A stretch of 64,000 nt of DNA, taken from contig CP063166.1 in assembly GCA_016806145.1 (NCBI GenBank), positions 5,704,001 to 5,768,000 of the forward strand. Direction: 5' to 3'. The notes under the pieces were generated by a model. It made no database searches. It saw only the letters and a list, made by a program, of their open reading frames with translations, and was not told where the DNA came from. Position numbers and translations under genes: made by a program. This document shows positions 1-64,000 of the stretch, piece by piece (the first letter of the stretch is position 1; every line of letters starts with the position of its first letter). Origin of the DNA: Variovorax paradoxus. GTDB taxonomy: Bacteria > Pseudomonadota > Gammaproteobacteria > Burkholderiales > Burkholderiaceae_C.

Positions 1-19
1 AGAAGGGACCGCGCCCGCC

Positions 20-481
<462 letters not shown>

Positions 482-575
482 GCGCCGCACTCTAGCGGCA
501 AGGCCGCGACCGTGGGTGTCGGCACCGCGACAAGGAGGCTCAGGGAATACCTGGGGCGCACAGGCACGCGGCGGC

Positions 576-1196
576 TCAGCTGTCGAGCCATTCGCAGATC
601 GGCTGCCACTGCTCGAGGTCGCGCTGCACCCGCCCCGGCGCGATGTCGAATACGGTGAGTCCGCGCGCCGCAAGCTGCACGTAGTTCTGCGTGTCGCGCA
701 GTTCGCCGACCACCGGCACGCCCAGTCCCGCGATGAATTCGTTGAGCCGGTCGGCCGCCAGCGTGCGGGCGTTGACGCGCATGCCGACCAGGCCGATCTG
801 CGTCTTCTCGGCGCGGCGCTGCTCGAGCAGCCGATCGATGAATTCGCGCGTGGCGTAGATGTCGAAGATGCTCGGCTGCAGCGGCACGATGAGCTTGTCG
901 GCCAGCCCGATCACGTCCTTGAAGCGCCAGCCGTGCAGGCCGGCCGGGGTGTCGAGCACCGCGTGGGTGGTGCCGCGCGGCGGGCGCACCACGCTGTTGT
1001 CCTCGGTGGCCTCCCAGGTCGAGATCGGCCGCGCCTGCGGCGGGCGCAGGCCGAGCCAGAGCCGGGAGGACTGCTGGCGATCCACGTCGCCGAGCATCAC
1101 GGCGTGGCCGCGGCTTGCAAAGTAGCCCGCGATGTTCGTCGCGAGCGTGGATTTGCCAACGCCACCCTTGGGATTGGCGACCAGAACCACCGGCAT
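576..1196 (-). CDS. ParA/MinD-family P-loop ATPase, orphan
   Basis: A 206-residue deviant-Walker-A ATPase. The KGGVGKST P-loop is at residues 10-17, preceded by the usual hydrophobic strand (VVLVAN). A consensus GGAGGA ribosome site lies 7-8 bases before the ATG at 1196, so this start is preferred over the upstream one that adds 17 residues. There is no ParB or parS-like gene beside it, and chromosomal ParA proteins are normally longer. This is therefore probably one of the orphan ParA-like ATPases that position protein cargo (chemosensory arrays, carboxysome-like bodies and so on), although the cargo here is unknown. It is divergent from the Kef pair across 79 bp. Confidence 0.85.
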   Translation of the reverse strand: MPVVLVANPKGGVGKSTLATNIAGYFASRGHAVMLGDVDRQQSSRLWLGLRPPQARPISTWEATEDNSVVRPPRGTTHAVLDTPAGLHGWRFKDVIGLADKLIVPLQPSIFDIYATREFIDRLLEQRRAEKTQIGLVGMRVNARTLAADRLNEFIAGLGVPVVGELRDTQNYVQLAARGLTVFDIAPGRVQRDLEQWQPICEWLDS

Positions 1197-1275
1197 GGAA
1201 ATCTCCTCCAGAAGGGACAGCCCGCCATGGTAGTGGCTGGCGCCCAAAATCCCGGGACTGCGCTATGTTCGCGGG

Positions 1276-1992
1276 ATGACGACAACAACATCCACGGGAA
1301 CCCCTCAAGGCGGAGGCACCTACGTGCTCGCCGCCCATCCGCACTGGCGCGATTCGCGCGTGAACCGCCGGCTGCTGGCCGCGGCGCGCGCGGTGCCGGG
1401 CGTCGATGTCAACGACCTCTACGGCACTTATCCCGACTACGCGATCGACGTCGAGGCCGAGCAGCGGCGCCTCGAACGCGCCCAGCTGGTGGTGCTGCTG
1501 CATCCGATCCAGTGGTATTCGATGCCGGCGCTGCAGAAGCTCTGGGTCGACGAGGTGCTGGCCTACGGCTGGGCCTACGGGCCCGAGGGCATCGCGCTGC
1601 AGGGCAAGGACCTGTGGCTGGTCGCCACCACCGGCAGCCCCGAGAGCAGCTACCACCCGCAGGGCTACCACCGCTATTTCTTCGACGCCTTCCTGCCGCC
1701 CTACGAGCAGACCGCCGCGCTGTGCGGCATGCGCTTCCTGCCGCCGCTGATCTTCCACGGCGCGCGCAGCGCCCCCGAGGCCGAAGTGGCCGCGCACGTG
1801 GAGGTCTTCGCCCAGCGCCTGGGCAGCTACCCCGACTGGCCCGAGATGGACGAGATCGACGCCTGCGTGGCCTGCCCGGTGCCCGAGAGCGACCGACCGG
1901 CCGAATCGGACGACATCGGCAAGGTGGTCGAGCGGGTGTTCCAGACCACCATGCGCCGCGGGCTGGCCGCCACGACCGACGGGAGCGCCTGA
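1276..1992 (+). CDS. kefF: KefF-like NAD(P)H quinone oxidoreductase, ancillary subunit of potassium efflux
   Basis: A 238-residue flavodoxin-like FMN quinone reductase of the KefF/KefG type. The flavodoxin-fold N-terminus reads VLAAHPHWRDSRVN, and the family's PIQWYSMPALQKLW and TTGSPESSYHPQGYH segments follow. KefF binds the C-terminal region of KefC, is needed for full activity of that antiporter, and also reduces electrophilic quinones. Its stop codon directly abuts the start of the antiporter gene, with no intervening base, so the two are translationally coupled. This supports the partner assignment. Whether it is closer to KefF or KefG cannot be decided by eye. Confidence 0.85.
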   Translation: MTTTTSTGTPQGGGTYVLAAHPHWRDSRVNRRLLAAARAVPGVDVNDLYGTYPDYAIDVEAEQRRLERAQLVVLLHPIQWYSMPALQKLWVDEVLAYGWAYGPEGIALQGKDLWLVATTGSPESSYHPQGYHRYFFDAFLPPYEQTAALCGMRFLPPLIFHGARSAPEAEVAAHVEVFAQRLGSYPDWPEMDEIDACVACPVPESDRPAESDDIGKVVERVFQTTMRRGLAATTDGSA

Positions 1993-3843
1993 ATGGAGCA
2001 CGCGCCCGCCTGGCTGACCAACAGCCTGATCTACCTGAGCGCCGCCGTGCTGGTGGTGCCGCTGTCCAAGGCCCTGGGCCTCGGTTCCATCATCGGCTAC
2101 CTGGTGGCCGGCATCGCCATCGGCCCCTGGGGCCTGGGACTGGTGTCGCGCGTGGAGGACGTGCTGCACTTCGCCGAATTCGGCGTGGTGCTGATGCTGT
2201 TCCTGGTCGGCCTCGAGCTCGAGCCCAAGCGGCTGTGGAACCTGCGCCGGCCGATCTTCGGCTGGGGCACGGCCCAGGTGCTCAGTTGCGCCGCCGTGCT
2301 GTTCGCCATCGGCTGCGCGGTCGGCGCGCCGTGGCGCGTGTCACTGGTGGCGGCGCTGGGGCTGGCGCTGTCGTCGACCGCGATCGCGCTGCAGGTGTTC
2401 GGCGAACGCAACCTGCTGCGCACGCCGAGCGGACAGGCCGGCTTCTCGATCCTGCTGTTCCAGGACGTGGCGGCGATCCCGATCCTCGCCATCCTGCCGC
2501 TGCTGGCCGGCGCCACCGCGGCCGAGCAGTCGATGAGCGGCCTCGACCGCCTGCTCGAGGGCCTGAAGATCTTCGGCGTGATCGGCGGCATCGTGCTCGG
2601 CGGCCGGCTCGCGCTGCGCCCGATCCTGCGTTGGATCGCGCGCAGCGACACGCCCGAGATCTTCACCGCCGCCGCGCTGCTGCTGGTGGTGGCGATCGCG
2701 GCGCTGATGCAGTTCGTCGGCCTGTCGATGGCGCTGGGCGCCTTCCTCGCGGGCGTGCTGCTGGCCGAGAGCGAATACCGGCGCGAGCTCGAGACCGACA
2801 TCGAGCCCTTCAAGGGCCTGTTGCTCGGCCTGTTCTTCATCGCCGTGGGCATGACGATCGACTTCGGCGTGCTGTTCGCGAGCCCCTGGATCATGGCGAT
2901 GCTGGTGGTCGGCTTCATGGCCATCAAGCTGGCGGTGATCTACGCGCTGGCCAAGGCGATGGGGCTGGCCTATCAGGAACGCCCGGTGTTCACGCTGCTG
3001 CTGGCGCAGGGCGGCGAGTTCGCCTTCGTGGTGTTCCAGTCGGCCGGGCCCGACGTGCTGCCGCCGCAGATCACCTCGCTCCTGATCGGCGCGGTCGCGC
3101 TGTCGATGCTGCTGTCGCCGCTGCTGCTGGTGCTGATCGACCGCTACCTGCTGCCGCGCTACAGCAACATCGGCGGGCCGCAGCTCGAGGAGATCTCGGA
3201 GCAGCAGGACGCCAAGGTGCTGATCTGCGGCTTCGGCCGCTACGGCCAGATCGTGGGCCGCATGCTGATGTCGCAGGGGCTGCGCGTGACGGTGCTCGAC
3301 CACGATGCCGACAACGTCGAGGGCCTGCGCGAGTTCGGCTTCCGGGTGTTCTACGGCGACGCCACGCGCCTCGACCTGCTGCGCACCGCGGGCGCCGGCA
3401 CGGCCAAGGCAGTGGTGGTGGCGGTCGACGACATCGAGCAGTCGCTCGAGATCGTCGACCTGTTCCGCGAGAACTTCCCGCAGGCGCAGATCATCGCGCG
3501 GGCACGCAACGTGAGCCACCTGTTCCAGCTGCGCGACCGCGGCGTGACGCTGGTCGAGCGCGAGGTCTTCGAGTCGTCGCTGCGCAGCGCGCGCTCGGTG
3601 CTCGAGGTGCTCGGCTGGCCCGCGCACGAGGCGCGCGAATCGAGCATGCGCTTCCGCGAGCGCAACCTCAAGCTCACCGACGACATCTACCCGCACTACA
3701 AGGACCGCGCCAAGCTGATCGCGGTCAACAAGGCGGGCCGCCAGCAGTTCGAGGAACAGATGGCGCGCGAGCGCGAGGAGCGCAAGCGGCGCGCCGGGCG
3801 CGACTGGGACCGGCAGGAAGAGGACGAGGAGCGGGTGCCTTAG
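1993..3843 (+). CDS. kefC: Glutathione-regulated potassium-efflux antiporter (KefC/KefB type)
   Basis: A 616-residue inner-membrane K+/H+ antiporter of the CPA2 family. Residues 1-395 form the multi-helix transport domain, with the conserved ion-binding Asp at about 158 in the LLFQD motif. Residues from about 408 form an RCK/TrkA-N domain with the CGFGRYGQ Rossmann signature. A charged Arg/Glu-rich tail follows. In the family, glutathione keeps the channel closed and glutathione adducts open it, acidifying the cytoplasm to protect against electrophiles. Its TAG stop overlaps the TAA stop of the convergent M14 gene by two bases, leaving no room for a terminator between them. Confidence 0.92.
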   Translation: MEHAPAWLTNSLIYLSAAVLVVPLSKALGLGSIIGYLVAGIAIGPWGLGLVSRVEDVLHFAEFGVVLMLFLVGLELEPKRLWNLRRPIFGWGTAQVLSCAAVLFAIGCAVGAPWRVSLVAALGLALSSTAIALQVFGERNLLRTPSGQAGFSILLFQDVAAIPILAILPLLAGATAAEQSMSGLDRLLEGLKIFGVIGGIVLGGRLALRPILRWIARSDTPEIFTAAALLLVVAIAALMQFVGLSMALGAFLAGVLLAESEYRRELETDIEPFKGLLLGLFFIAVGMTIDFGVLFASPWIMAMLVVGFMAIKLAVIYALAKAMGLAYQERPVFTLLLAQGGEFAFVVFQSAGPDVLPPQITSLLIGAVALSMLLSPLLLVLIDRYLLPRYSNIGGPQLEEISEQQDAKVLICGFGRYGQIVGRMLMSQGLRVTVLDHDADNVEGLREFGFRVFYGDATRLDLLRTAGAGTAKAVVVAVDDIEQSLEIVDLFRENFPQAQIIARARNVSHLFQLRDRGVTLVEREVFESSLRSARSVLEVLGWPAHEARESSMRFRERNLKLTDDIYPHYKDRAKLIAVNKAGRQQFEEQMAREREERKRRAGRDWDRQEEDEERVP

Positions 3844-4790
3844 ACCGGCACCGTGAGATACACGCCCTCGCGCCCCACCAGCGCCGCGCGCGTGGGCATG
3901 AAGACCGTGCAGCCGTCGCAGGGCGAACGGATCTCCTGCCCCGCGTCGACCGCGAGCAGCTCGCCGCGGTCGAAGGTCTCGAAGCCCAGCAGCGGCCGCA
4001 CGAAGGCGAAGCTCTCGGTCTTCACCATGTGCACCTCGAGCAGGCGGAAGCGGCGCGCGGGCGCGGCGGGCGCCTGCGCGGCCACCGGATCGACCAGCCC
4101 GAGCTGCGCGAGAAAACGCTGCGTCACGTCGACCGCGAGCTCGGCCGCCGACCGGCTGAAGTGCTGGCCGCACTCCACCACGACCGCCGCGCCCTGGCCC
4201 TCGGCCGCGCCGTGGCGGCCGTAGCCGATCACGCCGGTGCCGGGCGCCGCGCCCGCGGGCATCACCAGGTGCACCAGCGGCACGCCCACGGCCAGCGCCA
4301 GCCGCGCATTGCGCTCGAGTTCCGGATAGACCCAGAAGGGCTGCACCGGCGCGCGCGTCGAATGGATGTCGAGCACGCAGTCGGCCGCGTCGAGCACGGG
4401 CCGCAGCTCGCGCGCGCGGCGCAGCTCGGGGCTTTGCTCGTTGCCGTCGAGCAGCGCCGGCGTCCAGATGCGGTTGAGGTTGTGCACCAGCTGGCGGTTC
4501 TCGTAGGGCCGCTCGATGTCGAAGGCCTCGTAGGCCTCGACGTTGGCGAAGCTCACGGTCAGCGTGCCGATCTTCGGGCGCACGCCGCGGTCGAGCAGGT
4601 CGGTGGCCGCCACCATGCCGCAGATCTCGTTGCCGTGCGTCAGCGCATTGACCAGCACATGCGGCCCGGGCCGGCCCGATTCGAAACGATGCACGTAGTC
4701 GATGCCGGTATTGCCCGCGCGGTAGGCCGAGAGGTCGCGCGGCAGCACCTCGAGCGGCGCGGTATCGGGAGTGAACGAGGAGGTGGTCAT
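3840..4790 (-). CDS. M14-family succinylglutamate desuccinylase/aspartoacylase-like deacylase
   Basis: A 316-residue zinc amidohydrolase of the M14 AstE/aspartoacylase type. The predicted zinc ligands are His52 and Glu55 (THGNE) and His143 (DIHST). The VECGQH segment carries the probable catalytic Glu. Such enzymes remove an N-acyl group from an amino acid. Its ATG overlaps the stop of the Bug receptor gene (ATGA), so receptor and deacylase form one operon. The inference is uptake and deacylation of an N-acylated amino acid or similar acid. The convergent kefC gene overlaps its stop codon. Confidence 0.85.
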   Translation of the reverse strand: MTTSSFTPDTAPLEVLPRDLSAYRAGNTGIDYVHRFESGRPGPHVLVNALTHGNEICGMVAATDLLDRGVRPKIGTLTVSFANVEAYEAFDIERPYENRQLVHNLNRIWTPALLDGNEQSPELRRARELRPVLDAADCVLDIHSTRAPVQPFWVYPELERNARLALAVGVPLVHLVMPAGAAPGTGVIGYGRHGAAEGQGAAVVVECGQHFSRSAAELAVDVTQRFLAQLGLVDPVAAQAPAAPARRFRLLEVHMVKTESFAFVRPLLGFETFDRGELLAVDAGQEIRSPCDGCTVFMPTRAALVGREGVYLTVPV

Positions 4791-5782
4791 TCGCCGCGGA
4801 TCCCCGCGCGCTTCACCATCTCGCCGTACAGCGCGAGGCGCTCCGACATCATGGCCGTGAACTGCGCGGGCGACTGCTGCTCGGGCGTGAGCGAACCGCG
4901 CGACTCCAGCGCCTCGACCATGGACGGCTGGTCGGCCACCGAGCGCACGGCCTTGTGCAAGGTGGCGATCACGTCGCCCGGCGTCTTCGCGGGCGCGGCC
5001 AGGCCGATCCACGAGGTGGTGTTGAGCACCGGGTAGCCGAGCTCCGCGAAGGTCGGCACGTCGGGCAGCGCCGCGACGCGCGCCGGCGCGGCCACCGCGA
5101 GCGCGCGCAGCTTGCCGGCCTGGATGTGCGGCAGGAAGGGCGCGAGGTTGTCGAGGCCGAACTGCACCTCGTTCGAGATCAGCGCCGTGACCAGCGGGCC
5201 GCCGCCGCGGTAGGGCACGTGCGTGGCATTGAGCTGCAGCTGCGACTTCATCAGCTCGACGTTGAGCTGGCCCATGCTGCCCGGTCCGGCGCTGCAGAAA
5301 TTGAGCTCGCCGGGGCGGGCCTTCACGAGCGCGACGAATTCCTTGAAGTTCTTCGCGGGCACGGCCGGGTTCACCAGCAGCACGTTGATCGAGCGCGCGA
5401 GCTGGCTGATGGAGGCGAAGTCCTTGATCGGGTCGTAGCCGGGGTTGGCCTGCGTGAGCGGATTCGCGAGGTGCGAGCTCTGCGACGAGACCACCAGCGT
5501 GTAGCCGTCGGGCTTGGCGCGCGCCACCTGCGCGCTGGCGATCGAGCCGCCCGCGCCGCCACGGTTGTCGATCACCACCGGCGCGCCCAGCGCCTTGGCG
5601 AGCGGATCGGCATAGAGCCGCGCGATCAGGTCCACCGAGCCGCCGGCCGGGAACGGCACGACCAGCGTGACCGGCCGCGACGGATAGGCCTGCGCATGTG
5701 CCGCGAGCGGCAGCGCGGCCACGAGGCCCGCGCCCAGGAAGGTGCGGCGGCGCAGCGCGGGAGCGGAAAGGGGGAAGGTCAT
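4787..5782 (-). CDS. Bug/TctC-family periplasmic solute-binding receptor
   Basis: A 331-residue tripartite-tricarboxylate-transporter receptor. The N-terminus carries a basic RRRTFLG stretch followed by a hydrophobic segment ending AAHAQA, which fits a Sec or Tat signal peptide. The family signature (YPSRPVTLVVPFPAGGSVD) begins right after the cleavage site. Bug proteins bind carboxylates or amides in the periplasm. No TctA/TctB membrane partners are nearby, which is usual for this expanded family. It is the first gene of the operon with the M14 deacylase and is divergent from the RpiR regulator, so its ligand is probably the deacylase substrate. Confidence 0.93.
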   Translation of the reverse strand: MTFPLSAPALRRRTFLGAGLVAALPLAAHAQAYPSRPVTLVVPFPAGGSVDLIARLYADPLAKALGAPVVIDNRGGAGGSIASAQVARAKPDGYTLVVSSQSSHLANPLTQANPGYDPIKDFASISQLARSINVLLVNPAVPAKNFKEFVALVKARPGELNFCSAGPGSMGQLNVELMKSQLQLNATHVPYRGGGPLVTALISNEVQFGLDNLAPFLPHIQAGKLRALAVAAPARVAALPDVPTFAELGYPVLNTTSWIGLAAPAKTPGDVIATLHKAVRSVADQPSMVEALESRGSLTPEQQSPAQFTAMMSERLALYGEMVKRAGIRGE

Positions 5783-5831
5783 GGGGACGTCCTGGAATCG
5801 GAAGGGTGGCGCTTGAAATGTGCGCGTATTC

Positions 5832-5870
5832 TTGCAAGGTCGTCATATTTTTGCAATAACCATTGCAAAA
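5832..5870. promoter_or_regulatory. Palindromic operator candidate for the RpiR regulator
   Basis: The 133-bp gap between the divergent Bug receptor and rpiR genes contains three TTGCAA hexamers, at 5832, 5851 and 5863. The last two form a perfect inverted repeat at 5849-5870 with 9-base arms (TTTTGCAAT and ATTGCAAAA) and a 4-base spacer. RpiR-family proteins bind dyad operators next to their own gene, so this is the likely site controlling both directions. No other protein is an obvious candidate. Confidence 0.65.
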
Positions 5871-5915
5871 TCGAAGCCCATCGCGATCCCCGCGAAGGCA
5901 GAATGCCCGGCGACC

Positions 5916-6803
5916 ATGAACCTCAACCAACGCATCTCGGGCTACGGCCGCAAGCTCACCAAGAGCGAGCAGCGCCTGATCGAGGAACTGCAGACGCGCT
6001 ATCCCCAGGGCCTGCTCGAATCTGCAACGAGCCTTGCAAAGAAGGTGGGCACCAGCGCTTCGACCGTGGTGCGGCTGCTCGCCAAGCTCGGCTATCCCAG
6101 CTATGCGGAAGCACAGCTCGAGGCGCGCTCGGAGGTCACGGCGCGGCTGGCCTCGCCCGCCACGCGCGCCGATGCCGTGATCGTCGACGACGCCTCGGTG
6201 CGCACCTGCCTGGCCAATGCGCTGCTGCACGACCAGCACAACCTGAGCTCGACCTTCGCGGCCATCGATCCCGTGGCCTTCGAGGCCGCCGTGCGGCTGC
6301 TGGTGCAGCGCAAGGCGCGCGTGCACGTGCTGGGCCACCGGCATGCGGCCGCCATCGCGGGCCATCTCGCGCTGCACCTGAACCTGTGCCTGCCCGAGGT
6401 GCGGCCGCTGGCCGGCACGGCCGCGCTGCCGCTCGAGGACCAGCTGCTGTGGATCGGCGAGAACGACGTGCTGCTGGCCGTCACCTTCCGGCGCCACTCG
6501 CTGGCCACCGCGCGCGCGGCGGCCTACTTCCGCGAACGCGGCGCGAAGGTGATCGTGATCACCGACAGCCCCTCGGCGGCCGCGGCCGCCTCGGCCGACC
6601 ACCTGATGCTGGTGCGCACCTCGAGCGCCTCGCCCTTCGATTCCTACACGGCCGCCTTCTCGCTCGGCAATGCGCTGGTCACCGCGGTCGTGCAGCGGCG
6701 CAGGAAGGAACTGGGCGCCGCGCTCGAACGCGGCGACGCCCTGTGGGAACAGCACTGGAACGACGCCGCCGCGCCGGCGGGCCCGGCGCGCAAGGCGGGC
6801 TGA
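5916..6803 (+). CDS. MurR/RpiR-family transcriptional regulator
   Basis: A 295-residue regulator with an N-terminal HTH_6 domain (residues about 1-75; ATSLAKKVGTSASTVVRLLAK is the helix-turn-helix region) and a SIS domain (about 115-250). The SIS domain normally binds phosphosugars or similar small acids. The ATG at 5916 is chosen because the HTH domain starts there; the frame extends 32 codons upstream, but those codons cover the TTGCAA operator. It is divergent from the Bug receptor/M14 deacylase operon, which it probably controls. It is convergent with the amidohydrolase gene with no intervening bases. Confidence 0.88.
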   Translation: MNLNQRISGYGRKLTKSEQRLIEELQTRYPQGLLESATSLAKKVGTSASTVVRLLAKLGYPSYAEAQLEARSEVTARLASPATRADAVIVDDASVRTCLANALLHDQHNLSSTFAAIDPVAFEAAVRLLVQRKARVHVLGHRHAAAIAGHLALHLNLCLPEVRPLAGTAALPLEDQLLWIGENDVLLAVTFRRHSLATARAAAYFRERGAKVIVITDSPSAAAAASADHLMLVRTSSASPFDSYTAAFSLGNALVTAVVQRRRKELGAALERGDALWEQHWNDAAAPAGPARKAG

Positions 6804-7682
6804 TCAGGCCGCGGCGGCGGTCTCGAGCCGCAGCAGCCTCACCGCGTTGCCCTTCAGGATGCCGGGCATCACCTCGGGCTTGAAGCCCGCGACTTCGAAG
6901 TCCTTCATCCAGCGCTCGGGCGTGATCAGCGGGTAGTCGCTGCCGAACAGCACGCGGTCCTTCAGCAGCGTGTTGGCGTACTGCACCAGCTGCTTCGGAA
7001 AGTACTTGGGACTCCAGCCCGAGAGGTCGATCCAGACGTTGGGCTTGTGCGTGGCCACGCTCAGCGCCTCGTCCTGCCAGGGGAAGCTGGGGTGGGCCAT
7101 CACGATCTGCATGTCGGGGAAATCGATCGCCACGTCGTCCAGGTGCATCGGGTTGCTGTACTCGAGCCGCAGGCCGCCGCCGCAGCGCATGCCCGAGCCG
7201 ATGCCGCTGTGGCCGGTGTGGAAGATCGCGGGCATGCCGTACTCGGCGATCACCTCGTAGATCGGCCAGGCCATGCGGTCGTAGGGATGGAAGGCCTGCA
7301 CCGTCGGGTGGAACTTGAAGCCCTTGACGCCGTGCTCCTCGATCAGCCGCCGCGCCTCGCGCGCGCCCATCTTTCCCTTGTGCGGATCGATGCTCGCGAA
7401 GGCGATCATCATGTCGGCGTTCTTCTGCGCCGCCTCGGCGATCTCCTCGTTCGGGATGCGCCGCCGGCCCATGTTCGACTCGGCGTCGACCATGAACATC
7501 ACCAGCCCCAGCTTGCGCTCGCGGTAGTAGGCCACCGTCTCCTCGATCGTCGGGCGGCGGTTCGAGCCGAAGTACTTGTCGGCCGCGCGGTCGTACTCCT
7601 CGCCGTAGTTGTCGAACGGGTTCCAGCAGCTCACCTCGGCATGGGTGTGGATATCGATCGCGATCAGGTTCTGGTGGTCCAC
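6804..7682 (-). CDS. Amidohydrolase, ACMSD-like subfamily
   Basis: A 292-residue TIM-barrel metal-dependent hydrolase of the amidohydrolase_2 group, which contains decarboxylases and hydrolases acting on aromatic acids. The first metal motif HTH is at residues 12-14, AIFHTGHSG and MAHPSFP carry later His ligands, and FGSDYP carries the conserved metal-binding Asp near the C-terminus. Length and motif order are normal. It is divergent from the crotonase/ligase cluster across 103 bp, suggesting a role in the same catabolic pathway. The substrate cannot be read from sequence; a decarboxylase or lactone/amide hydrolase role is equally possible. Confidence 0.85.
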   Translation of the reverse strand: MDHQNLIAIDIHTHAEVSCWNPFDNYGEEYDRAADKYFGSNRRPTIEETVAYYRERKLGLVMFMVDAESNMGRRRIPNEEIAEAAQKNADMMIAFASIDPHKGKMGAREARRLIEEHGVKGFKFHPTVQAFHPYDRMAWPIYEVIAEYGMPAIFHTGHSGIGSGMRCGGGLRLEYSNPMHLDDVAIDFPDMQIVMAHPSFPWQDEALSVATHKPNVWIDLSGWSPKYFPKQLVQYANTLLKDRVLFGSDYPLITPERWMKDFEVAGFKPEVMPGILKGNAVRLLRLETAAAA

Positions 7683-7741
7683 TTCATCGTCTCCTTTACG
7701 GGAAAGTCCCTAGTCCATGGCAGTATCGAATGCCTTGAATT

Positions 7742-7764
7742 GATTATTTCACATAACCATAATC
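7742..7764. promoter_or_regulatory. Inverted-repeat operator candidate between amidohydrolase and crotonase
   Basis: GATTAT (7742-7747) and ATAATC (7759-7764) form a 6-base inverted repeat with half-site starts 17 bp apart, within an AT-rich patch in otherwise GC-rich DNA. This geometry suits a MarR dimer, and a marR gene closes the downstream operon. The assignment is inference. Confidence 0.4.
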
Positions 7765-7785
7765 CGCTTCAACACCGAACGCAAC

Positions 7786-8559
7786 ATGACCTCTTCCGAC
7801 CTTCACATCGACCTGCGCGACGACGTCGCCATCATTCGCCTGACGCGCGGCGCCAAGCGCAACGCGCTGTCGGACGGCCTGATCCTCGCGCTGCGCGATG
7901 CCTTCCAGAACCTGCCCGCCAGCGTGGGCGCGGCCGTGATCGACGGCGAGGGCCCGCACTTCTGCGCCGGCCTCGACCTGAGCGAACTCAAGGAGCGCGA
8001 CGCGGGCCAGGGCCTCGCCCATTCGCGCCTGTGGCATGCCGCGCTGGAGTGCATCGAGAAGGGCCCGGTGCCGGTGATCGCCGCGCTGCACGGCGCGGTG
8101 GTCGGCGGCGGGCTCGAGCTCGCGAGCGCCTGCCACATCCGCGTGGCCGACCGCAGCACCTTCTATGCGCTGCCCGAGGGCTCGCGCGGCATCTTCGTGG
8201 GCGGCGGTGGCTCGGTGCGCATCCCCAAGCTGATCGGCGTGGCGCGCATGACCGACATGATGATGACCGGCCGCGTCTACAACGCCGAGGACGGCGAGCG
8301 CGCCAACTTCGCGCAGTACCTGGTCGACGAGGGCACGGCCTTCGACAAGGCCTTCGAGCTCGCCAAGCGCGTGGCCACCAACGCGCCGCTCACCAACTAC
8401 GCGCTGATGCACGCGCTGCCGCGCATCGCCGAGCAGCCGGCCGACCACGGCTTCTTCACCGAGGCGCTGATGTCCGGCATCGTGCAGGCCGCGCCCGAGG
8501 CGAAGCAGCGCGTGCGCGACTTCCTCGAAGGCCGCGGCGCCAAGGTCAGCAAGGGCTGA
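7786..8559 (+). CDS. Crotonase-family enoyl-CoA hydratase/isomerase
   Basis: A 257-residue crotonase-fold enzyme. The oxyanion-hole segments HFCAGLDL (about residue 64) and GAVVGGGLELA (about residue 104) are present. It lacks the features I associate with the classical Pseudomonas feruloyl-CoA hydratase/lyase, so a plain hydratase in CoA-ester side-chain degradation is more likely. It is the first gene of a codirectional set with a feruloyl-CoA-synthase-type ligase, an SDR, a Bug receptor, an acyl-CoA dehydrogenase and a MarR regulator. No clear Shine-Dalgarno is visible before the ATG. Confidence 0.85.
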   Translation: MTSSDLHIDLRDDVAIIRLTRGAKRNALSDGLILALRDAFQNLPASVGAAVIDGEGPHFCAGLDLSELKERDAGQGLAHSRLWHAALECIEKGPVPVIAALHGAVVGGGLELASACHIRVADRSTFYALPEGSRGIFVGGGGSVRIPKLIGVARMTDMMMTGRVYNAEDGERANFAQYLVDEGTAFDKAFELAKRVATNAPLTNYALMHALPRIAEQPADHGFFTEALMSGIVQAAPEAKQRVRDFLEGRGAKVSKG

Positions 8560-8607
8560 GGCCCTTCCTTCATTCATTCACCGATCCACTCACGCACGGG
8601 CGCCCCG

Positions 8608-10467
8608 ATGACGGCCATCCAATACCGACCGCTCGCCTTCGGCGTCACGCGCGCGCTGCTGCGCGACGGCGCGCCCGGCACCCAGTACCTGCGCGCGGAA
8701 ACGCCGCTGCGCCCCTACCGCGAGCGCATGACCGACCGGCTGCACCACTGGGCCGAGGCGGCGCCCGAGCGCACCTTCATCGCGCGCCGCGCGCGGCTGC
8801 CCGATGGCGGCACCGGCGACTGGCTGCGCGTGAGCTATGCCGAGGCGCTGCACAAGGCGCGCGCGATCGGCCAGGCCCTGCTCGCGCGCGGCCTCGATGC
8901 CGAGCACCCGGTGGCAATCCTCAGCGAGAACGGCATCGAGCACGCGCTGCTCGCGCTCGGCTGCCTCTACGCGGGCGTGCCCTACTGCCCGGTCTCGCCG
9001 CCCTACTCGCTCGTGAGCCAGGACTTCGACAAGCTGCGCCACGTGCTGGCCACGCTCACGCCGGGCCTGGTGTTCGCGGCCGACGCCGCGCGCTATGCCC
9101 GCGCCATCGAGGCCACGCTGCCGGCCGACTCCGGCGTCGAGATCGTGCTGGCCGAAGGCGAGCTGCCCGGCCGCGCCACCACCTCCTTCGACGCGCTCGC
9201 GGCGACGGTGCCCACGCCGGCCATCGACGCCGCGATGCAGGCCACCGGCCCCGACACCATCACCAAGTTCCTGTTCACCTCGGGCTCGACCAAGATGCCC
9301 AAGGCGGTGATCAACACGCACCGCATGTGGTGCGCCAACCAGCAGCAGCTGCGCCAGTCGATCCCGGCGCTGGGCGACGAGCCGCCGGTGCTGGTCGACT
9401 GGCTGCCGTGGAACCACACCTTCGGCGGCAACCACAACGTGGGCATCGTGCTCGACAACGGCGGCACGCTCTACATCGACGAGGGCAAGCCCACCGCCAC
9501 CGGCATGGCCGAGACGCTGCGCAACCTGCGCGAGATCGCGCCCACCATCTACTTCAACGTGCCGACCGGCTTCGAGGCGATCGCGCAGGCGATGGAGACC
9601 GACCCGGTGCTGCGGCGCAACCTGCTGTCGCGCGTGAAGATGTTCTTCTACTCGGGCGCGGCGCTGTCGCAGCCGGTCTGGGACAGCCTGCACCGCACGC
9701 AGGAGGCCGAGGTCGGCGAGCGCATCGTCATGGGCACCGGCCTGGGCATGACCGAGTCGGGCCCGTTCGCGCTCTACGTGACCGGCCCCGACGTGAAGTC
9801 GGGCGACGTCGGCCTGCCCGCGGCGGGCATCGAGCTCAAGCTGATCGAGGTCGACGGCAAGACCGAGGTGCGCTATCGCGGCCCCAATATCACGCCCGGC
9901 TACTGGCGCGCGCCCGAGGCCACGGCCGAGGCCTTCGACGAGGAAGGCTTCTTCTCGACCGGCGACGCGGTGAAGTGGATCGACGACGCCGACATCCACC
10001 GCGGCCTGCGCTTCGACGGCCGCATCGCCGAGGACTTCAAGCTCGCCACCGGCACCTTCGTGAGCGTGGGCCCGCTGCGCGCGAAGATCGCCACGGCCGG
10101 CTCGCCCTACGTGCAGGACGCGGTGCTGACCGGCATCAACCTCAAGGAGGTCGGCGCGCTGGTCTTCCCTACGCAGAAGGTGCGCCAGCTCGCGGGCCTC
10201 GACGCCGGCGCGAGCATGCGGCAGGTGCTCGAGAGCGCGCCGGTGCAGGCGCACTTCCAGCAGGTGCTCGACCAGCTCGCGGCCGCGAGCACCGGCAGCG
10301 CCAACCGCATCGCGCGGCTGCACCTGATGAGCGAGCCGCCCTCGATCGACAAGGGCGAGGTCACCGACAAGGGCTCGATCAACCAGCGCGCCGTGCTCAA
10401 GCACCGCGCCGCGCTGGTCGAGGCGCTGCACGACGGCACGCTGCCCTTCACCCTGCGGCCGCGCTGA
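8608..10467 (+). CDS. Feruloyl-CoA synthase-type acyl-CoA ligase
   Basis: A 619-residue ANL-superfamily adenylate-forming enzyme, the usual length for feruloyl-CoA synthases. The ATP-binding P-loop FTSGSTKMPKAV lies near residue 223. The motifs WLPWNHTFGGNH and PGYWRAPEATAEAF and the truncated C-terminal region are typical of the Fcs subgroup. It would activate a hydroxycinnamate or related aromatic acid with ATP and CoA. The following SDR, acyl-CoA dehydrogenase and upstream crotonase supply the other beta-oxidation steps, apart from thiolysis. The exact acid is not determined. Confidence 0.85.
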   Translation: MTAIQYRPLAFGVTRALLRDGAPGTQYLRAETPLRPYRERMTDRLHHWAEAAPERTFIARRARLPDGGTGDWLRVSYAEALHKARAIGQALLARGLDAEHPVAILSENGIEHALLALGCLYAGVPYCPVSPPYSLVSQDFDKLRHVLATLTPGLVFAADAARYARAIEATLPADSGVEIVLAEGELPGRATTSFDALAATVPTPAIDAAMQATGPDTITKFLFTSGSTKMPKAVINTHRMWCANQQQLRQSIPALGDEPPVLVDWLPWNHTFGGNHNVGIVLDNGGTLYIDEGKPTATGMAETLRNLREIAPTIYFNVPTGFEAIAQAMETDPVLRRNLLSRVKMFFYSGAALSQPVWDSLHRTQEAEVGERIVMGTGLGMTESGPFALYVTGPDVKSGDVGLPAAGIELKLIEVDGKTEVRYRGPNITPGYWRAPEATAEAFDEEGFFSTGDAVKWIDDADIHRGLRFDGRIAEDFKLATGTFVSVGPLRAKIATAGSPYVQDAVLTGINLKEVGALVFPTQKVRQLAGLDAGASMRQVLESAPVQAHFQQVLDQLAAASTGSANRIARLHLMSEPPSIDKGEVTDKGSINQRAVLKHRAALVEALHDGTLPFTLRPR

Positions 10468-10497
10468 CGCTTTTCCCCCCTCTTTGGAGACCAACCC

Positions 10498-11262
10498 ATG
10501 AAGATCGAAGGACAGGCCGCGCTCGTGACCGGCGGCGCATCGGGCCTCGGCGAGGCCACCGCGCGCGAACTCGCGCGCCTGGGCGCGAAGGTGGCGCTGC
10601 TCGACCGCAATGCCGAACTGGCCGCCAAGGTCGCGGCAGAAATCGGCGGCATCGCCTGCGCCTGCGACATCACCGATGCCGCGAGCGTGAGCGCCGCGCT
10701 CGACCGGGCCGAGGCCGCGCACGGCCCGGCGCGCATCCTGATGAACGTGGCCGGCATCGGCAGCGCCAAGCGCATCGTCGGCAAGGACGGCAACCCGGCG
10801 CCGCTCGAGGACTTCGTGCGCGTGGTCAACGTCAACCTGATCGGCAGCTACAACGTGGCGCGCCTGTTCGCCGCGCGCTGCGCGAAGCTCGATGCGCTCG
10901 CCAACGGCGAGAAGGGCGTGATGCTGTTCACCGCCTCGGTCGCGGCCTTCGACGGCCAGGTCGGCCAGCAGGCCTACAGCGCCTCGAAGGGCGGGCTGGT
11001 CGGCATGACCCTGCCGATGGCGCGCGACCTCGCGCAGCACGCGATCCGCGTGTGCACCGTCGCGCCCGGCCTGTTCGCCACGCCGCTGCTGCTCGAGCTG
11101 CCCGAGCCGGTGCAGCAGTCGCTCGCGGCCTCGATCCCGTTCCCGCCGCGGCTGGGCCAGCCCTCGGAATTCGCCGAGCTGGCCTGCCACGTCGTGACCA
11201 ACGGCCACCTCAACGGCGAGGTGATCCGACTCGACGGCGCGCTGCGCATGGCGCCGCGATAG
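10498..11262 (+). CDS. Short-chain dehydrogenase, probable 3-hydroxyacyl-CoA dehydrogenase type II
   Basis: A 254-residue classical SDR resembling HSD17B10-type 3-hydroxyacyl-CoA dehydrogenases. The cofactor motif TGGASGLG is at residues 11-18, with Asp36 following the second strand (indicating NAD preference). The catalytic residues are Ser147, Tyr160 and Lys164. The KDGNP insertion before the NVNLIG helix is typical of the type II enzymes. A GGAGA ribosome site precedes the ATG. Its position after the ligase suggests it oxidises the 3-hydroxyacyl-CoA made by the crotonase. Confidence 0.87.
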   Translation: MKIEGQAALVTGGASGLGEATARELARLGAKVALLDRNAELAAKVAAEIGGIACACDITDAASVSAALDRAEAAHGPARILMNVAGIGSAKRIVGKDGNPAPLEDFVRVVNVNLIGSYNVARLFAARCAKLDALANGEKGVMLFTASVAAFDGQVGQQAYSASKGGLVGMTLPMARDLAQHAIRVCTVAPGLFATPLLLELPEPVQQSLAASIPFPPRLGQPSEFAELACHVVTNGHLNGEVIRLDGALRMAPR

Positions 11263-11291
11263 ATCCAGCACCACCAACCGGAGACAAGACC

Positions 11292-12287
11292 ATGACCAAC
11301 CGACGTCAGTTCGTGACGGCGCTCGGCGGCGCAGCCGCGCTCGGCGCCCTGCAGCATCCCCTGGCCGCGCTGGCCGAGATCGTCGCCCAGCAGGTGAAGA
11401 TCTACTACGGCTTCCCGGCCGGCAGCGCGGGCGACAGCGTGGCGCGCCGCGTGGCCGACAAGCTCGGCGGCACCGACTTCACCAAGCTCAATCCCGTGGT
11501 CGAGAACAAGCCCGGCGCGGGCGGGCGCATCGCGCTCGATTCGCTCAAGAGCGCGCCGGCCGACGGCTCGGTGCTCGCGCTCTCGCAGGCCTCGGCGCTG
11601 TCGACCTATCCCTACATCTACAGCAAGCTGAGCTACGGCCTGGCCGACTTCGCGCCGGTCTCGATCGGCGCGGTGATGACGCACGGCCTGGCGGTCGGCC
11701 CGATGGTGCCGGCCAGCGTGAAGACGCTGAAGGACTACGTGGCCTGGGCCAAGGCCAACCCGGGCCAGGCCAGCTACGGCTCGCCGGGCGCGGGCTCCAC
11801 GCCGCACTTCCTGGGCGCGCTGCTGGGCCTCAACAGCGGCGCCGACCTGCGCCACGTGCCCTACCGCGGCTCGCTGCCGGCGGTCAACGACGTGGTGGGC
11901 GGCCAGATCGCCTCGAGCCTCACGCCCAGCGGCGACTACCTGCCCTTCGTCAAGGCCAGCAAGCTGCGCGTGCTCGCCACCTCGGGCGCCCAGCGCGCCA
12001 CCTACCTGCCCGAGGTGCCGACCTTCGCCGAGCAGGGCTTCCCCGAGCTGGTGGCCGACGAGTGGTTCGGCTTCTTCGCGCCCGCCAAGACCCCCGCGCC
12101 GGTGATCGCCGCCGCGAGCGGCGCGATCCAGGCCGCGCTCAAGGACAAGGCCGTGGCCGACGGCCTGCTGTCGGTGGGCCTGCTCGCGCAGGGCTCCACG
12201 CCCGAGGAGATGCGCCGGTCGCTGCAGTCCGAGTACGAGCGCTGGGGCCCGCTGGTCAAGAAGATCGGCTTCACGGCCGAGTCCTGA
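11292..12287 (+). CDS. Bug/TctC-family solute-binding receptor
   Basis: A 331-residue receptor with a twin-arginine-like N-terminus (NRRQFV) and a hydrophobic segment followed by the family core, which here starts VKIYYGFPAGSAGDS rather than the usual Val-Pro-Phe-Pro form. The spacing GGAGA then 8 bases then ATG supports the start. It lies inside the CoA-ligase operon, so its ligand is presumably the aromatic acid activated by that ligase. Transport partners are absent locally. Confidence 0.92.
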   Translation: MTNRRQFVTALGGAAALGALQHPLAALAEIVAQQVKIYYGFPAGSAGDSVARRVADKLGGTDFTKLNPVVENKPGAGGRIALDSLKSAPADGSVLALSQASALSTYPYIYSKLSYGLADFAPVSIGAVMTHGLAVGPMVPASVKTLKDYVAWAKANPGQASYGSPGAGSTPHFLGALLGLNSGADLRHVPYRGSLPAVNDVVGGQIASSLTPSGDYLPFVKASKLRVLATSGAQRATYLPEVPTFAEQGFPELVADEWFGFFAPAKTPAPVIAAASGAIQAALKDKAVADGLLSVGLLAQGSTPEEMRRSLQSEYERWGPLVKKIGFTAES

Positions 12288-12291
12288 GCCG

Positions 12292-14037
12292 ATGGATTAC
12301 CGGCCGCGCCCCGAGGACGTTCGCTTCCTGCTCGAGGCGGTGCTTGACGCGCCCGCGCGGCTGCGCGCGCTCGCGCCCTTCGCCGAGGTCGACGATGCGC
12401 TGCATGCGCAGGTGCTCGAGCAAGCGGCCCGCTTCGTCGGCAGCGCGGTCGCGCCGCTGAACCGCGTCGGCGACGCGCAGGGTTGCCGTTTCGCCTCGGG
12501 CGAGGTGCGCACGCCGCCGGGCTTTCGCGAGGCCTACCGGGCCTTCGTCGATGGCGGCTGGCCCGCGCTCTCGGCCGCGCCCGAGGATGGCGGCCAGGGC
12601 CTGCCGGCCGTGCTCGAGGCGGTGCTCTACGAATGGCTCGCGGCCGCGAACCACGGCCTGACCATGGCGCCGGGCCTGCTGCACGGTGCCTACGCCTGCC
12701 TGCGGCACCACGGCAGCGAGGAGCTCAAGGCGCGCTACCTGCCGAAGATCGCGAGCGGCGAATGGCTCGCCACCATGTGCCTGACCGAGGCCCACGCGGG
12801 CAGCGACCTGGGCCAGGTGCGCACGCGCGCCGAGCCCCGGTCCGACGGCAGCCTGCGCGTGAGCGGCGGCAAGATCTTCATCTCGGGCGGCGAGCACGAC
12901 CTCACGCCGAATATCGTGCACCTCGTGCTGTGCCGGCTGCCCGATGCGCCGGCCGGCCCCAGGGGGCTGTCGCTGGCGCTGGTGCCCAAGTGGCTGCCCG
13001 GGGGCGAGCGCAACGCGGTGCACTGCGAGCGCATCGAGGAGAAGATGGGCCTGCACGGCAGTCCCACCTGCGCGATGCGCTTCGAGGACGCCACCGGCTG
13101 GCTGGTCGGCGAGGCCGGTCGCGGCCTGGCCGCGATGTTCGTGATGATGAATTCGGCGCGGCTGCACGTCGCGCTGCAGGGCATCGGCCTGCTCGATGCC
13201 GCCTGGCAGAAGGCCGAGGCCTACGCGGGCGAGCGCCGCCAGATGCGCGCGCCCGGCCCGGTGCCGGCGAGCCGCGGCGGCGAGAGCGCCGACCTGATCG
13301 CCGAGCATCCCGCGCTGCGCCGCATCCTCGACACCCAGCGTGCCTGGATCGACGGCGCGCGCGCCATCGCCTACCGCAGCGCGCTGATGCTCGACATCGC
13401 GGAACACGACGCCGATCCCAAGGCGCGCGAGCGCGCGCAGCGCTGGTGCGCGATCGTCACGCCGGTGCTCAAGGCCGCCTGCACGCAGCAGGCCTTCCAC
13501 GGCGCGAGCGACTGCCTGCAGGTGTTCGGCGGCCACGGCTACGTGCGCGAGTGGGGCATCGAGCAGACCGTGCGCGATGCGCGCGTGACCATGATCTACG
13601 AGGGCACCAACGAGATCCAGGCCATCGACCTGCTGGTGCGCAAGGTGCTGCCCGACCACGGCGCCGCGATGTCGGCCGTGCTGCTCGAGCTGCGCGACAC
13701 GCTCGATGCCTCGCGCGAGGCCGAGGCCGACGTGCAGCGCCGGCTGGCCCAGCTGCGCTACCTCGGCACCACGGTGGCGATGGCCGCGCAGGCCGATCCG
13801 GTGCTGCCGCACGAGGTGGCCGACGACTACCTGCGCGCCACGATGCTCGTGCTGCTGGCCTGGGCCTGGGCGCGCATCGAGGCCGCGGCGCCGCTGGATG
13901 CCGGCCGTGCGCGCGTGGCCGCGGCCTTCCGGCGCTGGGTGCTGCCCGAGTTCGAGATGCGGCTGGCGATGGTCAAGCGCTCCTGCGAGCCGGTGGCGCT
14001 GACCCATGCGGCTGTCGCCAGGTCGCCATCGGGCTAG
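12292..14037 (+). CDS. Acyl-CoA dehydrogenase, large DmdC-like form
   Basis: A 581-residue FAD flavoprotein of the enlarged acyl-CoA dehydrogenase group, with N-, middle- and C-terminal domains plus the extra C-terminal helical domain. CLTEAHAGSDL is the flavin-binding signature of the middle domain, and the catalytic-base region MIYEGTNEIQ is intact. It would introduce the alpha-beta double bond into an acyl-CoA, passing electrons to ETF. It starts 4 bases after the Bug receptor stop, implying cotranscription. Together with the crotonase and SDR it makes an almost complete beta-oxidation set; no thiolase is in the cluster. Confidence 0.9.
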   Translation: MDYRPRPEDVRFLLEAVLDAPARLRALAPFAEVDDALHAQVLEQAARFVGSAVAPLNRVGDAQGCRFASGEVRTPPGFREAYRAFVDGGWPALSAAPEDGGQGLPAVLEAVLYEWLAAANHGLTMAPGLLHGAYACLRHHGSEELKARYLPKIASGEWLATMCLTEAHAGSDLGQVRTRAEPRSDGSLRVSGGKIFISGGEHDLTPNIVHLVLCRLPDAPAGPRGLSLALVPKWLPGGERNAVHCERIEEKMGLHGSPTCAMRFEDATGWLVGEAGRGLAAMFVMMNSARLHVALQGIGLLDAAWQKAEAYAGERRQMRAPGPVPASRGGESADLIAEHPALRRILDTQRAWIDGARAIAYRSALMLDIAEHDADPKARERAQRWCAIVTPVLKAACTQQAFHGASDCLQVFGGHGYVREWGIEQTVRDARVTMIYEGTNEIQAIDLLVRKVLPDHGAAMSAVLLELRDTLDASREAEADVQRRLAQLRYLGTTVAMAAQADPVLPHEVADDYLRATMLVLLAWAWARIEAAAPLDAGRARVAAAFRRWVLPEFEMRLAMVKRSCEPVALTHAAVARSPSG

Positions 14038-14072
14038 CGCCGCGGGCGCCCGCTCGCGGTTACGCTAGCGCC

Positions 14073-14564
14073 ATGCCCAGCTCTCCGAAATCCGCCATCC
14101 CCAAGAGCGACACGGCCGCCGCGCCGCTCGGCAGGACGGACCGCCTCGACGCCCACGTGCTCGAGACCCTGGTCGGCTACAACGCGCGCCGCGCCTGGCT
14201 GGTGGTGAGCGCGCTGTTCGCCAGGCGCATGGCGGCCTTCAAGCTCAAGCAGATCGACTTCTCGGTGCTGTCGCTGCTGGCGCACAACCCGGGCGCCACC
14301 TCGCGCCAGATCTGCAGCACGCTCGACATCCTGCCGCCCAACCTCGTGAGCCTGGTGGCCGAGCTCGACGCGCGCGCGCTGATCGAGCGCAAGCCGCATC
14401 CGCACGACGGCCGCGCGGTCGGCCTGCATCTCACGCCGGCCGGCGAGGAACTGGTGCGCGAAGCGGAGCAGGCCGTGATCCAGCTCGAGCTCGATGCCAG
14501 CGCGCGGCTCAGCGCGCGCGAGCGCGAGACGCTGATCAAGCTGCTGCAGAAGGTCTATCTCTAG
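14073..14564 (+). CDS. MarR-family transcriptional regulator
   Basis: A 163-residue winged-helix regulator. The DNA-recognition region (ATSRQICSTLDILPPNLVSLVAELDARALIE split over helices 3-4) and the wing (PHDGRAVGLHLT) are clear. It closes the ligase/crotonase operon 35 bp downstream of the acyl-CoA dehydrogenase gene. MarR regulators of hydroxycinnamate genes are commonly released by the CoA thioester, so this one may sense an acyl-CoA and bind the inverted repeat upstream of the crotonase gene. That ligand is inference. Confidence 0.88.
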   Translation: MPSSPKSAIPKSDTAAAPLGRTDRLDAHVLETLVGYNARRAWLVVSALFARRMAAFKLKQIDFSVLSLLAHNPGATSRQICSTLDILPPNLVSLVAELDARALIERKPHPHDGRAVGLHLTPAGEELVREAEQAVIQLELDASARLSARERETLIKLLQKVYL

Positions 14565-14588
14565 GCTGCGGTCGCGTGAGCGCCGCGC

Positions 14589-15254
14589 CTACTGCAGGCC
14601 CAGCTCCACCATCTCCAGCAGCCGCAGGGTCAGCGGCTCCAGCACCGACGGGTCGGCGTCCTTGAGCGGACCTTCGATGATCAGCAGCGCGAGCCCGTGC
14701 ACCGCCGACCACGCCAGGTACTCGGCATTCGGGCGCCGCGCCGGATCGAGCGCGCCGGCCTCCACCAGCCGGTCGAGGCCCGAGCCCAGCAGCTGGAACG
14801 GGTCCATGCCGCTCGCGCCCGCGCTCGAGGGGCCGATGGCTCCGCGCGCCTCGTCGGAAGAGATCACGAAGGCGGTACGGAACAGCCCCGGCTGGGCCTG
14901 CGCGAAACGCAGGTAGCCCGCGCCGATCGCCCGCACCCAGGCGCGCGCGTAGTCGGCCGGCGGCTGGTCGTGCGAGATCGCGCCGAGCTCCTGCTCCATT
15001 GAGCGCGCCGCGGCCGACAGTGCGGCGCCGCGCACCGCCAGCAGCAGCTCGTGCCGGCTCGCGAAGTGGCGGTAGGCCGCGTTGGGCACCACGCCCACGC
15101 GGCGCGTGGCCTCGCGCAGCACCACGGCGTCGGGGCCGCCGTCGCGCGCCAGCTCGATGCCCGCGTCCAGCAAGGCCCGGCGCAGGTCGCCGTGGCGGTA
15201 GGTGGAGCGCGAGGGCGGCGCGGATTCGGCGGCGATGGCGGCGTTGCGGACCAT
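14589..15254 (-). CDS. TetR-family transcriptional regulator
   Basis: A 221-residue TetR protein with an N-terminal HTH (YRHGDLRRALLDAGIELA, then LREATRRVGVVPNAAYRHF) and a TetR_C_33-like ligand domain (WVRAIGAGYLRFAQAQPGLF). The ATG at 15254 is used. A GTG at 15293 would add 13 residues but lies inside a perfect palindrome that looks like the operator; neither has an ideal ribosome site. It is divergent from two PhnB-like genes and a DHA2 exporter, which it probably represses. Confidence 0.85.
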   Translation of the reverse strand: MVRNAAIAAESAPPSRSTYRHGDLRRALLDAGIELARDGGPDAVVLREATRRVGVVPNAAYRHFASRHELLLAVRGAALSAAARSMEQELGAISHDQPPADYARAWVRAIGAGYLRFAQAQPGLFRTAFVISSDEARGAIGPSSAGASGMDPFQLLGSGLDRLVEAGALDPARRPNAEYLAWSAVHGLALLIIEGPLKDADPSVLEPLTLRLLEMVELGLQ

Positions 15255-15286
15255 TTCCTTCTTTCTCGGACTACGATTTTTCGATG

Positions 15287-15335
15287 TGGACACTGTCCAT
15301 TATCTTTGCTATTCTTTGTGGACGGTGTACACAAA
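15287..15335. promoter_or_regulatory. Two palindromic operator candidates for the TetR regulator
   Basis: TGGACA-C-TGTCCA at 15287-15299 is a perfect odd palindrome. A second dyad at 15315-15335 has arms TTTGTG and CACAAA around a centre containing GTGTACAC (15325-15332). Both share a GTGGAC half. They sit in the divergent gap between tetR and the first VOC gene, in AT-rich sequence likely to hold both promoters. Confidence 0.6.
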
Positions 15336-15414
15336 GTAGTGCCATCGTATTCGCCTCGGGCTTTCATGCCCAGCGGCGCCCCCGGAATAACCGCTTTTGC
15401 GAAGAGGAATTGCC

Positions 15415-15840
15415 ATGAAAGTCCAGTCCTATCTCTCGTTCGAAGGCCGCTGCGACGAGGCCATCGCGTTCTATGGGAAGGCCCTCGGCGCCGAGGTCGT
15501 GCAGCTCATGCGCTACAGCGACGCCCCCGCCGACATGCCGCCCGACGCGGACGGCTGCGCCGGCGCCATGCCCGGTCCCGACAAGGTCATGCATGCGGTG
15601 CTGCGCATCGGCGAGACCGAGCTCATGGCCTCCGACGGACGCTGCTCGGGCCAGGCCGAGTTCAAGGGAATCATGCTGGCGATCACCGCGCCCACCGAGG
15701 CCGACGCGCGCAAGTGGTTCGACGCGCTGGCCGACGGCGGCCAGGTGATGCAGCCGCTGATCGCCACCTTCTTCTCGCCGGGCTTCGGCATGGTCGGCGA
15801 CCGTTTCGGCGTGGGCTGGATGGTGGTGGTCGGCGGCTGA
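15415..15840 (+). CDS. VOC-family protein, PhnB/YjdN-like
   Basis: A 141-residue glyoxalase/bleomycin-resistance-fold protein of the PhnB-like group (SYLSFEGRCDEAIAFYGKALGA at the N-terminus; FGMVGDRFGVGWMV at the C-terminus). This subgroup often lacks the full metal ligand set, and its function is mostly unknown. The start at 15415 follows a GAGGA ribosome site. It is followed by a second paralogous VOC gene, an exporter and DUF1428, all on the plus strand. Confidence 0.88.
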   Translation: MKVQSYLSFEGRCDEAIAFYGKALGAEVVQLMRYSDAPADMPPDADGCAGAMPGPDKVMHAVLRIGETELMASDGRCSGQAEFKGIMLAITAPTEADARKWFDALADGGQVMQPLIATFFSPGFGMVGDRFGVGWMVVVGG

Positions 15841-15907
15841 GGCCAGCCGCCACGCGCCGCCCTTTCCTCATCCCGCGCCCCCAACCACTCGATCACAAGG
15901 AACTCCC

Positions 15908-16327
15908 ATGTCGCTCCTCAATGCCTATCTCACCTTCGACGGCAACGCGGCCGAGGCCATGCGCTTCTACGAGAAGACGCTCGGCGGAAAAATGGAAATG
16001 CTCATGACCGTGGGCGAAAGCCCCGAAGCCGCCAACATGCCGCCCGAGGCCGCCAGCCGACTGATGCACGCCAGCCTCGTGGTCGGCGACAGCATGCTCA
16101 TGGCCTCCGACAGCATGCCGGGCATGCCGTACGAAGGCATGAAGGGCTTCGGCGTCGCGCTCAACTACCCGACGGTCGCCGAGGCGAAACGCGTGTTCGA
16201 CGCCTTCGCCGACGGCGGCCAGGTCGGCATGCCGTTCGAGAAGACCTTCTGGGTCGAGGGCTTCGGCATGGTGACCGACCGCTACGGCACGCCCTGGCTG
16301 ATCAACGGCGGCGCCTCCCTGGTCTGA
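15908..16327 (+). CDS. VOC-family protein, PhnB-like paralogue
   Basis: A 139-residue paralogue of the preceding VOC protein. It opens with LNAYLTFDGNAAEAMRFYEKTLGG and ends with the same FGMVTDRYGTPWL pattern. A GGAACTCCC stretch precedes the ATG. The two paralogues probably arose by tandem duplication. No substrate can be proposed. Confidence 0.88.
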   Translation: MSLLNAYLTFDGNAAEAMRFYEKTLGGKMEMLMTVGESPEAANMPPEAASRLMHASLVVGDSMLMASDSMPGMPYEGMKGFGVALNYPTVAEAKRVFDAFADGGQVGMPFEKTFWVEGFGMVTDRYGTPWLINGGASLV

Positions 16328-16388
16328 CGAAGAACGCCACAACCATCCGCCGGGCGGCCTGCCGCCCGGCCCCTGAGGAATCCTTTCC

Positions 16389-17864
16389 ATGACCGAATCC
16401 CTCGACAACCGCAAGCGCTGGCTCGCCCTCATGGTGCTGTGCCTGGGCGTGCTGATGATCGTGCTCGACACCACCATCGTGAACGTCGCGCTGCCCTCGA
16501 TCCGCACCGACCTCGGCTTCACCGAGACCTCGCTGGTGTGGGTCGTCAACGCCTACATGCTGACCTTCGGCGGCTTCCTGCTGCTGGGCGGGCGGCTCGG
16601 CGACCTCTACGGCCACCGCCGCGTCTTCCTCGCCGGGCTGGTGCTGTTCACGCTGGCCTCGCTGGCCTGCGGCATCTCGACCACGCAGGGCCTGCTGATC
16701 GCCGCGCGCGCGGTGCAGGGCCTGGGCGGCGCGATCGTGTCGGCCGTCTCGCTGTCGCTGATCATGAACCTCTTCACCGAGCCGGCCGACCGCGCCAAGG
16801 CGATGGGCGTCTACGGCTTCGTCTGCGCCGGCGGCGGCAGCATCGGCGTGCTGCTCGGCGGCCTGCTCACCAGCTCGCTGAGCTGGCACTGGATCTTCCT
16901 GGTCAACCTGCCGATCGGCGTGGCCGTGTACGCGCTGTGCATCGCGCTCTTGCCGAGCGCGCGCGGCCAGGCCCATGGCGAGAAGCTCGACGTGGCCGGC
17001 GCGGTCACGGTCACGCTCTCGCTGATGCTCGCGGTCTACGGCGTGGTCAACGGCAACGAGGCCGGCTGGCGCTCGGCGCAGACGCTGGGCCTGCTCGGCA
17101 CCGCGGTCGCGCTGCTCGCGATCTTCATCGCCATCGAGGCCAGGGTGAAGCATCCGCTGATGCCGCTGGGCCTGTTCCGGCTGCGCAGCGTCTCGGTCTC
17201 GAACGTGGTGGGCGTGCTGTGGGCCGCGGCGATGTTCGCCTGGTTCTTCATCTCGGCGCTCTACATGCAGCTGGTGCTCGCCTACACGCCGATGCAGATC
17301 GGCCTGGCCTTCCTGCCGGCCAACGTCATCATGGCCGTGTTCTCGCTCGGGCTGTCGGCCCGGATCGTGATGCGCTTCGGCATCCGCCGTCCGCTCGCGG
17401 CGGGCCTGTGGCTCGCGGCCATCGGGCTGGCGCTGTTCGCGCGCGCGCCGGTCGACGGCCGCTTCGCGATCGACGTGCTGCCCGGCATGCTGCTGCTGGG
17501 CCTGGGCGCCGGCATGGCCTTCAATCCGCTGCTGCTGGCCGCGATGAGCGAGGTGAGTCCGAACGAATCGGGCCTGGCCTCGGGCGTGGTCAACACCGCC
17601 TTCATGATGGGCGGCGCGCTGGGCCTGGCGGTGCTCGCGAGCATCGCGGCCGCGCAGACCGGCTCGATGCTCGCGGCCGGCGCGAGCACGCCGCTCGCGC
17701 TCACCGGCGGCTACCAGATGGCATTTCTCGTCGGCGCCGTGTTCGCGGCGGTGGCGGGTTTGTTGGGCGCCCTGCTGCTTCGCTCCGCCATGCCGGGGCA
17801 GATGCAGAACAACGAGGAAGCGGCGGGCCCCGGGAGCGCGACGAATGGCGCGGCAACGTCCTGA
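16389..17864 (+). CDS. DHA2 (EmrB/QacA) family multidrug exporter
   Basis: A 491-residue, 14-helix major facilitator protein of the drug:H+ antiporter-2 family. The helix-1 motif LDTTIVNVALPSI is present, and GGRLGDLYGHRR is the cytoplasmic loop 2-3 motif A. No EmrA-type adaptor gene is adjacent. It lies in the cluster divergent from tetR, an arrangement typical of an efflux pump repressed by its neighbour and released by its substrate. Confidence 0.92.
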   Translation: MTESLDNRKRWLALMVLCLGVLMIVLDTTIVNVALPSIRTDLGFTETSLVWVVNAYMLTFGGFLLLGGRLGDLYGHRRVFLAGLVLFTLASLACGISTTQGLLIAARAVQGLGGAIVSAVSLSLIMNLFTEPADRAKAMGVYGFVCAGGGSIGVLLGGLLTSSLSWHWIFLVNLPIGVAVYALCIALLPSARGQAHGEKLDVAGAVTVTLSLMLAVYGVVNGNEAGWRSAQTLGLLGTAVALLAIFIAIEARVKHPLMPLGLFRLRSVSVSNVVGVLWAAAMFAWFFISALYMQLVLAYTPMQIGLAFLPANVIMAVFSLGLSARIVMRFGIRRPLAAGLWLAAIGLALFARAPVDGRFAIDVLPGMLLLGLGAGMAFNPLLLAAMSEVSPNESGLASGVVNTAFMMGGALGLAVLASIAAAQTGSMLAAGASTPLALTGGYQMAFLVGAVFAAVAGLLGALLLRSAMPGQMQNNEEAAGPGSATNGAATS

Positions 17865-17928
17865 CGGGCTGCTGCTGGGCCGGCCGCCGTTTCTGTTTCT
17901 CTTTCCTTTCTTTTCAAGGAGTGTTCCC

Positions 17929-18288
17929 ATGGCTCGCTATGTCGACGGTTTCATCGTGCCGATTCCCGCCAAGAACGTGGAGGCCTACCGCAAGGTGGCG
18001 CGCAAGGCCGGCAAGGTCTGGATGGAGTACGGCGCGCTCGAATACGTGGAGTGCGTCTCGGACGACGTCAAGCCCGGCAAGCTGACCTCGTTCCCGCAGA
18101 GCGTGAAGCTCAAGGCCGACGAGGTGGTCGCGTTCTCGTGGATCGTCTACAAGTCGCGCAAGCACCGCGACACGGTCAACGCCAAGGTGATGGCCGACCC
18201 GCGCATCGCGGCGATGGACCCGAAGACCATGCCCTTCGATGCCAAGCGCATGATCTTCGGGGGCTTCAAGTCGATCGTCGAATTCTGA
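17929..18288 (+). CDS. DUF1428 family protein
   Basis: A 119-residue protein with the DUF1428 pattern: YVDGFIVPIPAKN at the start, then WMEYGALEYVEC, FSWIVYKSRKHRD and PFDAKRMIFGGFK. It has a dimeric alpha/beta ferredoxin-like fold (dimeric alpha/beta barrel) and no established biochemical role. The start is fixed by an AAGGAG ribosome site at 17916-17921, upstream of the ATG at 17929. It lies 64 bp after the exporter and may be cotranscribed. Confidence 0.9.
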   Translation: MARYVDGFIVPIPAKNVEAYRKVARKAGKVWMEYGALEYVECVSDDVKPGKLTSFPQSVKLKADEVVAFSWIVYKSRKHRDTVNAKVMADPRIAAMDPKTMPFDAKRMIFGGFKSIVEF

Positions 18289-18306
18289 GCGCCGCGGCGG
18301 CGGGAC

Positions 18307-19068
18307 TCAGGCCGCCACGAAGCCGTCGTAGACGAGCTTGAGCCCTGTCAGCAGCATGCCCAGGTAGACGAAGCGGTAGAACCAGGTGGCGTCGATGCGC
18401 CGCGCGATGCGGATGCCGACCCACACGCCCAGCGGCGCGAAGGGCATCAGCGCCAGCGAGGTGGCCAGCGTGCGCAGGTCGATCAGGCCCAGCCACGCAT
18501 AGGGGATCCACTTGCTGAGGTTCACCACGAAGAAGAAGTAGGCCATGGTGGCGGTGAACACCACCGGCGACAGCCGCAGCGGGATCACGTAGGCATTGAT
18601 CGGCGGCCCGCCCGCATGCGCGATGAAGCTCGTGAAGCCCGACACCGTGGTCAGCGCGGCGCCGATGCCGCGCGAGGGCAGCGGATCGTTTGGCTTGGGC
18701 GGGAACAGCACGCGCTGCGCCAGGAACAGCAGCGTGAACACGCCCACGATGCCCGCCACCGTGTGCGCCGACAGCGCACGGAACAGCAGCGTGCCGATCA
18801 CCGTGCCCAGCAGGCCGAAGGGGATCAGGAACTTCAGCAGCGAGCGGTCGAAGTCGCGCCGGAAGGCCGCGAGCCCCAGCAGGTCCATCAACAGCAGCAG
18901 CGGCATCAGGATCGCCGCGGCCTGCGGCACCGTGACCGCCAGCGCCATCAGCGGCACCGCGAGCGAGCCGAAGCCCGCGCCGAAGCCGCTCTTGCTGATG
19001 CCGAGCAGCAGCACGGCGGGAATGGCGACCGCGTAGAAGTGCGGGTCGGTGATGAGGGGGAAGACCAT
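18307..19068 (-). CDS. TSUP (TauE/SafE) family membrane transporter
   Basis: A 253-residue protein with about eight transmembrane helices and the duplicated TauE/SafE domain. Gly/Pro-rich repeats appear at GISKSGFGAGFG (about residue 23) and SGFTSFIAHAGGPP (about residue 145). Family members export or import sulfite, sulfoacetate or other organosulfur anions. It starts 19 bp downstream of a strong terminator that ends the preceding minus-strand operon, so it has its own promoter or depends on readthrough. The substrate is unknown. Confidence 0.88.
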   Translation of the reverse strand: MVFPLITDPHFYAVAIPAVLLLGISKSGFGAGFGSLAVPLMALAVTVPQAAAILMPLLLLMDLLGLAAFRRDFDRSLLKFLIPFGLLGTVIGTLLFRALSAHTVAGIVGVFTLLFLAQRVLFPPKPNDPLPSRGIGAALTTVSGFTSFIAHAGGPPINAYVIPLRLSPVVFTATMAYFFFVVNLSKWIPYAWLGLIDLRTLATSLALMPFAPLGVWVGIRIARRIDATWFYRFVYLGMLLTGLKLVYDGFVAA

Positions 19069-19086
19069 GGGCAGGGACGGCGCGCG

Positions 19087-19112
19087 AAAAAAAGCCCGTC
19101 GTCGCGACGGGC
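19087..19112 (-). terminator. Intrinsic terminator after the hydroxyquinol dioxygenase operon
   Basis: On the minus strand, 8-base arms (GCCCGTCG/CGACGGGC) with a 3-base loop are followed by seven T residues. It lies 57 bp past the stop of the NTF2-like gene and just upstream of the TSUP gene. Confidence 0.85.
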
Positions 19113-19168
19113 CCCGGCGAGCGTAGCAGGAAGGCGCGCGGGCCGCTGCGGCCCCGATTCGATCCGGC

Positions 19169-19774
19169 TCAGCGCTCGAGCGCGCCGCCCGCGAGCCAGC
19201 GCGCGCCGCGCTGGTACAGCGCCTCGACCGCCGGCCCCTTGAGCATCGGCATGTCGAGCTTCACCGTGTAGCCGATGCGCTGCTGGATGTAGGCCAGGTG
19301 GCGGTAGCCCTCGGGCAGCTCGGCCAGCTTCGCGGCATCGAGCGTCACGGTGGCGGCCGGGTCGATCGGGTCGATGCGGTCCTTCTCGTAGATCGGCTGG
19401 CGGTGCAGCAGCTTCCACTGCCCCTCGTGCAGCACCACGAAGTCGTAGAAGCGGCCGGTGCACACCACGTCGCAGGGCACGCCCTCGACCGGGCCGCGCT
19501 GCGAGATCGTCATCTTGGTCTGCACGATGGCGCGCTCGCCCGCCAGCTCGATCGCCGAGCCGCCGAGGAAGTGCAGGATGCTCACGCCCTTCGCCCAGCC
19601 CTCCTGCGTGACGCGGATGAACTCGGCGAACGGCCCCTGGAACCAGGTCGCCATCATCACGCCCTCGGGATGCCACACGGTGGCGAAGCGCTCCCAGTCG
19701 CCGGCATCGCGCCAGACGGCCCAGCGTTCGATCATGCGGCGGATCAGCAGCTCCTGCTGCAGCGTGTCGTTCAT
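19169..19774 (-). CDS. SnoaL/NTF2-like family protein
   Basis: A 201-residue protein with an N-terminal SnoaL-like (NTF2 fold) domain: LIRRMIERWAVWRDAGDWE, then WHPEGVMMATW, and FYDFVVLHEGQWKLLHRQP. About 60 further residues follow, whose function I do not recognise. It lies 26 bp downstream of the hydroxyquinol dioxygenase gene in the same operon. NTF2-like proteins in aromatic operons can be small subunits, isomerases or auxiliary factors; the role here is unknown. Confidence 0.83.
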   Translation of the reverse strand: MNDTLQQELLIRRMIERWAVWRDAGDWERFATVWHPEGVMMATWFQGPFAEFIRVTQEGWAKGVSILHFLGGSAIELAGERAIVQTKMTISQRGPVEGVPCDVVCTGRFYDFVVLHEGQWKLLHRQPIYEKDRIDPIDPAATVTLDAAKLAELPEGYRHLAYIQQRIGYTVKLDMPMLKGPAVEALYQRGARWLAGGALER

Positions 19775-19800
19775 GCCTCTGTCTCCTGGTTCGGGTGCGT

Positions 19801-20676
19801 TCAGGCCGGCTGCGCCGCGGCCCGCGGTTCGGATCGCGCCGGCGCTGCCGCCAGCGGGTTCAGCACGAAGTCGAAATCGAGCCGCCAGCGGCCGTCGGCC
19901 TGCCGCATCCACGGCGCCACCAGCGATTCGCGCACCGCGAACACCGCGTCGGAATCGAGCCACTGGTCGCCCTCGCGGAACACGTGGGTGATGAGCCGCT
20001 CGTAGCCCGGCGCCTGGATCATGAAGTGCAGGTGCGCGGGCCGCCACGGATGGCGCTTCGTGGCGTCCAGCAACTGGCCCACCGGGCCGTCGGTCGGGAT
20101 CGGGTAGGCCTCGGCCAGCACGCTGCGGAAATGCAGCGCGCCGTCGGGCCCGGTGTGCAGGCGGCCGCGGTTCTCGGCATGGCCGAGCTCGGGATGCTGC
20201 ACGTCGTAGTGCCCGCCCGCGTCGGCCTGCCACACGTCGACCACGGCACCGGCCACCGGCGCGCCGTCGAGGCCGCGCACCGTCACGCTGACGTCGCAGG
20301 GCTCGCCGGCCGCGCCGTTGGCCACGTCGTCGCCGTGCGCGTACTCGGGGGCGCCCTCGACGTAGAAGGGGCCGAACACCGTCGCTTCGGTGCAGCCCGC
20401 GGGCTTGTCGTTGTTCATCGCGATCGTGAGCATCGACAGCCCCAGCACGTCCGACAGCAGGATGAATTCCTGGCGCGTGTCGTCGCACATCTGGCCCGTG
20501 GCCGTCAGGTAGTCGATGCCCTGCTTCCACTCTTCCTCGGTCAGCTTCACCTCGCGCGCGAAGGCGTGCAGGTGCTGCACCAGGCTGGTCACGATCTCGT
20601 GCAGCCGCGGGTTCGGTGTGTCGGCGAAGCGCGCGAGCACGGCCTGGGTGATGTTGTCCTGGTTGAGATTGCGCAT
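19801..20676 (-). CDS. Intradiol ring-cleavage dioxygenase, probable hydroxyquinol 1,2-dioxygenase
   Basis: A 291-residue non-heme Fe(III) dioxygenase. The N-terminal helical dimerisation domain of the catechol/hydroxyquinol group is present, followed by TVFGPFYVEGAPEY, DVWQADAGGHYD, the Tyr-containing AEAYPIPTDGPVG stretch and the His ligands in RPAHLHFMIQAPGYERLITHVF. These supply the expected two Tyr and two His ligands. Hydroxyquinol specificity, rather than catechol, is inferred from length and from the maleylacetate reductase and resorcinol-forming enzymes nearby. The product would be maleylacetate. It is divergent from a LysR gene that probably controls it. Confidence 0.85.
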   Translation of the reverse strand: MRNLNQDNITQAVLARFADTPNPRLHEIVTSLVQHLHAFAREVKLTEEEWKQGIDYLTATGQMCDDTRQEFILLSDVLGLSMLTIAMNNDKPAGCTEATVFGPFYVEGAPEYAHGDDVANGAAGEPCDVSVTVRGLDGAPVAGAVVDVWQADAGGHYDVQHPELGHAENRGRLHTGPDGALHFRSVLAEAYPIPTDGPVGQLLDATKRHPWRPAHLHFMIQAPGYERLITHVFREGDQWLDSDAVFAVRESLVAPWMRQADGRWRLDFDFVLNPLAAAPARSEPRAAAQPA

Positions 20677-20732
20677 GGCGGCTGTCTCCATTCGTTCGAG
20701 GGGTTCGCCCGACTCTAGGCGTCGGACCGGTG

Positions 20733-20755
20733 GGCGCAAAGCATCTCGGCGCAAA
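20733..20755. promoter_or_regulatory. Direct-repeat regulatory element in the dioxygenase/LysR gap
   Basis: GGCGCAAA occurs at 20733-20740 and again at 20748-20755, with starts 15 bp apart, between the divergent dioxygenase and lysR genes. It is a plausible LysR-type binding region, but the canonical dyad form is not obvious. Confidence 0.35.
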
Positions 20756-20842
20756 TGATTTTTCCGCCCAGCGGAACGGTCGACCCACCCCCTGGGACAA
20801 AATCGCCCAGCCCGAAAAAGACGCTCGCCGGAGACACGCCCC

Positions 20843-21775
20843 ATGGACCGCTGGACCGAAATCGCCCTGCTCGTGCAGATTGCCGACGCCGGCAGCCTGA
20901 GCCGCGCCGCCGAGGCGCTGGGGCTGTCGAACGCGGCCGCGAGCCGCCACCTGAGCGCGCTCGAGGCGCGGCTGGGCGCCCGGCTGGTCGAGCGCAACAC
21001 GCGCCGGCTCTACCTGACCGACACCGGCCGCGAGTTCTGCGGCCGCGCGCGCACCATCCTGTCGGACCTCGACGATGCCGAGACGGCCGTCAACGCCACC
21101 GCGTTGCAGCCCACGGGCACGCTGCGCATCACGGCCTCGCTGTCGTTCTCGATCCACCACATCGCGCCGCTGCTGCGCGAGTACACCCAGCGCTACCCCG
21201 GCGTGAAAGTGCACGTGGAGGCGGCCAACCGCTACTTCGACCTGATCGACAACAACATCGACGTGGCGATCCGTACGCGCGAGTACGAGCCCGATTCCAA
21301 CGTGACGATCCGCCGCCTCGGCGAGACGCGGCGCATCCTCGCGGCCTCGCCGCGCTACTTCGCGCAGCACGGCTTCCCGAAGACGCTCGAAGAGCTGCAG
21401 CAGCACAAGCTCTTGATCTACACCTACGCCAACAACCCCAACGAGCTGCGCTTCACCGGCCGCGACGGCGAGGTCCGCACGGTGGCCATACAGGGGCTGC
21501 TCGAGTCGAACGACGGCCAGGTGCTGCGCGCCGCGGCGCTCGACGGCATGGGGATCCTGGTGCAGCCCACCTACATCGTCTACGACGACATCGTCGCCGG
21601 CCGGCTGGTGCCCACGCTCGACGACTGGGACCTGCCGCACCTGCGCATCAACCTCGCCTACCCGAGCCGCAAGCACCTGTCGGCCAAGGTGCGCAGCTTC
21701 ATCGACTTCATGGCGGCGCACTTCCACAAGATGGACTACGAGCGCAAGTGGACCGGGCATTTCCTGGGCCGCTGA
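20843..21775 (+). CDS. LysR-family transcriptional regulator
   Basis: A 310-residue LTTR with an N-terminal winged HTH (residues about 1-60: GSLSRAAEALGLSNAAASRHLSALE) and a periplasmic-binding-like effector domain. The ATG at 20843 is the natural start, with a GGAGA ribosome site nearby. It is divergent from the hydroxyquinol dioxygenase/NTF2-like operon and is likely its activator, responding to a pathway intermediate. The conserved segment DLIDNNIDVAIRTREYEPDSN belongs to the effector domain. Confidence 0.9.
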   Translation: MDRWTEIALLVQIADAGSLSRAAEALGLSNAAASRHLSALEARLGARLVERNTRRLYLTDTGREFCGRARTILSDLDDAETAVNATALQPTGTLRITASLSFSIHHIAPLLREYTQRYPGVKVHVEAANRYFDLIDNNIDVAIRTREYEPDSNVTIRRLGETRRILAASPRYFAQHGFPKTLEELQQHKLLIYTYANNPNELRFTGRDGEVRTVAIQGLLESNDGQVLRAAALDGMGILVQPTYIVYDDIVAGRLVPTLDDWDLPHLRINLAYPSRKHLSAKVRSFIDFMAAHFHKMDYERKWTGHFLGR

Positions 21776-21813
21776 TCCCCCGAACCCGCCCCCGCCCGGC
21801 TTTCGCGAAAAAA

Positions 21814-21829
21814 GGTGCGTAAACGCACC
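21814..21829. promoter_or_regulatory. GGTGCG-TAAA-CGCACC palindrome upstream of doxX
   Basis: Perfect 6-base arms flank a 4-base spacer, preceded by an A-rich run, about 100 bp before the doxX start. A near-copy with the same flanking A-run occurs at 24921-24935 before the DUF4148 gene. CACACTG follows 37-38 bases after the start of each copy. Shared regulation is inferred. Confidence 0.5.
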
Positions 21830-21927
21830 GACCGGCCCGCCGCCTCCTGCGCACACTGGAAACGGACCTGCCCGCATCCTGCGGGCGGGCACTGTCTTAT
21901 TCCATCCTGACCGCTCGAGGAACCGCC

Positions 21928-22392
21928 ATGAACACCCAGGCCGCCACCACGCATGCGCCGATCGCTTCGTCGTTCGCCACCCCCAACCTCGCCAGCGGCG
22001 ACGATGCCGGCAAGCTGCTGCTGCGCGTCGCCATCGGCGTGCTCGTGCTGCTGCACGGCATCTTCAAGCTCTCGGCCGGCGTCGGCTTCATCGGCGGCAT
22101 GCTGGCCAAGGCCGGCCTGCCCGGTGGCCTGGCCTACCTGGTCTACGTCGGCGAGATCGTCGCGCCGCTGCTGCTGATCGCCGGTTTCTGGACCCGCGCC
22201 GCGGCCGCCGTGATCGTGGTCAACATGCTGTTCGCCTTCGGCCTGGTGCACATGGGCGACTTCTTCGCGCTGACCAAGCAGGGCGGCTGGGCGCTCGAAC
22301 TGCAGGGCCTGTACCTGTTCGGCGCGCTCGCCGTGGTGCTGCTGGGCGCGGGCCGCTTCAGCGTAGGCGGCACGACCGGCCGCTGGAACTGA
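21928..22392 (+). CDS. DoxX-family membrane protein
   Basis: A 154-residue protein with four predicted helices. The DoxX signature LLLRVAIGVLVLLHGIFKL is at residues 31-49, and YLVYVGEIVAPLLLIAGFW is in helix 2. DoxX proteins are small inner-membrane quinone-associated or redox-associated proteins whose function is poorly defined. A second doxX gene lies inside the gamma-resorcylate operon at 26748. A GAGGAAC ribosome site precedes the ATG. Confidence 0.88.
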   Translation: MNTQAATTHAPIASSFATPNLASGDDAGKLLLRVAIGVLVLLHGIFKLSAGVGFIGGMLAKAGLPGGLAYLVYVGEIVAPLLLIAGFWTRAAAAVIVVNMLFAFGLVHMGDFFALTKQGGWALELQGLYLFGALAVVLLGAGRFSVGGTTGRWN

Positions 22393-22404
22393 TCGCGCGC
22401 AGGC

Positions 22405-23151
22405 TCAGGACGCGTCGCCGCGCACCTGGGCGACCATCCGCTCCAGTCGGCCGGCATCTTCCAGCACCAGCGCGCGGCCGTCCTTGCGCAGCACGCCGCT
22501 GCGCACCAGCGCATTGAGCTCGCGCGTGACCTGCTCGCGGTTGGTGCTGATCTGGCTGGCCAGGGCCGCATGGCGCGGCGCGGGTTCGAGCCGCGCCTGG
22601 TTGCCGTCGAAGCCGGCGCCGCGTGCCAGCCGCAGCAGTTCGGCATGCAGCCGGTTCTGCACGCCCAGGGTGCTCAGGTCGATCACGCGTTCGCTGAGCT
22701 GACGCACCAGCGCAGCCAGCCGCTGCATCACGCGCTCGGCCACCAGCGGCTCGTCGCGCAGCAGGGCCAGGAAGGCGGCACGCTCGAGGCTCGCGACCAC
22801 GCAGGGCTCGAGCGTGACCACGTCGGCCGAACGCGGCCCGCCGTCGATGGCGGCGATGTCACCGAAATGCTCGCCGGCCTCGGAATCGCGGAAGGTCACC
22901 TGGCGGCCATTGGCCGAATAGGTGGTCACGCGCACGCGGCCCGAGACCAGCAGGAACACCTCGCCCTGCTGCTCGGCGCGCAGCAGCAGCGGCTTGCCCG
23001 CGGCCACGCTGTGCCACAGGCACTGCTGCGCGAGCTGGTCGAGCCGCTGCTCGGACAGCCCCGCGAGCAGCGCGATCTGGCGCAGCGCGAGGCTGGAGCG
23101 CGGAGCGGCCGGAGCCGGGGAGGAAGACGGGGAAGGTGTGGTGGAGGCCAT
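22405..23151 (-). CDS. Crp/Fnr-family transcriptional regulator
   Basis: A 248-residue regulator with a cyclic-nucleotide-binding beta-roll (about residues 25-135; FLLVSGRVRV, GEHFGDIAAIDGGPRSADV) and a C-terminal HTH_Crp (QISTNREQVTRELNALVRSGVLRKDG). The GEHFGDIAAIDGGPRSADV segment resembles the phosphate-binding cassette of cAMP-binding members. No N-terminal Fe-S cysteine set is seen, so it is CRP-like rather than FNR-like. It is divergent from an adenylate cyclase gene across 53 bp, suggesting the two form a cAMP signalling pair. Confidence 0.88.
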   Translation of the reverse strand: MASTTPSPSSSPAPAAPRSSLALRQIALLAGLSEQRLDQLAQQCLWHSVAAGKPLLLRAEQQGEVFLLVSGRVRVTTYSANGRQVTFRDSEAGEHFGDIAAIDGGPRSADVVTLEPCVVASLERAAFLALLRDEPLVAERVMQRLAALVRQLSERVIDLSTLGVQNRLHAELLRLARGAGFDGNQARLEPAPRHAALASQISTNREQVTRELNALVRSGVLRKDGRALVLEDAGRLERMVAQVRGDAS

Positions 23152-23204
23152 GCCGGGTCGGTGGGCGCCGCGCATTATGCTCGGGTGCCCTTCCGACCCG
23201 CCGC

Positions 23205-24852
23205 ATGCACAGACGTTCCCCATCCGCCCTGAGAACGCCCACGCGGCGCAACCTGCGCTGGGCCAGCGGGATCGTGCTGATGGCCTACGTCACGCTGCAC
23301 CTGCTCAACCATGCGCTGGGCATCGCCTCCTTCGCCCGGGCCGAGGCAGTGCTCGACCAGTTACGCGCCTTCTGGCACAGCCTGCCCGGCACCCTGCTGC
23401 TGTATGGCGCCGCGCTGGCGCACCTGGCGCTGGCCGTGGTCGCGCTGTGGGAGCGGCGCACGCTGCGCATGCCGCCACTCGAGGGCCTGCGCGTGCTGCT
23501 GGGCTTCTCGCTGCCGCTGCTGCTGGCCACGCACCTGACGGCGATGCGCGGCGCCTACACCGTCTACGGCATCGAGGGCTCGTATGCCCGCGTGGTCTGG
23601 GGCCTGTGGGACCTGCCGGGCGCGAGCGCGCAGTTCGCGCTGATGCTCGCGGCCTGGGTGCATGGCTGCCTGGGCCTGCACTTCGCGCTGCGCGTGCAGC
23701 CCTGGTACCGCCGCTTCTCGCATTTGCTGCTGGCCATCGCCGTCGTGCTGCCGCTGATGGCCGCCGTGGGCTTCGTCTCGATGGGGCGCGAGTTCCAGTG
23801 GACCGGCGTGCCGCCGACGGCCGTGCCCACGGCCGAGCAGTCGCGCGCGCTCGGCACGATCGAGCGCAACATCAAGCTCTTCTATGCGCTGGCGCTGGCC
23901 GCGCTGCTGCTCGCGCGCTGGGGCCGCACGGCCTTCTACCGCTGGTCGGGCCGGCCCTCGATCGCGCTGCGCTATCCCGAGCGCACGGTGCACGTGCCGC
24001 GCGGCTGGAGCGTGCTCGAGGCCAGCCGCTCGCACGGCATCGCCCACCTGTCGGCCTGCGGCGGCCGCGCGCGCTGCTCGACCTGCCGCGTGCGCGTGAA
24101 CGGGCCGGCCGGCCACGTCGACCCGCCGGGCCGCGACGAGCAGCGCACGCTCGAACGCGTGCGCGCGCCGGCCGACGTGCGCCTGGCCTGCCTGCCAGCT
24201 GCGCCCGCGCGGCGACATCGAGGTCACGCCGCTGTTCGCGCCGCGCCCCAACAAGGGCCGGCCCGCGCCCGTGGGCAGCTTCGGTCACGAGCGCGACGTG
24301 GCGATCCTGTTCGTCGACCTGCGGCGCTGGTCGGGGCTGTCGGAGCGCCAATGGCCCTTCGACCTCGCCTACGTGCTCGACCGCTACTTCGCCACCGTCG
24401 GCGCCGCGGTGCGCGAGGCCGGCGGCGTGCCCAACCAGTTCATCGGCGACAGCGTGATGGCGATCTTCGGCCTCGAGACCGACCTCGCCACCGCCTGCCG
24501 CCAGGCGCTGCGCGCCACCGCGCTGATCGGCGAGCGCATGGACGCCTGGAGCGAGGGCTTCGAGGCGCAGTTCGGCCAGCGGCTGGACTTCGGCATGGGC
24601 CTGCACGCGGGCCGCGCCGCGGTCGGCGAGGTCGGCTACCTCGAGACCACCACCTTCACCGCGATCGGCGAGGTGGTCAACACCGCGAGCCGGCTGCAGG
24701 ACCATTCGAAGAAGGCTTCGGCGCGGCTGGTGCTCTCGCTGTTCGCGGCGCAGCAGGCCGGCGCGGCCGACACGCTCGGCGAGCCCGAGATGCTCGCGGT
24801 GCGCGGGCGCACCGAGCCGCTCGCGGTGCTGTACGCGGTGCGAACGGCCTGA
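23205..24852 (+). pseudogene. Membrane heme/[2Fe-2S]/class III adenylate cyclase, frameshifted
   Basis: Reading across one frameshift gives about 547 residues in three parts. The first is an N-terminal membrane domain with about six helices resembling the succinate dehydrogenase cytochrome b anchor (NHALGI, THLTAMRG and WVHGCLGLH carry His candidates for heme). The second is a plant-type ferredoxin domain with CGGRARCSTC and a final Cys in RLAC. The third is a class III cyclase domain (FVDLRRW, FIGDSVMAIFG, VVNTASRLQ). The frames break at 24188-24195, where CTGC is tandemly duplicated (+4 bases); removing one copy restores the reading frame exactly. This could be an inactivating mutation, phase variation or a sequencing error. 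As it stands, the first frame runs on out of phase past the cyclase domain. It is divergent from the Crp-like gene. Confidence 0.85.
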
Positions 24853-24920
24853 GCCTTCGTCCCCGTTTCTCCCCACTGCCCGTGGGGTTCACGGCCCCCG
24901 CGCGATCGATCGAAAAAAGC

Positions 24921-24935
24921 GGTGCGCAAACGCAC
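24921..24935. promoter_or_regulatory. GGTGCG-CAAA-CGCAC inverted repeat upstream of DUF4148 gene
   Basis: This is the second copy of the motif seen before doxX at 21814, again preceded by CGAAAAAA and again followed by CACACTG (24958-24964). It lies 89-103 bp upstream of the DUF4148 start. The matching spacing argues for a shared promoter architecture. Confidence 0.5.
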
Positions 24936-25023
24936 AGCGCAAACCACGATGCGGTTTCACACTGCATCCCGTGGCAACGACGAATGTCCGCCGCCCACAC
25001 AGACATCCGAAGGGACTTCCATC

Positions 25024-25485
25024 ATGAACACCAAGCAACTCATCGCCCTCTCCGCTTTCGCACTCGCAGCCGGCGCCGCCTCGGCCCAGACCGTGCCGGC
25101 CGAAGCCTGGGTGGGCGCGCCGATCGCCACCACCGGCAGCGCGCTGAGCCGCACCGACGTGCGCGCCGACCTGGACCGTTCGAAGACCGTGGCCCAGGCA
25201 CCGCAGGAAGCATGGGTCGGCAGCGAAGCCGGCGAGAACGTGGCCGCGGGCGCGCTGAGCCGCGCCGAAGTGAAGGCCGACCTCGCGCTGTGGACCCGCG
25301 CCGGCCTCAATCAGTACGCGCGCATCGACGGCATCGACAGCACCAACCCCGATTTCCGCCAACGCACGGCCGCCTACGAGCGCCTGCGCAACAGCCCGGC
25401 CTACCTGGCCGAAGTGAAGCAGCTGCAGGGCGTGCCCTCGGTGGCCAGCACGCAGCCCGCGGGCGGCGAAGCGGCCGCGAACTGA
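25024..25485 (+). CDS. DUF4148 domain secreted protein
   Basis: A 153-residue exported protein with a signal peptide (residues 1-22, ending ASA-QT). Two copies of the DUF4148-like unit, EAWVG followed by ALSR-x-x-V-x-ADL, appear at about residues 26-58 and 63-95. DUF4148 proteins are small periplasmic proteins abundant in Burkholderiales and have no known biochemical role. It is a single-gene unit ended by a strong terminator. Confidence 0.88.
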   Translation: MNTKQLIALSAFALAAGAASAQTVPAEAWVGAPIATTGSALSRTDVRADLDRSKTVAQAPQEAWVGSEAGENVAAGALSRAEVKADLALWTRAGLNQYARIDGIDSTNPDFRQRTAAYERLRNSPAYLAEVKQLQGVPSVASTQPAGGEAAAN

Positions 25486-25507
25486 GCGCCGCAACCGGAC
25501 CTCGCGC

Positions 25508-25562
25508 GAAGGGCGCGAAGGTCCCGCCAGCACGGCGGGCCCTTCGCGCCCTTCTTCTTTTG
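25508..25562 (+). terminator. Intrinsic terminator after DUF4148 gene
   Basis: Long GC-rich arms (25508-25528 and 25534-25553, about 20 paired bases with one mismatch and a 5-base loop) are followed by CTTCTTTT. It also separates this gene from the convergent maleylacetate reductase gene. Confidence 0.85.
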
Positions 25563-25588
25563 AGCTCGACGAAGAAGAAGGCGGCCGC

Positions 25589-26650
25589 TCAGGGACGCGC
25601 ACCTTCCCAGGCGTTCTGCAGCAGCGCGCGGATCGCATCGCGCTCCAGCGGACGCGGATTCGGATACTGGTTCTGCAGCGCATGCGCGCAGGCCACGTCG
25701 AGGTCGGCTTCCTTCATGCCGATGTCGCGCAGCGCCACCGGCGCGCCGTTGTCGCGCGCGAGCTCGTACACGGCCTGCGCCGCGCTGTTGCCGCCGAGCG
25801 CGCCGGCGATGCGCTCCATGGCGCGCGGCGCCGCCGCGGCGTTGTAGGCCAGCGCATGCGGCAGCACGATGGTGTGGGTCTCGGCATGCGGCAGGTTGAA
25901 GCTGCCGCCGAGCGTGTGGCAGAGCTTGTGGTGCAGCGCCATGCCGACGTTGCCGAGCACGGTGCCGCACAGCCATGCGCCGTACAGCGCATCGCCGCGC
26001 GCCGCCACGTCCTGGGCCGACGTACGCAGCACGGGCAGCGCACGGCCCAGCGCGGCGATGCCCTCCACAGCCATCAGGTCCATGATCGGATTGGCATCGA
26101 CCGCGTACAGGCCCTCGGCCGCATGCGCGATCGCGTTGATGCCGCTGGTCACGCTCATCGCCACCGGCAGGCTCAGCGTGAGCTCGGGGTCGTAGATCAC
26201 GGTGCGCGGCAGCACGCGCGCGTCCTTGCCGGTCTTCTTCATGCCGGCCTCGGTGATGCCGTAGATCGGCGTCATCTCGGAGCCCGCATAGGTGGTGGGA
26301 ATGGCGAGGATCGGCAGCCCCGAATCGAGCGCGATCGCCTTGCCCAGGCCGGTGGTCGAGCCGCCGCCGATGGCCACGGCGCAGTCGGCATCGAGCCGCC
26401 GTGCCACCTCGCGCGCCTCGCGCGCGGTCTCGATCGGCACGTGCATCACGGCGCGGTCGAACACGCCGGCCGCATGGTCGCCGAGCAGCGCGGCGATGCG
26501 CTCGGCCTGCGGCCGCTGCTCGGGCGTGGACAGCACCAGCGCGCGGCGCGCGCCGAGCGCCTCGATCTCGCGCGCCAGGTGCCGCAGCGCGCCGGCACCG
26601 AAGACCACGCGCTGGGGTGCGCTGTTGTAGACGAAGGAGGAAATGGTCAT
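25589..26650 (-). CDS. Maleylacetate reductase (iron-type alcohol dehydrogenase family)
   Basis: A 353-residue NAD(P)H-dependent reductase converting maleylacetate to 3-oxoadipate. The N-terminal Rossmann-like half has the AIGGGSTTGLGKAIAL nucleotide motif. TYAGSEMTPIYGIT and the metal-site His residues in LHHKLCHTLGG and LPHAETH complete the C-terminal half. Length matches the family. It is the last gene of the minus-strand operon with the decarboxylase and hydroxylase, and follows doxX by about 97 bp. With the dioxygenase at 19801 it completes hydroxyquinol degradation to 3-oxoadipate. Confidence 0.92.
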   Translation of the reverse strand: MTISSFVYNSAPQRVVFGAGALRHLAREIEALGARRALVLSTPEQRPQAERIAALLGDHAAGVFDRAVMHVPIETAREAREVARRLDADCAVAIGGGSTTGLGKAIALDSGLPILAIPTTYAGSEMTPIYGITEAGMKKTGKDARVLPRTVIYDPELTLSLPVAMSVTSGINAIAHAAEGLYAVDANPIMDLMAVEGIAALGRALPVLRTSAQDVAARGDALYGAWLCGTVLGNVGMALHHKLCHTLGGSFNLPHAETHTIVLPHALAYNAAAAPRAMERIAGALGGNSAAQAVYELARDNGAPVALRDIGMKEADLDVACAHALQNQYPNPRPLERDAIRALLQNAWEGARP

Positions 26651-26747
26651 GCGTCGGGCTTTCTTTTTCAGGGCGCGAGGCGCCCGCCGCGAGTCTCCCG
26701 CGCGCCCGCGCGCGCTGCCATGCCGCGAACGGAAAGCAGTTTTCCGC

Positions 26748-27158
26748 TCAGCGCACAGTGTCGCTGGCGCGGGCCTGCACGATCAGCAGCAGGAAGCCGC
26801 CCACCATCGCCACGTTCTTGAGGAAGTTGTTGAGCTGCGCATTGAACTGCGCCGCGTCGGCCGCCCAGAAGGCATGGGCCGCGAAGGCGGTGGCGATGGT
26901 GAAGAGCGCGAGCGCACCCGCCACCCACTTCACGCGCCAGCCCGCGACCAGCAGCAGGCCGCCGCCGATCTCGAGCGCGATGGTCAGCGGCAGCACTACG
27001 TCGGGCAGCGGGATGCCGAGCTTGGCGAAATAGCCGAGCGTGGCGCCATAGGTCATGAGCTTGCGCGTGCCCGCGATCAGGAAGATCGCGGCCATCAGCA
27101 CGCGGGCCGCCACCACCGCCGCGCCGCCCTCGCGCGCACCCACCGTTGCCGTCGTCAT
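26748..27158 (-). CDS. DoxX-family membrane protein in gamma-resorcylate operon
   Basis: A 136-residue four-helix DoxX protein (RVLMAAIFLIAGTRKLMTYG near the N-terminus; ALEIGGGLLLVAGW in helix 2). Its ATG overlaps the stop of the MFS gene (ATGA), so it is cotranscribed with the aromatic genes. DoxX proteins recur in aromatic operons, possibly linked to redox or quinone chemistry, but no function is established. Confidence 0.87.
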   Translation of the reverse strand: MTTATVGAREGGAAVVAARVLMAAIFLIAGTRKLMTYGATLGYFAKLGIPLPDVVLPLTIALEIGGGLLLVAGWRVKWVAGALALFTIATAFAAHAFWAADAAQFNAQLNNFLKNVAMVGGFLLLIVQARASDTVR

Positions 27159-28564
27159 GTCTTTTCTCCTTCGCGCGTCGCCGCGCCGTTGTTGCCGTTG
27201 TTGCCTTTGCCGAATCCCGTGCGCCCCATGCAGAACACCATCGCGCACGACAGCAGCGCGGGCAGCGCCGCCGCCACGAACAGCGCGCCGTTCGACCAGT
27301 GCATCCCGATCAGCCAGCCCGCCACCAGCGGCCCCGCGATCGAACCCGCGCGGCCGATGCCAAGGCTCCAGCCCATGCCGGTGGCGCGCACCGTGGTCGG
27401 GTAGACGCTCGAGGCCAGCGCGATCAGCGCCGGCTGCGCGCCGACGATGCAGAAGCCGCTGACCACCACCGCCGCCAGCATGGCCGCGAGCGGCAGCGCG
27501 GGCTGGCCGATCAGCGCGATGGTCAGCACCGCGAGCGCGAACACCGGCACCAGCACGCGGTAGAAGCCCACGCGGTCGATCAGCGGCCCCATCGCCACCG
27601 TGCCCACCACGCCGCCCACCTGAAGCAGCGTGCCGGCGGCCACCGCCACGTTCGCGCTGTAGCCCGCGTCGACCGCCAGCGTGGGCAGCCAGTTGGCGAG
27701 GAAGAACAGGTTCAGCAGGTTGAGGAAGTTGATGCCCCACAACAGCAGCGTGGCGCGCGCGCGGCCGCCGCGGAACAGCTCGGCCACCGGCGCGCCGTCC
27801 TGCTTCGCCTCGTGCACCACGTAGCGGCTGGCGGCATCCACCGGCACGCCGGGCGCGATGTGGCGCAACCACTGCTGCACCCGGTCGAGCCGGCGCCCGC
27901 GCAGCACCAGGAACTGCATCGACTCGGGCATGTAGCGCAGCATCAGGGCAGCGATCACCAGCGGCACCACGCCGCCGAACACGAACACCGCGCGCCAGCC
28001 GCCCAGCGGCAGCAGCAGCGCGCTGATCGCGCCGCCGAGCACCGCGCCGCCGGTGAAGCCGCACGAGACCCACATCATCAGCGTCACGCGCCGCCGGTGC
28101 GGGCTGTACTCGCTGGCCAGCGCGCTGGCATTGGCCATGATGCCGCCCAGCCCGATGCCGGTGACGAAGCGCATCGCGAGCAGCTGGCCCAGCGTGTGGA
28201 CCCCGGTGGTCGCGAGCATGCACAGCGCGAAGAACACCGTGGCCGCGATCAGCACCGGCCGGCGGCCGAAGCGGTCGGCGCAGATGCTCAGCACCAGCGA
28301 GCCGACCAGCATGCCCAGCAGGCCGGCGCCGAACACCGGGCCCAGCGCGGCCTTCTCGATGCCCCATTCGTGCACGATCGCGGGCGCCACGAAGCCCATC
28401 GCCTGCACGTCGAAGCCGTCCATCACCACCGCGCAGCCCACCAGCACCAGGATCCAGCGCTGGAAGCTGCTGACCGGATGGCTGTCGATCAGCGCGGGGA
28501 TGTCGATCGGCGCGCGCACTTCGGCGGCACCGCCCGTGCCCGCGGATTCGGCGATGGCTCTCAC
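27155..28564 (-). CDS. MFS aromatic acid:H+ symporter (AAHS family)
   Basis: A 469-residue, 12-helix major facilitator resembling PcaK/BenK-type aromatic acid transporters: DGFDVQAMGFVAPAI in helix 1, ADRFGRRPVL in loop 2-3, and a long central loop. The start is the GTG at 28564, which overlaps the hydroxylase stop (GTGA), so this gene is translationally coupled. It probably imports gamma-resorcylate or a related hydroxybenzoate. The operon therefore has two uptake candidates, this symporter and a Bug receptor. Confidence 0.88.
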   Translation of the reverse strand: MRAIAESAGTGGAAEVRAPIDIPALIDSHPVSSFQRWILVLVGCAVVMDGFDVQAMGFVAPAIVHEWGIEKAALGPVFGAGLLGMLVGSLVLSICADRFGRRPVLIAATVFFALCMLATTGVHTLGQLLAMRFVTGIGLGGIMANASALASEYSPHRRRVTLMMWVSCGFTGGAVLGGAISALLLPLGGWRAVFVFGGVVPLVIAALMLRYMPESMQFLVLRGRRLDRVQQWLRHIAPGVPVDAASRYVVHEAKQDGAPVAELFRGGRARATLLLWGINFLNLLNLFFLANWLPTLAVDAGYSANVAVAAGTLLQVGGVVGTVAMGPLIDRVGFYRVLVPVFALAVLTIALIGQPALPLAAMLAAVVVSGFCIVGAQPALIALASSVYPTTVRATGMGWSLGIGRAGSIAGPLVAGWLIGMHWSNGALFVAAALPALLSCAMVFCMGRTGFGKGNNGNNGAATREGEKT

Positions 28565-29781
28565 GCGAGGGCCTCGTCGAGATCCAGGCAGTGCTCGGCG
28601 CTCCAGCCGTAGAGCCATTCGAGCGCGTCGTAGAAGCGCTCCTGCGGCCGGCCCTTCCACATGCTGTTGCGCACCTGCCGCTCCACGCCCTTGGCGTGAT
28701 AGATGCGCCCCATCTCGCGCGCCGACAGCACCACGCGCGCGGTGCGCGCCACGCGCGACCGCTCGTACAGCGCGAGCGCGCGCGGCCAGTCGCCTTGTTC
28801 GCGGCGCAGCGCGAGGCCGAGCGTGACCGCGTCCTCGCAGGCCATGCAGGCGCCCTGCGCGAGGTACTGCACCATCGGATGCGCGGCGTCGCCCAGCAGG
28901 GTGGCGCGGCCGAAGGTCCATTGCTCGATCGGGTTGCGGTCGGCGGTCGAGTAGCGCTTCCAGGCCTGGGGCACGCGCAGGATCTGCTGCACCCGCTCGC
29001 AGGTGCCGGCGAAGAAGCGCAGCAGCTCGGCCGGGTCGCCATCCATCGAGCCCCATTCCTCGGGCCGGTCGCTGTGGAAGGTGGCGGCCAGGTTGAACTT
29101 GTCGCCGCCCTTGAGCGGGTAGTGCACCAGGTGGCAGTTGGGGCCGACCCAGATGCACGGCGCGGTGAAGCGCAGCGCCTCGGGGAACTCGGCCGTGTCG
29201 ACCACCGCGCGGAACACCACATGGCCCGACACCCGGATGCCGTCGCCCACGTACTGCTGTCGCACCACCGAGCGCACGCCGTCGCAGCCGATCAGCGCCT
29301 GGCCTTCGTGGCGCCCGCCCTGCGCGTCGATCAAGGTCACGCCCTCGGCGTCCTGTTCGATCTTCACGCCTTTGGTCGAGGTCAGGAACTCGATCCGGCC
29401 GTCGCGCGCCGATTGGACGCCGTCGAGCAGCGCGCCATGGATGTCGGCGCGGTGGATCACCGCATAGGGATTGCCGAAGCGCTCGCGGAAAGCGTCGGCC
29501 AGCGAGATGCCGGCCACGCGCCGCGCATCGAGCGCGTCGAACATCACCATCTCGTCGGTGTAGACCGCCTTGGCGCGCAGTTGCGCGCCCACGCCGAGCG
29601 CATCGCAGGCCGCGAAGGCGTTCGGGCTCAGCTGGAAGCCGGCACCGATCTCGCCGATCCGGCCGGCCTGCTCGATCACCTTGACGCGATAACCCTCGCG
29701 CACCAGCGCGAGCGCCGCCGCCAGCCCGCCGATGACGCCGCCGGCCACCAGCACCGGCCGTGTGTCTTTCGCAGCGCCCAT
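28561..29781 (-). CDS. FAD-dependent aromatic hydroxylase, candidate resorcinol 4-hydroxylase
   Basis: A 406-residue single-component flavoprotein monooxygenase resembling 3-hydroxybenzoate 6-hydroxylase. DG at GCDGVRSVVR and the GDAAHPMVQYLAQGA motif are present. The N-terminal FAD motif reads AGGVIGGL: the middle Gly of the usual GxGxxG is replaced by Val, although the rest is standard. Placed between the gamma-resorcylate decarboxylase and the maleylacetate reductase genes, it is the only candidate for resorcinol to hydroxyquinol. A 3-hydroxybenzoate or salicylate hydroxylase role cannot be excluded. It is 1 base from the decarboxylase gene. Confidence 0.85.
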   Translation of the reverse strand: MGAAKDTRPVLVAGGVIGGLAAALALVREGYRVKVIEQAGRIGEIGAGFQLSPNAFAACDALGVGAQLRAKAVYTDEMVMFDALDARRVAGISLADAFRERFGNPYAVIHRADIHGALLDGVQSARDGRIEFLTSTKGVKIEQDAEGVTLIDAQGGRHEGQALIGCDGVRSVVRQQYVGDGIRVSGHVVFRAVVDTAEFPEALRFTAPCIWVGPNCHLVHYPLKGGDKFNLAATFHSDRPEEWGSMDGDPAELLRFFAGTCERVQQILRVPQAWKRYSTADRNPIEQWTFGRATLLGDAAHPMVQYLAQGACMACEDAVTLGLALRREQGDWPRALALYERSRVARTARVVLSAREMGRIYHAKGVERQVRNSMWKGRPQERFYDALEWLYGWSAEHCLDLDEALA

Positions 29782-29782
29782 C

Positions 29783-30754
29783 TCAGTTCAGCCCGAACAG
29801 CCGGCGCGCGTTGTCGCGGCCGATCTTGCGGCGGTCGTTCTCGCTGATCTCGCAGCGGTCGAACCAGCGCGCCGCGTCCTCGTGCTTCTCGAACGGATAG
29901 TCGACCGAATACATGATTCGGTCCGATCCCACCTCGAGCAGGGTCGACAGCAGCGTGGGCGTGCGGAAGTTTCCGCTGGTCGTGATGTGCACGTTGCTGC
30001 GCAGGTAGTCGCCGATCTCCCTGTCGCAAGGCATGCCGCGGCGGCCCTTGCGCAGGATGTGGTCGACGCGCCAGATGTTGAACGGGATGCCCTCGCCGAA
30101 GTGGCCGAGGATCATCTGCAGCTCGGGATGGCGGTCGAACAGGCCGCTCGACAGCAGTCGCAGCGCATGGATGCCGGTCTCCACCGCGAAGGCCCAGGTC
30201 GGGCCGGTGAGCCAGTGCGCGCCTTCGTAGATCGGCTCGCGCGGCAGCAGCGGGTCGCGCGGATGCATGTAGAAGGGCTTGCCCAGCGCCGCGGCGACGC
30301 GCCAGAAATCGGCGAAGCGCGGGTCGTCGTAGTAGACGACCGTCTGCTCGTCGCCCACCTGCGAGAAGCCGTTGACCAGGAAGCCGTGGAAGCCCAGTTC
30401 CTTCACGCAGCGCTCGAGTTCGCGCGCCGCGGCCTCGGGGTCCTGCAGCGGCAGCGCCGCGAAGCCGCCGAAGCGCGCGGGATGGCGGCGCACCTGCTCG
30501 GCCAGCACATCGTTGGCGCGCTTGGCGACCTCCACCGCGCGCCTCGCGTCGGGAATGCCCTGCACCGCGGGCGAGTTCAGCGAGAGGATCGAGAAGGCCG
30601 TGCCCCACTGGTCCATCTGCTCGAGGCGCTGCTGCTCGAAGTCGAGCAGGTTGCCCTTCAGCGTCTGCCACACCTCGGGCCGTGCGTAGACCTGCGAGTC
30701 GGCGATCGTCAGGTCGATCGCGAAATGCTCTTCGAGCGCAATCTTGTCTTTCAT
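29783..30754 (-). CDS. Gamma-resorcylate (2,6-dihydroxybenzoate) decarboxylase
   Basis: A 323-residue amidohydrolase-superfamily decarboxylase converting 2,6-dihydroxybenzoate to resorcinol and CO2. The metal-binding LEEHF (Glu8, His10), PFYMHPRDP (His) and YSVDYPFE (Asp) match known GRDC enzymes. Other segments also match closely (FAALPLQDPEAA, LVNGFSQ, NVHITTSGNFRTPTL, GRDNARRLF). It lies in a tight operon with the FAD hydroxylase, aromatic symporter, DoxX and maleylacetate reductase, 7 bp after the Bug receptor gene. Confidence in the reaction class is high; a related dihydroxybenzoate could be the true substrate. Confidence 0.92.
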   Translation of the reverse strand: MKDKIALEEHFAIDLTIADSQVYARPEVWQTLKGNLLDFEQQRLEQMDQWGTAFSILSLNSPAVQGIPDARRAVEVAKRANDVLAEQVRRHPARFGGFAALPLQDPEAAARELERCVKELGFHGFLVNGFSQVGDEQTVVYYDDPRFADFWRVAAALGKPFYMHPRDPLLPREPIYEGAHWLTGPTWAFAVETGIHALRLLSSGLFDRHPELQMILGHFGEGIPFNIWRVDHILRKGRRGMPCDREIGDYLRSNVHITTSGNFRTPTLLSTLLEVGSDRIMYSVDYPFEKHEDAARWFDRCEISENDRRKIGRDNARRLFGLN

Positions 30755-30761
30755 GGGGTGT

Positions 30762-31748
30762 TCACTCCGGTTTGATGTTCAGCTTGTCGAGCACGTCCTG
30801 CCAGGTCTTGCGGTCCTCGGCGATGTAGCGCGCCAGTTGTTCGGGCGTGCCAGGGCGCGGATAGGTGCCGAGCTCGCGCGACTTGGCGACCACCTCGGGC
30901 AGCAGCAGCGCCTCGTTCATGTCCTTGTTGAGCTTCGCGAGCACCTGCGCGTCGACGCCCTTCTTCGCGATCACCGCGAACCAGCCGTGTGCCACCGCAC
31001 CGGGCACGGTCTTGCTCGCGAGCGGGAAGGCCTCGAGGCCGGGCTCCACGCGGTCGCCCATGCTGGCCAGGATGCGCATGCGGCCGCCCTGCACGTTGCC
31101 CGCGACCACGTTGTAGGTCTCGACCATCATCTGGGTCTGGCCGCCGAGCGTGGCCTGCATCGCCTGCGCGCCGCCCGGGTAGTGCACCTCGAGGAACTGC
31201 GCGCCCGACTGCAGCCCGAGCAGCGCCGAGGCCAGGTGGGGCGCCGTGCCGCGGCCGTTGTCGGCCACCTCGACGCCCTGCGGCCTGGCGCGCGCGGCCG
31301 CGATGAAGTCGGCCAGCGTCTTGTGCGGCGAGTTGCCGGGCACCGCGAGCATGAAGGGCGCCACCGCCGCGAGCGTGACCGGCACGAAGTCGCGGTTGAA
31401 GTCGTAGCTCACGCCCTTGATCGTGCTCGGCGCCACCGAGATCGCCGAGCCCTGCACGAAGCCGAAGCTGTAGCCGTCGGCGGGCGCGGCGAGGATGCCG
31501 TTCATGCCGATCACGCCACTGCCGCCGGGCCGGTTGTCGACGACCACGCCCTGCCCCCACTTCTCGCCGAGCTTCGCGCCCACGAGGCGGATCAGCACGT
31601 CGGGCGCCGAGCCGGCCGGGAACGGCACGATGAATCGCACGGCCTGGGTCGGCCATTTCGTGGCCGTCTGCGCCCGGGCAACCGGCAATGCCGAAACGAG
31701 GGCCAGCAGGGCCGCGACGGCGTGCCTGCGCGAGTGTCCGAGGCTCAT
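30762..31748 (-). CDS. Bug/TctC-family solute-binding receptor
   Basis: A 328-residue receptor with a signal peptide ending PVARA-QT and the family core starting PTQAVRFIVPFPAGSAPD. The ATG at 31748 has a GGAG ribosome site; an upstream start would run into the MarR operators. It is the first gene of the gamma-resorcylate operon and probably binds the pathway substrate in the periplasm. Confidence 0.93.
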   Translation of the reverse strand: MSLGHSRRHAVAALLALVSALPVARAQTATKWPTQAVRFIVPFPAGSAPDVLIRLVGAKLGEKWGQGVVVDNRPGGSGVIGMNGILAAPADGYSFGFVQGSAISVAPSTIKGVSYDFNRDFVPVTLAAVAPFMLAVPGNSPHKTLADFIAAARARPQGVEVADNGRGTAPHLASALLGLQSGAQFLEVHYPGGAQAMQATLGGQTQMMVETYNVVAGNVQGGRMRILASMGDRVEPGLEAFPLASKTVPGAVAHGWFAVIAKKGVDAQVLAKLNKDMNEALLLPEVVAKSRELGTYPRPGTPEQLARYIAEDRKTWQDVLDKLNIKPE

Positions 31749-31765
31749 CTTCTTGTCTCCATTTA

Positions 31766-31812
31766 CTTGATTATTCAAATAAGTGGGCGGACTATATACT
31801 TGAACAATCAAG
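31766..31812. promoter_or_regulatory. Twin MarR operator boxes and promoter region
   Basis: TTGA-N4-TCAA occurs at 31767-31778 and again at 31800-31811. The second is extended to 5-base arms (CTTGA/TCAAG). The copies are 33 bp apart, about three helical turns. TATACT at 31795-31800 may be the marR -10 element. The boxes lie between the divergent Bug receptor operon and marR. Confidence 0.65.
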
Positions 31813-31821
31813 CATGTCTAG

Positions 31822-32271
31822 ATGAAAACCCTGAGTCAAGAACACGACCTCGAGAAGGCCATTCCCTTCCTGCTGGCACGCGCCGGCGCGCGCATGGGCA
31901 ATGCCTTCGCCAAGGCCCTCAAGCCCTATGGGCTGAGCCTCAGCGAGTGGCGCGTGTGCGCGTCGCTGCAGCACACGCCGCGCCAGACGCTCTCGGAGCT
32001 GGCGACGCATGCCTCGACCGACCTGTCGGCGCTGTCGCGCATCGTCGACCGGCTCGCGGCCAACGAGCTGGTGATGCGGGAGAAGTGCGACACCGACAAG
32101 CGCGCGGTGCGCATCGCGCTGACCGAGCGCGGTCTGGCGCTCACGCTCGAGCTGATCCCGCTCGCGCAGCACTACGAGGCGGTCGCGATCTCCGACTTCA
32201 GCCCGGCCGAGGTGAAGACCCTGCGCGCGATGCTGCTGCGGCTGTACGCGAACGCGACGCCGCTGGCCTGA
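31822..32271 (+). CDS. MarR-family regulator of the gamma-resorcylate operon
   Basis: A 149-residue winged-helix MarR protein (LSELATHASTDLSALSRIVDRLAANELV is the recognition region and wing start; DKRAVRIALTERG is the wing). It is divergent from the six-gene catabolic operon and preceded by two TTGA-N4-TCAA boxes, so autorepression plus operon control is likely. Its ligand would be gamma-resorcylate or resorcinol by context. Confidence 0.88.
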   Translation: MKTLSQEHDLEKAIPFLLARAGARMGNAFAKALKPYGLSLSEWRVCASLQHTPRQTLSELATHASTDLSALSRIVDRLAANELVMREKCDTDKRAVRIALTERGLALTLELIPLAQHYEAVAISDFSPAEVKTLRAMLLRLYANATPLA

Positions 32272-32280
32272 GGCGCCGGC

Positions 32281-33369
32281 TCAGGCGGGTTCGACGCGCA
32301 CCGTCGAGGCCGCGCGCGCCTGCGCGATCGCGAAGCGCACCGGAAGGAAGCGCTCGATCACCGCGCAGTTGGTGCGCGTGTGCTCGGTCACCTCGCTGCA
32401 GGTGAACGCCGCGCCGCGGCCGCTCTGCCAGCTCGCCAGCGCCAGCAGCAGCGCGAGCTGGTCGGCCAGGTGCGGACCGACCGCCGCCTCGCTCCTGAGG
32501 AAGCCGCGCAGTTCCTTCACCAGCGCATGCGCCACCTGCTCGGCGCTCAGCGTCTTCTCGCCGAAGGCCGTGAACACCTCGGTCACCTCGGCATGCGCGA
32601 GCGTCGCGATCAGCGCATTGCCCGGGCCTTCGTTCTGCCGCGTGGCGCCGTAGCGCAGCTGCTCGCCGGTCCAGCCCATCGCCGCGCCCAGGGTCTCGAG
32701 CTCGCGCGTCATCACATGGCGCGCGATGCCCGGCGCCAGGCATTCGGCATGGCGCTCCAGCGCCTCGCCGCGCGAGAGCAGGTCGAAGGGCTGCAGCGCG
32801 CCGGCCGCCGGCACGATCTCGGCCTCGACCTCGCCACCGCCGGCCGGATAGAAGCCATGGCGGCGCAGCTGCAGTCGCAGGTCGGCGCCGAGGCGGCGCA
32901 CCAGCGGCGCGAAGGCCCGCTCGAGGAAATGGAACGGCGGCGCCATCGGGTTGTGCGTGCCGCCGCTCAGGTGCAGCCGGCTCGCAGCACCCGCCAGCAG
33001 CAGCGGCGGCAGCACGGTCTGCAGCACCAGCATGCAGCTGCCCGCGCCCGAGATCGCGAAGCGGTACTCGCCCGCGCGCACCGGGCCCGGCGCGAAGCGC
33101 AGCGACTGCGAACCGAGCTCGGCGCCCTCGACGGCTGCGCCGCTGATGGCAGACGCCGCGTTCACGCACGCGAGGTGCTGGCGCATCAGGCCCGGCTTGG
33201 CTCGGCCGGCGCGAATCTTCTCGATGGCCATGGGCCGGCCCGTGACCATCGACAGCGCGAGGCTGGTGCGCAGGATCTGGCCGCCGCCCTCGCCTTGGGA
33301 GCCGTCGAGCATCACGGCCTGCAATGGCGCCGCATGCGCCGGTTCTCGTTGGATTTTTTCTTCTTTCAT
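32281..33369 (-). CDS. rtcA: RNA 3'-terminal phosphate cyclase RtcA
   Basis: A 362-residue enzyme that converts an RNA 3'-phosphate to a 2',3'-cyclic phosphate using ATP. DGSQGEGGGQILRTSLALS at the N-terminus is the family signature. The adenylated His is in HLADQ (His300), and the insert domain is present. It is the last gene of the RNA-repair set, 66 bp after the nucleotidyltransferase gene. In known systems it makes ends suitable for RtcB or protects RNA ends. Confidence 0.93.
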   Translation of the reverse strand: MKEEKIQREPAHAAPLQAVMLDGSQGEGGGQILRTSLALSMVTGRPMAIEKIRAGRAKPGLMRQHLACVNAASAISGAAVEGAELGSQSLRFAPGPVRAGEYRFAISGAGSCMLVLQTVLPPLLLAGAASRLHLSGGTHNPMAPPFHFLERAFAPLVRRLGADLRLQLRRHGFYPAGGGEVEAEIVPAAGALQPFDLLSRGEALERHAECLAPGIARHVMTRELETLGAAMGWTGEQLRYGATRQNEGPGNALIATLAHAEVTEVFTAFGEKTLSAEQVAHALVKELRGFLRSEAAVGPHLADQLALLLALASWQSGRGAAFTCSEVTEHTRTNCAVIERFLPVRFAIAQARAASTVRVEPA

Positions 33370-33435
33370 GGCTGTTCTTCTCGTAGTGAGCGCGGTCCTC
33401 GCGCGCCCCTGTTCCCCGTTGTCCTTGCTGCGTCC

Positions 33436-34314
33436 TCAGCCGCAACCCTGCGACTCGTGGCGCACCGCGCCCTTCGCATCGCCGCCCCCGAAACGCAGCA
33501 CCGTGTCGCTCAGGAAGGCATCGAGCCCCGACGCATCGGCCGGCGGCAGCGCCGTCAGCGGTTCGGCCGCATGCGCGGCCAGCTCCGCCTCGATGAAGGC
33601 ATGGATGCCCGGCCAGCGCGGGCTGGTCGCGGCCTCGCCCGCGCGCATCTTCACCTCGAGCAGCGCGTTGATCTCGTCGATCAGGGCGGCGTCGCGCACC
33701 GCATCGAGCGTGTGCTGCGCGAGGTCGGCGAAACGCATCGGCGGCACGCCGGGCCGCATGCGGATCCAGCGCGCGGCCAGCAGCGGTCGCAGCACGTAGA
33801 GGTACTTCTTGTAGCGCACCGTCTCGGCCTGCAGGTGCTCGCGGAAGTTCTTCTTCGCCATCGAGGCGTAGTGGTGCCAGCCGCGCGCATTGGAGAACAC
33901 CGCCTCCGACAGCGCGCGAAAGCGCGGCATCGCCTGCGCGTCCTCGCGGTAGACGATCGGCGAGCGCAGCCACTCGAGCAGCGTCGGGTTCGACTCGCGC
34001 ATCAGCCCCAGCGCCTTGCGCAGTTCCCAGCCGTTGATGTCGAGATCGCCGCTGATCGGCAGCTCGATCACGTCGCGCCGCGGCGTCACCGTGAGGTACC
34101 ACGGCAGGCGGTTCACGTAGATGAAGCGCACGTCGTAGTCGCTGTCGGGCGAGGCGAAGCCCCAGCCGCGGCTGCCCGATTCGCAGGCAAACAGCACCGT
34201 GACCTCGTGCCGGGCCTCGATGGCGGCGAGTTCCTCCATGATCTGCGCGCGCATGGCGGGCTCGACCGGGTGGGCCGAGCGGATGCGTTCTTCTTCATGC
34301 CGTTGCGGTTTCAT
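33436..34314 (-). CDS. Stand-alone nucleotidyltransferase, predicted RNA-repair NTase
   Basis: A 292-residue protein of the predicted nucleotidyltransferase family that accompanies RNA ligases. The polymerase-beta-like core has the GSRGWGF motif (about residue 48) and DSDYDVRFIYV with the metal Asp pair. A helical C-terminal region carries KKYLYVLRPLLAARWI. The ATG at 34314 has an AAGGA ribosome site 6 bases upstream. It probably adds nucleotides or nucleotidyl groups to damaged RNA ends. Comparative genomics (Burroughs and Aravind 2016) linked such NTases with RtcB systems; the exact RNA substrate here is unknown. Confidence 0.83.
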   Translation of the reverse strand: MKPQRHEEERIRSAHPVEPAMRAQIMEELAAIEARHEVTVLFACESGSRGWGFASPDSDYDVRFIYVNRLPWYLTVTPRRDVIELPISGDLDINGWELRKALGLMRESNPTLLEWLRSPIVYREDAQAMPRFRALSEAVFSNARGWHHYASMAKKNFREHLQAETVRYKKYLYVLRPLLAARWIRMRPGVPPMRFADLAQHTLDAVRDAALIDEINALLEVKMRAGEAATSPRWPGIHAFIEAELAAHAAEPLTALPPADASGLDAFLSDTVLRFGGGDAKGAVRHESQGCG

Positions 34315-34341
34315 CGTTGTCCTTTCCCTGTCGTTCGTCAT

Positions 34342-35019
34342 TCAGTCCGTCGTGCTCGCCATCACCGCGGCCAGCGTGCCACGCCGCGGATTCCACACGG
34401 TGAAGCACCAGATGCCCCACCACTCCTTGCCGTCCTCGAAATACGCGCTCCAGGTGCTGCGCTCGGGCTCGCGCTCCGGATCGCCGACCCAGTCGAGCAG
34501 CACGAGGCCCTCGTCCGGCAGCAGCCCGACGGCCTCGCAGAAGCGCGGGAACAGCGAGGCCCGCTCGGCTTCGTCGGCCACGGTCAGCGGATAGGGCGGA
34601 TCGCCGAAGGCCTGGCAGAGCCACTCGAACCAGTCCACCTCGTCGAGCTCGCGCGTGTGCGCGATGCGATGGTTCGGTGGATAGCTGTCGGCGGCGATCA
34701 CCGCCGCCGCATCGAGCCGCGTCGCGCTTGCGCTCGCCACGTCGAAGGCCCGTTGCGCATCGAAGCTGGCCGGCTGCAGGGACGGGTTCTTTTCCATGGC
34801 CTCGCGCCAGTGGCGTTCGGCCCGCGCCATCGTTTCCTCGCCCAGCCGCCGCAGCACCTCGCGGTGATGCGCTTCGCCCACGGCCGGTGCCTCGCCGGCC
34901 ACGCGGCAGACGCTGAACTCGAACACCACGCCCACGCGCTGCAGCGTGGCGCGCAGCGCGTCGTGCGCCGCCGCCTCCCCCGATGCCATCGGCACGACCT
35001 CGTCCTTCGATGCGCTCAT
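34342..35019 (-). CDS. Conserved protein of unknown function in the RNA-repair cluster
   Basis: A 225-residue protein I do not recognise. It is soluble, with no signal peptide or membrane helix. A helical N-terminal part contains HHREVLRRLGEETMARAERHW. A Trp/Asp-rich C-terminal part has DWFEWLCQAFGDPPYP, LLDWVGDPERE and EWWGIWCFTVWNPRRGTL, suggesting a compact beta-rich domain. Its ATG overlaps the TAA stop of the zinc-ribbon gene by one base (TAATG), showing tight coupling. It lies between the zinc-ribbon protein and the nucleotidyltransferase, so a role in RNA end recognition or processing is possible but unsupported. Confidence 0.75.
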   Translation of the reverse strand: MSASKDEVVPMASGEAAAHDALRATLQRVGVVFEFSVCRVAGEAPAVGEAHHREVLRRLGEETMARAERHWREAMEKNPSLQPASFDAQRAFDVASASATRLDAAAVIAADSYPPNHRIAHTRELDEVDWFEWLCQAFGDPPYPLTVADEAERASLFPRFCEAVGLLPDEGLVLLDWVGDPEREPERSTWSAYFEDGKEWWGIWCFTVWNPRRGTLAAVMASTTD

Positions 35020-35933
35020 TACGGCTTGCTCCCGAATCGTTGGGCCCACTGGCGGACCTCCTTGTCCGCGTGGGCGTTCAAGGCCGCGATCTGCGCCGGC
35101 CCGGGCACGCGTCCCAGGCAATGCGCCAACGCCAGCCACCGCAACAGCCGATGATGCCCGTCGCCGCGCCGCGCGAACTCCGCCTCGCCGCATGCCGCGA
35201 GGCGCGCCGACGGAATGGCGGCCAGGAAGGCACGCCAGTTCCACGGGCTCGCATGGCCGCGCAGGCAGGCTTCGAGGGCCCAGTCCTCGTCGACCGGATG
35301 GCGCAGCTTCGCGGCCAAGGCCTCGACGGCCACCTGCGCACCCTGTCGCTCCCAGCTGTTCCATGACGGTTGCCAGGCATCGACCAGCGCGCGCAGGCGC
35401 GCGAGATCGGCTGCCGAACCCCAGCGTCCCAGTGCCTCGATCGCCAGCGTGCGCAGGCCCCACCATTTGCTCTCGAGCGCGGCGTCGACTTCTTCGCGCG
35501 CCGCGGGCGTCGCAGGTGCGTCGGCGAACGCGCGCAGCCGTTGCGACATCTCGCCGAGCAGGTTCGCGCCCTCGCCGTCGCGCGAGGCGGACCGCGCCGC
35601 GCGCAACGCCCGCCGGCATGGCAGGCAGCGCACCGCGCGGCTGTCGATGTTGGCGTGCATCGTCTCGTACCACCACTTCTGCTGCTTCGCCGTCCACACC
35701 TGCTCGGCACCGCAGTCGCGGCAGGTGAAGGCGCGGTCGACGTAGTAGGTGGGCAGCGCGCCGTAGGTGTTGTTGTGGCGTGCCAGCACCGCCACGTCGG
35801 CGGGCTCCAGGCCCGGCGCGCGCCGCGACAGCAGATGCCGCTGATCGGGCAGGCGCAGTTGCGCCTCGATGCGCGCCGCGCGCTCGAGGCGGCGGCTGCG
35901 GATCTCGGCGCGGCGTTGCTTGTTGCTCTTCAT
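35019..35933 (-). CDS. Zinc-ribbon protein with HEAT-like C-terminus in the RNA-repair cluster
   Basis: A 304-residue protein. The N-terminal basic stretch is followed by a zinc ribbon (about residues 66-110) with FTCRDCG, then WTAKQQKWWYE and VRCLPCR, the pattern of the probable zinc-ribbon (zf-trcl-like) family. The C-terminal half is built of short Ala/Leu/Trp-rich helices (WWGLRTLAIEALGRWGSAADLARLRALV) resembling HEAT repeats. The basic N-terminus and ribbon suggest nucleic-acid binding. It follows rtcB across a hairpin terminator and is translationally linked to the next gene. Confidence 0.78.
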   Translation of the reverse strand: MKSNKQRRAEIRSRRLERAARIEAQLRLPDQRHLLSRRAPGLEPADVAVLARHNNTYGALPTYYVDRAFTCRDCGAEQVWTAKQQKWWYETMHANIDSRAVRCLPCRRALRAARSASRDGEGANLLGEMSQRLRAFADAPATPAAREEVDAALESKWWGLRTLAIEALGRWGSAADLARLRALVDAWQPSWNSWERQGAQVAVEALAAKLRHPVDEDWALEACLRGHASPWNWRAFLAAIPSARLAACGEAEFARRGDGHHRLLRWLALAHCLGRVPGPAQIAALNAHADKEVRQWAQRFGSKP

Positions 35934-35959
35934 CTCGTCGTCCTCGTCCAGTCTCTCTG

Positions 35960-35989
35960 AAAAAGGAGGCCGGTCGGGACGACCTCCTT
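35960..35989 (-). terminator. Hairpin terminator or attenuator after rtcB
   Basis: On the minus strand, AAGGAGG (35983-35989) pairs with CCTCCTT (35963-35969) across a 13-base loop and is followed by further T residues. It lies between the rtcB stop and the zinc-ribbon gene. It could limit expression of the downstream genes relative to slipin and rtcB. Confidence 0.6.
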
Positions 35990-35992
35990 GCG

Positions 35993-37219
35993 CTAACCCT
36001 TCACGCACACCACCTGCTTGAGCGTGTAGACCACCTCCACCAGGTCCTTCTGCGCCTCCATCACCGCGTCGATGTCCTTGTAGGCCATCGGGATCTCGTC
36101 GATCACGTCGGCGTCCTTGCGGCATTCCACGCCCTCGGTCGCGGCGATCTGGTCGGCGATCGTGAACAGCTTCTTCGCCTTGGTACGGCTCATCTTTCGA
36201 CCGGCGCCGTGGCTGCAGCTCATGAAGCTCTCGGGGTTGCCCTTGCCGCGCACGATGTAGCTCTTGGCGCCCATGCTGCCGGGAATGATCCCGAGCTCGC
36301 CGGCCTTCGCGCTCACCGCGCCCTTGCGGGTCACGAGCACGTCCTCGCCGAAATGCGTTTCGCGGCTCACGTAGTTGTGGTGGCAGTTCACCGCTTCCAC
36401 ATGCGCCTCGAAGGGCTTCGCGATGACCTTGCGCGCGGCCGCGACCACGCGCTGCATCATCACCTCGCGGTTCGCACGCGCGAACTTCTGGGCCCAGCCC
36501 ACCGCGCGCACGTAGTCGCCGAAGTACCGGGCGCCTTCCTCGAAGTACGCCAGGTCCTGGTCGGGCAGGTTGCGCTGATGCAGTTGCGCGTCCTTCTTCG
36601 CGAGTTCGATGAAGTGCGTGCCGATCGCGTTGCCCACGCCACGCGAACCCGAATGCAGCATGAACCACACGGCGCCCGCCTCATCGAGGCAGACCTCGAT
36701 GAAGTGGTTGCCCGTACCGAGCGTTCCCAGGTGCTTGTGGTTGTTCGTGTTCGAAAGGCGCGGGTAGTCCTCGCAGATCGCATCGAACTCATCCACCAGC
36801 TTGGCCCAGGCAGCGTCGGTTTCGTCGGGTGGCGTTTCCCACGAGCCCTTGTCGCGGCCCATGCGCTTGGGGTTCGAGCCGTGCGGCACGGCCTTCTCGA
36901 TCGCCGAGCGCAGCGGGCCCAGGTTGTCGGGCAGGTCGTTGGCATGCAGCGTGGTCTTGCACGCCATCATTCCGCAGCCGATGTCCACGCCCACCGCGGC
37001 CGGGATGATGGCCTTGAAGGTCGGGATCACCGAACCCACGGTCGCGCCGATGCCGTAGTGCACGTCGGGCATGGCCGCGATGTGCTTGAACACGATCGGC
37101 AGGCGCGCGGCGTTCTCGAGCTGCTTGCGCGCTTCGTCTTCCACGGGCACGCCGCGGGTCCACATCTTCACGGGCACGCCGTTGGTCACTTCGTGCAGGT
37201 CGTAGTTCTGTTGTTTCAT
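35993..37219 (-). CDS. rtcB: RNA-splicing ligase RtcB
   Basis: A 408-residue GTP/Mn-dependent ligase joining 2',3'-cyclic-phosphate or 3'-phosphate ends to 5'-OH ends. The metal Cys is Cys82 in GVDIGCGM. The guanylylated His is His337 in SCSHGAGRKMS. Other conserved segments are PDVHYGIGATVGS and LGTGNHFIEV. The length is that of the E. coli enzyme. The GGAGAG ribosome site is 7-8 bases from the ATG. It lies 146 bp downstream of the slipin gene in the sigma54-driven operon. Confidence 0.96.
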   Translation of the reverse strand: MKQQNYDLHEVTNGVPVKMWTRGVPVEDEARKQLENAARLPIVFKHIAAMPDVHYGIGATVGSVIPTFKAIIPAAVGVDIGCGMMACKTTLHANDLPDNLGPLRSAIEKAVPHGSNPKRMGRDKGSWETPPDETDAAWAKLVDEFDAICEDYPRLSNTNNHKHLGTLGTGNHFIEVCLDEAGAVWFMLHSGSRGVGNAIGTHFIELAKKDAQLHQRNLPDQDLAYFEEGARYFGDYVRAVGWAQKFARANREVMMQRVVAAARKVIAKPFEAHVEAVNCHHNYVSRETHFGEDVLVTRKGAVSAKAGELGIIPGSMGAKSYIVRGKGNPESFMSCSHGAGRKMSRTKAKKLFTIADQIAATEGVECRKDADVIDEIPMAYKDIDAVMEAQKDLVEVVYTLKQVVCVKG

Positions 37220-37365
37220 TTTTTTCTCTCCGTCTATCTGTTCTTCACGATCATTGTGGTGGACACGGCGGGATTGCCCGGCTTCGCCCTCGGCCTGCGG
37301 CCAGTGGCCTTGGCAGTGGCGCTCCCTTCTGTGCCTGCGTGCCCTTGCCCCTGATCTCCCGTCGC

Positions 37366-38517
37366 TCAAGCCCCGTTCGGCCGCAGCGTCACGAGCCCGT
37401 TGAGCACCTGGTCCAGGCCGCCGACCACCGAGATCTTGTCGATCCGCTCGGCCACGCGCTCCAGCGTCTCGAGTTCCTTCATCCGCAACGCGACGGGGTT
37501 GCCCTCCATCACCTTCGCGGTGTTCAGAAGCGAGCGCGTGGCCGCGGTTTCCTCGCGGCGGCGGATCACGTTGGCCTGGGCCGATTTCTCGGCCTCCACC
37601 ACCTGCGCGAGGATGGTCTTCATCTCGCCCGGCAGGATGATGTCCTTCACGCCCACGCTCTCGAGCACGACACCCGAACCCTCGAGCCGTTCGCGCACCT
37701 GCGCCAGCACCGTCTGATCGATGGCTGCCTTGTTCTCCAGCAGCGCATCGAGCGTTTGTTCGCCCACCGCGGCGCGCAGACCGAACTGCAATTCGCGGTA
37801 GACATGCTCGGCCGGCTTCGGCATCTGGGCCAGGGCCTGCCGCACGTCGGCGAAGCGCCACACCGCCGACAGGTTCAGCCGCAGCCCCACCTTGTCGCGG
37901 GTCAGGATCTCCTGGCCGCTCACTTCCGCGATCTGCGAACGCAGGTCGATGCAGCTCACCGCCACCTGGCGGTTGAAGCGCCAGAAGCCGTGGTTGCCCG
38001 CCGGCAGCAGCGCCTGCATCTGCCCTTCGAGCGTCAGCACGCCAACGTGGAACTCGGGCACCTGCACCAGCAGCACGCCTTCGAGGCCCTGCACCGCACG
38101 CGGACGCAGCGCCACGCTCTGCAGCTTCGCCAGCAGATCGGCCGGCAGGCGCGCATCGACCGCCACGTCGACCACGTCGACGCGCTGCTCGCGCAACCCG
38201 CGCCAGTACAGCTTGCGCGTTGCGGGCGGCAGGATCTGCACCAGCACACCGTCCTCGTGGCGCAGGCCCACCTGCGTCTCGCCCAAGGAAACCTGCACGA
38301 ACTCGCGTGCCACCAGTTCGGGCTCGCGCGCCAGGAAATAGTCGGCCAGCTCGTGCTCGAACACCGGCTCGCCGAGCGCGAAGCGCTCCAGCTTCACGGT
38401 ATCGAAGCCCGCGAACACGCGGTGCTTTCCCGGGCCGAGCAGTTGCTCGAAGTCGCCGTTGCGCAGCAGCAGTGCGCGCTCGTTCTTCTTGACGGTGATC
38501 TGGTGGAAGCCCAACAT
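37366..38517 (-). CDS. SPFH/Band-7 slipin-family protein
   Basis: A 383-residue SPFH-domain protein (core about residues 100-310; FHQITVKKNERALLLRNGDFEQLLGPG at the N-terminus, GSGVVLESVGVKDIILPGEMKTIL in the SPFH core, and a C-terminal coiled segment rich in Glu/Arg). No N-terminal transmembrane anchor is evident, unlike membrane stomatins, so it may act as a soluble scaffold. It is the first protein gene behind the sigma54 promoter and the tRNA-like RNA. Comparative genomics has proposed Band-7 modules as scaffolds binding a tRNA-like RNA in RtcB systems. The GGAGAG ribosome site supports the ATG at 38517. Confidence 0.88.
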   Translation of the reverse strand: MLGFHQITVKKNERALLLRNGDFEQLLGPGKHRVFAGFDTVKLERFALGEPVFEHELADYFLAREPELVAREFVQVSLGETQVGLRHEDGVLVQILPPATRKLYWRGLREQRVDVVDVAVDARLPADLLAKLQSVALRPRAVQGLEGVLLVQVPEFHVGVLTLEGQMQALLPAGNHGFWRFNRQVAVSCIDLRSQIAEVSGQEILTRDKVGLRLNLSAVWRFADVRQALAQMPKPAEHVYRELQFGLRAAVGEQTLDALLENKAAIDQTVLAQVRERLEGSGVVLESVGVKDIILPGEMKTILAQVVEAEKSAQANVIRRREETAATRSLLNTAKVMEGNPVALRMKELETLERVAERIDKISVVGGLDQVLNGLVTLRPNGA

Positions 38518-38815
38518 TTCTTCTCTCCTTCTTCGCTTGTCGTTCGTTTCGTCGTCTTGTTCTCGGCAATGAATCCAGACCCTCGAAAGGGCAGGCGGCG
38601 GGCCTCGCGGTCGCCAGGGGCTGCAGCGCGGCGCTCGCGCGGTTCGGTGGTGCCTCCTGTCGTCGCGATCGCAACGCCCTCCTCACCGTCCTCGCCGTCG
38701 ATGGCCGCGCGCAATTCCCTGATGCACGCACGGTGCGCAAGCCGCCTGCGCTTGGCACGGTGTCGCGCGCCGCAGAACCGGGGCCCTGCGCCATCGCTCC
38801 GGTGTGCCGGGGCGG

Positions 38816-38854
38816 GGGGCTTTCGCCCCATCAGATGGCGGTGCACGCACCGCC
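38816..38854 (-). other. Two hairpins 3' of the tRNA-like RNA, one with a GNRA tetraloop
   Basis: Minus-strand GGCGGTGC pairs with GCACCGCC (38837-38854). Then GGGGC-GAAA-GCCCC (38816-38829) forms a five-pair stem closed by a GAAA tetraloop. They start directly after the tRNA-like body. No T-run follows, so they are not intrinsic terminators; they may protect the 3' end or bind protein. Confidence 0.65.
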
Positions 38855-38856
38855 GG

Positions 38857-38920
38857 GTTTTTCGCGGGAATCGAACCCGCAACGCCATGTGATCCACACG
38901 GTGCTCAACCATGAGCAAAC
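38857..38920 (-). ncRNA. tRNA-like noncoding RNA of the slipin-RtcB system
   Basis: Minus-strand order: GTTT; a D-arm with stem GCTC/GAGC and loop ATGGTT; one A; an anticodon arm with stem CCGTG/CATGG (one G-U) and a 7-base loop TGGATCA; a 4-base variable loop; a canonical T-arm GCGGG-TTCGATT-CCCGC; and GAAAAAC. It is not a decoding tRNA: loop position 33 is G instead of U, position 37 is C, there is no 7-pair acceptor stem (only GTTT/AAAC can pair) and no encoded CCA. A 5' hairpin overlaps it by one to two bases. Position directly behind the RtcR-type promoter and before slipin and rtcB matches the tRNA-like molecule proposed from comparative genomics to partner Band-7 proteins. Confidence 0.8.
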
Positions 38921-38935
38921 TGGATCGAGTCCAGT
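38919..38935 (-). other. Hairpin abutting the 5' side of the tRNA-like RNA
   Basis: Minus-strand ACTGGA pairs with TCCAGT around the loop CTCGA (six pairs). Its 3' arm overlaps the GTTT that could pair as an acceptor remnant. The two pairings are therefore mutually exclusive, at least in part, which could be a conformational switch or a processing signal. Confidence 0.6.
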
Positions 38936-39050
38936 CGCCAGGCAGTTCAACAGCGGCATACCGCCGACCCAAGACAGGTCTGGCCTGCGGCACCGGACCG
39001 CTTTCATGCGGTACCTGCGAGCGGATGAACTGCATCCGGACGGGTTCTTC

Positions 39051-39068
39051 ATTGCAGGCCGCGTGCCA
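39051..39068 (-). promoter_or_regulatory. Sigma54 (-24/-12) promoter of the rtc operon
   Basis: On the minus strand TGGCACG is followed by CGGC and CTGCA. This gives the diagnostic GG-N10-GC spacing, with GG at 39067-39066 and GC at 39055-39054. The consensus is TGGCAC-N5-TTGCA. Transcription should start near 39042 and run through the tRNA-like RNA into slipin and rtcB. The divergent rtcR encodes the matching activator. Confidence 0.85.
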
Positions 39069-39126
39069 GGTTGCGGCAATCCGCGGCACGGAGCGGCCGG
39101 AAGCGCGCAAGTCATTGATATTCCTG

Positions 39127-39143
39127 GGGAAAAGTTCTTTCCC
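39127..39143. promoter_or_regulatory. Candidate RtcR enhancer site
   Basis: GGGAAA and TTTCCC arms with a 5-base spacer lie about 85-100 bp upstream of the predicted sigma54 start, a normal position for an activator-binding site. It is also just upstream of the rtcR -35 box, which would permit autoregulation. Confidence 0.5.
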
Positions 39144-39147
39144 TTCT

Positions 39148-39177
39148 TTGACACCTCGCCGCCCATCCGGCTAGCAT
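39148..39177 (+). promoter_or_regulatory. Sigma70 promoter candidate for rtcR
   Basis: TTGACA (39148-39153) is a perfect -35 box. An 18-base spacer leads to TAGCAT (39172-39177, four of six consensus). The rtcR ATG follows 36 bp later. Confidence 0.55.
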
Positions 39178-39213
39178 TCAGAAATATTTATAAATTCAGC
39201 TAGTTTCTTATCC

Positions 39214-40824
<1,611 letters not shown>

Positions 40825-40842
40825 GCGGCTATCCTCCGCCCG

Positions 40843-41397
40843 ATGGCCATCTCCGCATTCGTCGTCAAGGTCCCCGCCGCCGAGCCGATGGTCGAGGACC
40901 TGCGGCGGCACCACGACGCAACGGTCGCGCTCGGCGTGCCGGCGCACATCACGCTACTGGTGCCCTTCATGGACCCCGCGCTGATCACGGCGGAAGTGCT
41001 GACACGCGCACGGCAGGTGCTCGACGGCACCCGCGCGTTCTCCTTCGTGCTCGGCAAGCTCGGGCGCTTTCCAGCGACGGCCTACCTCGCGCCCGAACCC
41101 GCGGCGCCCTTCATCTCGATGACATTGGCGCTCGTCGAGGCCTTTCCGGACTTCCGGCCCTACGGCGGCGAGCACCAGGGCGTGGTGCCTCATCTCACCG
41201 TGGCCCACGGAAGCGCGAGCAGCGCGGAAGCAGCCGCGGGCCAACTGCAGGCGCGGCTGCTGGCTTCGGGCGCCATTCGCGCGGAATGCACGCAGGTCGC
41301 GCTGATCGAGAACTCGACGGGACACTGGAAGGACCTGCATGTCTTTCGACTGCCCGGCCTCGCGCAAACCGCGCCTCCTAACGATCGAATCCCATGA
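40843..41397 (+). CDS. 2H phosphoesterase, LigT/2'-5' RNA ligase-like
   Basis: A 184-residue protein with two HxT motifs, His35/Thr37 (AHITLLVPF) and His117/Thr119 (PHLTVAHG), the catalytic pair of the 2H superfamily. Members open cyclic phosphates or join/hydrolyse 2'-5' RNA bonds. It follows rtcR by 18 bp and overlaps the exonuclease gene by 4 bases. It may act on 2',3'-cyclic phosphate ends, either as a healing enzyme or by competing with RtcB. This functional link is inference from position. Confidence 0.88.
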
Positions 41398-41957
41398 CCG
41401 AGATCTACATCAGCACCGACGTCGAATCCGACGGCCCCATCCCCGGCCCGCATTCGATGCTGAGCTTCGGCTCGGCCGCCTACACGGCCGACAAGAAGCT
41501 GGTGTCGACCTTCAGCGCGAACCTGCACACCCTGCCCGGCGCCGAGGCCGACCCGAAGACCGCCGCGTGGTGGCAAACGCAGCCCGAAGCCTGGGCCGCC
41601 TGCCGCAGCGACCTGCAGGAGCCGGCGCATGCGATGAAGAACTACGTGGCCTGGCTCAAGGGCCTGAAGGCGCGGCCGGTGTTCGTGGCCTACCCGGCGG
41701 GCTTCGACTTCCTGTTCGTCTACTGGTACCTGATGCGCTTCGCGGGCGAAAGCCCGTTCAGCCATTCGGCGCTCGACGTCAAGACCTTCGCCATGGCCCT
41801 GCTGAAGACCGACTACCGCGACAGCACCAAGCGCGCGATGCCGCGGCGCTGGTTCGATCCCGGGCTGCCGCACAACCACGTGGCGCTCGACGACGCGATC
41901 GAGCAGGGCGCGCTGTTCTGCAACATGCTGGCGGAAAGCCGCGCCGCCACGCCATGA
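41394..41957 (+). CDS. DEDDh-family 3'-5' exonuclease
   Basis: A 187-residue exonuclease-fold protein. The acidic residues are Asp9 and Glu11 (STDVESDG), Asp105 (GFDFLFVYW), and His162 with Asp167 (HNHVALDDA), giving the DEDDh set of RNase T/oligoribonuclease-like enzymes. Its ATG overlaps the LigT-like stop and its own stop overlaps the next gene's ATG, so four genes are tightly coupled. It could trim damaged RNA ends, although DNA substrates are not excluded. Confidence 0.88.
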
Positions 41958-42838
41958 GCGTTCCACGCCGTCTCGCGCGCCTGGCCGGCCGCGCGCTGCT
42001 CGCGCTGCCGCTGCTGCTGCTCGGCGGCTGCGTCGAGTCGATGTTCTACTACCCCGACCGCGTGCGCTACGAAACGCCCGACGCGCTGGGCCTGCGCTAC
42101 GAACGCGTGCGCTTCCGGAGCACCGACGGCACCGCGCTCAGCGGCTGGTTCATTCCGGCCGCGGGCCGCGCCGATCCGCGCGAGGCCAAGGGCACGGTGA
42201 TCCATTTCCACGGCAATGCGCAGAACATGTCCTCGCACTGGCGCTTCGTCGCCTGGCTGCCGAAGCAGGACTTCAACGTCTTCGTGTTCGACTACCGCGG
42301 CTACGGCGACTCCGAAGGCAAGCCCGAGCCCCGCGGCGTGTTCGAGGACTCGGGCAGCGCCATCGACCACGTGCGCTCGCGCGCCGACGTCGATCCCGCG
42401 CGCTTGCTGGTGTTCGGCCAGAGCCTCGGCGGCACCAATGCGATCGCGGCCGTGGGCGCGGGCAACCGCGCCGGCGTGCGCGCGGTGGCGATCGAGTCGA
42501 CCTTTTATTCCTACTCGTCGATCGCCAACGACAAGGTCGCGGGCGCCGGCCTGCTCGTGGGCGACGGCTACGCCGCCTCGAAGTACGTGGCCGCCCTCTC
42601 GCCGATTCCGCTGCTGCTGATGCACGGCACGGCCGATGCCGTGATCCCCGTCGACCATTCGCGGCGCCTGCTGGCCGATGCGCGCGAACCCAGGCGGCTG
42701 ATCGAGGTGCCCGGCGCCGGCCATCTCGAGCCGATGAGCGACGCCCGCTTCGGCACCACCTATCAGCGCGCGCTCGCGGAGTTCTTCGAAGCCGCGCTGG
42801 CCACCGCACCCATCGCACCCAATCCACCCGCCCGATGA
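41954..42838 (+). CDS. Alpha/beta hydrolase lipoprotein
   Basis: A 294-residue alpha/beta hydrolase with a lipoprotein signal peptide (LLLLGGC; lipidated Cys26). The nucleophile Ser is in GQSLGG, the oxyanion region is HFHGNAQN, and the catalytic His is in GAGHLEP. The family (BEM46/YqiA-like) has esterase or peptidase-like members of unknown substrate. It overlaps both neighbours by 4 bases (ATGA). Its connection with the RNA genes may be only transcriptional. Confidence 0.88.
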
Positions 42839-43800
42839 AGCACTTCGACGCCGCCGCCACCCGTGCCCCGCTGGGCTTCGAGCACCTCGTGCCCGCGCTG
42901 CGCGCCGCCTTCGCGGCCGAGGCCCAGGTGCCGCCGCGCCACGTGCACGCCATCGACAACGCGAGCGGCGACAAGGGCACCGTGCTGATCATGCCGGCCT
43001 GGAGCGAGGCCGGCTTCCTCGGCATCAAGACCATCAACATCTTTCCGGGCAACGGCGCGCGCGGCCTGCCCGGCCTGCATGCCACCTACGTGCTGTACGA
43101 CGCGCACACCGGCGTGCCGCTCGCGCTGATGGACGGCGACGAGCTCACGGCCCACCGCACCGCCGCGGCCTCGGCGCTCGGCGCCTCGTTCCTGGCGCGC
43201 GGCGATGCGCGGCGGCTGCTGGTGCTGGGCACCGGCCGTATCGCGCGCATGCTGCCCGCGGCCCATGCGAGCGTGCGCCCCATCGAGGAGGTGACGGTAT
43301 GGAACCACCGCCCCGAAGGCGCCGAGGCGCTGGCCGCGCAATGGCGCGCGCAGGGCTGGAGCGGTGCGCGCGCGGCCGCGCCCGGCCCCGCGGGCCTCGA
43401 GGCCGCCGTGCGGCAGGCCGACATCGTCAGTTGCGCCACGCTGGCCACCGCGCCGCTGGTGCGCGGCGAATGGCTCGCGCCGGGTTCGCACCTCGACCTG
43501 ATCGGCAGCTTCACGCCCGCCATGCGTGAGGCCGATGCGCAGTGCTTCGAGGGGGCGCGCACCTTCATCGACACGCCCGAGGCACTGATGAAGGCCGGCG
43601 ATCTGCTCGACGCGATCGCGGCCGGCACGCTGCGCGCCGAGGCGGTGCAGGGCACGCTGGCCGCGCTGTGCCGCGGCGAATGCGGTGGGCGCACGAGCCC
43701 GGACAGCGACGAACGCACCGTGTTCAAGGCCGTCGGCAGCGCGCTCGAGGACCTGACCGCCGCCACGCTGGTGTGGCAATCGGCCGCAACCTCGCTGTAG
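42835..43800 (+). CDS. Ornithine cyclodeaminase/delta1-pyrroline-2-carboxylate reductase family protein
   Basis: A 321-residue Rossmann-fold oxidoreductase of the OCD/mu-crystallin family. KGTVLIMPAW and the NAD motif LVLGTGRIARML are visible, with LTAHRTAAASALGA in between. Members reduce cyclic imines (delta1-pyrroline- or piperideine-2-carboxylate) or deaminate ornithine. It is the last gene of the operon that begins with rtcR. The substrate is not determined. Confidence 0.88.
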   Translation: MKHFDAAATRAPLGFEHLVPALRAAFAAEAQVPPRHVHAIDNASGDKGTVLIMPAWSEAGFLGIKTINIFPGNGARGLPGLHATYVLYDAHTGVPLALMDGDELTAHRTAAASALGASFLARGDARRLLVLGTGRIARMLPAAHASVRPIEEVTVWNHRPEGAEALAAQWRAQGWSGARAAAPGPAGLEAAVRQADIVSCATLATAPLVRGEWLAPGSHLDLIGSFTPAMREADAQCFEGARTFIDTPEALMKAGDLLDAIAAGTLRAEAVQGTLAALCRGECGGRTSPDSDERTVFKAVGSALEDLTAATLVWQSAATSL

Positions 43801-43934
43801 ACCTATGACTGCATGGCACGCCTAGTGCTTATGGCCAGTCGGCGCCTCGCGAGGGCGCGCGCATACGTCAAGCGACGGATGGCGCGCCGCGCGAACGGCC
43901 GTTAATCTGGCATTGCACACAGGGAGACCCACGC

Positions 43935-44219
43935 ATGCTCACCATCGTTCAGAAAGCCGCCATCCTCGGCAAGGCCGGCATCGACGTGCCCGCGCGCCCC
44001 GAGGACGACCTGTCGACGCATGTCGTGACGGGCTCGCCGGTGAGGGCCGAGGGCGTTTCGCAGCAGGCCCACGACTGGGGCCGTGCCATCGAGACCCTGT
44101 ACGTGAGCTACGTGGCGGCGCGCGCCGCCAAGAGCCTGCGCGACGCCGAGGAGGCGCGGCAGAACGCGATGCTGAGGCGCATGGCCTCGGGTTCGCCGCC
44201 GCGCGCCTCCTTCGCATAG
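43935..44219 (+). CDS. Small conserved hypothetical protein
   Basis: A 94-residue soluble protein that I do not recognise. It has an Ala-rich helical C-terminal part (SYVAARAAKSLRDAEEARQNAMLRRM) and no signal peptide. The GGGAG ribosome site is 8-10 bases before the ATG. It stands alone, 134 bp after the previous gene and convergent with the repeat protein gene. Confidence 0.65.
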   Translation: MLTIVQKAAILGKAGIDVPARPEDDLSTHVVTGSPVRAEGVSQQAHDWGRAIETLYVSYVAARAAKSLRDAEEARQNAMLRRMASGSPPRASFA

Positions 44220-44262
44220 GGAAGCACCGGGCCCTCGGCCCGGGCGTCCACTGCTTTGTCGC

Positions 44263-44691
44263 TTACTTGCCCTGCGCCGCGGTCAGCGCCGGGTTCTGCA
44301 TCGTCGAGATCACCTTGCTGTTCACGCGCGAACCGCTCACCACGCTCTGGTCGGGCGCCGAGGCGGCTGCCACGGCGTCGTTGTAAACCTTCGCGGGGTC
44401 AGCCATCGGCTTCACCGTTTCCGGGCCGCGCGAGCCACGGGTCACGTTCTGGTCGGCCGCGTGCGCGGTGGCCACGGCCTGCTGGTACATCGCATCGACG
44501 TCGGCCATCGGCTTCACCGTTTCGGGGCCGCGCGAGCCGCGGGTCACGTTCTGATCGGGCGCGTGGGCCGTGGCGATGGCTTCGGCTTCGACGGCTTCGC
44601 GGCTGCGGCCGCCCGTGGTCTGGGCCTGGACGGAGGCCACGGCCATCACGGCGAAAGCGGCAGCGAGGGCGAGTTGGTAGGAAGTCTTCAT
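44263..44691 (-). CDS. Secreted DUF4148-like protein with 34-residue tandem repeats
   Basis: A 142-residue exported protein with a signal peptide (residues 1-23, VQA-QT). The mature part contains a SREAVEAEA stretch like DUF4148. Three repeats of period 34 follow (Asp46, Asp80 and Asp114 are equivalent), each built around DQ-x-V-x-x-GSR. The first two share GPETVKPMAD and are nearly identical at DNA level over 102 bp. No function is known. Confidence 0.8.
   Translation of the reverse strand: MKTSYQLALAAAFAVMAVASVQAQTTGGRSREAVEAEAIATAHAPDQNVTRGSRGPETVKPMADVDAMYQQAVATAHAADQNVTRGSRGPETVKPMADPAKVYNDAVAAASAPDQSVVSGSRVNSKVISTMQNPALTAAQGK
44402..44605 (-). repeat. 102-bp tandem DNA repeat inside the secreted protein gene
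   Basis: Two adjacent units starting at 44402 and 44504 are nearly identical, differing at a handful of positions. They encode the 34-residue protein repeats. The similarity indicates a recent duplication. Confidence 0.75.
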
Positions 44692-44747
44692 GTCGGTTGG
44701 ATGTCGGAGGAGTTGTTTGGACAGAGTTTTCTTCTAGGGGAAACCCT

Positions 44748-44759
44748 GGATCACGGTAG
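44748..44759. promoter_or_regulatory. Shared 12-mer GGATCACGGTAG, copy 1
   Basis: This 12-base sequence lies 57-68 bp upstream of the secreted repeat protein start. It recurs exactly at 48567-48578 upstream of the EAL gene, also before a minus-strand gene. A common regulator is possible. Confidence 0.4.
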
Positions 44760-44930
44760 TCCTCCGGCAAGGCGGATTGATGACGACCCCGGGCGCGCGC
44801 AGGTTGCCGGGGAACGGCGAGCCGAATGGCGCCGGTTCTGCTAGTGGGGGTCGGTCGACGGCGAAAGCGGAGAATCGATCGTTCGCTTCGCATCGAAACC
44901 CCCATCCGCCTCGCAAGGAAAGCGCGCGCC

Positions 44931-45314
44931 ATGCACCAGACTCAGACCTGCCATTTCTGGGTAGGCACCATCCCCGAGGATTTCCCGGCCTCCTACTTTG
45001 CCGAGGACTACAGCGACGAGCGTGGCGACGACGACCCGCTCTCGCCATTCGCGCGCGACCAGGGCGAGACCTGGTACGACCACGACTTCCTCGAATACGG
45101 CTGGGGCCTCGCGCCGACGATCGCGGAACTGGTGGCCGGCTATTCGTACAGCGAGCAATGGGCCGCGGAGTTGTCCCGCCGCGCCGAAGCCGCGGGCCTG
45201 CGCGGCATCAACTTCTTCGTGTTCATCGACGAGGCGCAGATCGCGGCGCCCCGCTCGGTGGAAACTCGCGATGGCACGCTGCACTACATGGGCACCATCG
45301 AATACAGCCTCTGA
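44931..45314 (+). CDS. Imm22-like immunity family protein
   Basis: A 127-residue protein resembling immunity protein 22 of polymorphic toxin systems: CHFWVGTIPEDFPASYFAEDY, then SPFARDQGETWYDHDFLE, SYSEQWAAELS and a terminal GTIEYSL. No toxin gene lies nearby, so it would be an orphan immunity protein. The start at 44931 follows an AAGGA site 11 bases upstream. The family assignment is by eye and only moderately certain. Confidence 0.65.
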   Translation: MHQTQTCHFWVGTIPEDFPASYFAEDYSDERGDDDPLSPFARDQGETWYDHDFLEYGWGLAPTIAELVAGYSYSEQWAAELSRRAEAAGLRGINFFVFIDEAQIAAPRSVETRDGTLHYMGTIEYSL

Positions 45315-45344
45315 GACGCAGGCTCGTCGCGTCGGGCACCTCGG

Positions 45345-45560
45345 CTAGCGCGCCGCCTCCCGCTCACCCTTCCCGTACGTCGCCCGGCTCCCATACGCCG
45401 CCTTCGCCCGATCCACCTCCTTCTGCGGCAGCAACTGCAGCTTCTTGCAGTTCGCGCACTGGTACAGCCGCATCCAGGGAAAGAACCGCATCCAGCCCGA
45501 ACGCTGGACCCGGCCGAGGTAGTGGATGCTGCAGTTGCAGGCGGAAAAGATGGAACTCAT
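45345..45560 (-). CDS. Small zinc-ribbon-like protein
   Basis: A 71-residue protein with SACNCSIHY near the N-terminus and CANCKKLQLLP in the middle, which together could bind one zinc ion. A hydrophobic aromatic segment (MRFFPWMRLYQ) lies between them, and the C-terminus is basic. The start at 45560 is chosen because the upstream extension has no family-like character. The function is unknown. Confidence 0.6.
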   Translation of the reverse strand: MSSIFSACNCSIHYLGRVQRSGWMRFFPWMRLYQCANCKKLQLLPQKEVDRAKAAYGSRATYGKGEREAAR

Positions 45561-45736
45561 GAAAGCCTCGAGAGGTGCGCAATCGGTGATCGCGGCGAGG
45601 GTCGAATCGCACGGATCGCCGCATGTTTCGATGCTAGGAATCGAGCCCTCTCGATGCACGCGAGATCGCATTGCAACTGTGTGGCGGTTCACAGCTCGCA
45701 CCAGACAACGCGGGAAAACAACGCGAACACGCAGCC

Positions 45737-46513
45737 TCACTTCGTGTCAGGTTCGTCCTCGCCCTCGGCCCGCAGCAGGTCGAGTTCGTCCGGCGCGATG
45801 AAGGGCGTGTCGCCCTCGCGCTCGTCGCCCGCCGCATGCGGCTCCAGCGACTCGAAACTGCCGTGATCGGTCGACGCGAAATCGGCCACCACGTGGATGC
45901 CGTGCTCGTCCTTCCACAGCAGGCCGCGGTTCTCCATCTCGCGCATGGTCTTGTTGACGACCTCGCGCGACAGCCCGGCATACGACGCGATCACGGCCTG
46001 CGAGATGCGCTTGTCGAAGCCGCCGGTGTCGGCCGGCGCGAGCTGGGTCAGCTCATAGAGCACGCGCGCGACCAGGGTCTCGGAGGTGAGCGAGGAGATG
46101 CGGCGCAACTGGCTGCGGATGATGGTCATGCGCTTGACCGTGAGCTCGAGCAGCTCGAGCGCCACCGACGGATGCCGGGCGCAGATGTCGTGCAGGGCCG
46201 CGGCGGGAATCAGGTAGACCGAGCTCGGCAGCGCGGCCACGAGGTTGGCCATCGACTGGTAGCGCGCCTCGTCGAGCGTGGGACTCAGGAACAGGTCGCG
46301 CGGGCGCACGAAGTCGGTGGTCACGGCCGCGGCGCCGCCATGGCCGCCGACCACCACGCGCAGCAGCCCCGAGGCGACGAAATAGACCTTGTCGGTCCAC
46401 TCGTCCATGCGCAGCACGGTCTCGTTGCGCCGGAACGAGCGCAATTCGCTCTGCGCGACCAGCGCCACGCGCTCCGCCGCCGGGACGTTTCGAAAAAGGG
46501 AATGCAGATACAT
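45737..46513 (-). CDS. Crp/Fnr-family regulator
   Basis: A 258-residue protein with an N-terminal cNMP-binding-like beta-roll (about residues 20-130; VYFVASGLLRVVVGG) and a C-terminal HTH (ISQAVIASYAGLSREVVNKTMREMENRGLL). The phosphate-binding cassette is poorly conserved (RPRDLFLSPTLDEARYQS), so cAMP binding is doubtful. An acidic 25-residue tail follows the HTH. It lies among secreted-protein, EAL and polysaccharide genes, consistent with a surface or biofilm regulator. Confidence 0.87.
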   Translation of the reverse strand: MYLHSLFRNVPAAERVALVAQSELRSFRRNETVLRMDEWTDKVYFVASGLLRVVVGGHGGAAAVTTDFVRPRDLFLSPTLDEARYQSMANLVAALPSSVYLIPAAALHDICARHPSVALELLELTVKRMTIIRSQLRRISSLTSETLVARVLYELTQLAPADTGGFDKRISQAVIASYAGLSREVVNKTMREMENRGLLWKDEHGIHVVADFASTDHGSFESLEPHAAGDEREGDTPFIAPDELDLLRAEGEDEPDTK

Positions 46514-46623
46514 GGTCGGGAACGGGCTCCATCCGATTCGCTTCCTTCGGGCGGAACATGCGCGGCCGAAGGCGATGGCCTTGGGCCGGGGGATCGGCGC
46601 ACCGCGCCATGGCGGATGCGGCG

Positions 46624-46956
46624 CTAGGCGAAGGAGTCGGGCACGCCATGAGGTCGCGCAGCTTCGGCGTCGGTGTCGCGCTCGGTCATCGCCAGCCCGG
46701 CCGGTTCGCGTGCATCCGCCTTGCACGCGGCGCAGGCCGAACGCGCGGCGCGCAGCGCGGGCGAGTCGCGCAGTTCCTGCTCGCGGATGGCGGCCTCGAG
46801 CGCCAGGTACTGGTCGCGCGCCAGCAGCTGCTCGCGCGCGCGCTCGCCATGCAGCAGGACGCCGTGGCGCATGACCTCCTGCAGCGTGTGCTGCAGCACG
46901 TCGATCTGCGCGCCCAGCCGCGCGAGCTGCAGCTGGAAGTCGGACGAGGCATTCAC
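46624..46956 (-). CDS. Hypothetical helical protein coupled to the EAL gene
   Basis: A 110-residue soluble protein I do not recognise. It has an N-terminal amphipathic helix likely to form a coiled coil (FQLQLARLGAQIDVLQHTLQE), a second helix, and CAACKAD, a possible half zinc site. The GTG start at 46956 overlaps the stop of the EAL gene (GTGA), implying translational coupling and a role with that protein. Confidence 0.65.
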   Translation of the reverse strand: MNASSDFQLQLARLGAQIDVLQHTLQEVMRHGVLLHGERAREQLLARDQYLALEAAIREQELRDSPALRAARSACAACKADAREPAGLAMTERDTDAEAARPHGVPDSFA

Positions 46957-48422
46957 GCGCGCCCCCCGGGGCCGCGCGCGGGCGCGCCATCGTGCGGCGG
47001 TGCGACGGCGGACACGCCGCAGCCCTGCAGCCACTCGGCGCCGGCCTCGAGCGCCACGCGGATGTCCTCCTCGCGCTCGATGCCGTCGACCACGATCGAG
47101 GGCGCGAAGCTGCCGCACAGCGCGAGCATCTCCTCGAGCAGCTCGCGGCCGAAGCGGTCCTCGCGCGCGCGCCGGATGAAGACCGGGTCGAGCTTGATGA
47201 TGTCGGGCCGGCAGACCTTGGCGGCGGCGAGGTTGCCGGAGTCGCCGCCGAAATGCTTGATGGCGACGCGGCAGCCGCAGAGCTGCAGCTGCAGGCAGAA
47301 GTCGCGCACCGCTTCGAGATCGGGCAGCGTGGGTTCGCCCGCGATCTCGACCACCAGGCGCGCCGCCAGCTCGGGCTCGCGCCGCAGCAGTGCCATCAGC
47401 GAGGCCCACCAGTGGTCGCGCCGCGCGCTCTGCGCCGAGATGCTCAGGCCCAGGCGCACGGTGCCGCCCAAACGCAGCTGCCGCACCACGCGGCCGGCCG
47501 CGAGATGGTCGAAGGTGCGCACCAGGCCCAGCCGCTGCAGGCAGGGCATGAAGAGCTCGGAGCGCAGCGAGGCGGCGGCGTGCGGCTCGCCCTCGGTGTG
47601 GAAGCGCGCCTCGTGATAGAGCGGCGCCGCGAAGGCGGCGGCCTGCGCGGGCGCGCCCACCACCGGATGCCATTCGATCGCGAGGCGCCGCGCATGCAGC
47701 GCGTCGCTGACCTGCAGCGCGACGTCCATGTCCTCGCGGTAGAGCCGCTGCCAGCCCTCGGTCTGCGCGAGCTGGAAGTCGGGCGCCGGTTGCGCGGCCC
47801 ACAGCCGCAGCTCGACCTCGGCCTGGCTCATGCGCCCGGGGCTGGGCGCGTCGCTCCAGCCCACGTGCAGCTGCACCAGCGCGCGCGTGTCGCGCAGTTG
47901 CACCGGCATGCCGCCGAGGTCGGTGAGCAGGCGCTCGAGCCGGGCCGAGGCGCCCTGCCGCGCCTGCCCGTCCTCGACCGGAAACGCCGGGTTGCTCCAC
48001 AGCAGGAAGCAGTCGTGCCGCAGCATGGCGAGATCGGCGTCGGCCAGGCTCACGAAGCTCGTCAGCAGGCGGTACTTGATCTCGATGCTGGCGTGCAGCG
48101 CGAACTCGGCGCCGTAGACCTCCATGAGCTGCGGCAGGTTCGCGATGAAGACGAAGGCGCAGGCGCGCAGCGGCGCGCCGGTGCCCGGCATGGGTGGCGC
48201 GGCGGCGGAGTGCACGGGAAGCTGTGCCGAGGGCCCGCCGCGCGTCAGGAACGGTGAAGAAGGCGCATGGCGCGGCACGGCCGGGCGTCGGCGCCGCATG
48301 CCGTCGAAGCCCGCCCGCAGGCGCGCGACCATGGGCGCGACGAGGGACCGCACGACATGACCAGGCCTTGGCGTCGGCAAGGCAAGCGCCACGGGGCTGG
48401 TGACGCGATCACGTACGGCCAT
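46953..48422 (-). CDS. Degenerate EAL-domain protein
   Basis: A 489-residue protein. Residues about 85-220 resemble a diverged GGDEF-like region and about 245-480 form an EAL fold. Catalytic positions are lost: the EAL signature reads HEARFH, the DDFG metal motif reads KHFG (IKHFGGDSGN), and the EGVE stretch reads DGIE, while QGCG and KLDP remain. Phosphodiesterase activity is therefore unlikely; it may bind c-di-GMP or act through protein contacts. The proline-rich N-terminal 80 residues have no domain. It lies downstream of the pga operon on the same strand. Confidence 0.83.
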   Translation of the reverse strand: MAVRDRVTSPVALALPTPRPGHVVRSLVAPMVARLRAGFDGMRRRRPAVPRHAPSSPFLTRGGPSAQLPVHSAAAPPMPGTGAPLRACAFVFIANLPQLMEVYGAEFALHASIEIKYRLLTSFVSLADADLAMLRHDCFLLWSNPAFPVEDGQARQGASARLERLLTDLGGMPVQLRDTRALVQLHVGWSDAPSPGRMSQAEVELRLWAAQPAPDFQLAQTEGWQRLYREDMDVALQVSDALHARRLAIEWHPVVGAPAQAAAFAAPLYHEARFHTEGEPHAAASLRSELFMPCLQRLGLVRTFDHLAAGRVVRQLRLGGTVRLGLSISAQSARRDHWWASLMALLRREPELAARLVVEIAGEPTLPDLEAVRDFCLQLQLCGCRVAIKHFGGDSGNLAAAKVCRPDIIKLDPVFIRRAREDRFGRELLEEMLALCGSFAPSIVVDGIEREEDIRVALEAGAEWLQGCGVSAVAPPHDGAPARGPGGRA

Positions 48423-48566
48423 CTGGTTTCCTCCGCTAGGTAAGTTCGCCGAAATCGCAACACGCCGGGATGGGTCCGCTGCCGACCCGAGGCCGGCCGT
48501 TGCACGTTCGCGAACGGGCGGTTATGCGAATTGCGCATGAGATGCTTAAACCGAAATGAATACTAC

Positions 48567-48578
48567 GGATCACGGTAG
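48567..48578. promoter_or_regulatory. Shared 12-mer GGATCACGGTAG, copy 2
   Basis: This is an exact copy of the 12-mer at 44748. It is flanked by CTAC on the left, forming an imperfect palindrome with its own GTAG end. It lies about 145 bp upstream of the EAL gene. Confidence 0.4.
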
Positions 48579-48606
48579 CAACTCGCATTAACTTTCTGGT
48601 GACAAA

Positions 48607-48622
48607 TGTGTCCTAGGTCACA
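48607..48622. promoter_or_regulatory. CRP-type binding site upstream of the EAL gene
   Basis: TGTGT-N6-TCACA, with AAA before it and CTAGG as the palindromic centre, differs from the consensus TGTGA-N6-TCACA at one position. It lies 185 bp upstream of the EAL start. Two Crp/Fnr-type genes are in the window. Confidence 0.55.
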
Positions 48623-48818
48623 GGCGCCGCGGGGCGGGGCCTCAAAAAACGGGCGGACCTGCCGAAAACACCGGGTCCGTGCGCGGACCCGCCCCGGCCG
48701 GGCTTCGCCGGCTGGCGCGATCCGCCGTTCGATCGGCGCGGTCGGATCGGCAGGCCCGTGGCGCGAGGTCGGCGCGTCGGCGAACCGGCGGCGCGCGGCA
48801 ACGCGGCCGCCGCCGGCG

Positions 48819-49037
48819 CGGGTGAGGCTCGAGGAGGCCGGCACTAGCTACCAGCGCCTGCTCGACGAGGTACGCCAGCAGGCCGCGCGGCAACCGCTCG
48901 AGGACACGCCGCTCGAGGCCGGCGAGATCGCCTTCGTGCCGGGTTTCGGGGAACTGAATTCGTTCACGCGTGCCTTCCGCGGCTCGGAAGGGACGACGCC
49001 CGCGCGCTGGCGCACGGCGCAGGCACGCGCGTCCTGA
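48819..49037 (+). pseudogene. AraC-family C-terminal fragment
   Basis: About 70 codons encode a recognisable AraC HTH end (LEEAGTSYQRLLDEVRQQAA, then PLEAGEIAFVPGFGELNSFTRAF and TPARWR). The sensor domain and first HTH part are absent, and the upstream frame is low-complexity sequence. It is probably the remnant of a deleted regulator next to the pga operon. The 395 bp between the EAL start and this fragment holds only the sites listed above. Confidence 0.75.
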
Positions 49038-49041
49038 GGTG

Positions 49042-49269
49042 CTAGAGCGCGCGCCCGCTCTCGCCCGGCGGCGTCACCACATCGCGCCGCAGGCTCCAGA
49101 TGCAGGCCGCCAGCTTGAGCAGCCGCTCGACCTTGCTGTCGTGGAGCTCGTCCGCGGGGTTCTCCTGCGCGATCAATTCGGCGATCTGCTCGATGGCCAT
49201 TGCCGGCGTGAAGCCCAGCCCCTTTCGCGCCATCTCCATCGCCGTCGCCATCACTTCTGTCTTTTTCAT
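49042..49269 (-). CDS. Small conserved hypothetical protein
   Basis: A 75-residue soluble, helical protein I do not recognise (KKTEVMATAMEMARKGLGFTPAMAIEQIAELIAQ then KVERLLKLAACIWSLRRD). There is no signal peptide. Either of two ATG codons (49269 or 49275) could be used and neither has a clear ribosome site. It lies 75 bp downstream of pgaD on the same strand. Confidence 0.55.
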   Translation of the reverse strand: MKKTEVMATAMEMARKGLGFTPAMAIEQIAELIAQENPADELHDSKVERLLKLAACIWSLRRDVVTPPGESGRAL

Positions 49270-49344
49270 GGGCATGCGTAAGCAACGGCCGCGAGGCCGG
49301 ATTCGAAATGTCCGTGTCCCGGTCCCGAGGTGGGCCGATGCGGC

Positions 49345-49965
49345 TCAGGCTCGGCGCTTGCGTACCGCCGTGCCCGAAGGCGTGAGCATCGCGGGTTCGG
49401 TGTCGAGGTCTGCCGCGTCGGTCACCCGGCCGTCGCGGTCGTGCTGCACCAGGAGGCGCCGCGCGCGCTGCCACAGCGTGAGGTGCTGCGGCGCGAGCGA
49501 AGTGTATTCGGCCAGTTGGGCCACGGTGCTGTCGGGCGAATGGCCACGACCTTCCTCGCCCGCGATGGCGCGCCGGCGCACGGGCGCGAGCAGCAGCATC
49601 ACCAGCAGGATGACCAGCACCGAGGCCGCGTAGAGCGTGAGCAGGTCGGTGCCCTCCGCGGGTCGCCAGACCTGGAAGAAGTGGTGCCAGGCATAGAACA
49701 CGACGCCGACCCAGAACGCGGCCAGCAGCAGCGGCCGCGCGATGCGCAGCCACACGAACATGAACACCGCGCCCTGCGGCGTCTTGTGGCGCATGAAGGC
49801 GCTCAGCGGCATGCGCGCGGCATCGAGCACCGGCACCTCGCCCTGCGGCTCGGCCCATTCGCGCTCGCGCGGCGGCGCCTTCTCGTTGGGGCGCGGCGGC
49901 GCGGCGCCCAGGCCCAGGTCTTCATTCATGCTCGATGGCACGGACGGATGCAGTCGATCGTTCAT
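49345..49965 (-). CDS. pgaD: PgaD, PNAG synthase accessory subunit
   Basis: A 206-residue inner-membrane protein with two helices (about residues 70-97 and 110-130), as expected for PgaD, the small partner of the PgaC synthase. In E. coli the PgaC-PgaD interface binds c-di-GMP. It is longer than the usual 130-150 residues, with extra N-terminal and C-terminal soluble regions. The ATG at 49965 has an AGAGGAG site 9 bases upstream; this makes a 44-bp overlap with pgaC. The assignment rests on topology and context. Confidence 0.82.
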   Translation of the reverse strand: MNDRLHPSVPSSMNEDLGLGAAPPRPNEKAPPREREWAEPQGEVPVLDAARMPLSAFMRHKTPQGAVFMFVWLRIARPLLLAAFWVGVVFYAWHHFFQVWRPAEGTDLLTLYAASVLVILLVMLLLAPVRRRAIAGEEGRGHSPDSTVAQLAEYTSLAPQHLTLWQRARRLLVQHDRDGRVTDAADLDTEPAMLTPSGTAVRKRRA

Positions 49966-51229
49966 TCGCTATCACTCCTCTGTCGGGGCTGGTCCACCGG
50001 GCGCGCTTGCCCTTGCGCCGCAGGATCGTGGCCGGCAAGGCCACGACCGTGGTGAACATGTTGATCATCCAGAAGGCAAGCGGATACCAGATGGTCCAGA
50101 CCAGGTAGCGCAGGATGTCGCGGTCGTAGTGGCGGTCGATCCACAGGCTCACGCCCATCTGCAGCATGCAGGTGATGCCCAGCAGCATCCCGTGCCACTC
50201 GGGCCAGAAGCCGACGTACTGCCACTCGGGCGGCAGGAAGCGCCGCACCAGCGCGAGGATCAGCACCGCGAACATCGCGTAGGCCCAGACCACGCTGGCC
50301 AGGTACTCGAGGAACACCGGCCACATCATGAAGTTGCGCGGCTTGAGCACCTGGCCCGTGTAGCGCAGCAGGGTCTGGATGCCGCCGGTGGCCCAGCGCT
50401 GGCGCTGGCGGTAGAGGCCGCGCACGGTCTCGGGCATCAGGATCCAGCACAGCGCGCGCGGCTCGTAGCGCACGCGCCAGTCCTTGAGCTGCAGCTTCCA
50501 GCTGATGTCGATGTCCTCGGTCATGACGTCGGGGCTCCAGAAGTCGACGTCGAGCAGCGCGTTGCGGCGGAACATCGAGAGCACGCCCGAGACCGTGAAC
50601 AGCCGCCCGGCCAGCTGCTGGGTGCGCTTGATGAGGCCGATGTTGGAGGAGAACTCGCCCACCTGCATGCGCCCGAGCAGGGTGGTGCGGCCGCGGATGC
50701 GCGGGTTGCCGGTGACGGCGCCCACGCGCTCCGAATGCAGCATGTGGGTCAGCATCCAGGCGATGGCATCGGGATCGACCAGCGCATCGCCGTCCACGCC
50801 GAGGATGTACTCGCCGTTGGCCAGCACCGCCGCCGTGTTGAGCGCGACCGCCTTGCCCTGGTTGGTGGCGTGGTGCACCACGCGCAGCTGGCCGTAGCGC
50901 GTGGCCAGCGCATCGAGGATGGCGCCGGTGTCGTCGCTGCTGCCGTCGTTGACCGCGATGATCTCGTAGTTCGGATAGTGGCTGCGCATCAGCTGCTCGA
51001 TCACCTCCTGCACGCGCTCGCCCTCGTTGAAGCAGGGCACGATCACGCTGACCAGCGGCCGCTCGGGCAACAGCGGCAGCGGATCGACCTTGCGGTGGCG
51101 GCCGCGCTCGAACACCAGCGCATGCGCGATGCCGCCGGCCATCCAGACGTAGGCCGCGAGGAAGGGGTAGTAGAAGACGTAGTTGAGCAGGGCCCGCACC
51201 ACGTCGGAACCGAAGAAGTCGGGGTTCAT
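49922..51229 (-). CDS. pgaC: PgaC, poly-beta-1,6-N-acetylglucosamine synthase
   Basis: A 435-residue processive GT2 glycosyltransferase with membrane helices at both ends. Motifs are VIVPCFNEG, NDGSSDD, DGDALVDP (DxD), TEDIDISWKL and QRQRWATGG (QxxRW). It polymerises UDP-GlcNAc into poly-beta-1,6-GlcNAc and, with PgaD, moves it across the inner membrane. Its ATG overlaps the pgaB stop (ATGA). Confidence 0.95.
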   Translation of the reverse strand: MNPDFFGSDVVRALLNYVFYYPFLAAYVWMAGGIAHALVFERGRHRKVDPLPLLPERPLVSVIVPCFNEGERVQEVIEQLMRSHYPNYEIIAVNDGSSDDTGAILDALATRYGQLRVVHHATNQGKAVALNTAAVLANGEYILGVDGDALVDPDAIAWMLTHMLHSERVGAVTGNPRIRGRTTLLGRMQVGEFSSNIGLIKRTQQLAGRLFTVSGVLSMFRRNALLDVDFWSPDVMTEDIDISWKLQLKDWRVRYEPRALCWILMPETVRGLYRQRQRWATGGIQTLLRYTGQVLKPRNFMMWPVFLEYLASVVWAYAMFAVLILALVRRFLPPEWQYVGFWPEWHGMLLGITCMLQMGVSLWIDRHYDRDILRYLVWTIWYPLAFWMINMFTTVVALPATILRRKGKRARWTSPDRGVIANERSTASVRAIEHE

Positions 51230-53352
51230 CGCGCGGCTCCCGGTGCGGTCGGCGCGGAGGCGGCGGCCGGTTTGCTGGGCGCGAGCGCCGGCGGCGTCTC
51301 GAGGCCGTCGACCTTGCCGCCCGCGAGGTTGGCGCGCACCGAGAGGATGTCGCGCACCGTCACGAGCGGCGGCTGGCCCGCGAGGAAGTCGTCGGGATAG
51401 AGCGCGACGTGGCGCGCGCCCAGCCGGTGCAGCAGCGTCCACTGTGCGGCCAGCGTGTCCTTGTCGACCATGCGGCCGTTGCGCCAGTCGCGCGCCTGCA
51501 GCTCGAACACGGTGCGCGCCAGACCCTGCGGCTGCGCCGCCACCTGGTGGAACAGCGCGGTCAGCCAGGCCTGCGGATCGGCCGCCTGCTCCATGAACGG
51601 CATCGCCATCACGGCGGTGTAGTCGTAGGCCTGCAGCGACTGCGCGAGGTCCTGCGCGAACCACTCCTGCGCGGCCGGCTCGAGCACCGGGCGCGCATAG
51701 AGGTTGCGCGCGGTGAGGATGCGCGGCTGCCAGTCGCGGGCGCGCTGCGCGAGCTCGAGCGTGAAGTCGGTGAGCTGGCGCGTCTTCCACGCGGTCCAGC
51801 GCGCGCGCAGCGCCGGATCGGCGCGCACCGCGCCGAGGTCGGCCGGCAGGCCCTGCGCGGCGAGTTCGCGCAGCGCCGCGGGGCTCGCGTCCTCGTCGTC
51901 GCTGTAGGTGGCGTCGTCGTGGAACAGCAGGCCCGCGATCGGCGTGTTCTTCGCGAGGTCCTCGTAGATGTCGCCGATCAGGGCGCGCACGCGCGCATCG
52001 GCCGGCGAGAGGCGGTGGTAGCGCGTCTGGTCGCGCGCCGCGTCCGACGTGGGCGCGAGGTGCGTCACGCGCACGTCGGCCAGCGGGTTGTTCGCGGGCA
52101 GCTGGAACGCCAGCACCGGCATCCACGCATAGACCTCGACCCCGGTGCGCGTGCGCAGTTGCCAGGCGACGCGGTTGAACAGGTCGGCGCGCATCGGCAG
52201 GTGCCGGTTCGGGAAGTACAGCGCATCGGCCGCGCCGTCGCCGTCGGGATCGGCGAAGGCCTGCAGGTAGACCGCCGAGGGGCCGATGGCCTGCACCCGG
52301 TCGAGCAGGCGCGAGAGGTTGGCCTCCTGCTGCGCCGGATCGGGGTCGTAGATGTGGTCGAGGTCGATGTGCATCGCGCGGTGCAGCGCGCGCGGATCGG
52401 GCCGCGCGGGGGCGCGCAGCAGGCTGAGGTCGGGCACCGACATGTCGTAGGTGGCGAGGCCGCGGCGGATGGTCTGCAGCGGCACCTCGGGCGTGTTCGC
52501 GCCCTCGTCGAGCGTCAGGGTGATCGGCATGCCGGCGCGGTCGGCCGCGCGCAGCGCCTCCTTGTTGTAGGCGCCGTAGGGCCACACCATGGCGCGCACG
52601 CGGGTGCCGGTCTGGGCCTCGATCAGGCCGCGGCTGCGGCGCAGGTCGGCCTCGACGCGCGCGACCCAGGCCGCGTCGTCCTCGTAGCGGCCGGTGGCGC
52701 TGTCGTAGCGGTGCGTGACGGCCGCGGGCTGCAGGTTGCCCTGCGGATTGCCGGGCACGCCGGTGTGGATCGCGTCGCCGTGGCTCGCGAATTCGACCAG
52801 GCCCGAGGCGCCCATCTCGCGCGCCTGGCTCCAGGTGATGAAGGCCTCGCGCTTCAGGGGGTTGCGCGCGCCGTAGCCTTCGACCACCTGGCCCGGCGGC
52901 ACTTCGAGCCAGCCCGTGACCAGCGCCATCACGGCTGGATAGCCGAATTGCTTCAGCAGCGGATAGACCTTCGAATAGAAGCTCTCGTAGCCGTCGTCGA
53001 AGGTCAGCAGCACGGCCTTCGAGGGCAGCGGCCGGCCGCCGGCGCGCGCGTCGACGATCTGCTGCAGGCTCACCGGGTGGTGGCCCGAGCTGCGCAGCCA
53101 GGCGAAGAAGTCGGCCACGGTGCGCTCGTCGAGCGCGGTGGGTTCGGGCTCGTCGACGAAGCTCTCGCGCACGTTGTGGCGCACGTCGTGCATCGCGATG
53201 GCGCGGAAGGTCTTGCCGTCGTCGACATCGGGCGCCGCCAGCGCGGTGGCGCGCGGCAGGCCCTGGGCCAGCGCGGCGCCGGCGAGCAGCGTGGCGAGCA
53301 GCAGCGCGGCCATCCGCGGGACCAGGCTGGTCGTCATGAACATCTTCTTCAT
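51226..53352 (-). CDS. pgaB: PgaB, PNAG N-deacetylase
   Basis: A 708-residue two-domain periplasmic enzyme. The CE4 deacetylase domain (about residues 45-300) has AMHDV, LTFDDGYES and EFASHGDAIH. The C-terminal glycoside hydrolase-like domain (about 320-650) has HIDLDHIYDPD, GLLFHDDATYSD and AVMAMPFME. The signal peptide ends ALA-QG and has no lipobox Cys, unlike the lipoprotein form of E. coli. It partially deacetylates PNAG, which is needed for export. Overlaps of 4 bases link it to both neighbours. Confidence 0.94.
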   Translation of the reverse strand: MKKMFMTTSLVPRMAALLLATLLAGAALAQGLPRATALAAPDVDDGKTFRAIAMHDVRHNVRESFVDEPEPTALDERTVADFFAWLRSSGHHPVSLQQIVDARAGGRPLPSKAVLLTFDDGYESFYSKVYPLLKQFGYPAVMALVTGWLEVPPGQVVEGYGARNPLKREAFITWSQAREMGASGLVEFASHGDAIHTGVPGNPQGNLQPAAVTHRYDSATGRYEDDAAWVARVEADLRRSRGLIEAQTGTRVRAMVWPYGAYNKEALRAADRAGMPITLTLDEGANTPEVPLQTIRRGLATYDMSVPDLSLLRAPARPDPRALHRAMHIDLDHIYDPDPAQQEANLSRLLDRVQAIGPSAVYLQAFADPDGDGAADALYFPNRHLPMRADLFNRVAWQLRTRTGVEVYAWMPVLAFQLPANNPLADVRVTHLAPTSDAARDQTRYHRLSPADARVRALIGDIYEDLAKNTPIAGLLFHDDATYSDDEDASPAALRELAAQGLPADLGAVRADPALRARWTAWKTRQLTDFTLELAQRARDWQPRILTARNLYARPVLEPAAQEWFAQDLAQSLQAYDYTAVMAMPFMEQAADPQAWLTALFHQVAAQPQGLARTVFELQARDWRNGRMVDKDTLAAQWTLLHRLGARHVALYPDDFLAGQPPLVTVRDILSVRANLAGGKVDGLETPPALAPSKPAAASAPTAPGAAR

Positions 53353-55793
53353 TGGAACGGCACCGACAGATTGAGATAGACGAAGCGGCGGCGCTCGCGC
53401 ACCCCGTCGTAGGGATGGCTCGCGATGCCCAGGCCGTAGGCCAGCGTGGCCGAACGGCCGAACACCCATTCGTGGCCGTAGCGCAGCGACCAGAGCGCGC
53501 CGCCGCCGAAACCCTGCTGCCGGTAGCCGCCGGCCTCGACGCCCAAGACATGCGAGAAGCGGCGGTCGTCGCGCTTCCAGCCCAGGTACTTGCCGGTCAG
53601 GCCGACCTGCAGCGCGCTCTCGCGGCGCGGCGCGAAGTAGTCGACGTCCTGGCGGTCATAGCGACCGGTCTCGCCCGAGAGCGTGCCTTCGAGCTGGAAG
53701 CGCGGGCCGCTCACGAGGCGCTCGCGCCAGCTCAGGCCGAAGCCGTCGCGCGCGTTGCCATCGCTGAAGTCCATGCGCTGGTAGCGGGCCTCGAAGGCGC
53801 GCGACTCGTTGACCACGTAGGTGGCGCCGAGCTCGGCCGAATGCGCGCCGACGTTCGCCAGCCGCGCCTTCCAGGGCGTGTCGAGGCTGTTCGAGTCGAA
53901 GCGCGCCGAGAAGCGCCAGCTGTCGCTGGCACGCCAGTCCACGCCGAGCGCGAGGCCGGTGCGGTAGCGGCCCTTGTCGGACTGGTGCAGCTCGGCGCTG
54001 GCGCGCCAGCGGCCCTGCAGGTATTCGACGCCGACGCCGGTGCGCGACAGGTCGATGTTGCCCAGCGAGGTGTCGCCGCGCGCGAACACCTGGCGGAAGA
54101 ACAGGCGCCAGCGGTCGTCCCACAGCGGCGACGAGAGCTTGGAGTCGACGCGCCAGTCGCGGTCGGCCAGCACGCTGCTGCCGTGGCCCTGGCCGTAGTC
54201 GGCATCGACATCGAGCCGCGCCGCGTAGAGCGTGTCGCGCTGCGTGACGGCATTGCGCACGGCGATCGATTCGGGGGCCTCGGCCTGCAGGCTCTCGGTC
54301 AGTTCGCGGCCGGCGCGCATCTCGCCGGCATCGAACAGCGCGCCCGCGTAGCCGGCGCGCGCGGCCACGTCCCACGGATGGTCGACCAGCGTCTCGCGGT
54401 AGCGGCCCAGCGCCTCGTCGGGCTTGTCGCGCAGCTTCATGGTCTCGGCCAGGCCCGAGCGGAAGCCCGCGTTGAGCGGCGCGAGCGAGGTCAGTCCGCG
54501 GAAGCTGGTCTCGGCCTGCCAGGGCCGCTCGGTGTAGAGCTGGTAGAGCGCGCGCAGGTTGCGCACCTCGGCGTACTCGGGGTTGGGCCGGCCCTGCTCG
54601 GGCGTGAGCCGCAGCAGCGGCGGCGTGGCCTGCTCGAGCTTCTGCAGCAGGGCCTCGGCGTCCTCGAAGCGCGCGGTGTCGAGGTAGGCATAGACCAGGC
54701 CGGTGTGGGTGTCGCTGGGCACGGGGATGGCATCGCCGCCGCTGCGCAGCGCCTCCTCGTAGATCGGCACGGCGAGGTCGGAGCGGCGCTGCTGCTGGTA
54801 GGCGCCGGCCACGTCGGACAGCGCGTAGTAGGGCAGCGGCTCCTGCGGATGCTCGACCTGCCAGCGCTCGTAGGCGGCCGTCACTTCGGGGAAGCGGCCG
54901 CGCGCGGAGACGGCGAGCAGCTGGTCGGCATAGAGGCGCAGGTACAGCGCCCTCCAGCGCTCGAGCGCGTCGGCTTCGTTGGACTGCGTGGCGCGCTGCA
55001 CCGCATCGGCGGCCCCCTGCAGCTCGTTCGGATAGAGCGGCAGCAGTGCGTCGATGGACTCGAAGCGCTCGGGGCCCTCGCCGCCGCGCTGGTCGCGTTC
55101 CGCGATGGCCCAGCGCAGCCGCTGGCCCAGGGCCTGCTGGCGCAGGCTCGCGAGTTCGAAGGCATTGAAGCTGCCGGGCGCGGCGCGCTCGGCGGCCTCG
55201 GCCTGCGCCAGGGCCTCGGTCAGCGAGCCCTGGTCCTCGAGCGCGAAGGCGTTCTCGCGCCGCACGATGCGCTGCGTGGGCTGCAACGCGGTGAGCTGCA
55301 GTTGCAGGATGCGGTCGTCGACGCGGCGCGCGGCGACGAACGCGGACTCGAAGGCATAGCCCGCGAGGCAATCGAGCGGCACGGCGCGCGCCCAGCCCAC
55401 GGATTCCCGTGGGTTGTCGGCCTGCAGTGCCCACACCACGCCGTCGGACGCGATGCGCTCGCGCTGGGCCGCGGTCGCGGCGCGCGGGAACCAGGCCCGC
55501 AGCGCATCGAGCGCAGCGGCCGGTGTCGCGCTGCCGGCGCGCACCCGTTCGACGAGCGCGTCGTGGGCGGAGGTTTCGTAACCCGCGGCGGCGGCGTCAG
55601 CCGAGGGGCGGGAAGAGGATGTCGAGACACCGGGGCGCTCCACCACCTGTGCCCTGACCTGCGGGCTCGCACCGGCCCACCCCGCCGCGACAAGCAATGC
55701 CGCGGCGGAGAGGGGGAAGGTGGAACGAAGGAAGGTCGGGTGAGGTTGGGTGCGTGCGGGGTGTGTGACAGCGTGGTGAGGTTTCTTTCTCAA
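53349..55793 (-). CDS. pgaA: PgaA, PNAG outer-membrane export porin
   Basis: An 814-residue outer-membrane protein: signal peptide (to about residue 48), periplasmic TPR-like helical repeats (about 70-510), then a 16-strand beta-barrel (about 530-814). It closes with YLNLSVPFQ, a typical aromatic C-terminal strand. No ATG is available at the start, and the TTG at 55793, preceded by GGACC, is the best candidate; this suggests weak or controlled initiation. It is the first gene of pgaABCD. Confidence 0.92.
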   Translation of the reverse strand: MRKKPHHAVTHPARTQPHPTFLRSTFPLSAAALLVAAGWAGASPQVRAQVVERPGVSTSSSRPSADAAAAGYETSAHDALVERVRAGSATPAAALDALRAWFPRAATAAQRERIASDGVVWALQADNPRESVGWARAVPLDCLAGYAFESAFVAARRVDDRILQLQLTALQPTQRIVRRENAFALEDQGSLTEALAQAEAAERAAPGSFNAFELASLRQQALGQRLRWAIAERDQRGGEGPERFESIDALLPLYPNELQGAADAVQRATQSNEADALERWRALYLRLYADQLLAVSARGRFPEVTAAYERWQVEHPQEPLPYYALSDVAGAYQQQRRSDLAVPIYEEALRSGGDAIPVPSDTHTGLVYAYLDTARFEDAEALLQKLEQATPPLLRLTPEQGRPNPEYAEVRNLRALYQLYTERPWQAETSFRGLTSLAPLNAGFRSGLAETMKLRDKPDEALGRYRETLVDHPWDVAARAGYAGALFDAGEMRAGRELTESLQAEAPESIAVRNAVTQRDTLYAARLDVDADYGQGHGSSVLADRDWRVDSKLSSPLWDDRWRLFFRQVFARGDTSLGNIDLSRTGVGVEYLQGRWRASAELHQSDKGRYRTGLALGVDWRASDSWRFSARFDSNSLDTPWKARLANVGAHSAELGATYVVNESRAFEARYQRMDFSDGNARDGFGLSWRERLVSGPRFQLEGTLSGETGRYDRQDVDYFAPRRESALQVGLTGKYLGWKRDDRRFSHVLGVEAGGYRQQGFGGGALWSLRYGHEWVFGRSATLAYGLGIASHPYDGVRERRRFVYLNLSVPFQ

Positions 55794-55927
55794 GGTCCAG
55801 ATGCGATTGGTTATTCGGTTGAACCTTATCGCCGGGCCTCCGAGCCACGCTGTAGGAAATAGTCAAAAGACCTCGCCGATCCGTAAGGGAGCGTAAAAGG
55901 CCGAGGTCCCTGAATCCAGGGGCTTCA

Positions 55928-55958
55928 ACGCTGCGTACGCCATGGGCGTACGCAGCGT
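55928..55958. repeat. 14-bp perfect hairpin in the pga upstream region
   Basis: Arms ACGCTGCGTACGCC and GGCGTACGCAGCGT are exactly complementary around a 3-base loop. CCGAGG (before) and CCTCGG (after) extend it as an outer stem, and a small CCCTG/CAGGG hairpin lies between. It sits 135-165 bp upstream of pgaA in a 415-bp region (55794-56208) with no gene. It could be a leader RNA structure or a bidirectional terminator without a T-run. Confidence 0.7.
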
Positions 55959-56086
55959 CACGCGGCCTCGGTGCGGCGATACGTTCGCTTTCCGAATGAC
56001 ATCCATGAAACGGAAGGTGTCGGCTGCGACGAAGCCTTTGGTTTAACAGCGCCGGCCCTTCCCGGGCGCGCCCATGCGCCCCGGCC

Positions 56087-56125
56087 AAAAAAAAACCATC
56101 GGGCCGCGGGTGCGGCTGCCGATGG
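56087..56125 (-). terminator. Intrinsic terminator after the pca thiolase operon
   Basis: On the minus strand CCATCGG pairs with CCGATGG, with an inner GC stem, followed by nine T residues. It lies about 85 bp beyond the thiolase stop and ends the pcaI-pcaJ-pcaF transcript. Confidence 0.85.
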
Positions 56126-56131
56126 CGTCAA

Positions 56132-56180
56132 GTCGATCGATCGCGCGGTTGTTGTTGTCGGGTGTGGCCGATCGATCGAC
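56132..56180. repeat. 12-bp inverted repeat near the thiolase stop
   Basis: GTCGATCGATCG at 56132-56143 and CGATCGATCGAC at 56169-56180 are exact inverted copies separated by 25 bases. They lie between the thiolase stop and its terminator. The role is unknown; a stabilising 3' hairpin is possible. Confidence 0.6.
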
Positions 56181-56208
56181 GGGGGTAGGGTTCAGGTCGG
56201 ACGCGGGA

Positions 56209-57414
<1,206 letters not shown>

Positions 57415-57450
57415 GGTGTGTCTCTATGAAGGTGAAATGAATTCGGGTTG

Positions 57451-57559
57451 CCGGACGCAGAGGACGCGAAGGTTCCGCAAAGGACGCGAAAGAAAGACAA
57501 AATTATTTCTGAAGTTCTTTTCGCGCTCTTCGCGGAATCTTCGCGTCCTTCGCGTCCGG
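57451..57559. repeat. Long imperfect inverted repeat between pcaF and pcaJ
   Basis: Two arms of about 45 bp (about 57451-57496 and 57514-57559) are inverted copies with few mismatches. Each holds two or more iterations of GGACGCGAAG. The element lies within the operon and would form a long RNA hairpin. Such GGACGCGAAG-type repeats recur between genes in related bacteria, to my knowledge. Confidence 0.7.
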
Positions 57560-57568
57560 AAGTCCGTA

Positions 57569-58210
57569 TCAGGCGGCGATCGGCAGGCCCACGAGCTTCT
57601 CGAGCTCCGCATGCTCGAGCCCGTCGACCTTGTCGACCAGCTTCAGGCCCTGCGGCGTGCATTCGAGCGTGGCGAGGTCGGAGTACACGCGCTTCACGCA
57701 GCCGATGCCGGTCAGCGGGTAGCTGCAGGTCTCGACGATCTTGCTCTCGCCCTTCTTGGTCAGCAGGTCCATCATGACCCAGGTCTGCTTGGCGCCGATC
57801 GCGAGGTCCATCGCGCCGCCCACCGCGGGAATGGCGCCGGCCTCGCCGGTGCTCCAGTTCGCGAGGTCGCCGGTGGCCGAGACCTGGAAGGCGCCGAGCA
57901 CGCAGATGTCGAGGTGGCCGCCGCGCATCATCGCGAAGCTGTCGGCATGGTGGAAGAAGGCGCCGCCGGGCAGCAGCGTGACCGGCTGCTTGCCGGCGTT
58001 GATCAGGTCGTAGTCCTCCTCGCCGGCCTCGGGCGCGGGGCCCATGCCGAGGATGCCGTTCTCGCTGTGCAGGATGACCTCGCGGCCGGCCGGCAGGTGG
58101 TTGGCCACCAGCGTGGGCTGGCCGATGCCGAGGTTGACGACGGCGCCGTCGAAGATGTCCTGCGCCACGCGGGCGGCCAGCTGGTCCTTGGTGCGACGGG
58201 TGTAGCTCAT
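57569..58210 (-). CDS. pcaJ: 3-oxoadipate CoA-transferase subunit B
   Basis: A 213-residue beta subunit of a class I CoA-transferase. VNLGIGQPTLVANHLP and the catalytic Glu in HSENGILGMGP are present, with GGAFFHHADSFAMMRGGHLD downstream. It transfers CoA from succinyl-CoA to 3-oxoadipate together with subunit A. The ATG at 58210 is preferred because AAGGAGG lies 7 bases upstream. It begins 2 bases after the subunit A stop. Confidence 0.9.
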   Translation of the reverse strand: MSYTRRTKDQLAARVAQDIFDGAVVNLGIGQPTLVANHLPAGREVILHSENGILGMGPAPEAGEEDYDLINAGKQPVTLLPGGAFFHHADSFAMMRGGHLDICVLGAFQVSATGDLANWSTGEAGAIPAVGGAMDLAIGAKQTWVMMDLLTKKGESKIVETCSYPLTGIGCVKRVYSDLATLECTPQGLKLVDKVDGLEHAELEKLVGLPIAA

Positions 58211-58212
58211 GG

Positions 58213-58914
58213 TCATGCCTCCTTCTTGAAACCGCCGGCCTGCGTGGCGACGCGTTCGATGCGCACCACCTTGTGCACGAAGATGCCGGGGGTGACGATG
58301 GTTTCGGGGTCCATGGTGCCGAGCTCGGCGATGTCGTGCACCGTGGCGATGGTCTTCTTCGCGGCCATGGCCATCACCGGGCCGAAGTTGCGCGCGGCCT
58401 TGCGGTAGACCAGGTTGCCCCAGCGGTCGCCGCGCTCGGCCTTGATCAGCGCCACGTCGCCGTGGATCGGGTACTCGAGCACGTACTGCTTGCCGTCGAT
58501 CTCGCGGGTTTCGCGGTTGCCCGCGAGCTCGGTGCCGTAGCCCGTGGGGCAGAAGAAGGCGCCGATGCCGGCACCGGCCGCGCGGATGCGCTCGGCCAGG
58601 TTGCCCTGCGGCACCAGCTCGAGCTCGAGCTTGCCGCTGCGGTAGAGCGCGTCGAAGACGTGGCTGTCGGCCTGGCGCGGAAAGCTGCAGATGATCTTGC
58701 GCACGCGGCCGGCCTTGAGCAGCGCGGCGAGGCCGGTGTCGCCGTTGCCGGCGTTGTTGTTGACCACCGTCAGGTCGCGCGCGCCCTGCTCGATGAGGCC
58801 GTCGATGAGTTCGCCGGGAATGCCGGCGGTGCCGAAGCCGCCGATGAGAACGGTGGCGCCGTCGGCCACGCCCGCGAGGGCGTCGGCGATGGAGGGCGCG
58901 ATCTTGTCGATCAT
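58213..58914 (-). CDS. pcaI: 3-oxoadipate CoA-transferase subunit A
   Basis: A 233-residue alpha subunit of a class I CoA-transferase (VLIGGFGTAGIPGELID at the N-terminus; LVPQGNLAERIRAAGAGIGAFF and GNLVYRKAARNFG further on). It pairs with the adjacent subunit B. It is the first gene of pcaI-pcaJ-pcaF, divergent from the IclR-type regulator. An acetoacetate or other 3-oxoacid specificity is possible, but PcaF and the operator type favour 3-oxoadipate. Confidence 0.9.
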   Translation of the reverse strand: MIDKIAPSIADALAGVADGATVLIGGFGTAGIPGELIDGLIEQGARDLTVVNNNAGNGDTGLAALLKAGRVRKIICSFPRQADSHVFDALYRSGKLELELVPQGNLAERIRAAGAGIGAFFCPTGYGTELAGNRETREIDGKQYVLEYPIHGDVALIKAERGDRWGNLVYRKAARNFGPVMAMAAKKTIATVHDIAELGTMDPETIVTPGIFVHKVVRIERVATQAGGFKKEA

Positions 58915-58989
58915 GGATCTGTCTCCGAAGAAGGATGGTGCAGAGGCGGGAAGACGGTTGTCGCTGCGCGTCTTTGGGAAATCTATTTT

Positions 58990-59013
58990 GTTCGTATATC
59001 GAACATCTGTTCG
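58990..59013. promoter_or_regulatory. PcaR/PcaU-type operator with three half-sites
   Basis: GTTCG (58990), CGAAC (59000) and GTTCG (59009) form an inverted repeat plus a direct repeat. This is the arrangement described for PobR/PcaU-type IclR regulators. TATAAT at 59014-59019 immediately follows and is a good -10 box for the regulator gene. Binding would control both pcaI and the regulator. Confidence 0.75.
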
Positions 59014-59043
59014 TATAATGAATTCTAGAGAGGATCGATACCC

Positions 59044-59832
59044 ATGGCAACCCGCCCCCTTGCGCCCCCCGAGACGCCCGCCCCCGGCGACAGCTACGTG
59101 CAGTCCTTCGCGCGCGGCCTGCAGGTGATCCGCTCGTTCAGCGCGAGCGCGCCGCACCAGACACTCAGCGAGGTGGCGGCCGCCAGCGGCCTCACGCGCG
59201 CGGGCGCGCGCCGCATCCTGCTCACGCTGCAGACGCTGGGCTACGTGGTCAGCGACGGCAAGCTGTTCACGCTCACGCCGCGCATCCTCGACCTGGGCTT
59301 CGCCTACCTGTCGTCGATGCCGATCTGGAACCGCGCCGAGCCGGTGATGGAGGCGCTGGTGCAGCAGGTGCAGGAGTCGTGCTCGGCCGCGGTGCTCGAC
59401 GCCACCGACATCGTCTACGTGCTGCGCGTGCCGACGCAGAAGATCATGCGCATCAGCCTCGGCGTGGGCTCGCGACTGCCGGCCTACTGCACCTCGCTGG
59501 GCCGGCTGCTGCTGGCCGACCTGCCCGACGAGGAGGTGCGCGCTCGGCTCGAGGCCTCGGCGATCGAGCCGCTGACCAAGCACACGGTGACCGACATCGA
59601 CGCGCTGCTGGCCAAGGTGGCGCAGGCGCGGCGCCAGCAGTGGTGCCTGGTGAACCAGGAGCTGGAAGAAGGCCTGATCTCGGTGGCCGCGCCGATCGTC
59701 GACCGCGCGGGCCGCATGGTGGCCGCGCTCAACATCAGCGGCCAGGCCAACCGCACCAGCGCGAAGGTGATGCAGGACAGCATGCTGCCCGCGCTGCGCG
59801 AGGCGGCGCAGCGGATCTCGAGCCTGCTGTGA
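59044..59832 (+). CDS. pcaR: IclR-family regulator, PcaR/PobR type
   Basis: A 262-residue IclR protein: N-terminal winged HTH (TLSEVAAASGLTRAGARRILLTLQTLGYV) and a C-terminal effector-binding domain. The pattern SYVQSFARGLQVIRSFS at the start and ISLGVGSRLPAYCTSLGR are typical of PcaR/PcaU/PobR. It should respond to a 3-oxoadipate pathway compound, usually 3-oxoadipate for PcaR. It is divergent from pcaI. Confidence 0.88.
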   Translation: MATRPLAPPETPAPGDSYVQSFARGLQVIRSFSASAPHQTLSEVAAASGLTRAGARRILLTLQTLGYVVSDGKLFTLTPRILDLGFAYLSSMPIWNRAEPVMEALVQQVQESCSAAVLDATDIVYVLRVPTQKIMRISLGVGSRLPAYCTSLGRLLLADLPDEEVRARLEASAIEPLTKHTVTDIDALLAKVAQARRQQWCLVNQELEEGLISVAAPIVDRAGRMVAALNISGQANRTSAKVMQDSMLPALREAAQRISSLL

Positions 59833-59847
59833 GCCGGCGCTGCGCTC

Positions 59848-60771
59848 TCAGGCGCCGCCGTCCTCCCCCTCCTCCATCTCGAAGGGCGCGACCTGCCGCC
59901 CGTCGATGTCGGTGAAGCCGTACTCGCGCGCGAGGTCGCCCACGCGCAACGCGCGGCCGGTCTTGTGCATCACGTTCGCGTCGCCGGCCAGCGCCACGAT
60001 GGCGCGCCCGATGTAGCGCGGCGATTCGGTGCGCGCGAGCGCGGGCCGCTCGTGCCAATGCGCCTCGTCGGTCTGGTGGCCGGCCAGCACGAACTCGGTG
60101 CGCATCCAGCCCGGCGACACCGCCACCGAGGCCACGCCGTGCGCGCGCAGGTCCTGCGCCATGCCGAAGGCCAGCCGCGTCATCGCGGCCTTGGCGAGGT
60201 CGTAGAACAGGCTGCCGCGCAGGTAGCGGTCGCGGTCCCAGAAGGTGGTGGTGGCGATCAGGCCATGGCCCTGGCGCACCAGCAGCGGCGCGGCGCAGCG
60301 GCTGGCCACGAGGTGGTTGCGCACGCCGCGGTCGAACATGGCCTCCCAGTTCGACAGCGGATGCTCCCAGAACGGCGCCTCGAACACGCCGTTGAAGCTC
60401 TCGTGGCCGCCCCAGGCGTTGTTGACCAGCAGGTCGAGCCGGCCGGCCTCGCGCTCGACGCGCGCGAACAGCTCGCGCACCTGCGCTTCGTCGGTGTGGT
60501 CGCAGCGCACGGCCACGCCCTGCCCGCCCAGGCGCGCGACCTCCTCGGCCGTGTCCTCGATGCTGCCGGGCACGCGCTGCAGGCCCGACAGCGCGAGGAT
60601 CTGGCCATAGCTGTCGGCGGGCTCGGCGCGCGTGCTGCGGCCCGTGACGTAGACGGTGGCGCCGGCCGCGCCGAGTTCGAGCGCGATGCCGCGGCCCGCG
60701 CCGCGGCTCGCGCCCGTGACCACGGCCACGCGGCCTTGCAGGGAGGGCAATGCATTCGGCTGGTCGTTCAT
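59848..60771 (-). CDS. Short-chain dehydrogenase/reductase, DHRS1-like
   Basis: A 307-residue SDR with cofactor motif TGASRGAG at residues 19-26. The catalytic region reads SLFYDLAKAAM (Tyr and Lys). AVSPGWMRTEFVL follows, with a C-terminal extension on which the family likeness to DHRS1-type SDRs is based. The substrate is unknown. It is 46 bp downstream of an AraC-type regulator gene on the same strand, so it may be controlled by it. Confidence 0.86.
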   Translation of the reverse strand: MNDQPNALPSLQGRVAVVTGASRGAGRGIALELGAAGATVYVTGRSTRAEPADSYGQILALSGLQRVPGSIEDTAEEVARLGGQGVAVRCDHTDEAQVRELFARVEREAGRLDLLVNNAWGGHESFNGVFEAPFWEHPLSNWEAMFDRGVRNHLVASRCAAPLLVRQGHGLIATTTFWDRDRYLRGSLFYDLAKAAMTRLAFGMAQDLRAHGVASVAVSPGWMRTEFVLAGHQTDEAHWHERPALARTESPRYIGRAIVALAGDANVMHKTGRALRVGDLAREYGFTDIDGRQVAPFEMEEGEDGGA

Positions 60772-60817
60772 CGTTCGGCTCGCTGAAAAGGAAAGAAGCG
60801 CCGAAGGTAGCGCCGCC

Positions 60818-61705
60818 TCAGGCCGGCGTCTTGGAAGAACCCGCAATCGCGCGGCCCAGGAACTCGGTGGGCGTGACGCCGCACAGCGCGCGGAACTCGT
60901 TGACCATGTGCGACTGGTCGTAGAAGCCGCTGTCGACCGCCACCTCGGCCCAGGCCGGCATCGGTGTCGCGCGCAGCGCGCGCAGGCAGCCATGCATGCG
61001 CGCGAGCCGGCGCCAGGCGCGCGGCGAGAGGCCGACCTGCGCATGGAACAGCTGCTGCAGCCGGCGCTCGCCCAGGCCCACCGCCTCGGCCACCTCGCGC
61101 AGCGGACGCCGGCCGGCCGAGGCCGCGATCAGCTGCGCGGCCTGCAGCGCGCCCGGATGCAGGCCCAGCCTTGACTGCGCGCGGCCGTCGGCCTCGGCGA
61201 GGCGGCGGCACAGCGCGGCATCGAGCAGCGCGACGCGCGCGGCGTCATCGGGCGCCTCGGCCATGCGCTCGAGCAACTGCGCGCCGGCGCCGCGCCAGAG
61301 TTCGTCGAGATGGAGCACGCGGCCCGCGAGCTCGCCCGCGGGCAGGCCGAGCAGCAGGGCCGCGGCACCGGGCCGCAGGGTGATCGACAGGCCTTCCATG
61401 CGCTTGCGCAGCCGCACCAGCACGGCCTCGGCCGAGGCGCCGATGGCCTCGACGGCCAGCCCCTCGGCGCCGTTGGCCGAGGGCGCGTCGCCGAGGTTGA
61501 AGACCAGCCGCGCGGCACCGTCGGGCAGCACGCGCTCGAGCACCTCCTCGCCCTCGGCGAAGCGCTCTCTGTAGACGAGGATGTTGGCGACATGCGGACG
61601 CAGCGGCGCGCTGGCGGCGAAGGAGCGCACCGCGCTACCGGGCGCGTCCATCGGCGGCCCCAGCACGGGGCCGTCGTCGAGATGGAGGAAAAGGCGCTCG
61701 CTCAT
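60818..61705 (-). CDS. AraC-family transcriptional regulator
   Basis: A 295-residue regulator: N-terminal DUF6597-like sensor region (GEEVLERVLPDGAARLVFNLGD, then ITLRPGAAALLLGLPAGELAGRVLHLDELW) and a C-terminal AraC HTH (REVAEAVGLGERRLQQLFHAQVGLSPR and EVAVDSGFYDQSHMVNEFRALCGVTPTEF). Length and both HTH helices are intact. Its likely target is the SDR gene downstream. Confidence 0.9.
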   Translation of the reverse strand: MSERLFLHLDDGPVLGPPMDAPGSAVRSFAASAPLRPHVANILVYRERFAEGEEVLERVLPDGAARLVFNLGDAPSANGAEGLAVEAIGASAEAVLVRLRKRMEGLSITLRPGAAALLLGLPAGELAGRVLHLDELWRGAGAQLLERMAEAPDDAARVALLDAALCRRLAEADGRAQSRLGLHPGALQAAQLIAASAGRRPLREVAEAVGLGERRLQQLFHAQVGLSPRAWRRLARMHGCLRALRATPMPAWAEVAVDSGFYDQSHMVNEFRALCGVTPTEFLGRAIAGSSKTPA

Positions 61706-61751
61706 GCCGGTCGGTCCGGTATCGGGCCGGCCAGCATGCCACAGGCGACGC

Positions 61752-62759
61752 TCAACCCTCGGCGTGGATGCCCTTCATCAGGATCACGCCGCCCAGCCGC
61801 GCGGTGTCGGCGCGCATGCGGCGCGCCAGCGCGTCGGGCGAACCGGGCTGGGCCTGCCAGCCGGTCTTGAGCAGCGCCTCGCGCACCTCGTCCGTGCTGA
61901 TGACCTCGACCAGCGCGGCATTGAGCCTGGCCAGCGCGGCCTTGTTCATGCCCGCGGGCGCGGCCAGCGCGGTCCAGATCTCGAGGTCGGCGCCGCGCAC
62001 GTCGGCATCGCGGATGGTCGGCAGATCGGGCACCAGCGGGCTGCGCTCGGGCGAGGTCACGCCGATGGCCTTGAGCTTGCCCGAACGCACGTGCGGCATC
62101 GCGAGCGCGGGCGGCAGCAGCGCGAGCTGGATCTCGCCCGCGAGCAGGCCCGCGATCACCTGCGGATTGCCGGTGTAGGGCTTGTGCTGCGCGGTGATGG
62201 CCGAGCGGCTCTTGAGCAGTTCCATGCCCAGGTGGCCCACCGTGCCCACGCCCGGCGTGCCGTACTTGCCGCCGCTGCCGAGGTTGCGCACCCACAGCAG
62301 GTGGTCGGCCGCGGTCTTGCCGGTGGCATTGCCCGACACGGCCAGCACCAGCGGCGCGGTGCCGACCATGCCGACCGGCGCGAAGTCCTTCTCGGGATCG
62401 AAGGAGATCTTGGGATTGAGCAGCTTCGCGATCGTGAGGTTGCCGTTGATCAGCGCGCCGATGGTGTGGTCGTCGGTGGCCTTGGCGACCTGGTCGGCCA
62501 CGATGTTGCCGCTCTCGCCGGGCTTGTTCTCGACCAGCACCGGCTGGCGCAGGATCTTGGCGAGCGGCTCGGCGATGGCGCGCGCCAGCAGGTCGGGCGA
62601 GGCGCCGGTCGGGAAGCCGACCAGCAGTTTCACGGGCTTGGTGGGCCAGGCGGCTTCGCCGGCGCGCGGCTTGTCCTGGGCCAGGGCGAACGGGGGAAGC
62701 AGCGAGGCGGCCAGCGCGGCGGCGCCGCCCTCGAGCAGGCGGCGTTTGGTGATCGTCAC
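61752..62759 (-). CDS. Bug/TctC-family solute-binding receptor
   Basis: A 335-residue receptor with a KRRLLEGG twin-basic N-terminus, a hydrophobic segment ending FALAQD and the family core PTKPVKLLVGFPTGASPD. The start is the GTG at 62759, with GGAG 8 bases upstream; the frame continues upstream without family similarity. It lies next to the LivM gene, but Bug receptors do not pair with ABC permeases, so the link may be only positional. Confidence 0.92.
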   Translation of the reverse strand: MTITKRRLLEGGAAALAASLLPPFALAQDKPRAGEAAWPTKPVKLLVGFPTGASPDLLARAIAEPLAKILRQPVLVENKPGESGNIVADQVAKATDDHTIGALINGNLTIAKLLNPKISFDPEKDFAPVGMVGTAPLVLAVSGNATGKTAADHLLWVRNLGSGGKYGTPGVGTVGHLGMELLKSRSAITAQHKPYTGNPQVIAGLLAGEIQLALLPPALAMPHVRSGKLKAIGVTSPERSPLVPDLPTIRDADVRGADLEIWTALAAPAGMNKAALARLNAALVEVISTDEVREALLKTGWQAQPGSPDALARRMRADTARLGGVILMKGIHAEG

Positions 62760-62837
62760 GGGAGGAACTCCGGGTGGAAGCGGCGGAGTCCGAATTGTAA
62801 ACAGATCGTTACAAGAATGCTGCATCGCAGCGCGAAA

Positions 62838-63860
62838 TCACGGCTTGCCGGCGACCAGCCTGCGCTGCGTGGGAAACAGCGACCAACCCCAGCGCTGCTG
62901 CGCGAAACCCCAGAGCCCCTGCTTGAAGAACAGCGTGGTCACGATCGCGAGCAGCCCGAGCCCCAGCAGGTACCAGGTGCCGTAGTCGCTGAGGAACTTG
63001 TTGAGCGCCCAGAAGACCAGCGCGCCGACCAGCGGCCCTTCGATGCGGCCGATGCCGCCGATCACCACCATGAAGATCGCGAACGCGCTCCAGTTGACGC
63101 TGAAGGCCGCGTCGGGGCTGATGCGCAGGTTGCCGACGAAGTACAGCGCGCCCGCGAGCCCCGCGCCGAAGGCCGCGACGCCGTACACCGCGAGCTTCAT
63201 GCGCGCCACCGGCACGCCCTGCGACTCGGCCGCCACCTCGTTGTCGCGGATCGCCAGCAGCGCGAGGCCGCGCTTGCTGCGCAGGAACAGGTAGACCAGC
63301 GCCACCGCCGCCACCACGCAGCCCAGCACCATCCAGTAGGTGACGCTCTCGCGCGTGGCCTTGTCGATGCCGCGCAGCGCCGTCAGCGTGGTGCCCGAGC
63401 CGCCGCCCACCGCCGACACGTTGGCGAAGCTCAGGCGGAACACCTCGGCGATGACCCAGGTGCCGATCGCGAAGTAGCCGCCCGAGAGCCGGAACGCGAG
63501 GAAGGAGACCGGTATCGCGACCAGCCCCGCGGCCAGCGCGCCGAGGGGGATGGCGACGAAGGGGTTGAGCCCCGCGAAGTTGCCGAGCACCAGCATCGCG
63601 TAGCCGCCGAAGCCGAAGAAGGCCTGCTGCCCGATGCTGACCATGCCGCCATAGCCCGCGAGCAGGTTCCACATCATCGCGAAAATGAAGTAGCAGGCGA
63701 TCTCGACGAACTCGCGCATCCAGCTCGACTCGCCCCAGAAGGGCAGGCTGGCGGCGACGAGGACCAGCGCGATGCCGACGGCGAGCGCGCCGCGGCTCGC
63801 GGCGGTGGCGCGTTCGACCGCGACGAAGGAAGGGGTGGCGGGGGTCGTCATCGGCGTCAT
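62838..63860 (-). CDS. livM: Branched-chain amino acid ABC transporter permease LivM
   Basis: A 340-residue inner-membrane permease with about ten helices. GYGGMVSIGQQAFFGFGGYA and the cytoplasmic EAA-like segment AIRDNEVAAESQGVPVARMKLAVYG mark the LivM type. The ATG at 63860 overlaps the stop of the upstream LivH gene (ATGA). It belongs to a HAAT-type uptake operon whose ATPases and binding protein are outside the window; many Comamonadaceae use such systems for aromatic acids or amides as well as amino acids. Confidence 0.92.
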   Translation of the reverse strand: MTPMTTPATPSFVAVERATAASRGALAVGIALVLVAASLPFWGESSWMREFVEIACYFIFAMMWNLLAGYGGMVSIGQQAFFGFGGYAMLVLGNFAGLNPFVAIPLGALAAGLVAIPVSFLAFRLSGGYFAIGTWVIAEVFRLSFANVSAVGGGSGTTLTALRGIDKATRESVTYWMVLGCVVAAVALVYLFLRSKRGLALLAIRDNEVAAESQGVPVARMKLAVYGVAAFGAGLAGALYFVGNLRISPDAAFSVNWSAFAIFMVVIGGIGRIEGPLVGALVFWALNKFLSDYGTWYLLGLGLLAIVTTLFFKQGLWGFAQQRWGWSLFPTQRRLVAGKP

Positions 63861-64000
63861 CCGCGTGTCTTGGGAAAAAGGCCCTGCGGCCGGAACACGA
63901 GCACCGCGAGGAACACGATGTGCCCGAACCAGATGCCCCAGCCCGGATCGAGGCGGAAGCCCACCTGCTGCGCGATGCCGAGGATCATGGCGCCGGCCAG
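63857..64000 (-). CDS. livH: LivH-type permease, C-terminal part only
   Basis: The last 47 codons of a permease run off the window edge. GWGIWFGHIVFLAVLVFRPQG followed by LFPKTRG and a TGA stop is the typical C-terminus of LivH proteins. The frame is open to position 64000. It overlaps livM by 4 bases. Confidence 0.85.
   Translation of the reverse strand: MAGAMILGIAQQVGFRLDPGWGIWFGHIVFLAVLVFRPQGLFPKTRG

What the first reader, a model, noticed from the sequence alone, without database searches (positions are those of the whole stretch)
38816..38935. tRNA-like noncoding RNA at the head of a slipin-RtcB operon
The minus strand folds by eye into complete D, anticodon and T arms (stems GCTC/GAGC, CCGTG/CATGG, GCGGG/CCCGC). 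It lacks U33, a purine at position 37, a 7-pair acceptor stem and CCA, so it cannot be a normal tRNA. It is framed by a 5' hairpin and two 3' hairpins and transcribed from a sigma54 promoter together with slipin and rtcB. Comparative genomics (Burroughs and Aravind 2016, as I recall it) predicted a tRNA-like RNA partner for SPFH/Band-7 modules in RNA repair; this looks like a betaproteobacterial example. The short GTTT/AAAC acceptor remnant competes with the upstream hairpin, which suggests a switch or a decoy for tRNA-cleaving toxins.
Basis: partly seen in the sequence, partly recalled or inferred. Interest (0 to 1): 0.92.

Follow-up and report, generated by a model that had tools for sequence, protein, structure and literature searches.

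The report
tRNA-mimic RNA in an RNA-repair operon
The stretch encodes a structured RNA that descends from tRNA but can no longer work as one, kept by selection next to the gene of a ring-forming protein and an RNA-mending enzyme in many bacteria; this kind of RNA was predicted in 2016, and the comparison done here makes its function testable.

Summary
On the minus strand (38857-38920) D, anticodon and T arms fold better than all 200 shuffles, and a covariance model built from 56 relatives, the window's genus left out, finds it at E=4.2e-11 (next best in 64 kb: 1.6). It is not a tRNA: ARAGORN and Rfam do not call it; U33, purine 37, CCA and a 7-pair acceptor are missing. The element goes with the slipin/Band-7 gene (75 of 80 loci), not with RtcR or RtcB. 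The anticodon stem is kept, the loop is not: 21 of 56 lack a 7-base loop. In 12 of 23 slipin loci with no rtcR beside them, same-strand tRNA genes lie just upstream. The kind is known: Burroughs and Aravind 2016 predicted it (recalled; [quoted passage not shown] Most likely it is the RNA partner of a ring- or vault-like slipin assembly serving RtcB; binding and expression are untested. The "switch" is not supported; the decoy idea is untested.

The parts
39053..39068 (-). sigma54-type promoter TGGCACGCGGCCTGCA
   Evidence: Exact pattern, 1 match in 64 kb, 0.22 expected. A sigma54-like motif lies between rtcR and the first T arm in 57 of 57 rtcR-linked loci by a loose pattern, 56 of 57 by a tighter one.
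38951..38999 (-). conserved 5' stem-loop CCGGUGC-stem-G(C/U)AUGCCGC
   Evidence: Model R2, built from 32 relatives without Variovorax or window, finds it at E=1.5e-5, best of 64 kb. Against: folded alone it is no more stable than shuffles (z=-0.20, 81 of 200 as good).
38919..38935 (-). hairpin ACTGGACTCGATCCAGT, probable worn-down first tRNA-like domain (TLD-A); many other loci have a full T arm at this place
   Evidence: Folds at -6.0 kcal/mol, z=-2.8; stem kept in Variovorax with GGA/TCC to GAA/TTC exchange; position by comparison with relatives. The assignment is inference.
38857..38920 (-). second tRNA-like domain (TLD-B): weak acceptor GTTT/AAAC, D arm 38916-38903, anticodon arm 38901-38885, T arm 38880-38864
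   Evidence: Held-out model R1 hit 38928-38855, 41.5 bits, E=4.2e-11; fold z=-3.44.
38837..38854 (-). 3' hairpin 1, GGCGGTGC-GT-GCACCGCC
   Evidence: -12.2 kcal/mol
38816..38829 (-). 3' hairpin 2, GGGGC-GAAA-GCCCC; many relatives show GGTC-GAAA-GACC here
   Evidence: -10 kcal/mol; relatives by eye
37366..38517 (-). slipin / Band-7 (SPFH) protein, 383 aa
   Evidence: Pfam Band_7 1e-27; model and fold matches
35993..37219 (-). RtcB RNA ligase
   Evidence: Pfam RtcB 1.1e-128
33436..34341 (-). RlaP nucleotidyltransferase of RNA-repair pathways
   Evidence: Pfam RlaP 2.7e-92
32281..33369 (-). RtcA RNA 3'-phosphate cyclase
   Evidence: Pfam RTC 2.5e-79
39214..40824 (+). divergent RtcR, sigma54 activator
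   Evidence: NCBIfam RNA_repair_RtcR 5.9e-248, Pfam RtcR 1.5e-80

Best explanation
It is a noncoding RNA of tRNA descent that serves as the RNA partner of the slipin it precedes. Damaged tRNA activates RtcR, sigma54 polymerase transcribes the leader RNA with slipin, rtcB and the rest, the leader folds into a 5' stem-loop plus a tRNA-shaped module (tandem in many species, one in Variovorax), and a slipin ring or vault-like shell holds it by its tRNA elbow, so that RtcB, RtcA and RlaP work on real tRNAs at a scaffold built for that shape. The anticodon arm is only a structural strut. Shown by sequence: the promoter motif, the tRNA-like fold under selection, the loss of tRNA identity, the tie to slipin. 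Inferred: that slipin binds it, that it is a scaffold or placeholder rather than a decoy, and that it is cut out of the mRNA.
For: Compensating changes in acceptor, anticodon and T stems (56 sequences: 203 cells changed on both sides against 61.7 in shuffles; score 0.484 against 0.139; slid controls 0.056-0.118). Held-out hit in the window and in 7 of 7 other Variovorax loci. Hit upstream of slipin in 75 of 80 loci (35 of the 80 are seeds of the model) and in 20 of 21 phylum-wide loci (13 of the 21 are seeds; the miss, L133, has no upstream sequence). 0 of 12 loci of other SPFH proteins. rtcR-rtcB loci with no slipin in the fetched stretch, L135, L139, L140: no hit; rtcR plus slipin, L137: two hits (L137 is the same genome as seed L123); rtcR plus a Ro60-vWA protein, L138: no hit. 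Of 23 loci with no rtcR found within 1.3 kb, 22 have the RNA. Anticodon stem 94.2% paired while loops vary. The slipin model matches stomatin, HflK/C, prohibitin, erlin and major vault protein, families that form rings or shells (PMC12624060, start of abstract in the listing; vault: PMC13174449, passages). Damaged tRNAs activate RtcR in Salmonella (PMC7790460, title, start of abstract and passages).
Against: No binding, expression or phenotype data. No intrinsic terminator was found on the minus strand of 38500-39250, so a separate RNA needs processing. Four of 80 loci with upstream sequence lack an R1 hit (L044, L068, L078, L086); L068 and L078 keep slipin and the 5' stem-loop without the tRNA-like part. 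E. coli keeps little more than a T-arm hairpin, so the full tRNA shape is dispensable in some lineages. 25 of 56 TLD-B loops look like normal anticodon loops.
Confidence: 0.5

Rival explanations
1. Cis-acting leader: the tRNA-like fold is a processing or control element of the slipin-rtcB mRNA, for example an RNase P/tRNA-enzyme cutting site or a sensor that sets slipin synthesis by tRNA supply or damage.
For: In the 75 loci with a hit it lies 5' of slipin on the same strand; no terminator in between in the window. First domains with T arm and an encoded CCA near the expected place in 53 of 88 resemble what RNase P accepts (recalled). A T-arm hairpin alone remains in E. coli.
Against: A cutting site does not need a covarying anticodon stem and a full D arm in the second domain, and many second domains lack CCA and a full acceptor.
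Confidence: 0.2
2. Decoy: it soaks up tRNA-targeting nucleases or is a sacrificial substrate.
For: The window's anticodon loop can close to three bases, and 21 of 56 relatives have no 7-base loop, so they might bind but not be cut. A comparable idea is discussed for the YrlA tRNA-like domain, which was not cleaved in Salmonella (PMC7790460, passages).
Against: 25 of 56 have normal-looking loops with U33 and purine 37, which could be cut; one element per operon is little for a sponge; the decoy idea does not explain the tie to slipin.
Confidence: 0.15
3. Relic: the leftover of tRNA arrays that once preceded slipin, without a present function in the window.
For: tRNA genes upstream of slipin in 12 of 23 loci with no rtcR beside it; Variovorax has only a hairpin for its first domain and no conserved acceptor.
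Against: Stems are kept by compensating change across classes; Variovorax keeps D, anticodon and T arms; sigma54-like motif in 57 of 57 rtcR-linked loci.
Confidence: 0.08
4. A decoding tRNA with odd features.
For: Rfam tRNA scores above cut-off for the second domain in 8 of 9 relatives scanned; ARAGORN calls many as tRNAs with scattered anticodons.
Against: The window fails the tRNA tests. Across the family CCA in 2 of 108, 7-pair acceptor in 4 of 56, 15 different anticodons among 25 plausible loops.
Confidence: 0.02

Closest known systems
tRNA-like ncRNA of SPFH/Band-7 RNA-repair modules (Burroughs and Aravind 2016, NAR 44:8525)
   Same: Same operon partners (SPFH protein, RtcB) and tRNA-like fold, as recalled from the abstract; [quoted passage not shown]
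   Different: Could not be compared in detail: paper not held. Whether it describes the tandem, the 5' stem-loop, the free anticodon arm or the tRNA arrays is unknown to me.
Bacterial Y RNAs (YrlA) with Rsr/Ro60 in rsr-yrlBA-rtcBA operons
   Same: tRNA-mimicking RNA in an RtcR-controlled RtcB operon (PMC7790460, passages); the partner protein could act as scaffold.
   Different: Neighbour is slipin, not a TROVE protein; the genome has no TROVE match; here an anticodon arm is kept, and the mimic is often tandem.
Anabaena trn operon and TrcR regulon
   Same: A silent tRNA array, rtcB and a slipin gene (alr0740) answer to one repressor, relieved under translational stress (PMC10272220, passages).
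   Different: trn lies on a plasmid and the others on the chromosome there; in my array-type loci tRNAs, tRNA-like RNA and slipin are adjacent. No RtcR in Anabaena (same passages).
Eukaryotic vault (MVP, TEP1, vault RNA)
   Different: The other MVP rows align residues from about 133 on only; Pfam finds Band_7 domains but no vault family among 53 slipins; no particle of this protein was seen in anything I read.

Membership tests
tRNA (Rfam RF00005) | score above gathering cut-off / ARAGORN call | tested here: not met
   second domains of 8 of 9 relatives are above the cut-off
tRNA (Rfam RF00005) | 7-pair acceptor, discriminator and CCA | tested here: not met
   at most 4 pairs, no CCA in the window; family: 4 of 56 and 2 of 108
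tRNA (Rfam RF00005) | U33 and purine 37 in a 7-base anticodon loop | tested here: not met
   G33 and C37
SPFH/Band-7-linked tRNA-like ncRNA (Burroughs and Aravind 2016) | same operon as SPFH gene and rtcB | tested here: met
   relatives
SPFH/Band-7-linked tRNA-like ncRNA (Burroughs and Aravind 2016) | conserved tRNA-like secondary structure | tested here: met
SPFH/Band-7-linked tRNA-like ncRNA (Burroughs and Aravind 2016) | match to the published sequence and structure | not testable with these tools
   paper not held; identity of kind rests on recall and on a citing preprint
Bacterial Y RNA | TROVE/Rsr partner encoded in the genome or locus | tested here: not met
   no PF05731 match in the genome
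Bacterial Y RNA | Ro-binding stem | not tested
   no Y RNA family among the five matches to E=5 in 38000-40000, but the stem was not modelled
RtcR-controlled sigma54 operon | divergent RtcR and sigma54 site before the RNA | tested here: met
   (sequence only; no transcription data)
Major vault protein (slipin) | MVP repeats before an SPFH shoulder and cap helix | tested here: inconclusive

The most novel reading that the evidence does not exclude
A bacterial tRNA repair-and-replace locus built around a vault-like RNP: an MVP-like slipin shell with a tandem tRNA mimic as its own RNA, RtcB/RtcA/RlaP to mend broken tRNAs and, in one branch, an adjacent array of spare tRNAs. RtcB operons would then use either TROVE plus Y RNA or MVP-like slipin plus tRNA mimic, the two halves that meet in the eukaryotic vault, whose RNA would trace back to RNA repair.
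Probability: 0.2. Interest if true: 0.85.

Novelty: new member of a known kind. Interest (0 to 1): 0.5.

Why it matters
The RNA was predicted in 2016 (recalled), but my searches found no experiment on it (open-licence full texts only). A structure model, clear boundaries, a contrast set (rtcB operons without slipin) and natural variants (tandem, single, T-arm only, lost) now exist, so its role in RNA repair can be tested in harmless laboratory strains. The tRNA genes next to slipin suggest that repair and replacement of tRNAs may be one programme, as the Anabaena regulon hints. A tie between MVP-like proteins and RNA repair would bear on the unknown function of vaults.

Tried and rejected
Switch between acceptor and 5' hairpin: rejected, the acceptor is not kept in all Variovorax and is not in the predicted minimum. 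Decoding tRNA: rejected for the window. Phage or viral origin: slipin has no match at E<=1e-15 among 50,697 phage records and none confirmed in viral contigs; 9 plasmid-collection records, 7 of them 1 Mb or larger. Long-range pairing of the 5' element with the 3' flank: looked for by eye and in group alignments, not convincing, dropped. R1 as a family-specific detector: rejected, it also finds real tRNAs (38 places in the own genome; the 14 others that I checked are all ARAGORN tRNAs; 23 were not checked). R2 as a detector: 6 of 7 hits at E<0.001 in 200 genomes lie just upstream of slipin, the seventh (G098) and the 4 weaker hits do not; it found 6 of the 16 genomes with a full-length slipin and missed the own genome, under the stricter filters used there. 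With 36 loci searched directly, R2 had no hit in the six phylum-wide loci L121, L124, L127, L128, L130, L131, nor in L062, L094, L105, L107, L110, L143, L144, so the 5' element is not universal; L135, L138, L139 served as controls and had none. N-terminal part of slipin: no PDB match at E<=0.001 by Foldseek. Pfam found no domain in 8 of 10 proteins near array-type loci. The acceptor search for TLD-A used a fixed window and did not clearly beat its shuffles for 6 pairs (32 against 29.3 expected; 7 pairs: 25 against 3.6), so it is not used as evidence for the short form.

Full report
What was claimed and what is there. All are in the sequence at those places. The 64-base domain 38857-38920 folds at -27.1 kcal/mol with z=-3.44 and no shuffle of 200 as good. 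It is not a tRNA gene by ARAGORN nor by Rfam (tRNA-Sec, 19.2 bits, cut-off 47). Position 32 can pair with 38 and 33 with 37, so the anticodon loop closes to GAT on a 7-pair stem.

The operon. Slipin (Band_7), RtcB, reading frames without a Pfam match, RlaP and RtcA follow on the minus strand; RtcR and a 2'-5' ligase-type (2H) protein diverge on the plus strand. A sigma54-type site lies at 39053-39068.

Relatives. In front of slipin, two T arms in tandem are common: 88 of 114 loci scanned have a second T arm 55-90 bases before the first. The 114 hold a few genomes twice, ten rows of the window's genus (which lack it) and L120, mis-called and counted as a miss; in L016 and L119 the second hairpin is a different one.

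Structure under selection. 56 TLD-B sequences, window and Variovorax left out, near-duplicates removed, L120 and the truncated L086 dropped, and five loci with unclear assignment left out beforehand (L105, L016, L119, L044, L087), were aligned. With the cloverleaf imposed, 91.1% of cells pair (shuffled 72.2), 203 cells have changes on both sides (61.7) and the covariation score is 0.484 (0.139); slid controls give 0.056-0.118. The D stem hardly varies and says nothing; the outer acceptor pairs often fail (helix 76.2% paired). Related sequences weaken the shuffles as a test, but the slid controls and the held-out hit do not depend on that. The model R1 finds the window at E=4.2e-11, the next match in 64 kb has E=1.6, and 7 of 7 other Variovorax loci. 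Of the 80 loci, 75 have a hit upstream of slipin; L044, L068, L078 and L086 do not, and L101 has no upstream sequence. Of 21 phylum loci 20 have one, the miss lacking upstream sequence. 35 of the 80 and 13 of the 21 are seeds of R1.

What varies. TLD-B has CCA at 74-76 in 2 of 108, 7 acceptor pairs in 4 of 56, a 7-base anticodon loop in 35 of 56 by alignment columns (26 if the stem is extended as far as it pairs), of the 35 25 with U33 and purine 37 and 15 different anticodons; the other 21 have other loop lengths, GNRA and UUCG types among them. Pairing of the anticodon stem is 94.2%. So the arm is kept, the decoding is not. TLD-A ends in CCA near the expected place in 53 of 88. By eye it comes in a full cloverleaf form (pseudomonads and some loci of other classes) and a short form of acceptor, one small hairpin and T arm (many Burkholderiales); this was not measured.

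More RNA. A 5' stem-loop CCGGUGC-stem-G(C/U)AUGCCG lies before TLD-A in 61 of 113 loci by a strict pattern. Model R2 from 32 of them (56 cells changed on both sides against 22.7, score 0.381 against 0.165, but the number of covarying pairs is no better than shuffles, 7 against 6.6, and the inner helix pairs in only 47.3% of cells) finds the held-out window at E=1.5e-5. In 200 genomes, 6 of 7 hits at E<0.001 lie just upstream of slipin, three of those six not used to build R2; 10 of 16 slipin genomes, the own one among them, were not found. The window's copy folded alone is no more stable than shuffles. L068 and L078 keep the 5' element without the tRNA-like part.

What the RNA goes with. Other SPFH loci: 0 of 12. 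rtcR-rtcB loci with no slipin in the fetched stretch: L135, L139, L140 none; rtcR with a Ro60-vWA protein, L138, none; rtcR with slipin, L137, two hits; two sub-threshold RtcR matches, L141 and L142, none. These contrast loci are few and short. 57 of the 80 loci have divergent rtcR within 1.3 kb, all 57 with a sigma54-like motif between. In the 23 others no rtcR was found there; in several the contig ends first, and in L041 rtcR lies 6 kb off. In 12 of these 23 there are same-strand tRNA genes within 3 kb upstream of the RNA, 55 in 47.5 kb, none on the other strand and none in the 3 kb downstream of the slipin start; in the 57 rtcR-linked loci there are none in 169 kb. They cover many isotypes (12 tRNAs in L094, 11 in L104). 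The element thus goes with slipin, and an old tRNA array is a likely source of it (inference). In E. coli a slipin-RlaP locus near lysC has a sigma54-type site and only a T-arm hairpin; 1620 of 5426 complete genomes hold at least 80% of that 901-base query.

Literature. Burroughs and Aravind 2016 is not held; I recall its abstract naming SPFH/Band-7 modules with a novel tRNA-like molecule. PMC13404743 (passages) cites it for MVP homologs and ncRNAs sharing an operon and for RtcB in operons with MVP homologs. PMC7790460 (title, start of abstract, passages; [quoted passage not shown] PMC10272220 (passages) puts a tRNA operon, rtcB and a slipin gene in one stress regulon in Anabaena. PMC13086221 (one passage) places the SPFH protein PaFlo8 in the P. 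aeruginosa PA14 rtc locus; the word tRNA does not occur in its main text. PMC13174449 (passages) was looked at for the vault; PMC9650030, PMC7824862 and PMC7159879 (passages) had nothing on this RNA.

Judgement. That this is a selected, tRNA-derived noncoding RNA of slipin loci I hold at about 0.95. That it is the slipin's RNA partner in RtcB repair I hold at 0.5: co-occurrence is shown, binding and function are inferred. The kind is known; tandem build, free anticodon arm, 5' stem-loop, array-type loci and the shrunken E. coli form may be new, which I cannot check against the 2016 paper.

Noticed in passing
L094, L104, L041, L043, L061, L062, L107, L087 upstream of slipin: Same-strand runs of 3-12 tRNA genes shortly before the tRNA-like RNA in slipin loci with no rtcR beside them: a possible stress store of spare tRNAs.
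   Followed up: partly
L143:4450-6922 and L144:2957-6910: E. coli and Citrobacter carry a slipin-RlaP locus near lysC with a sigma54-type site and only a T-arm hairpin; at least 80% of the 901-base query in 1620 of 5426 complete E. coli genomes.
   Followed up: partly
L068:7610-7658, L078:7615-7663: Pseudomonas loci without the tRNA-like domains that keep the 5' stem-loop.
   Followed up: partly
L032:9360-9414, L033:9375-9395, L034:9376-9396, L035:9379-9399: Weak extra T-arm-like matches between slipin and rtcB in Variovorax relatives (19.9-20.3 bits), not reported in the window.
   Followed up: no
relatives, 3' of TLD-B (for example L067, L089): A motif like ACCCGCCGG, similar to the start of the 5' element, recurs behind the tRNA-like RNA (a loose pattern in 77 of 113, without a chance control); possible repeated protein-binding site.
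   Followed up: partly
L094:9193-10290, L109:9191-10318: An AAA ATPase gene follows slipin in two loci with no rtcR beside them.
   Followed up: no
window 40843-41397: 2'-5' RNA ligase-type (2H) protein directly behind rtcR, possibly part of the repair set.
   Followed up: no
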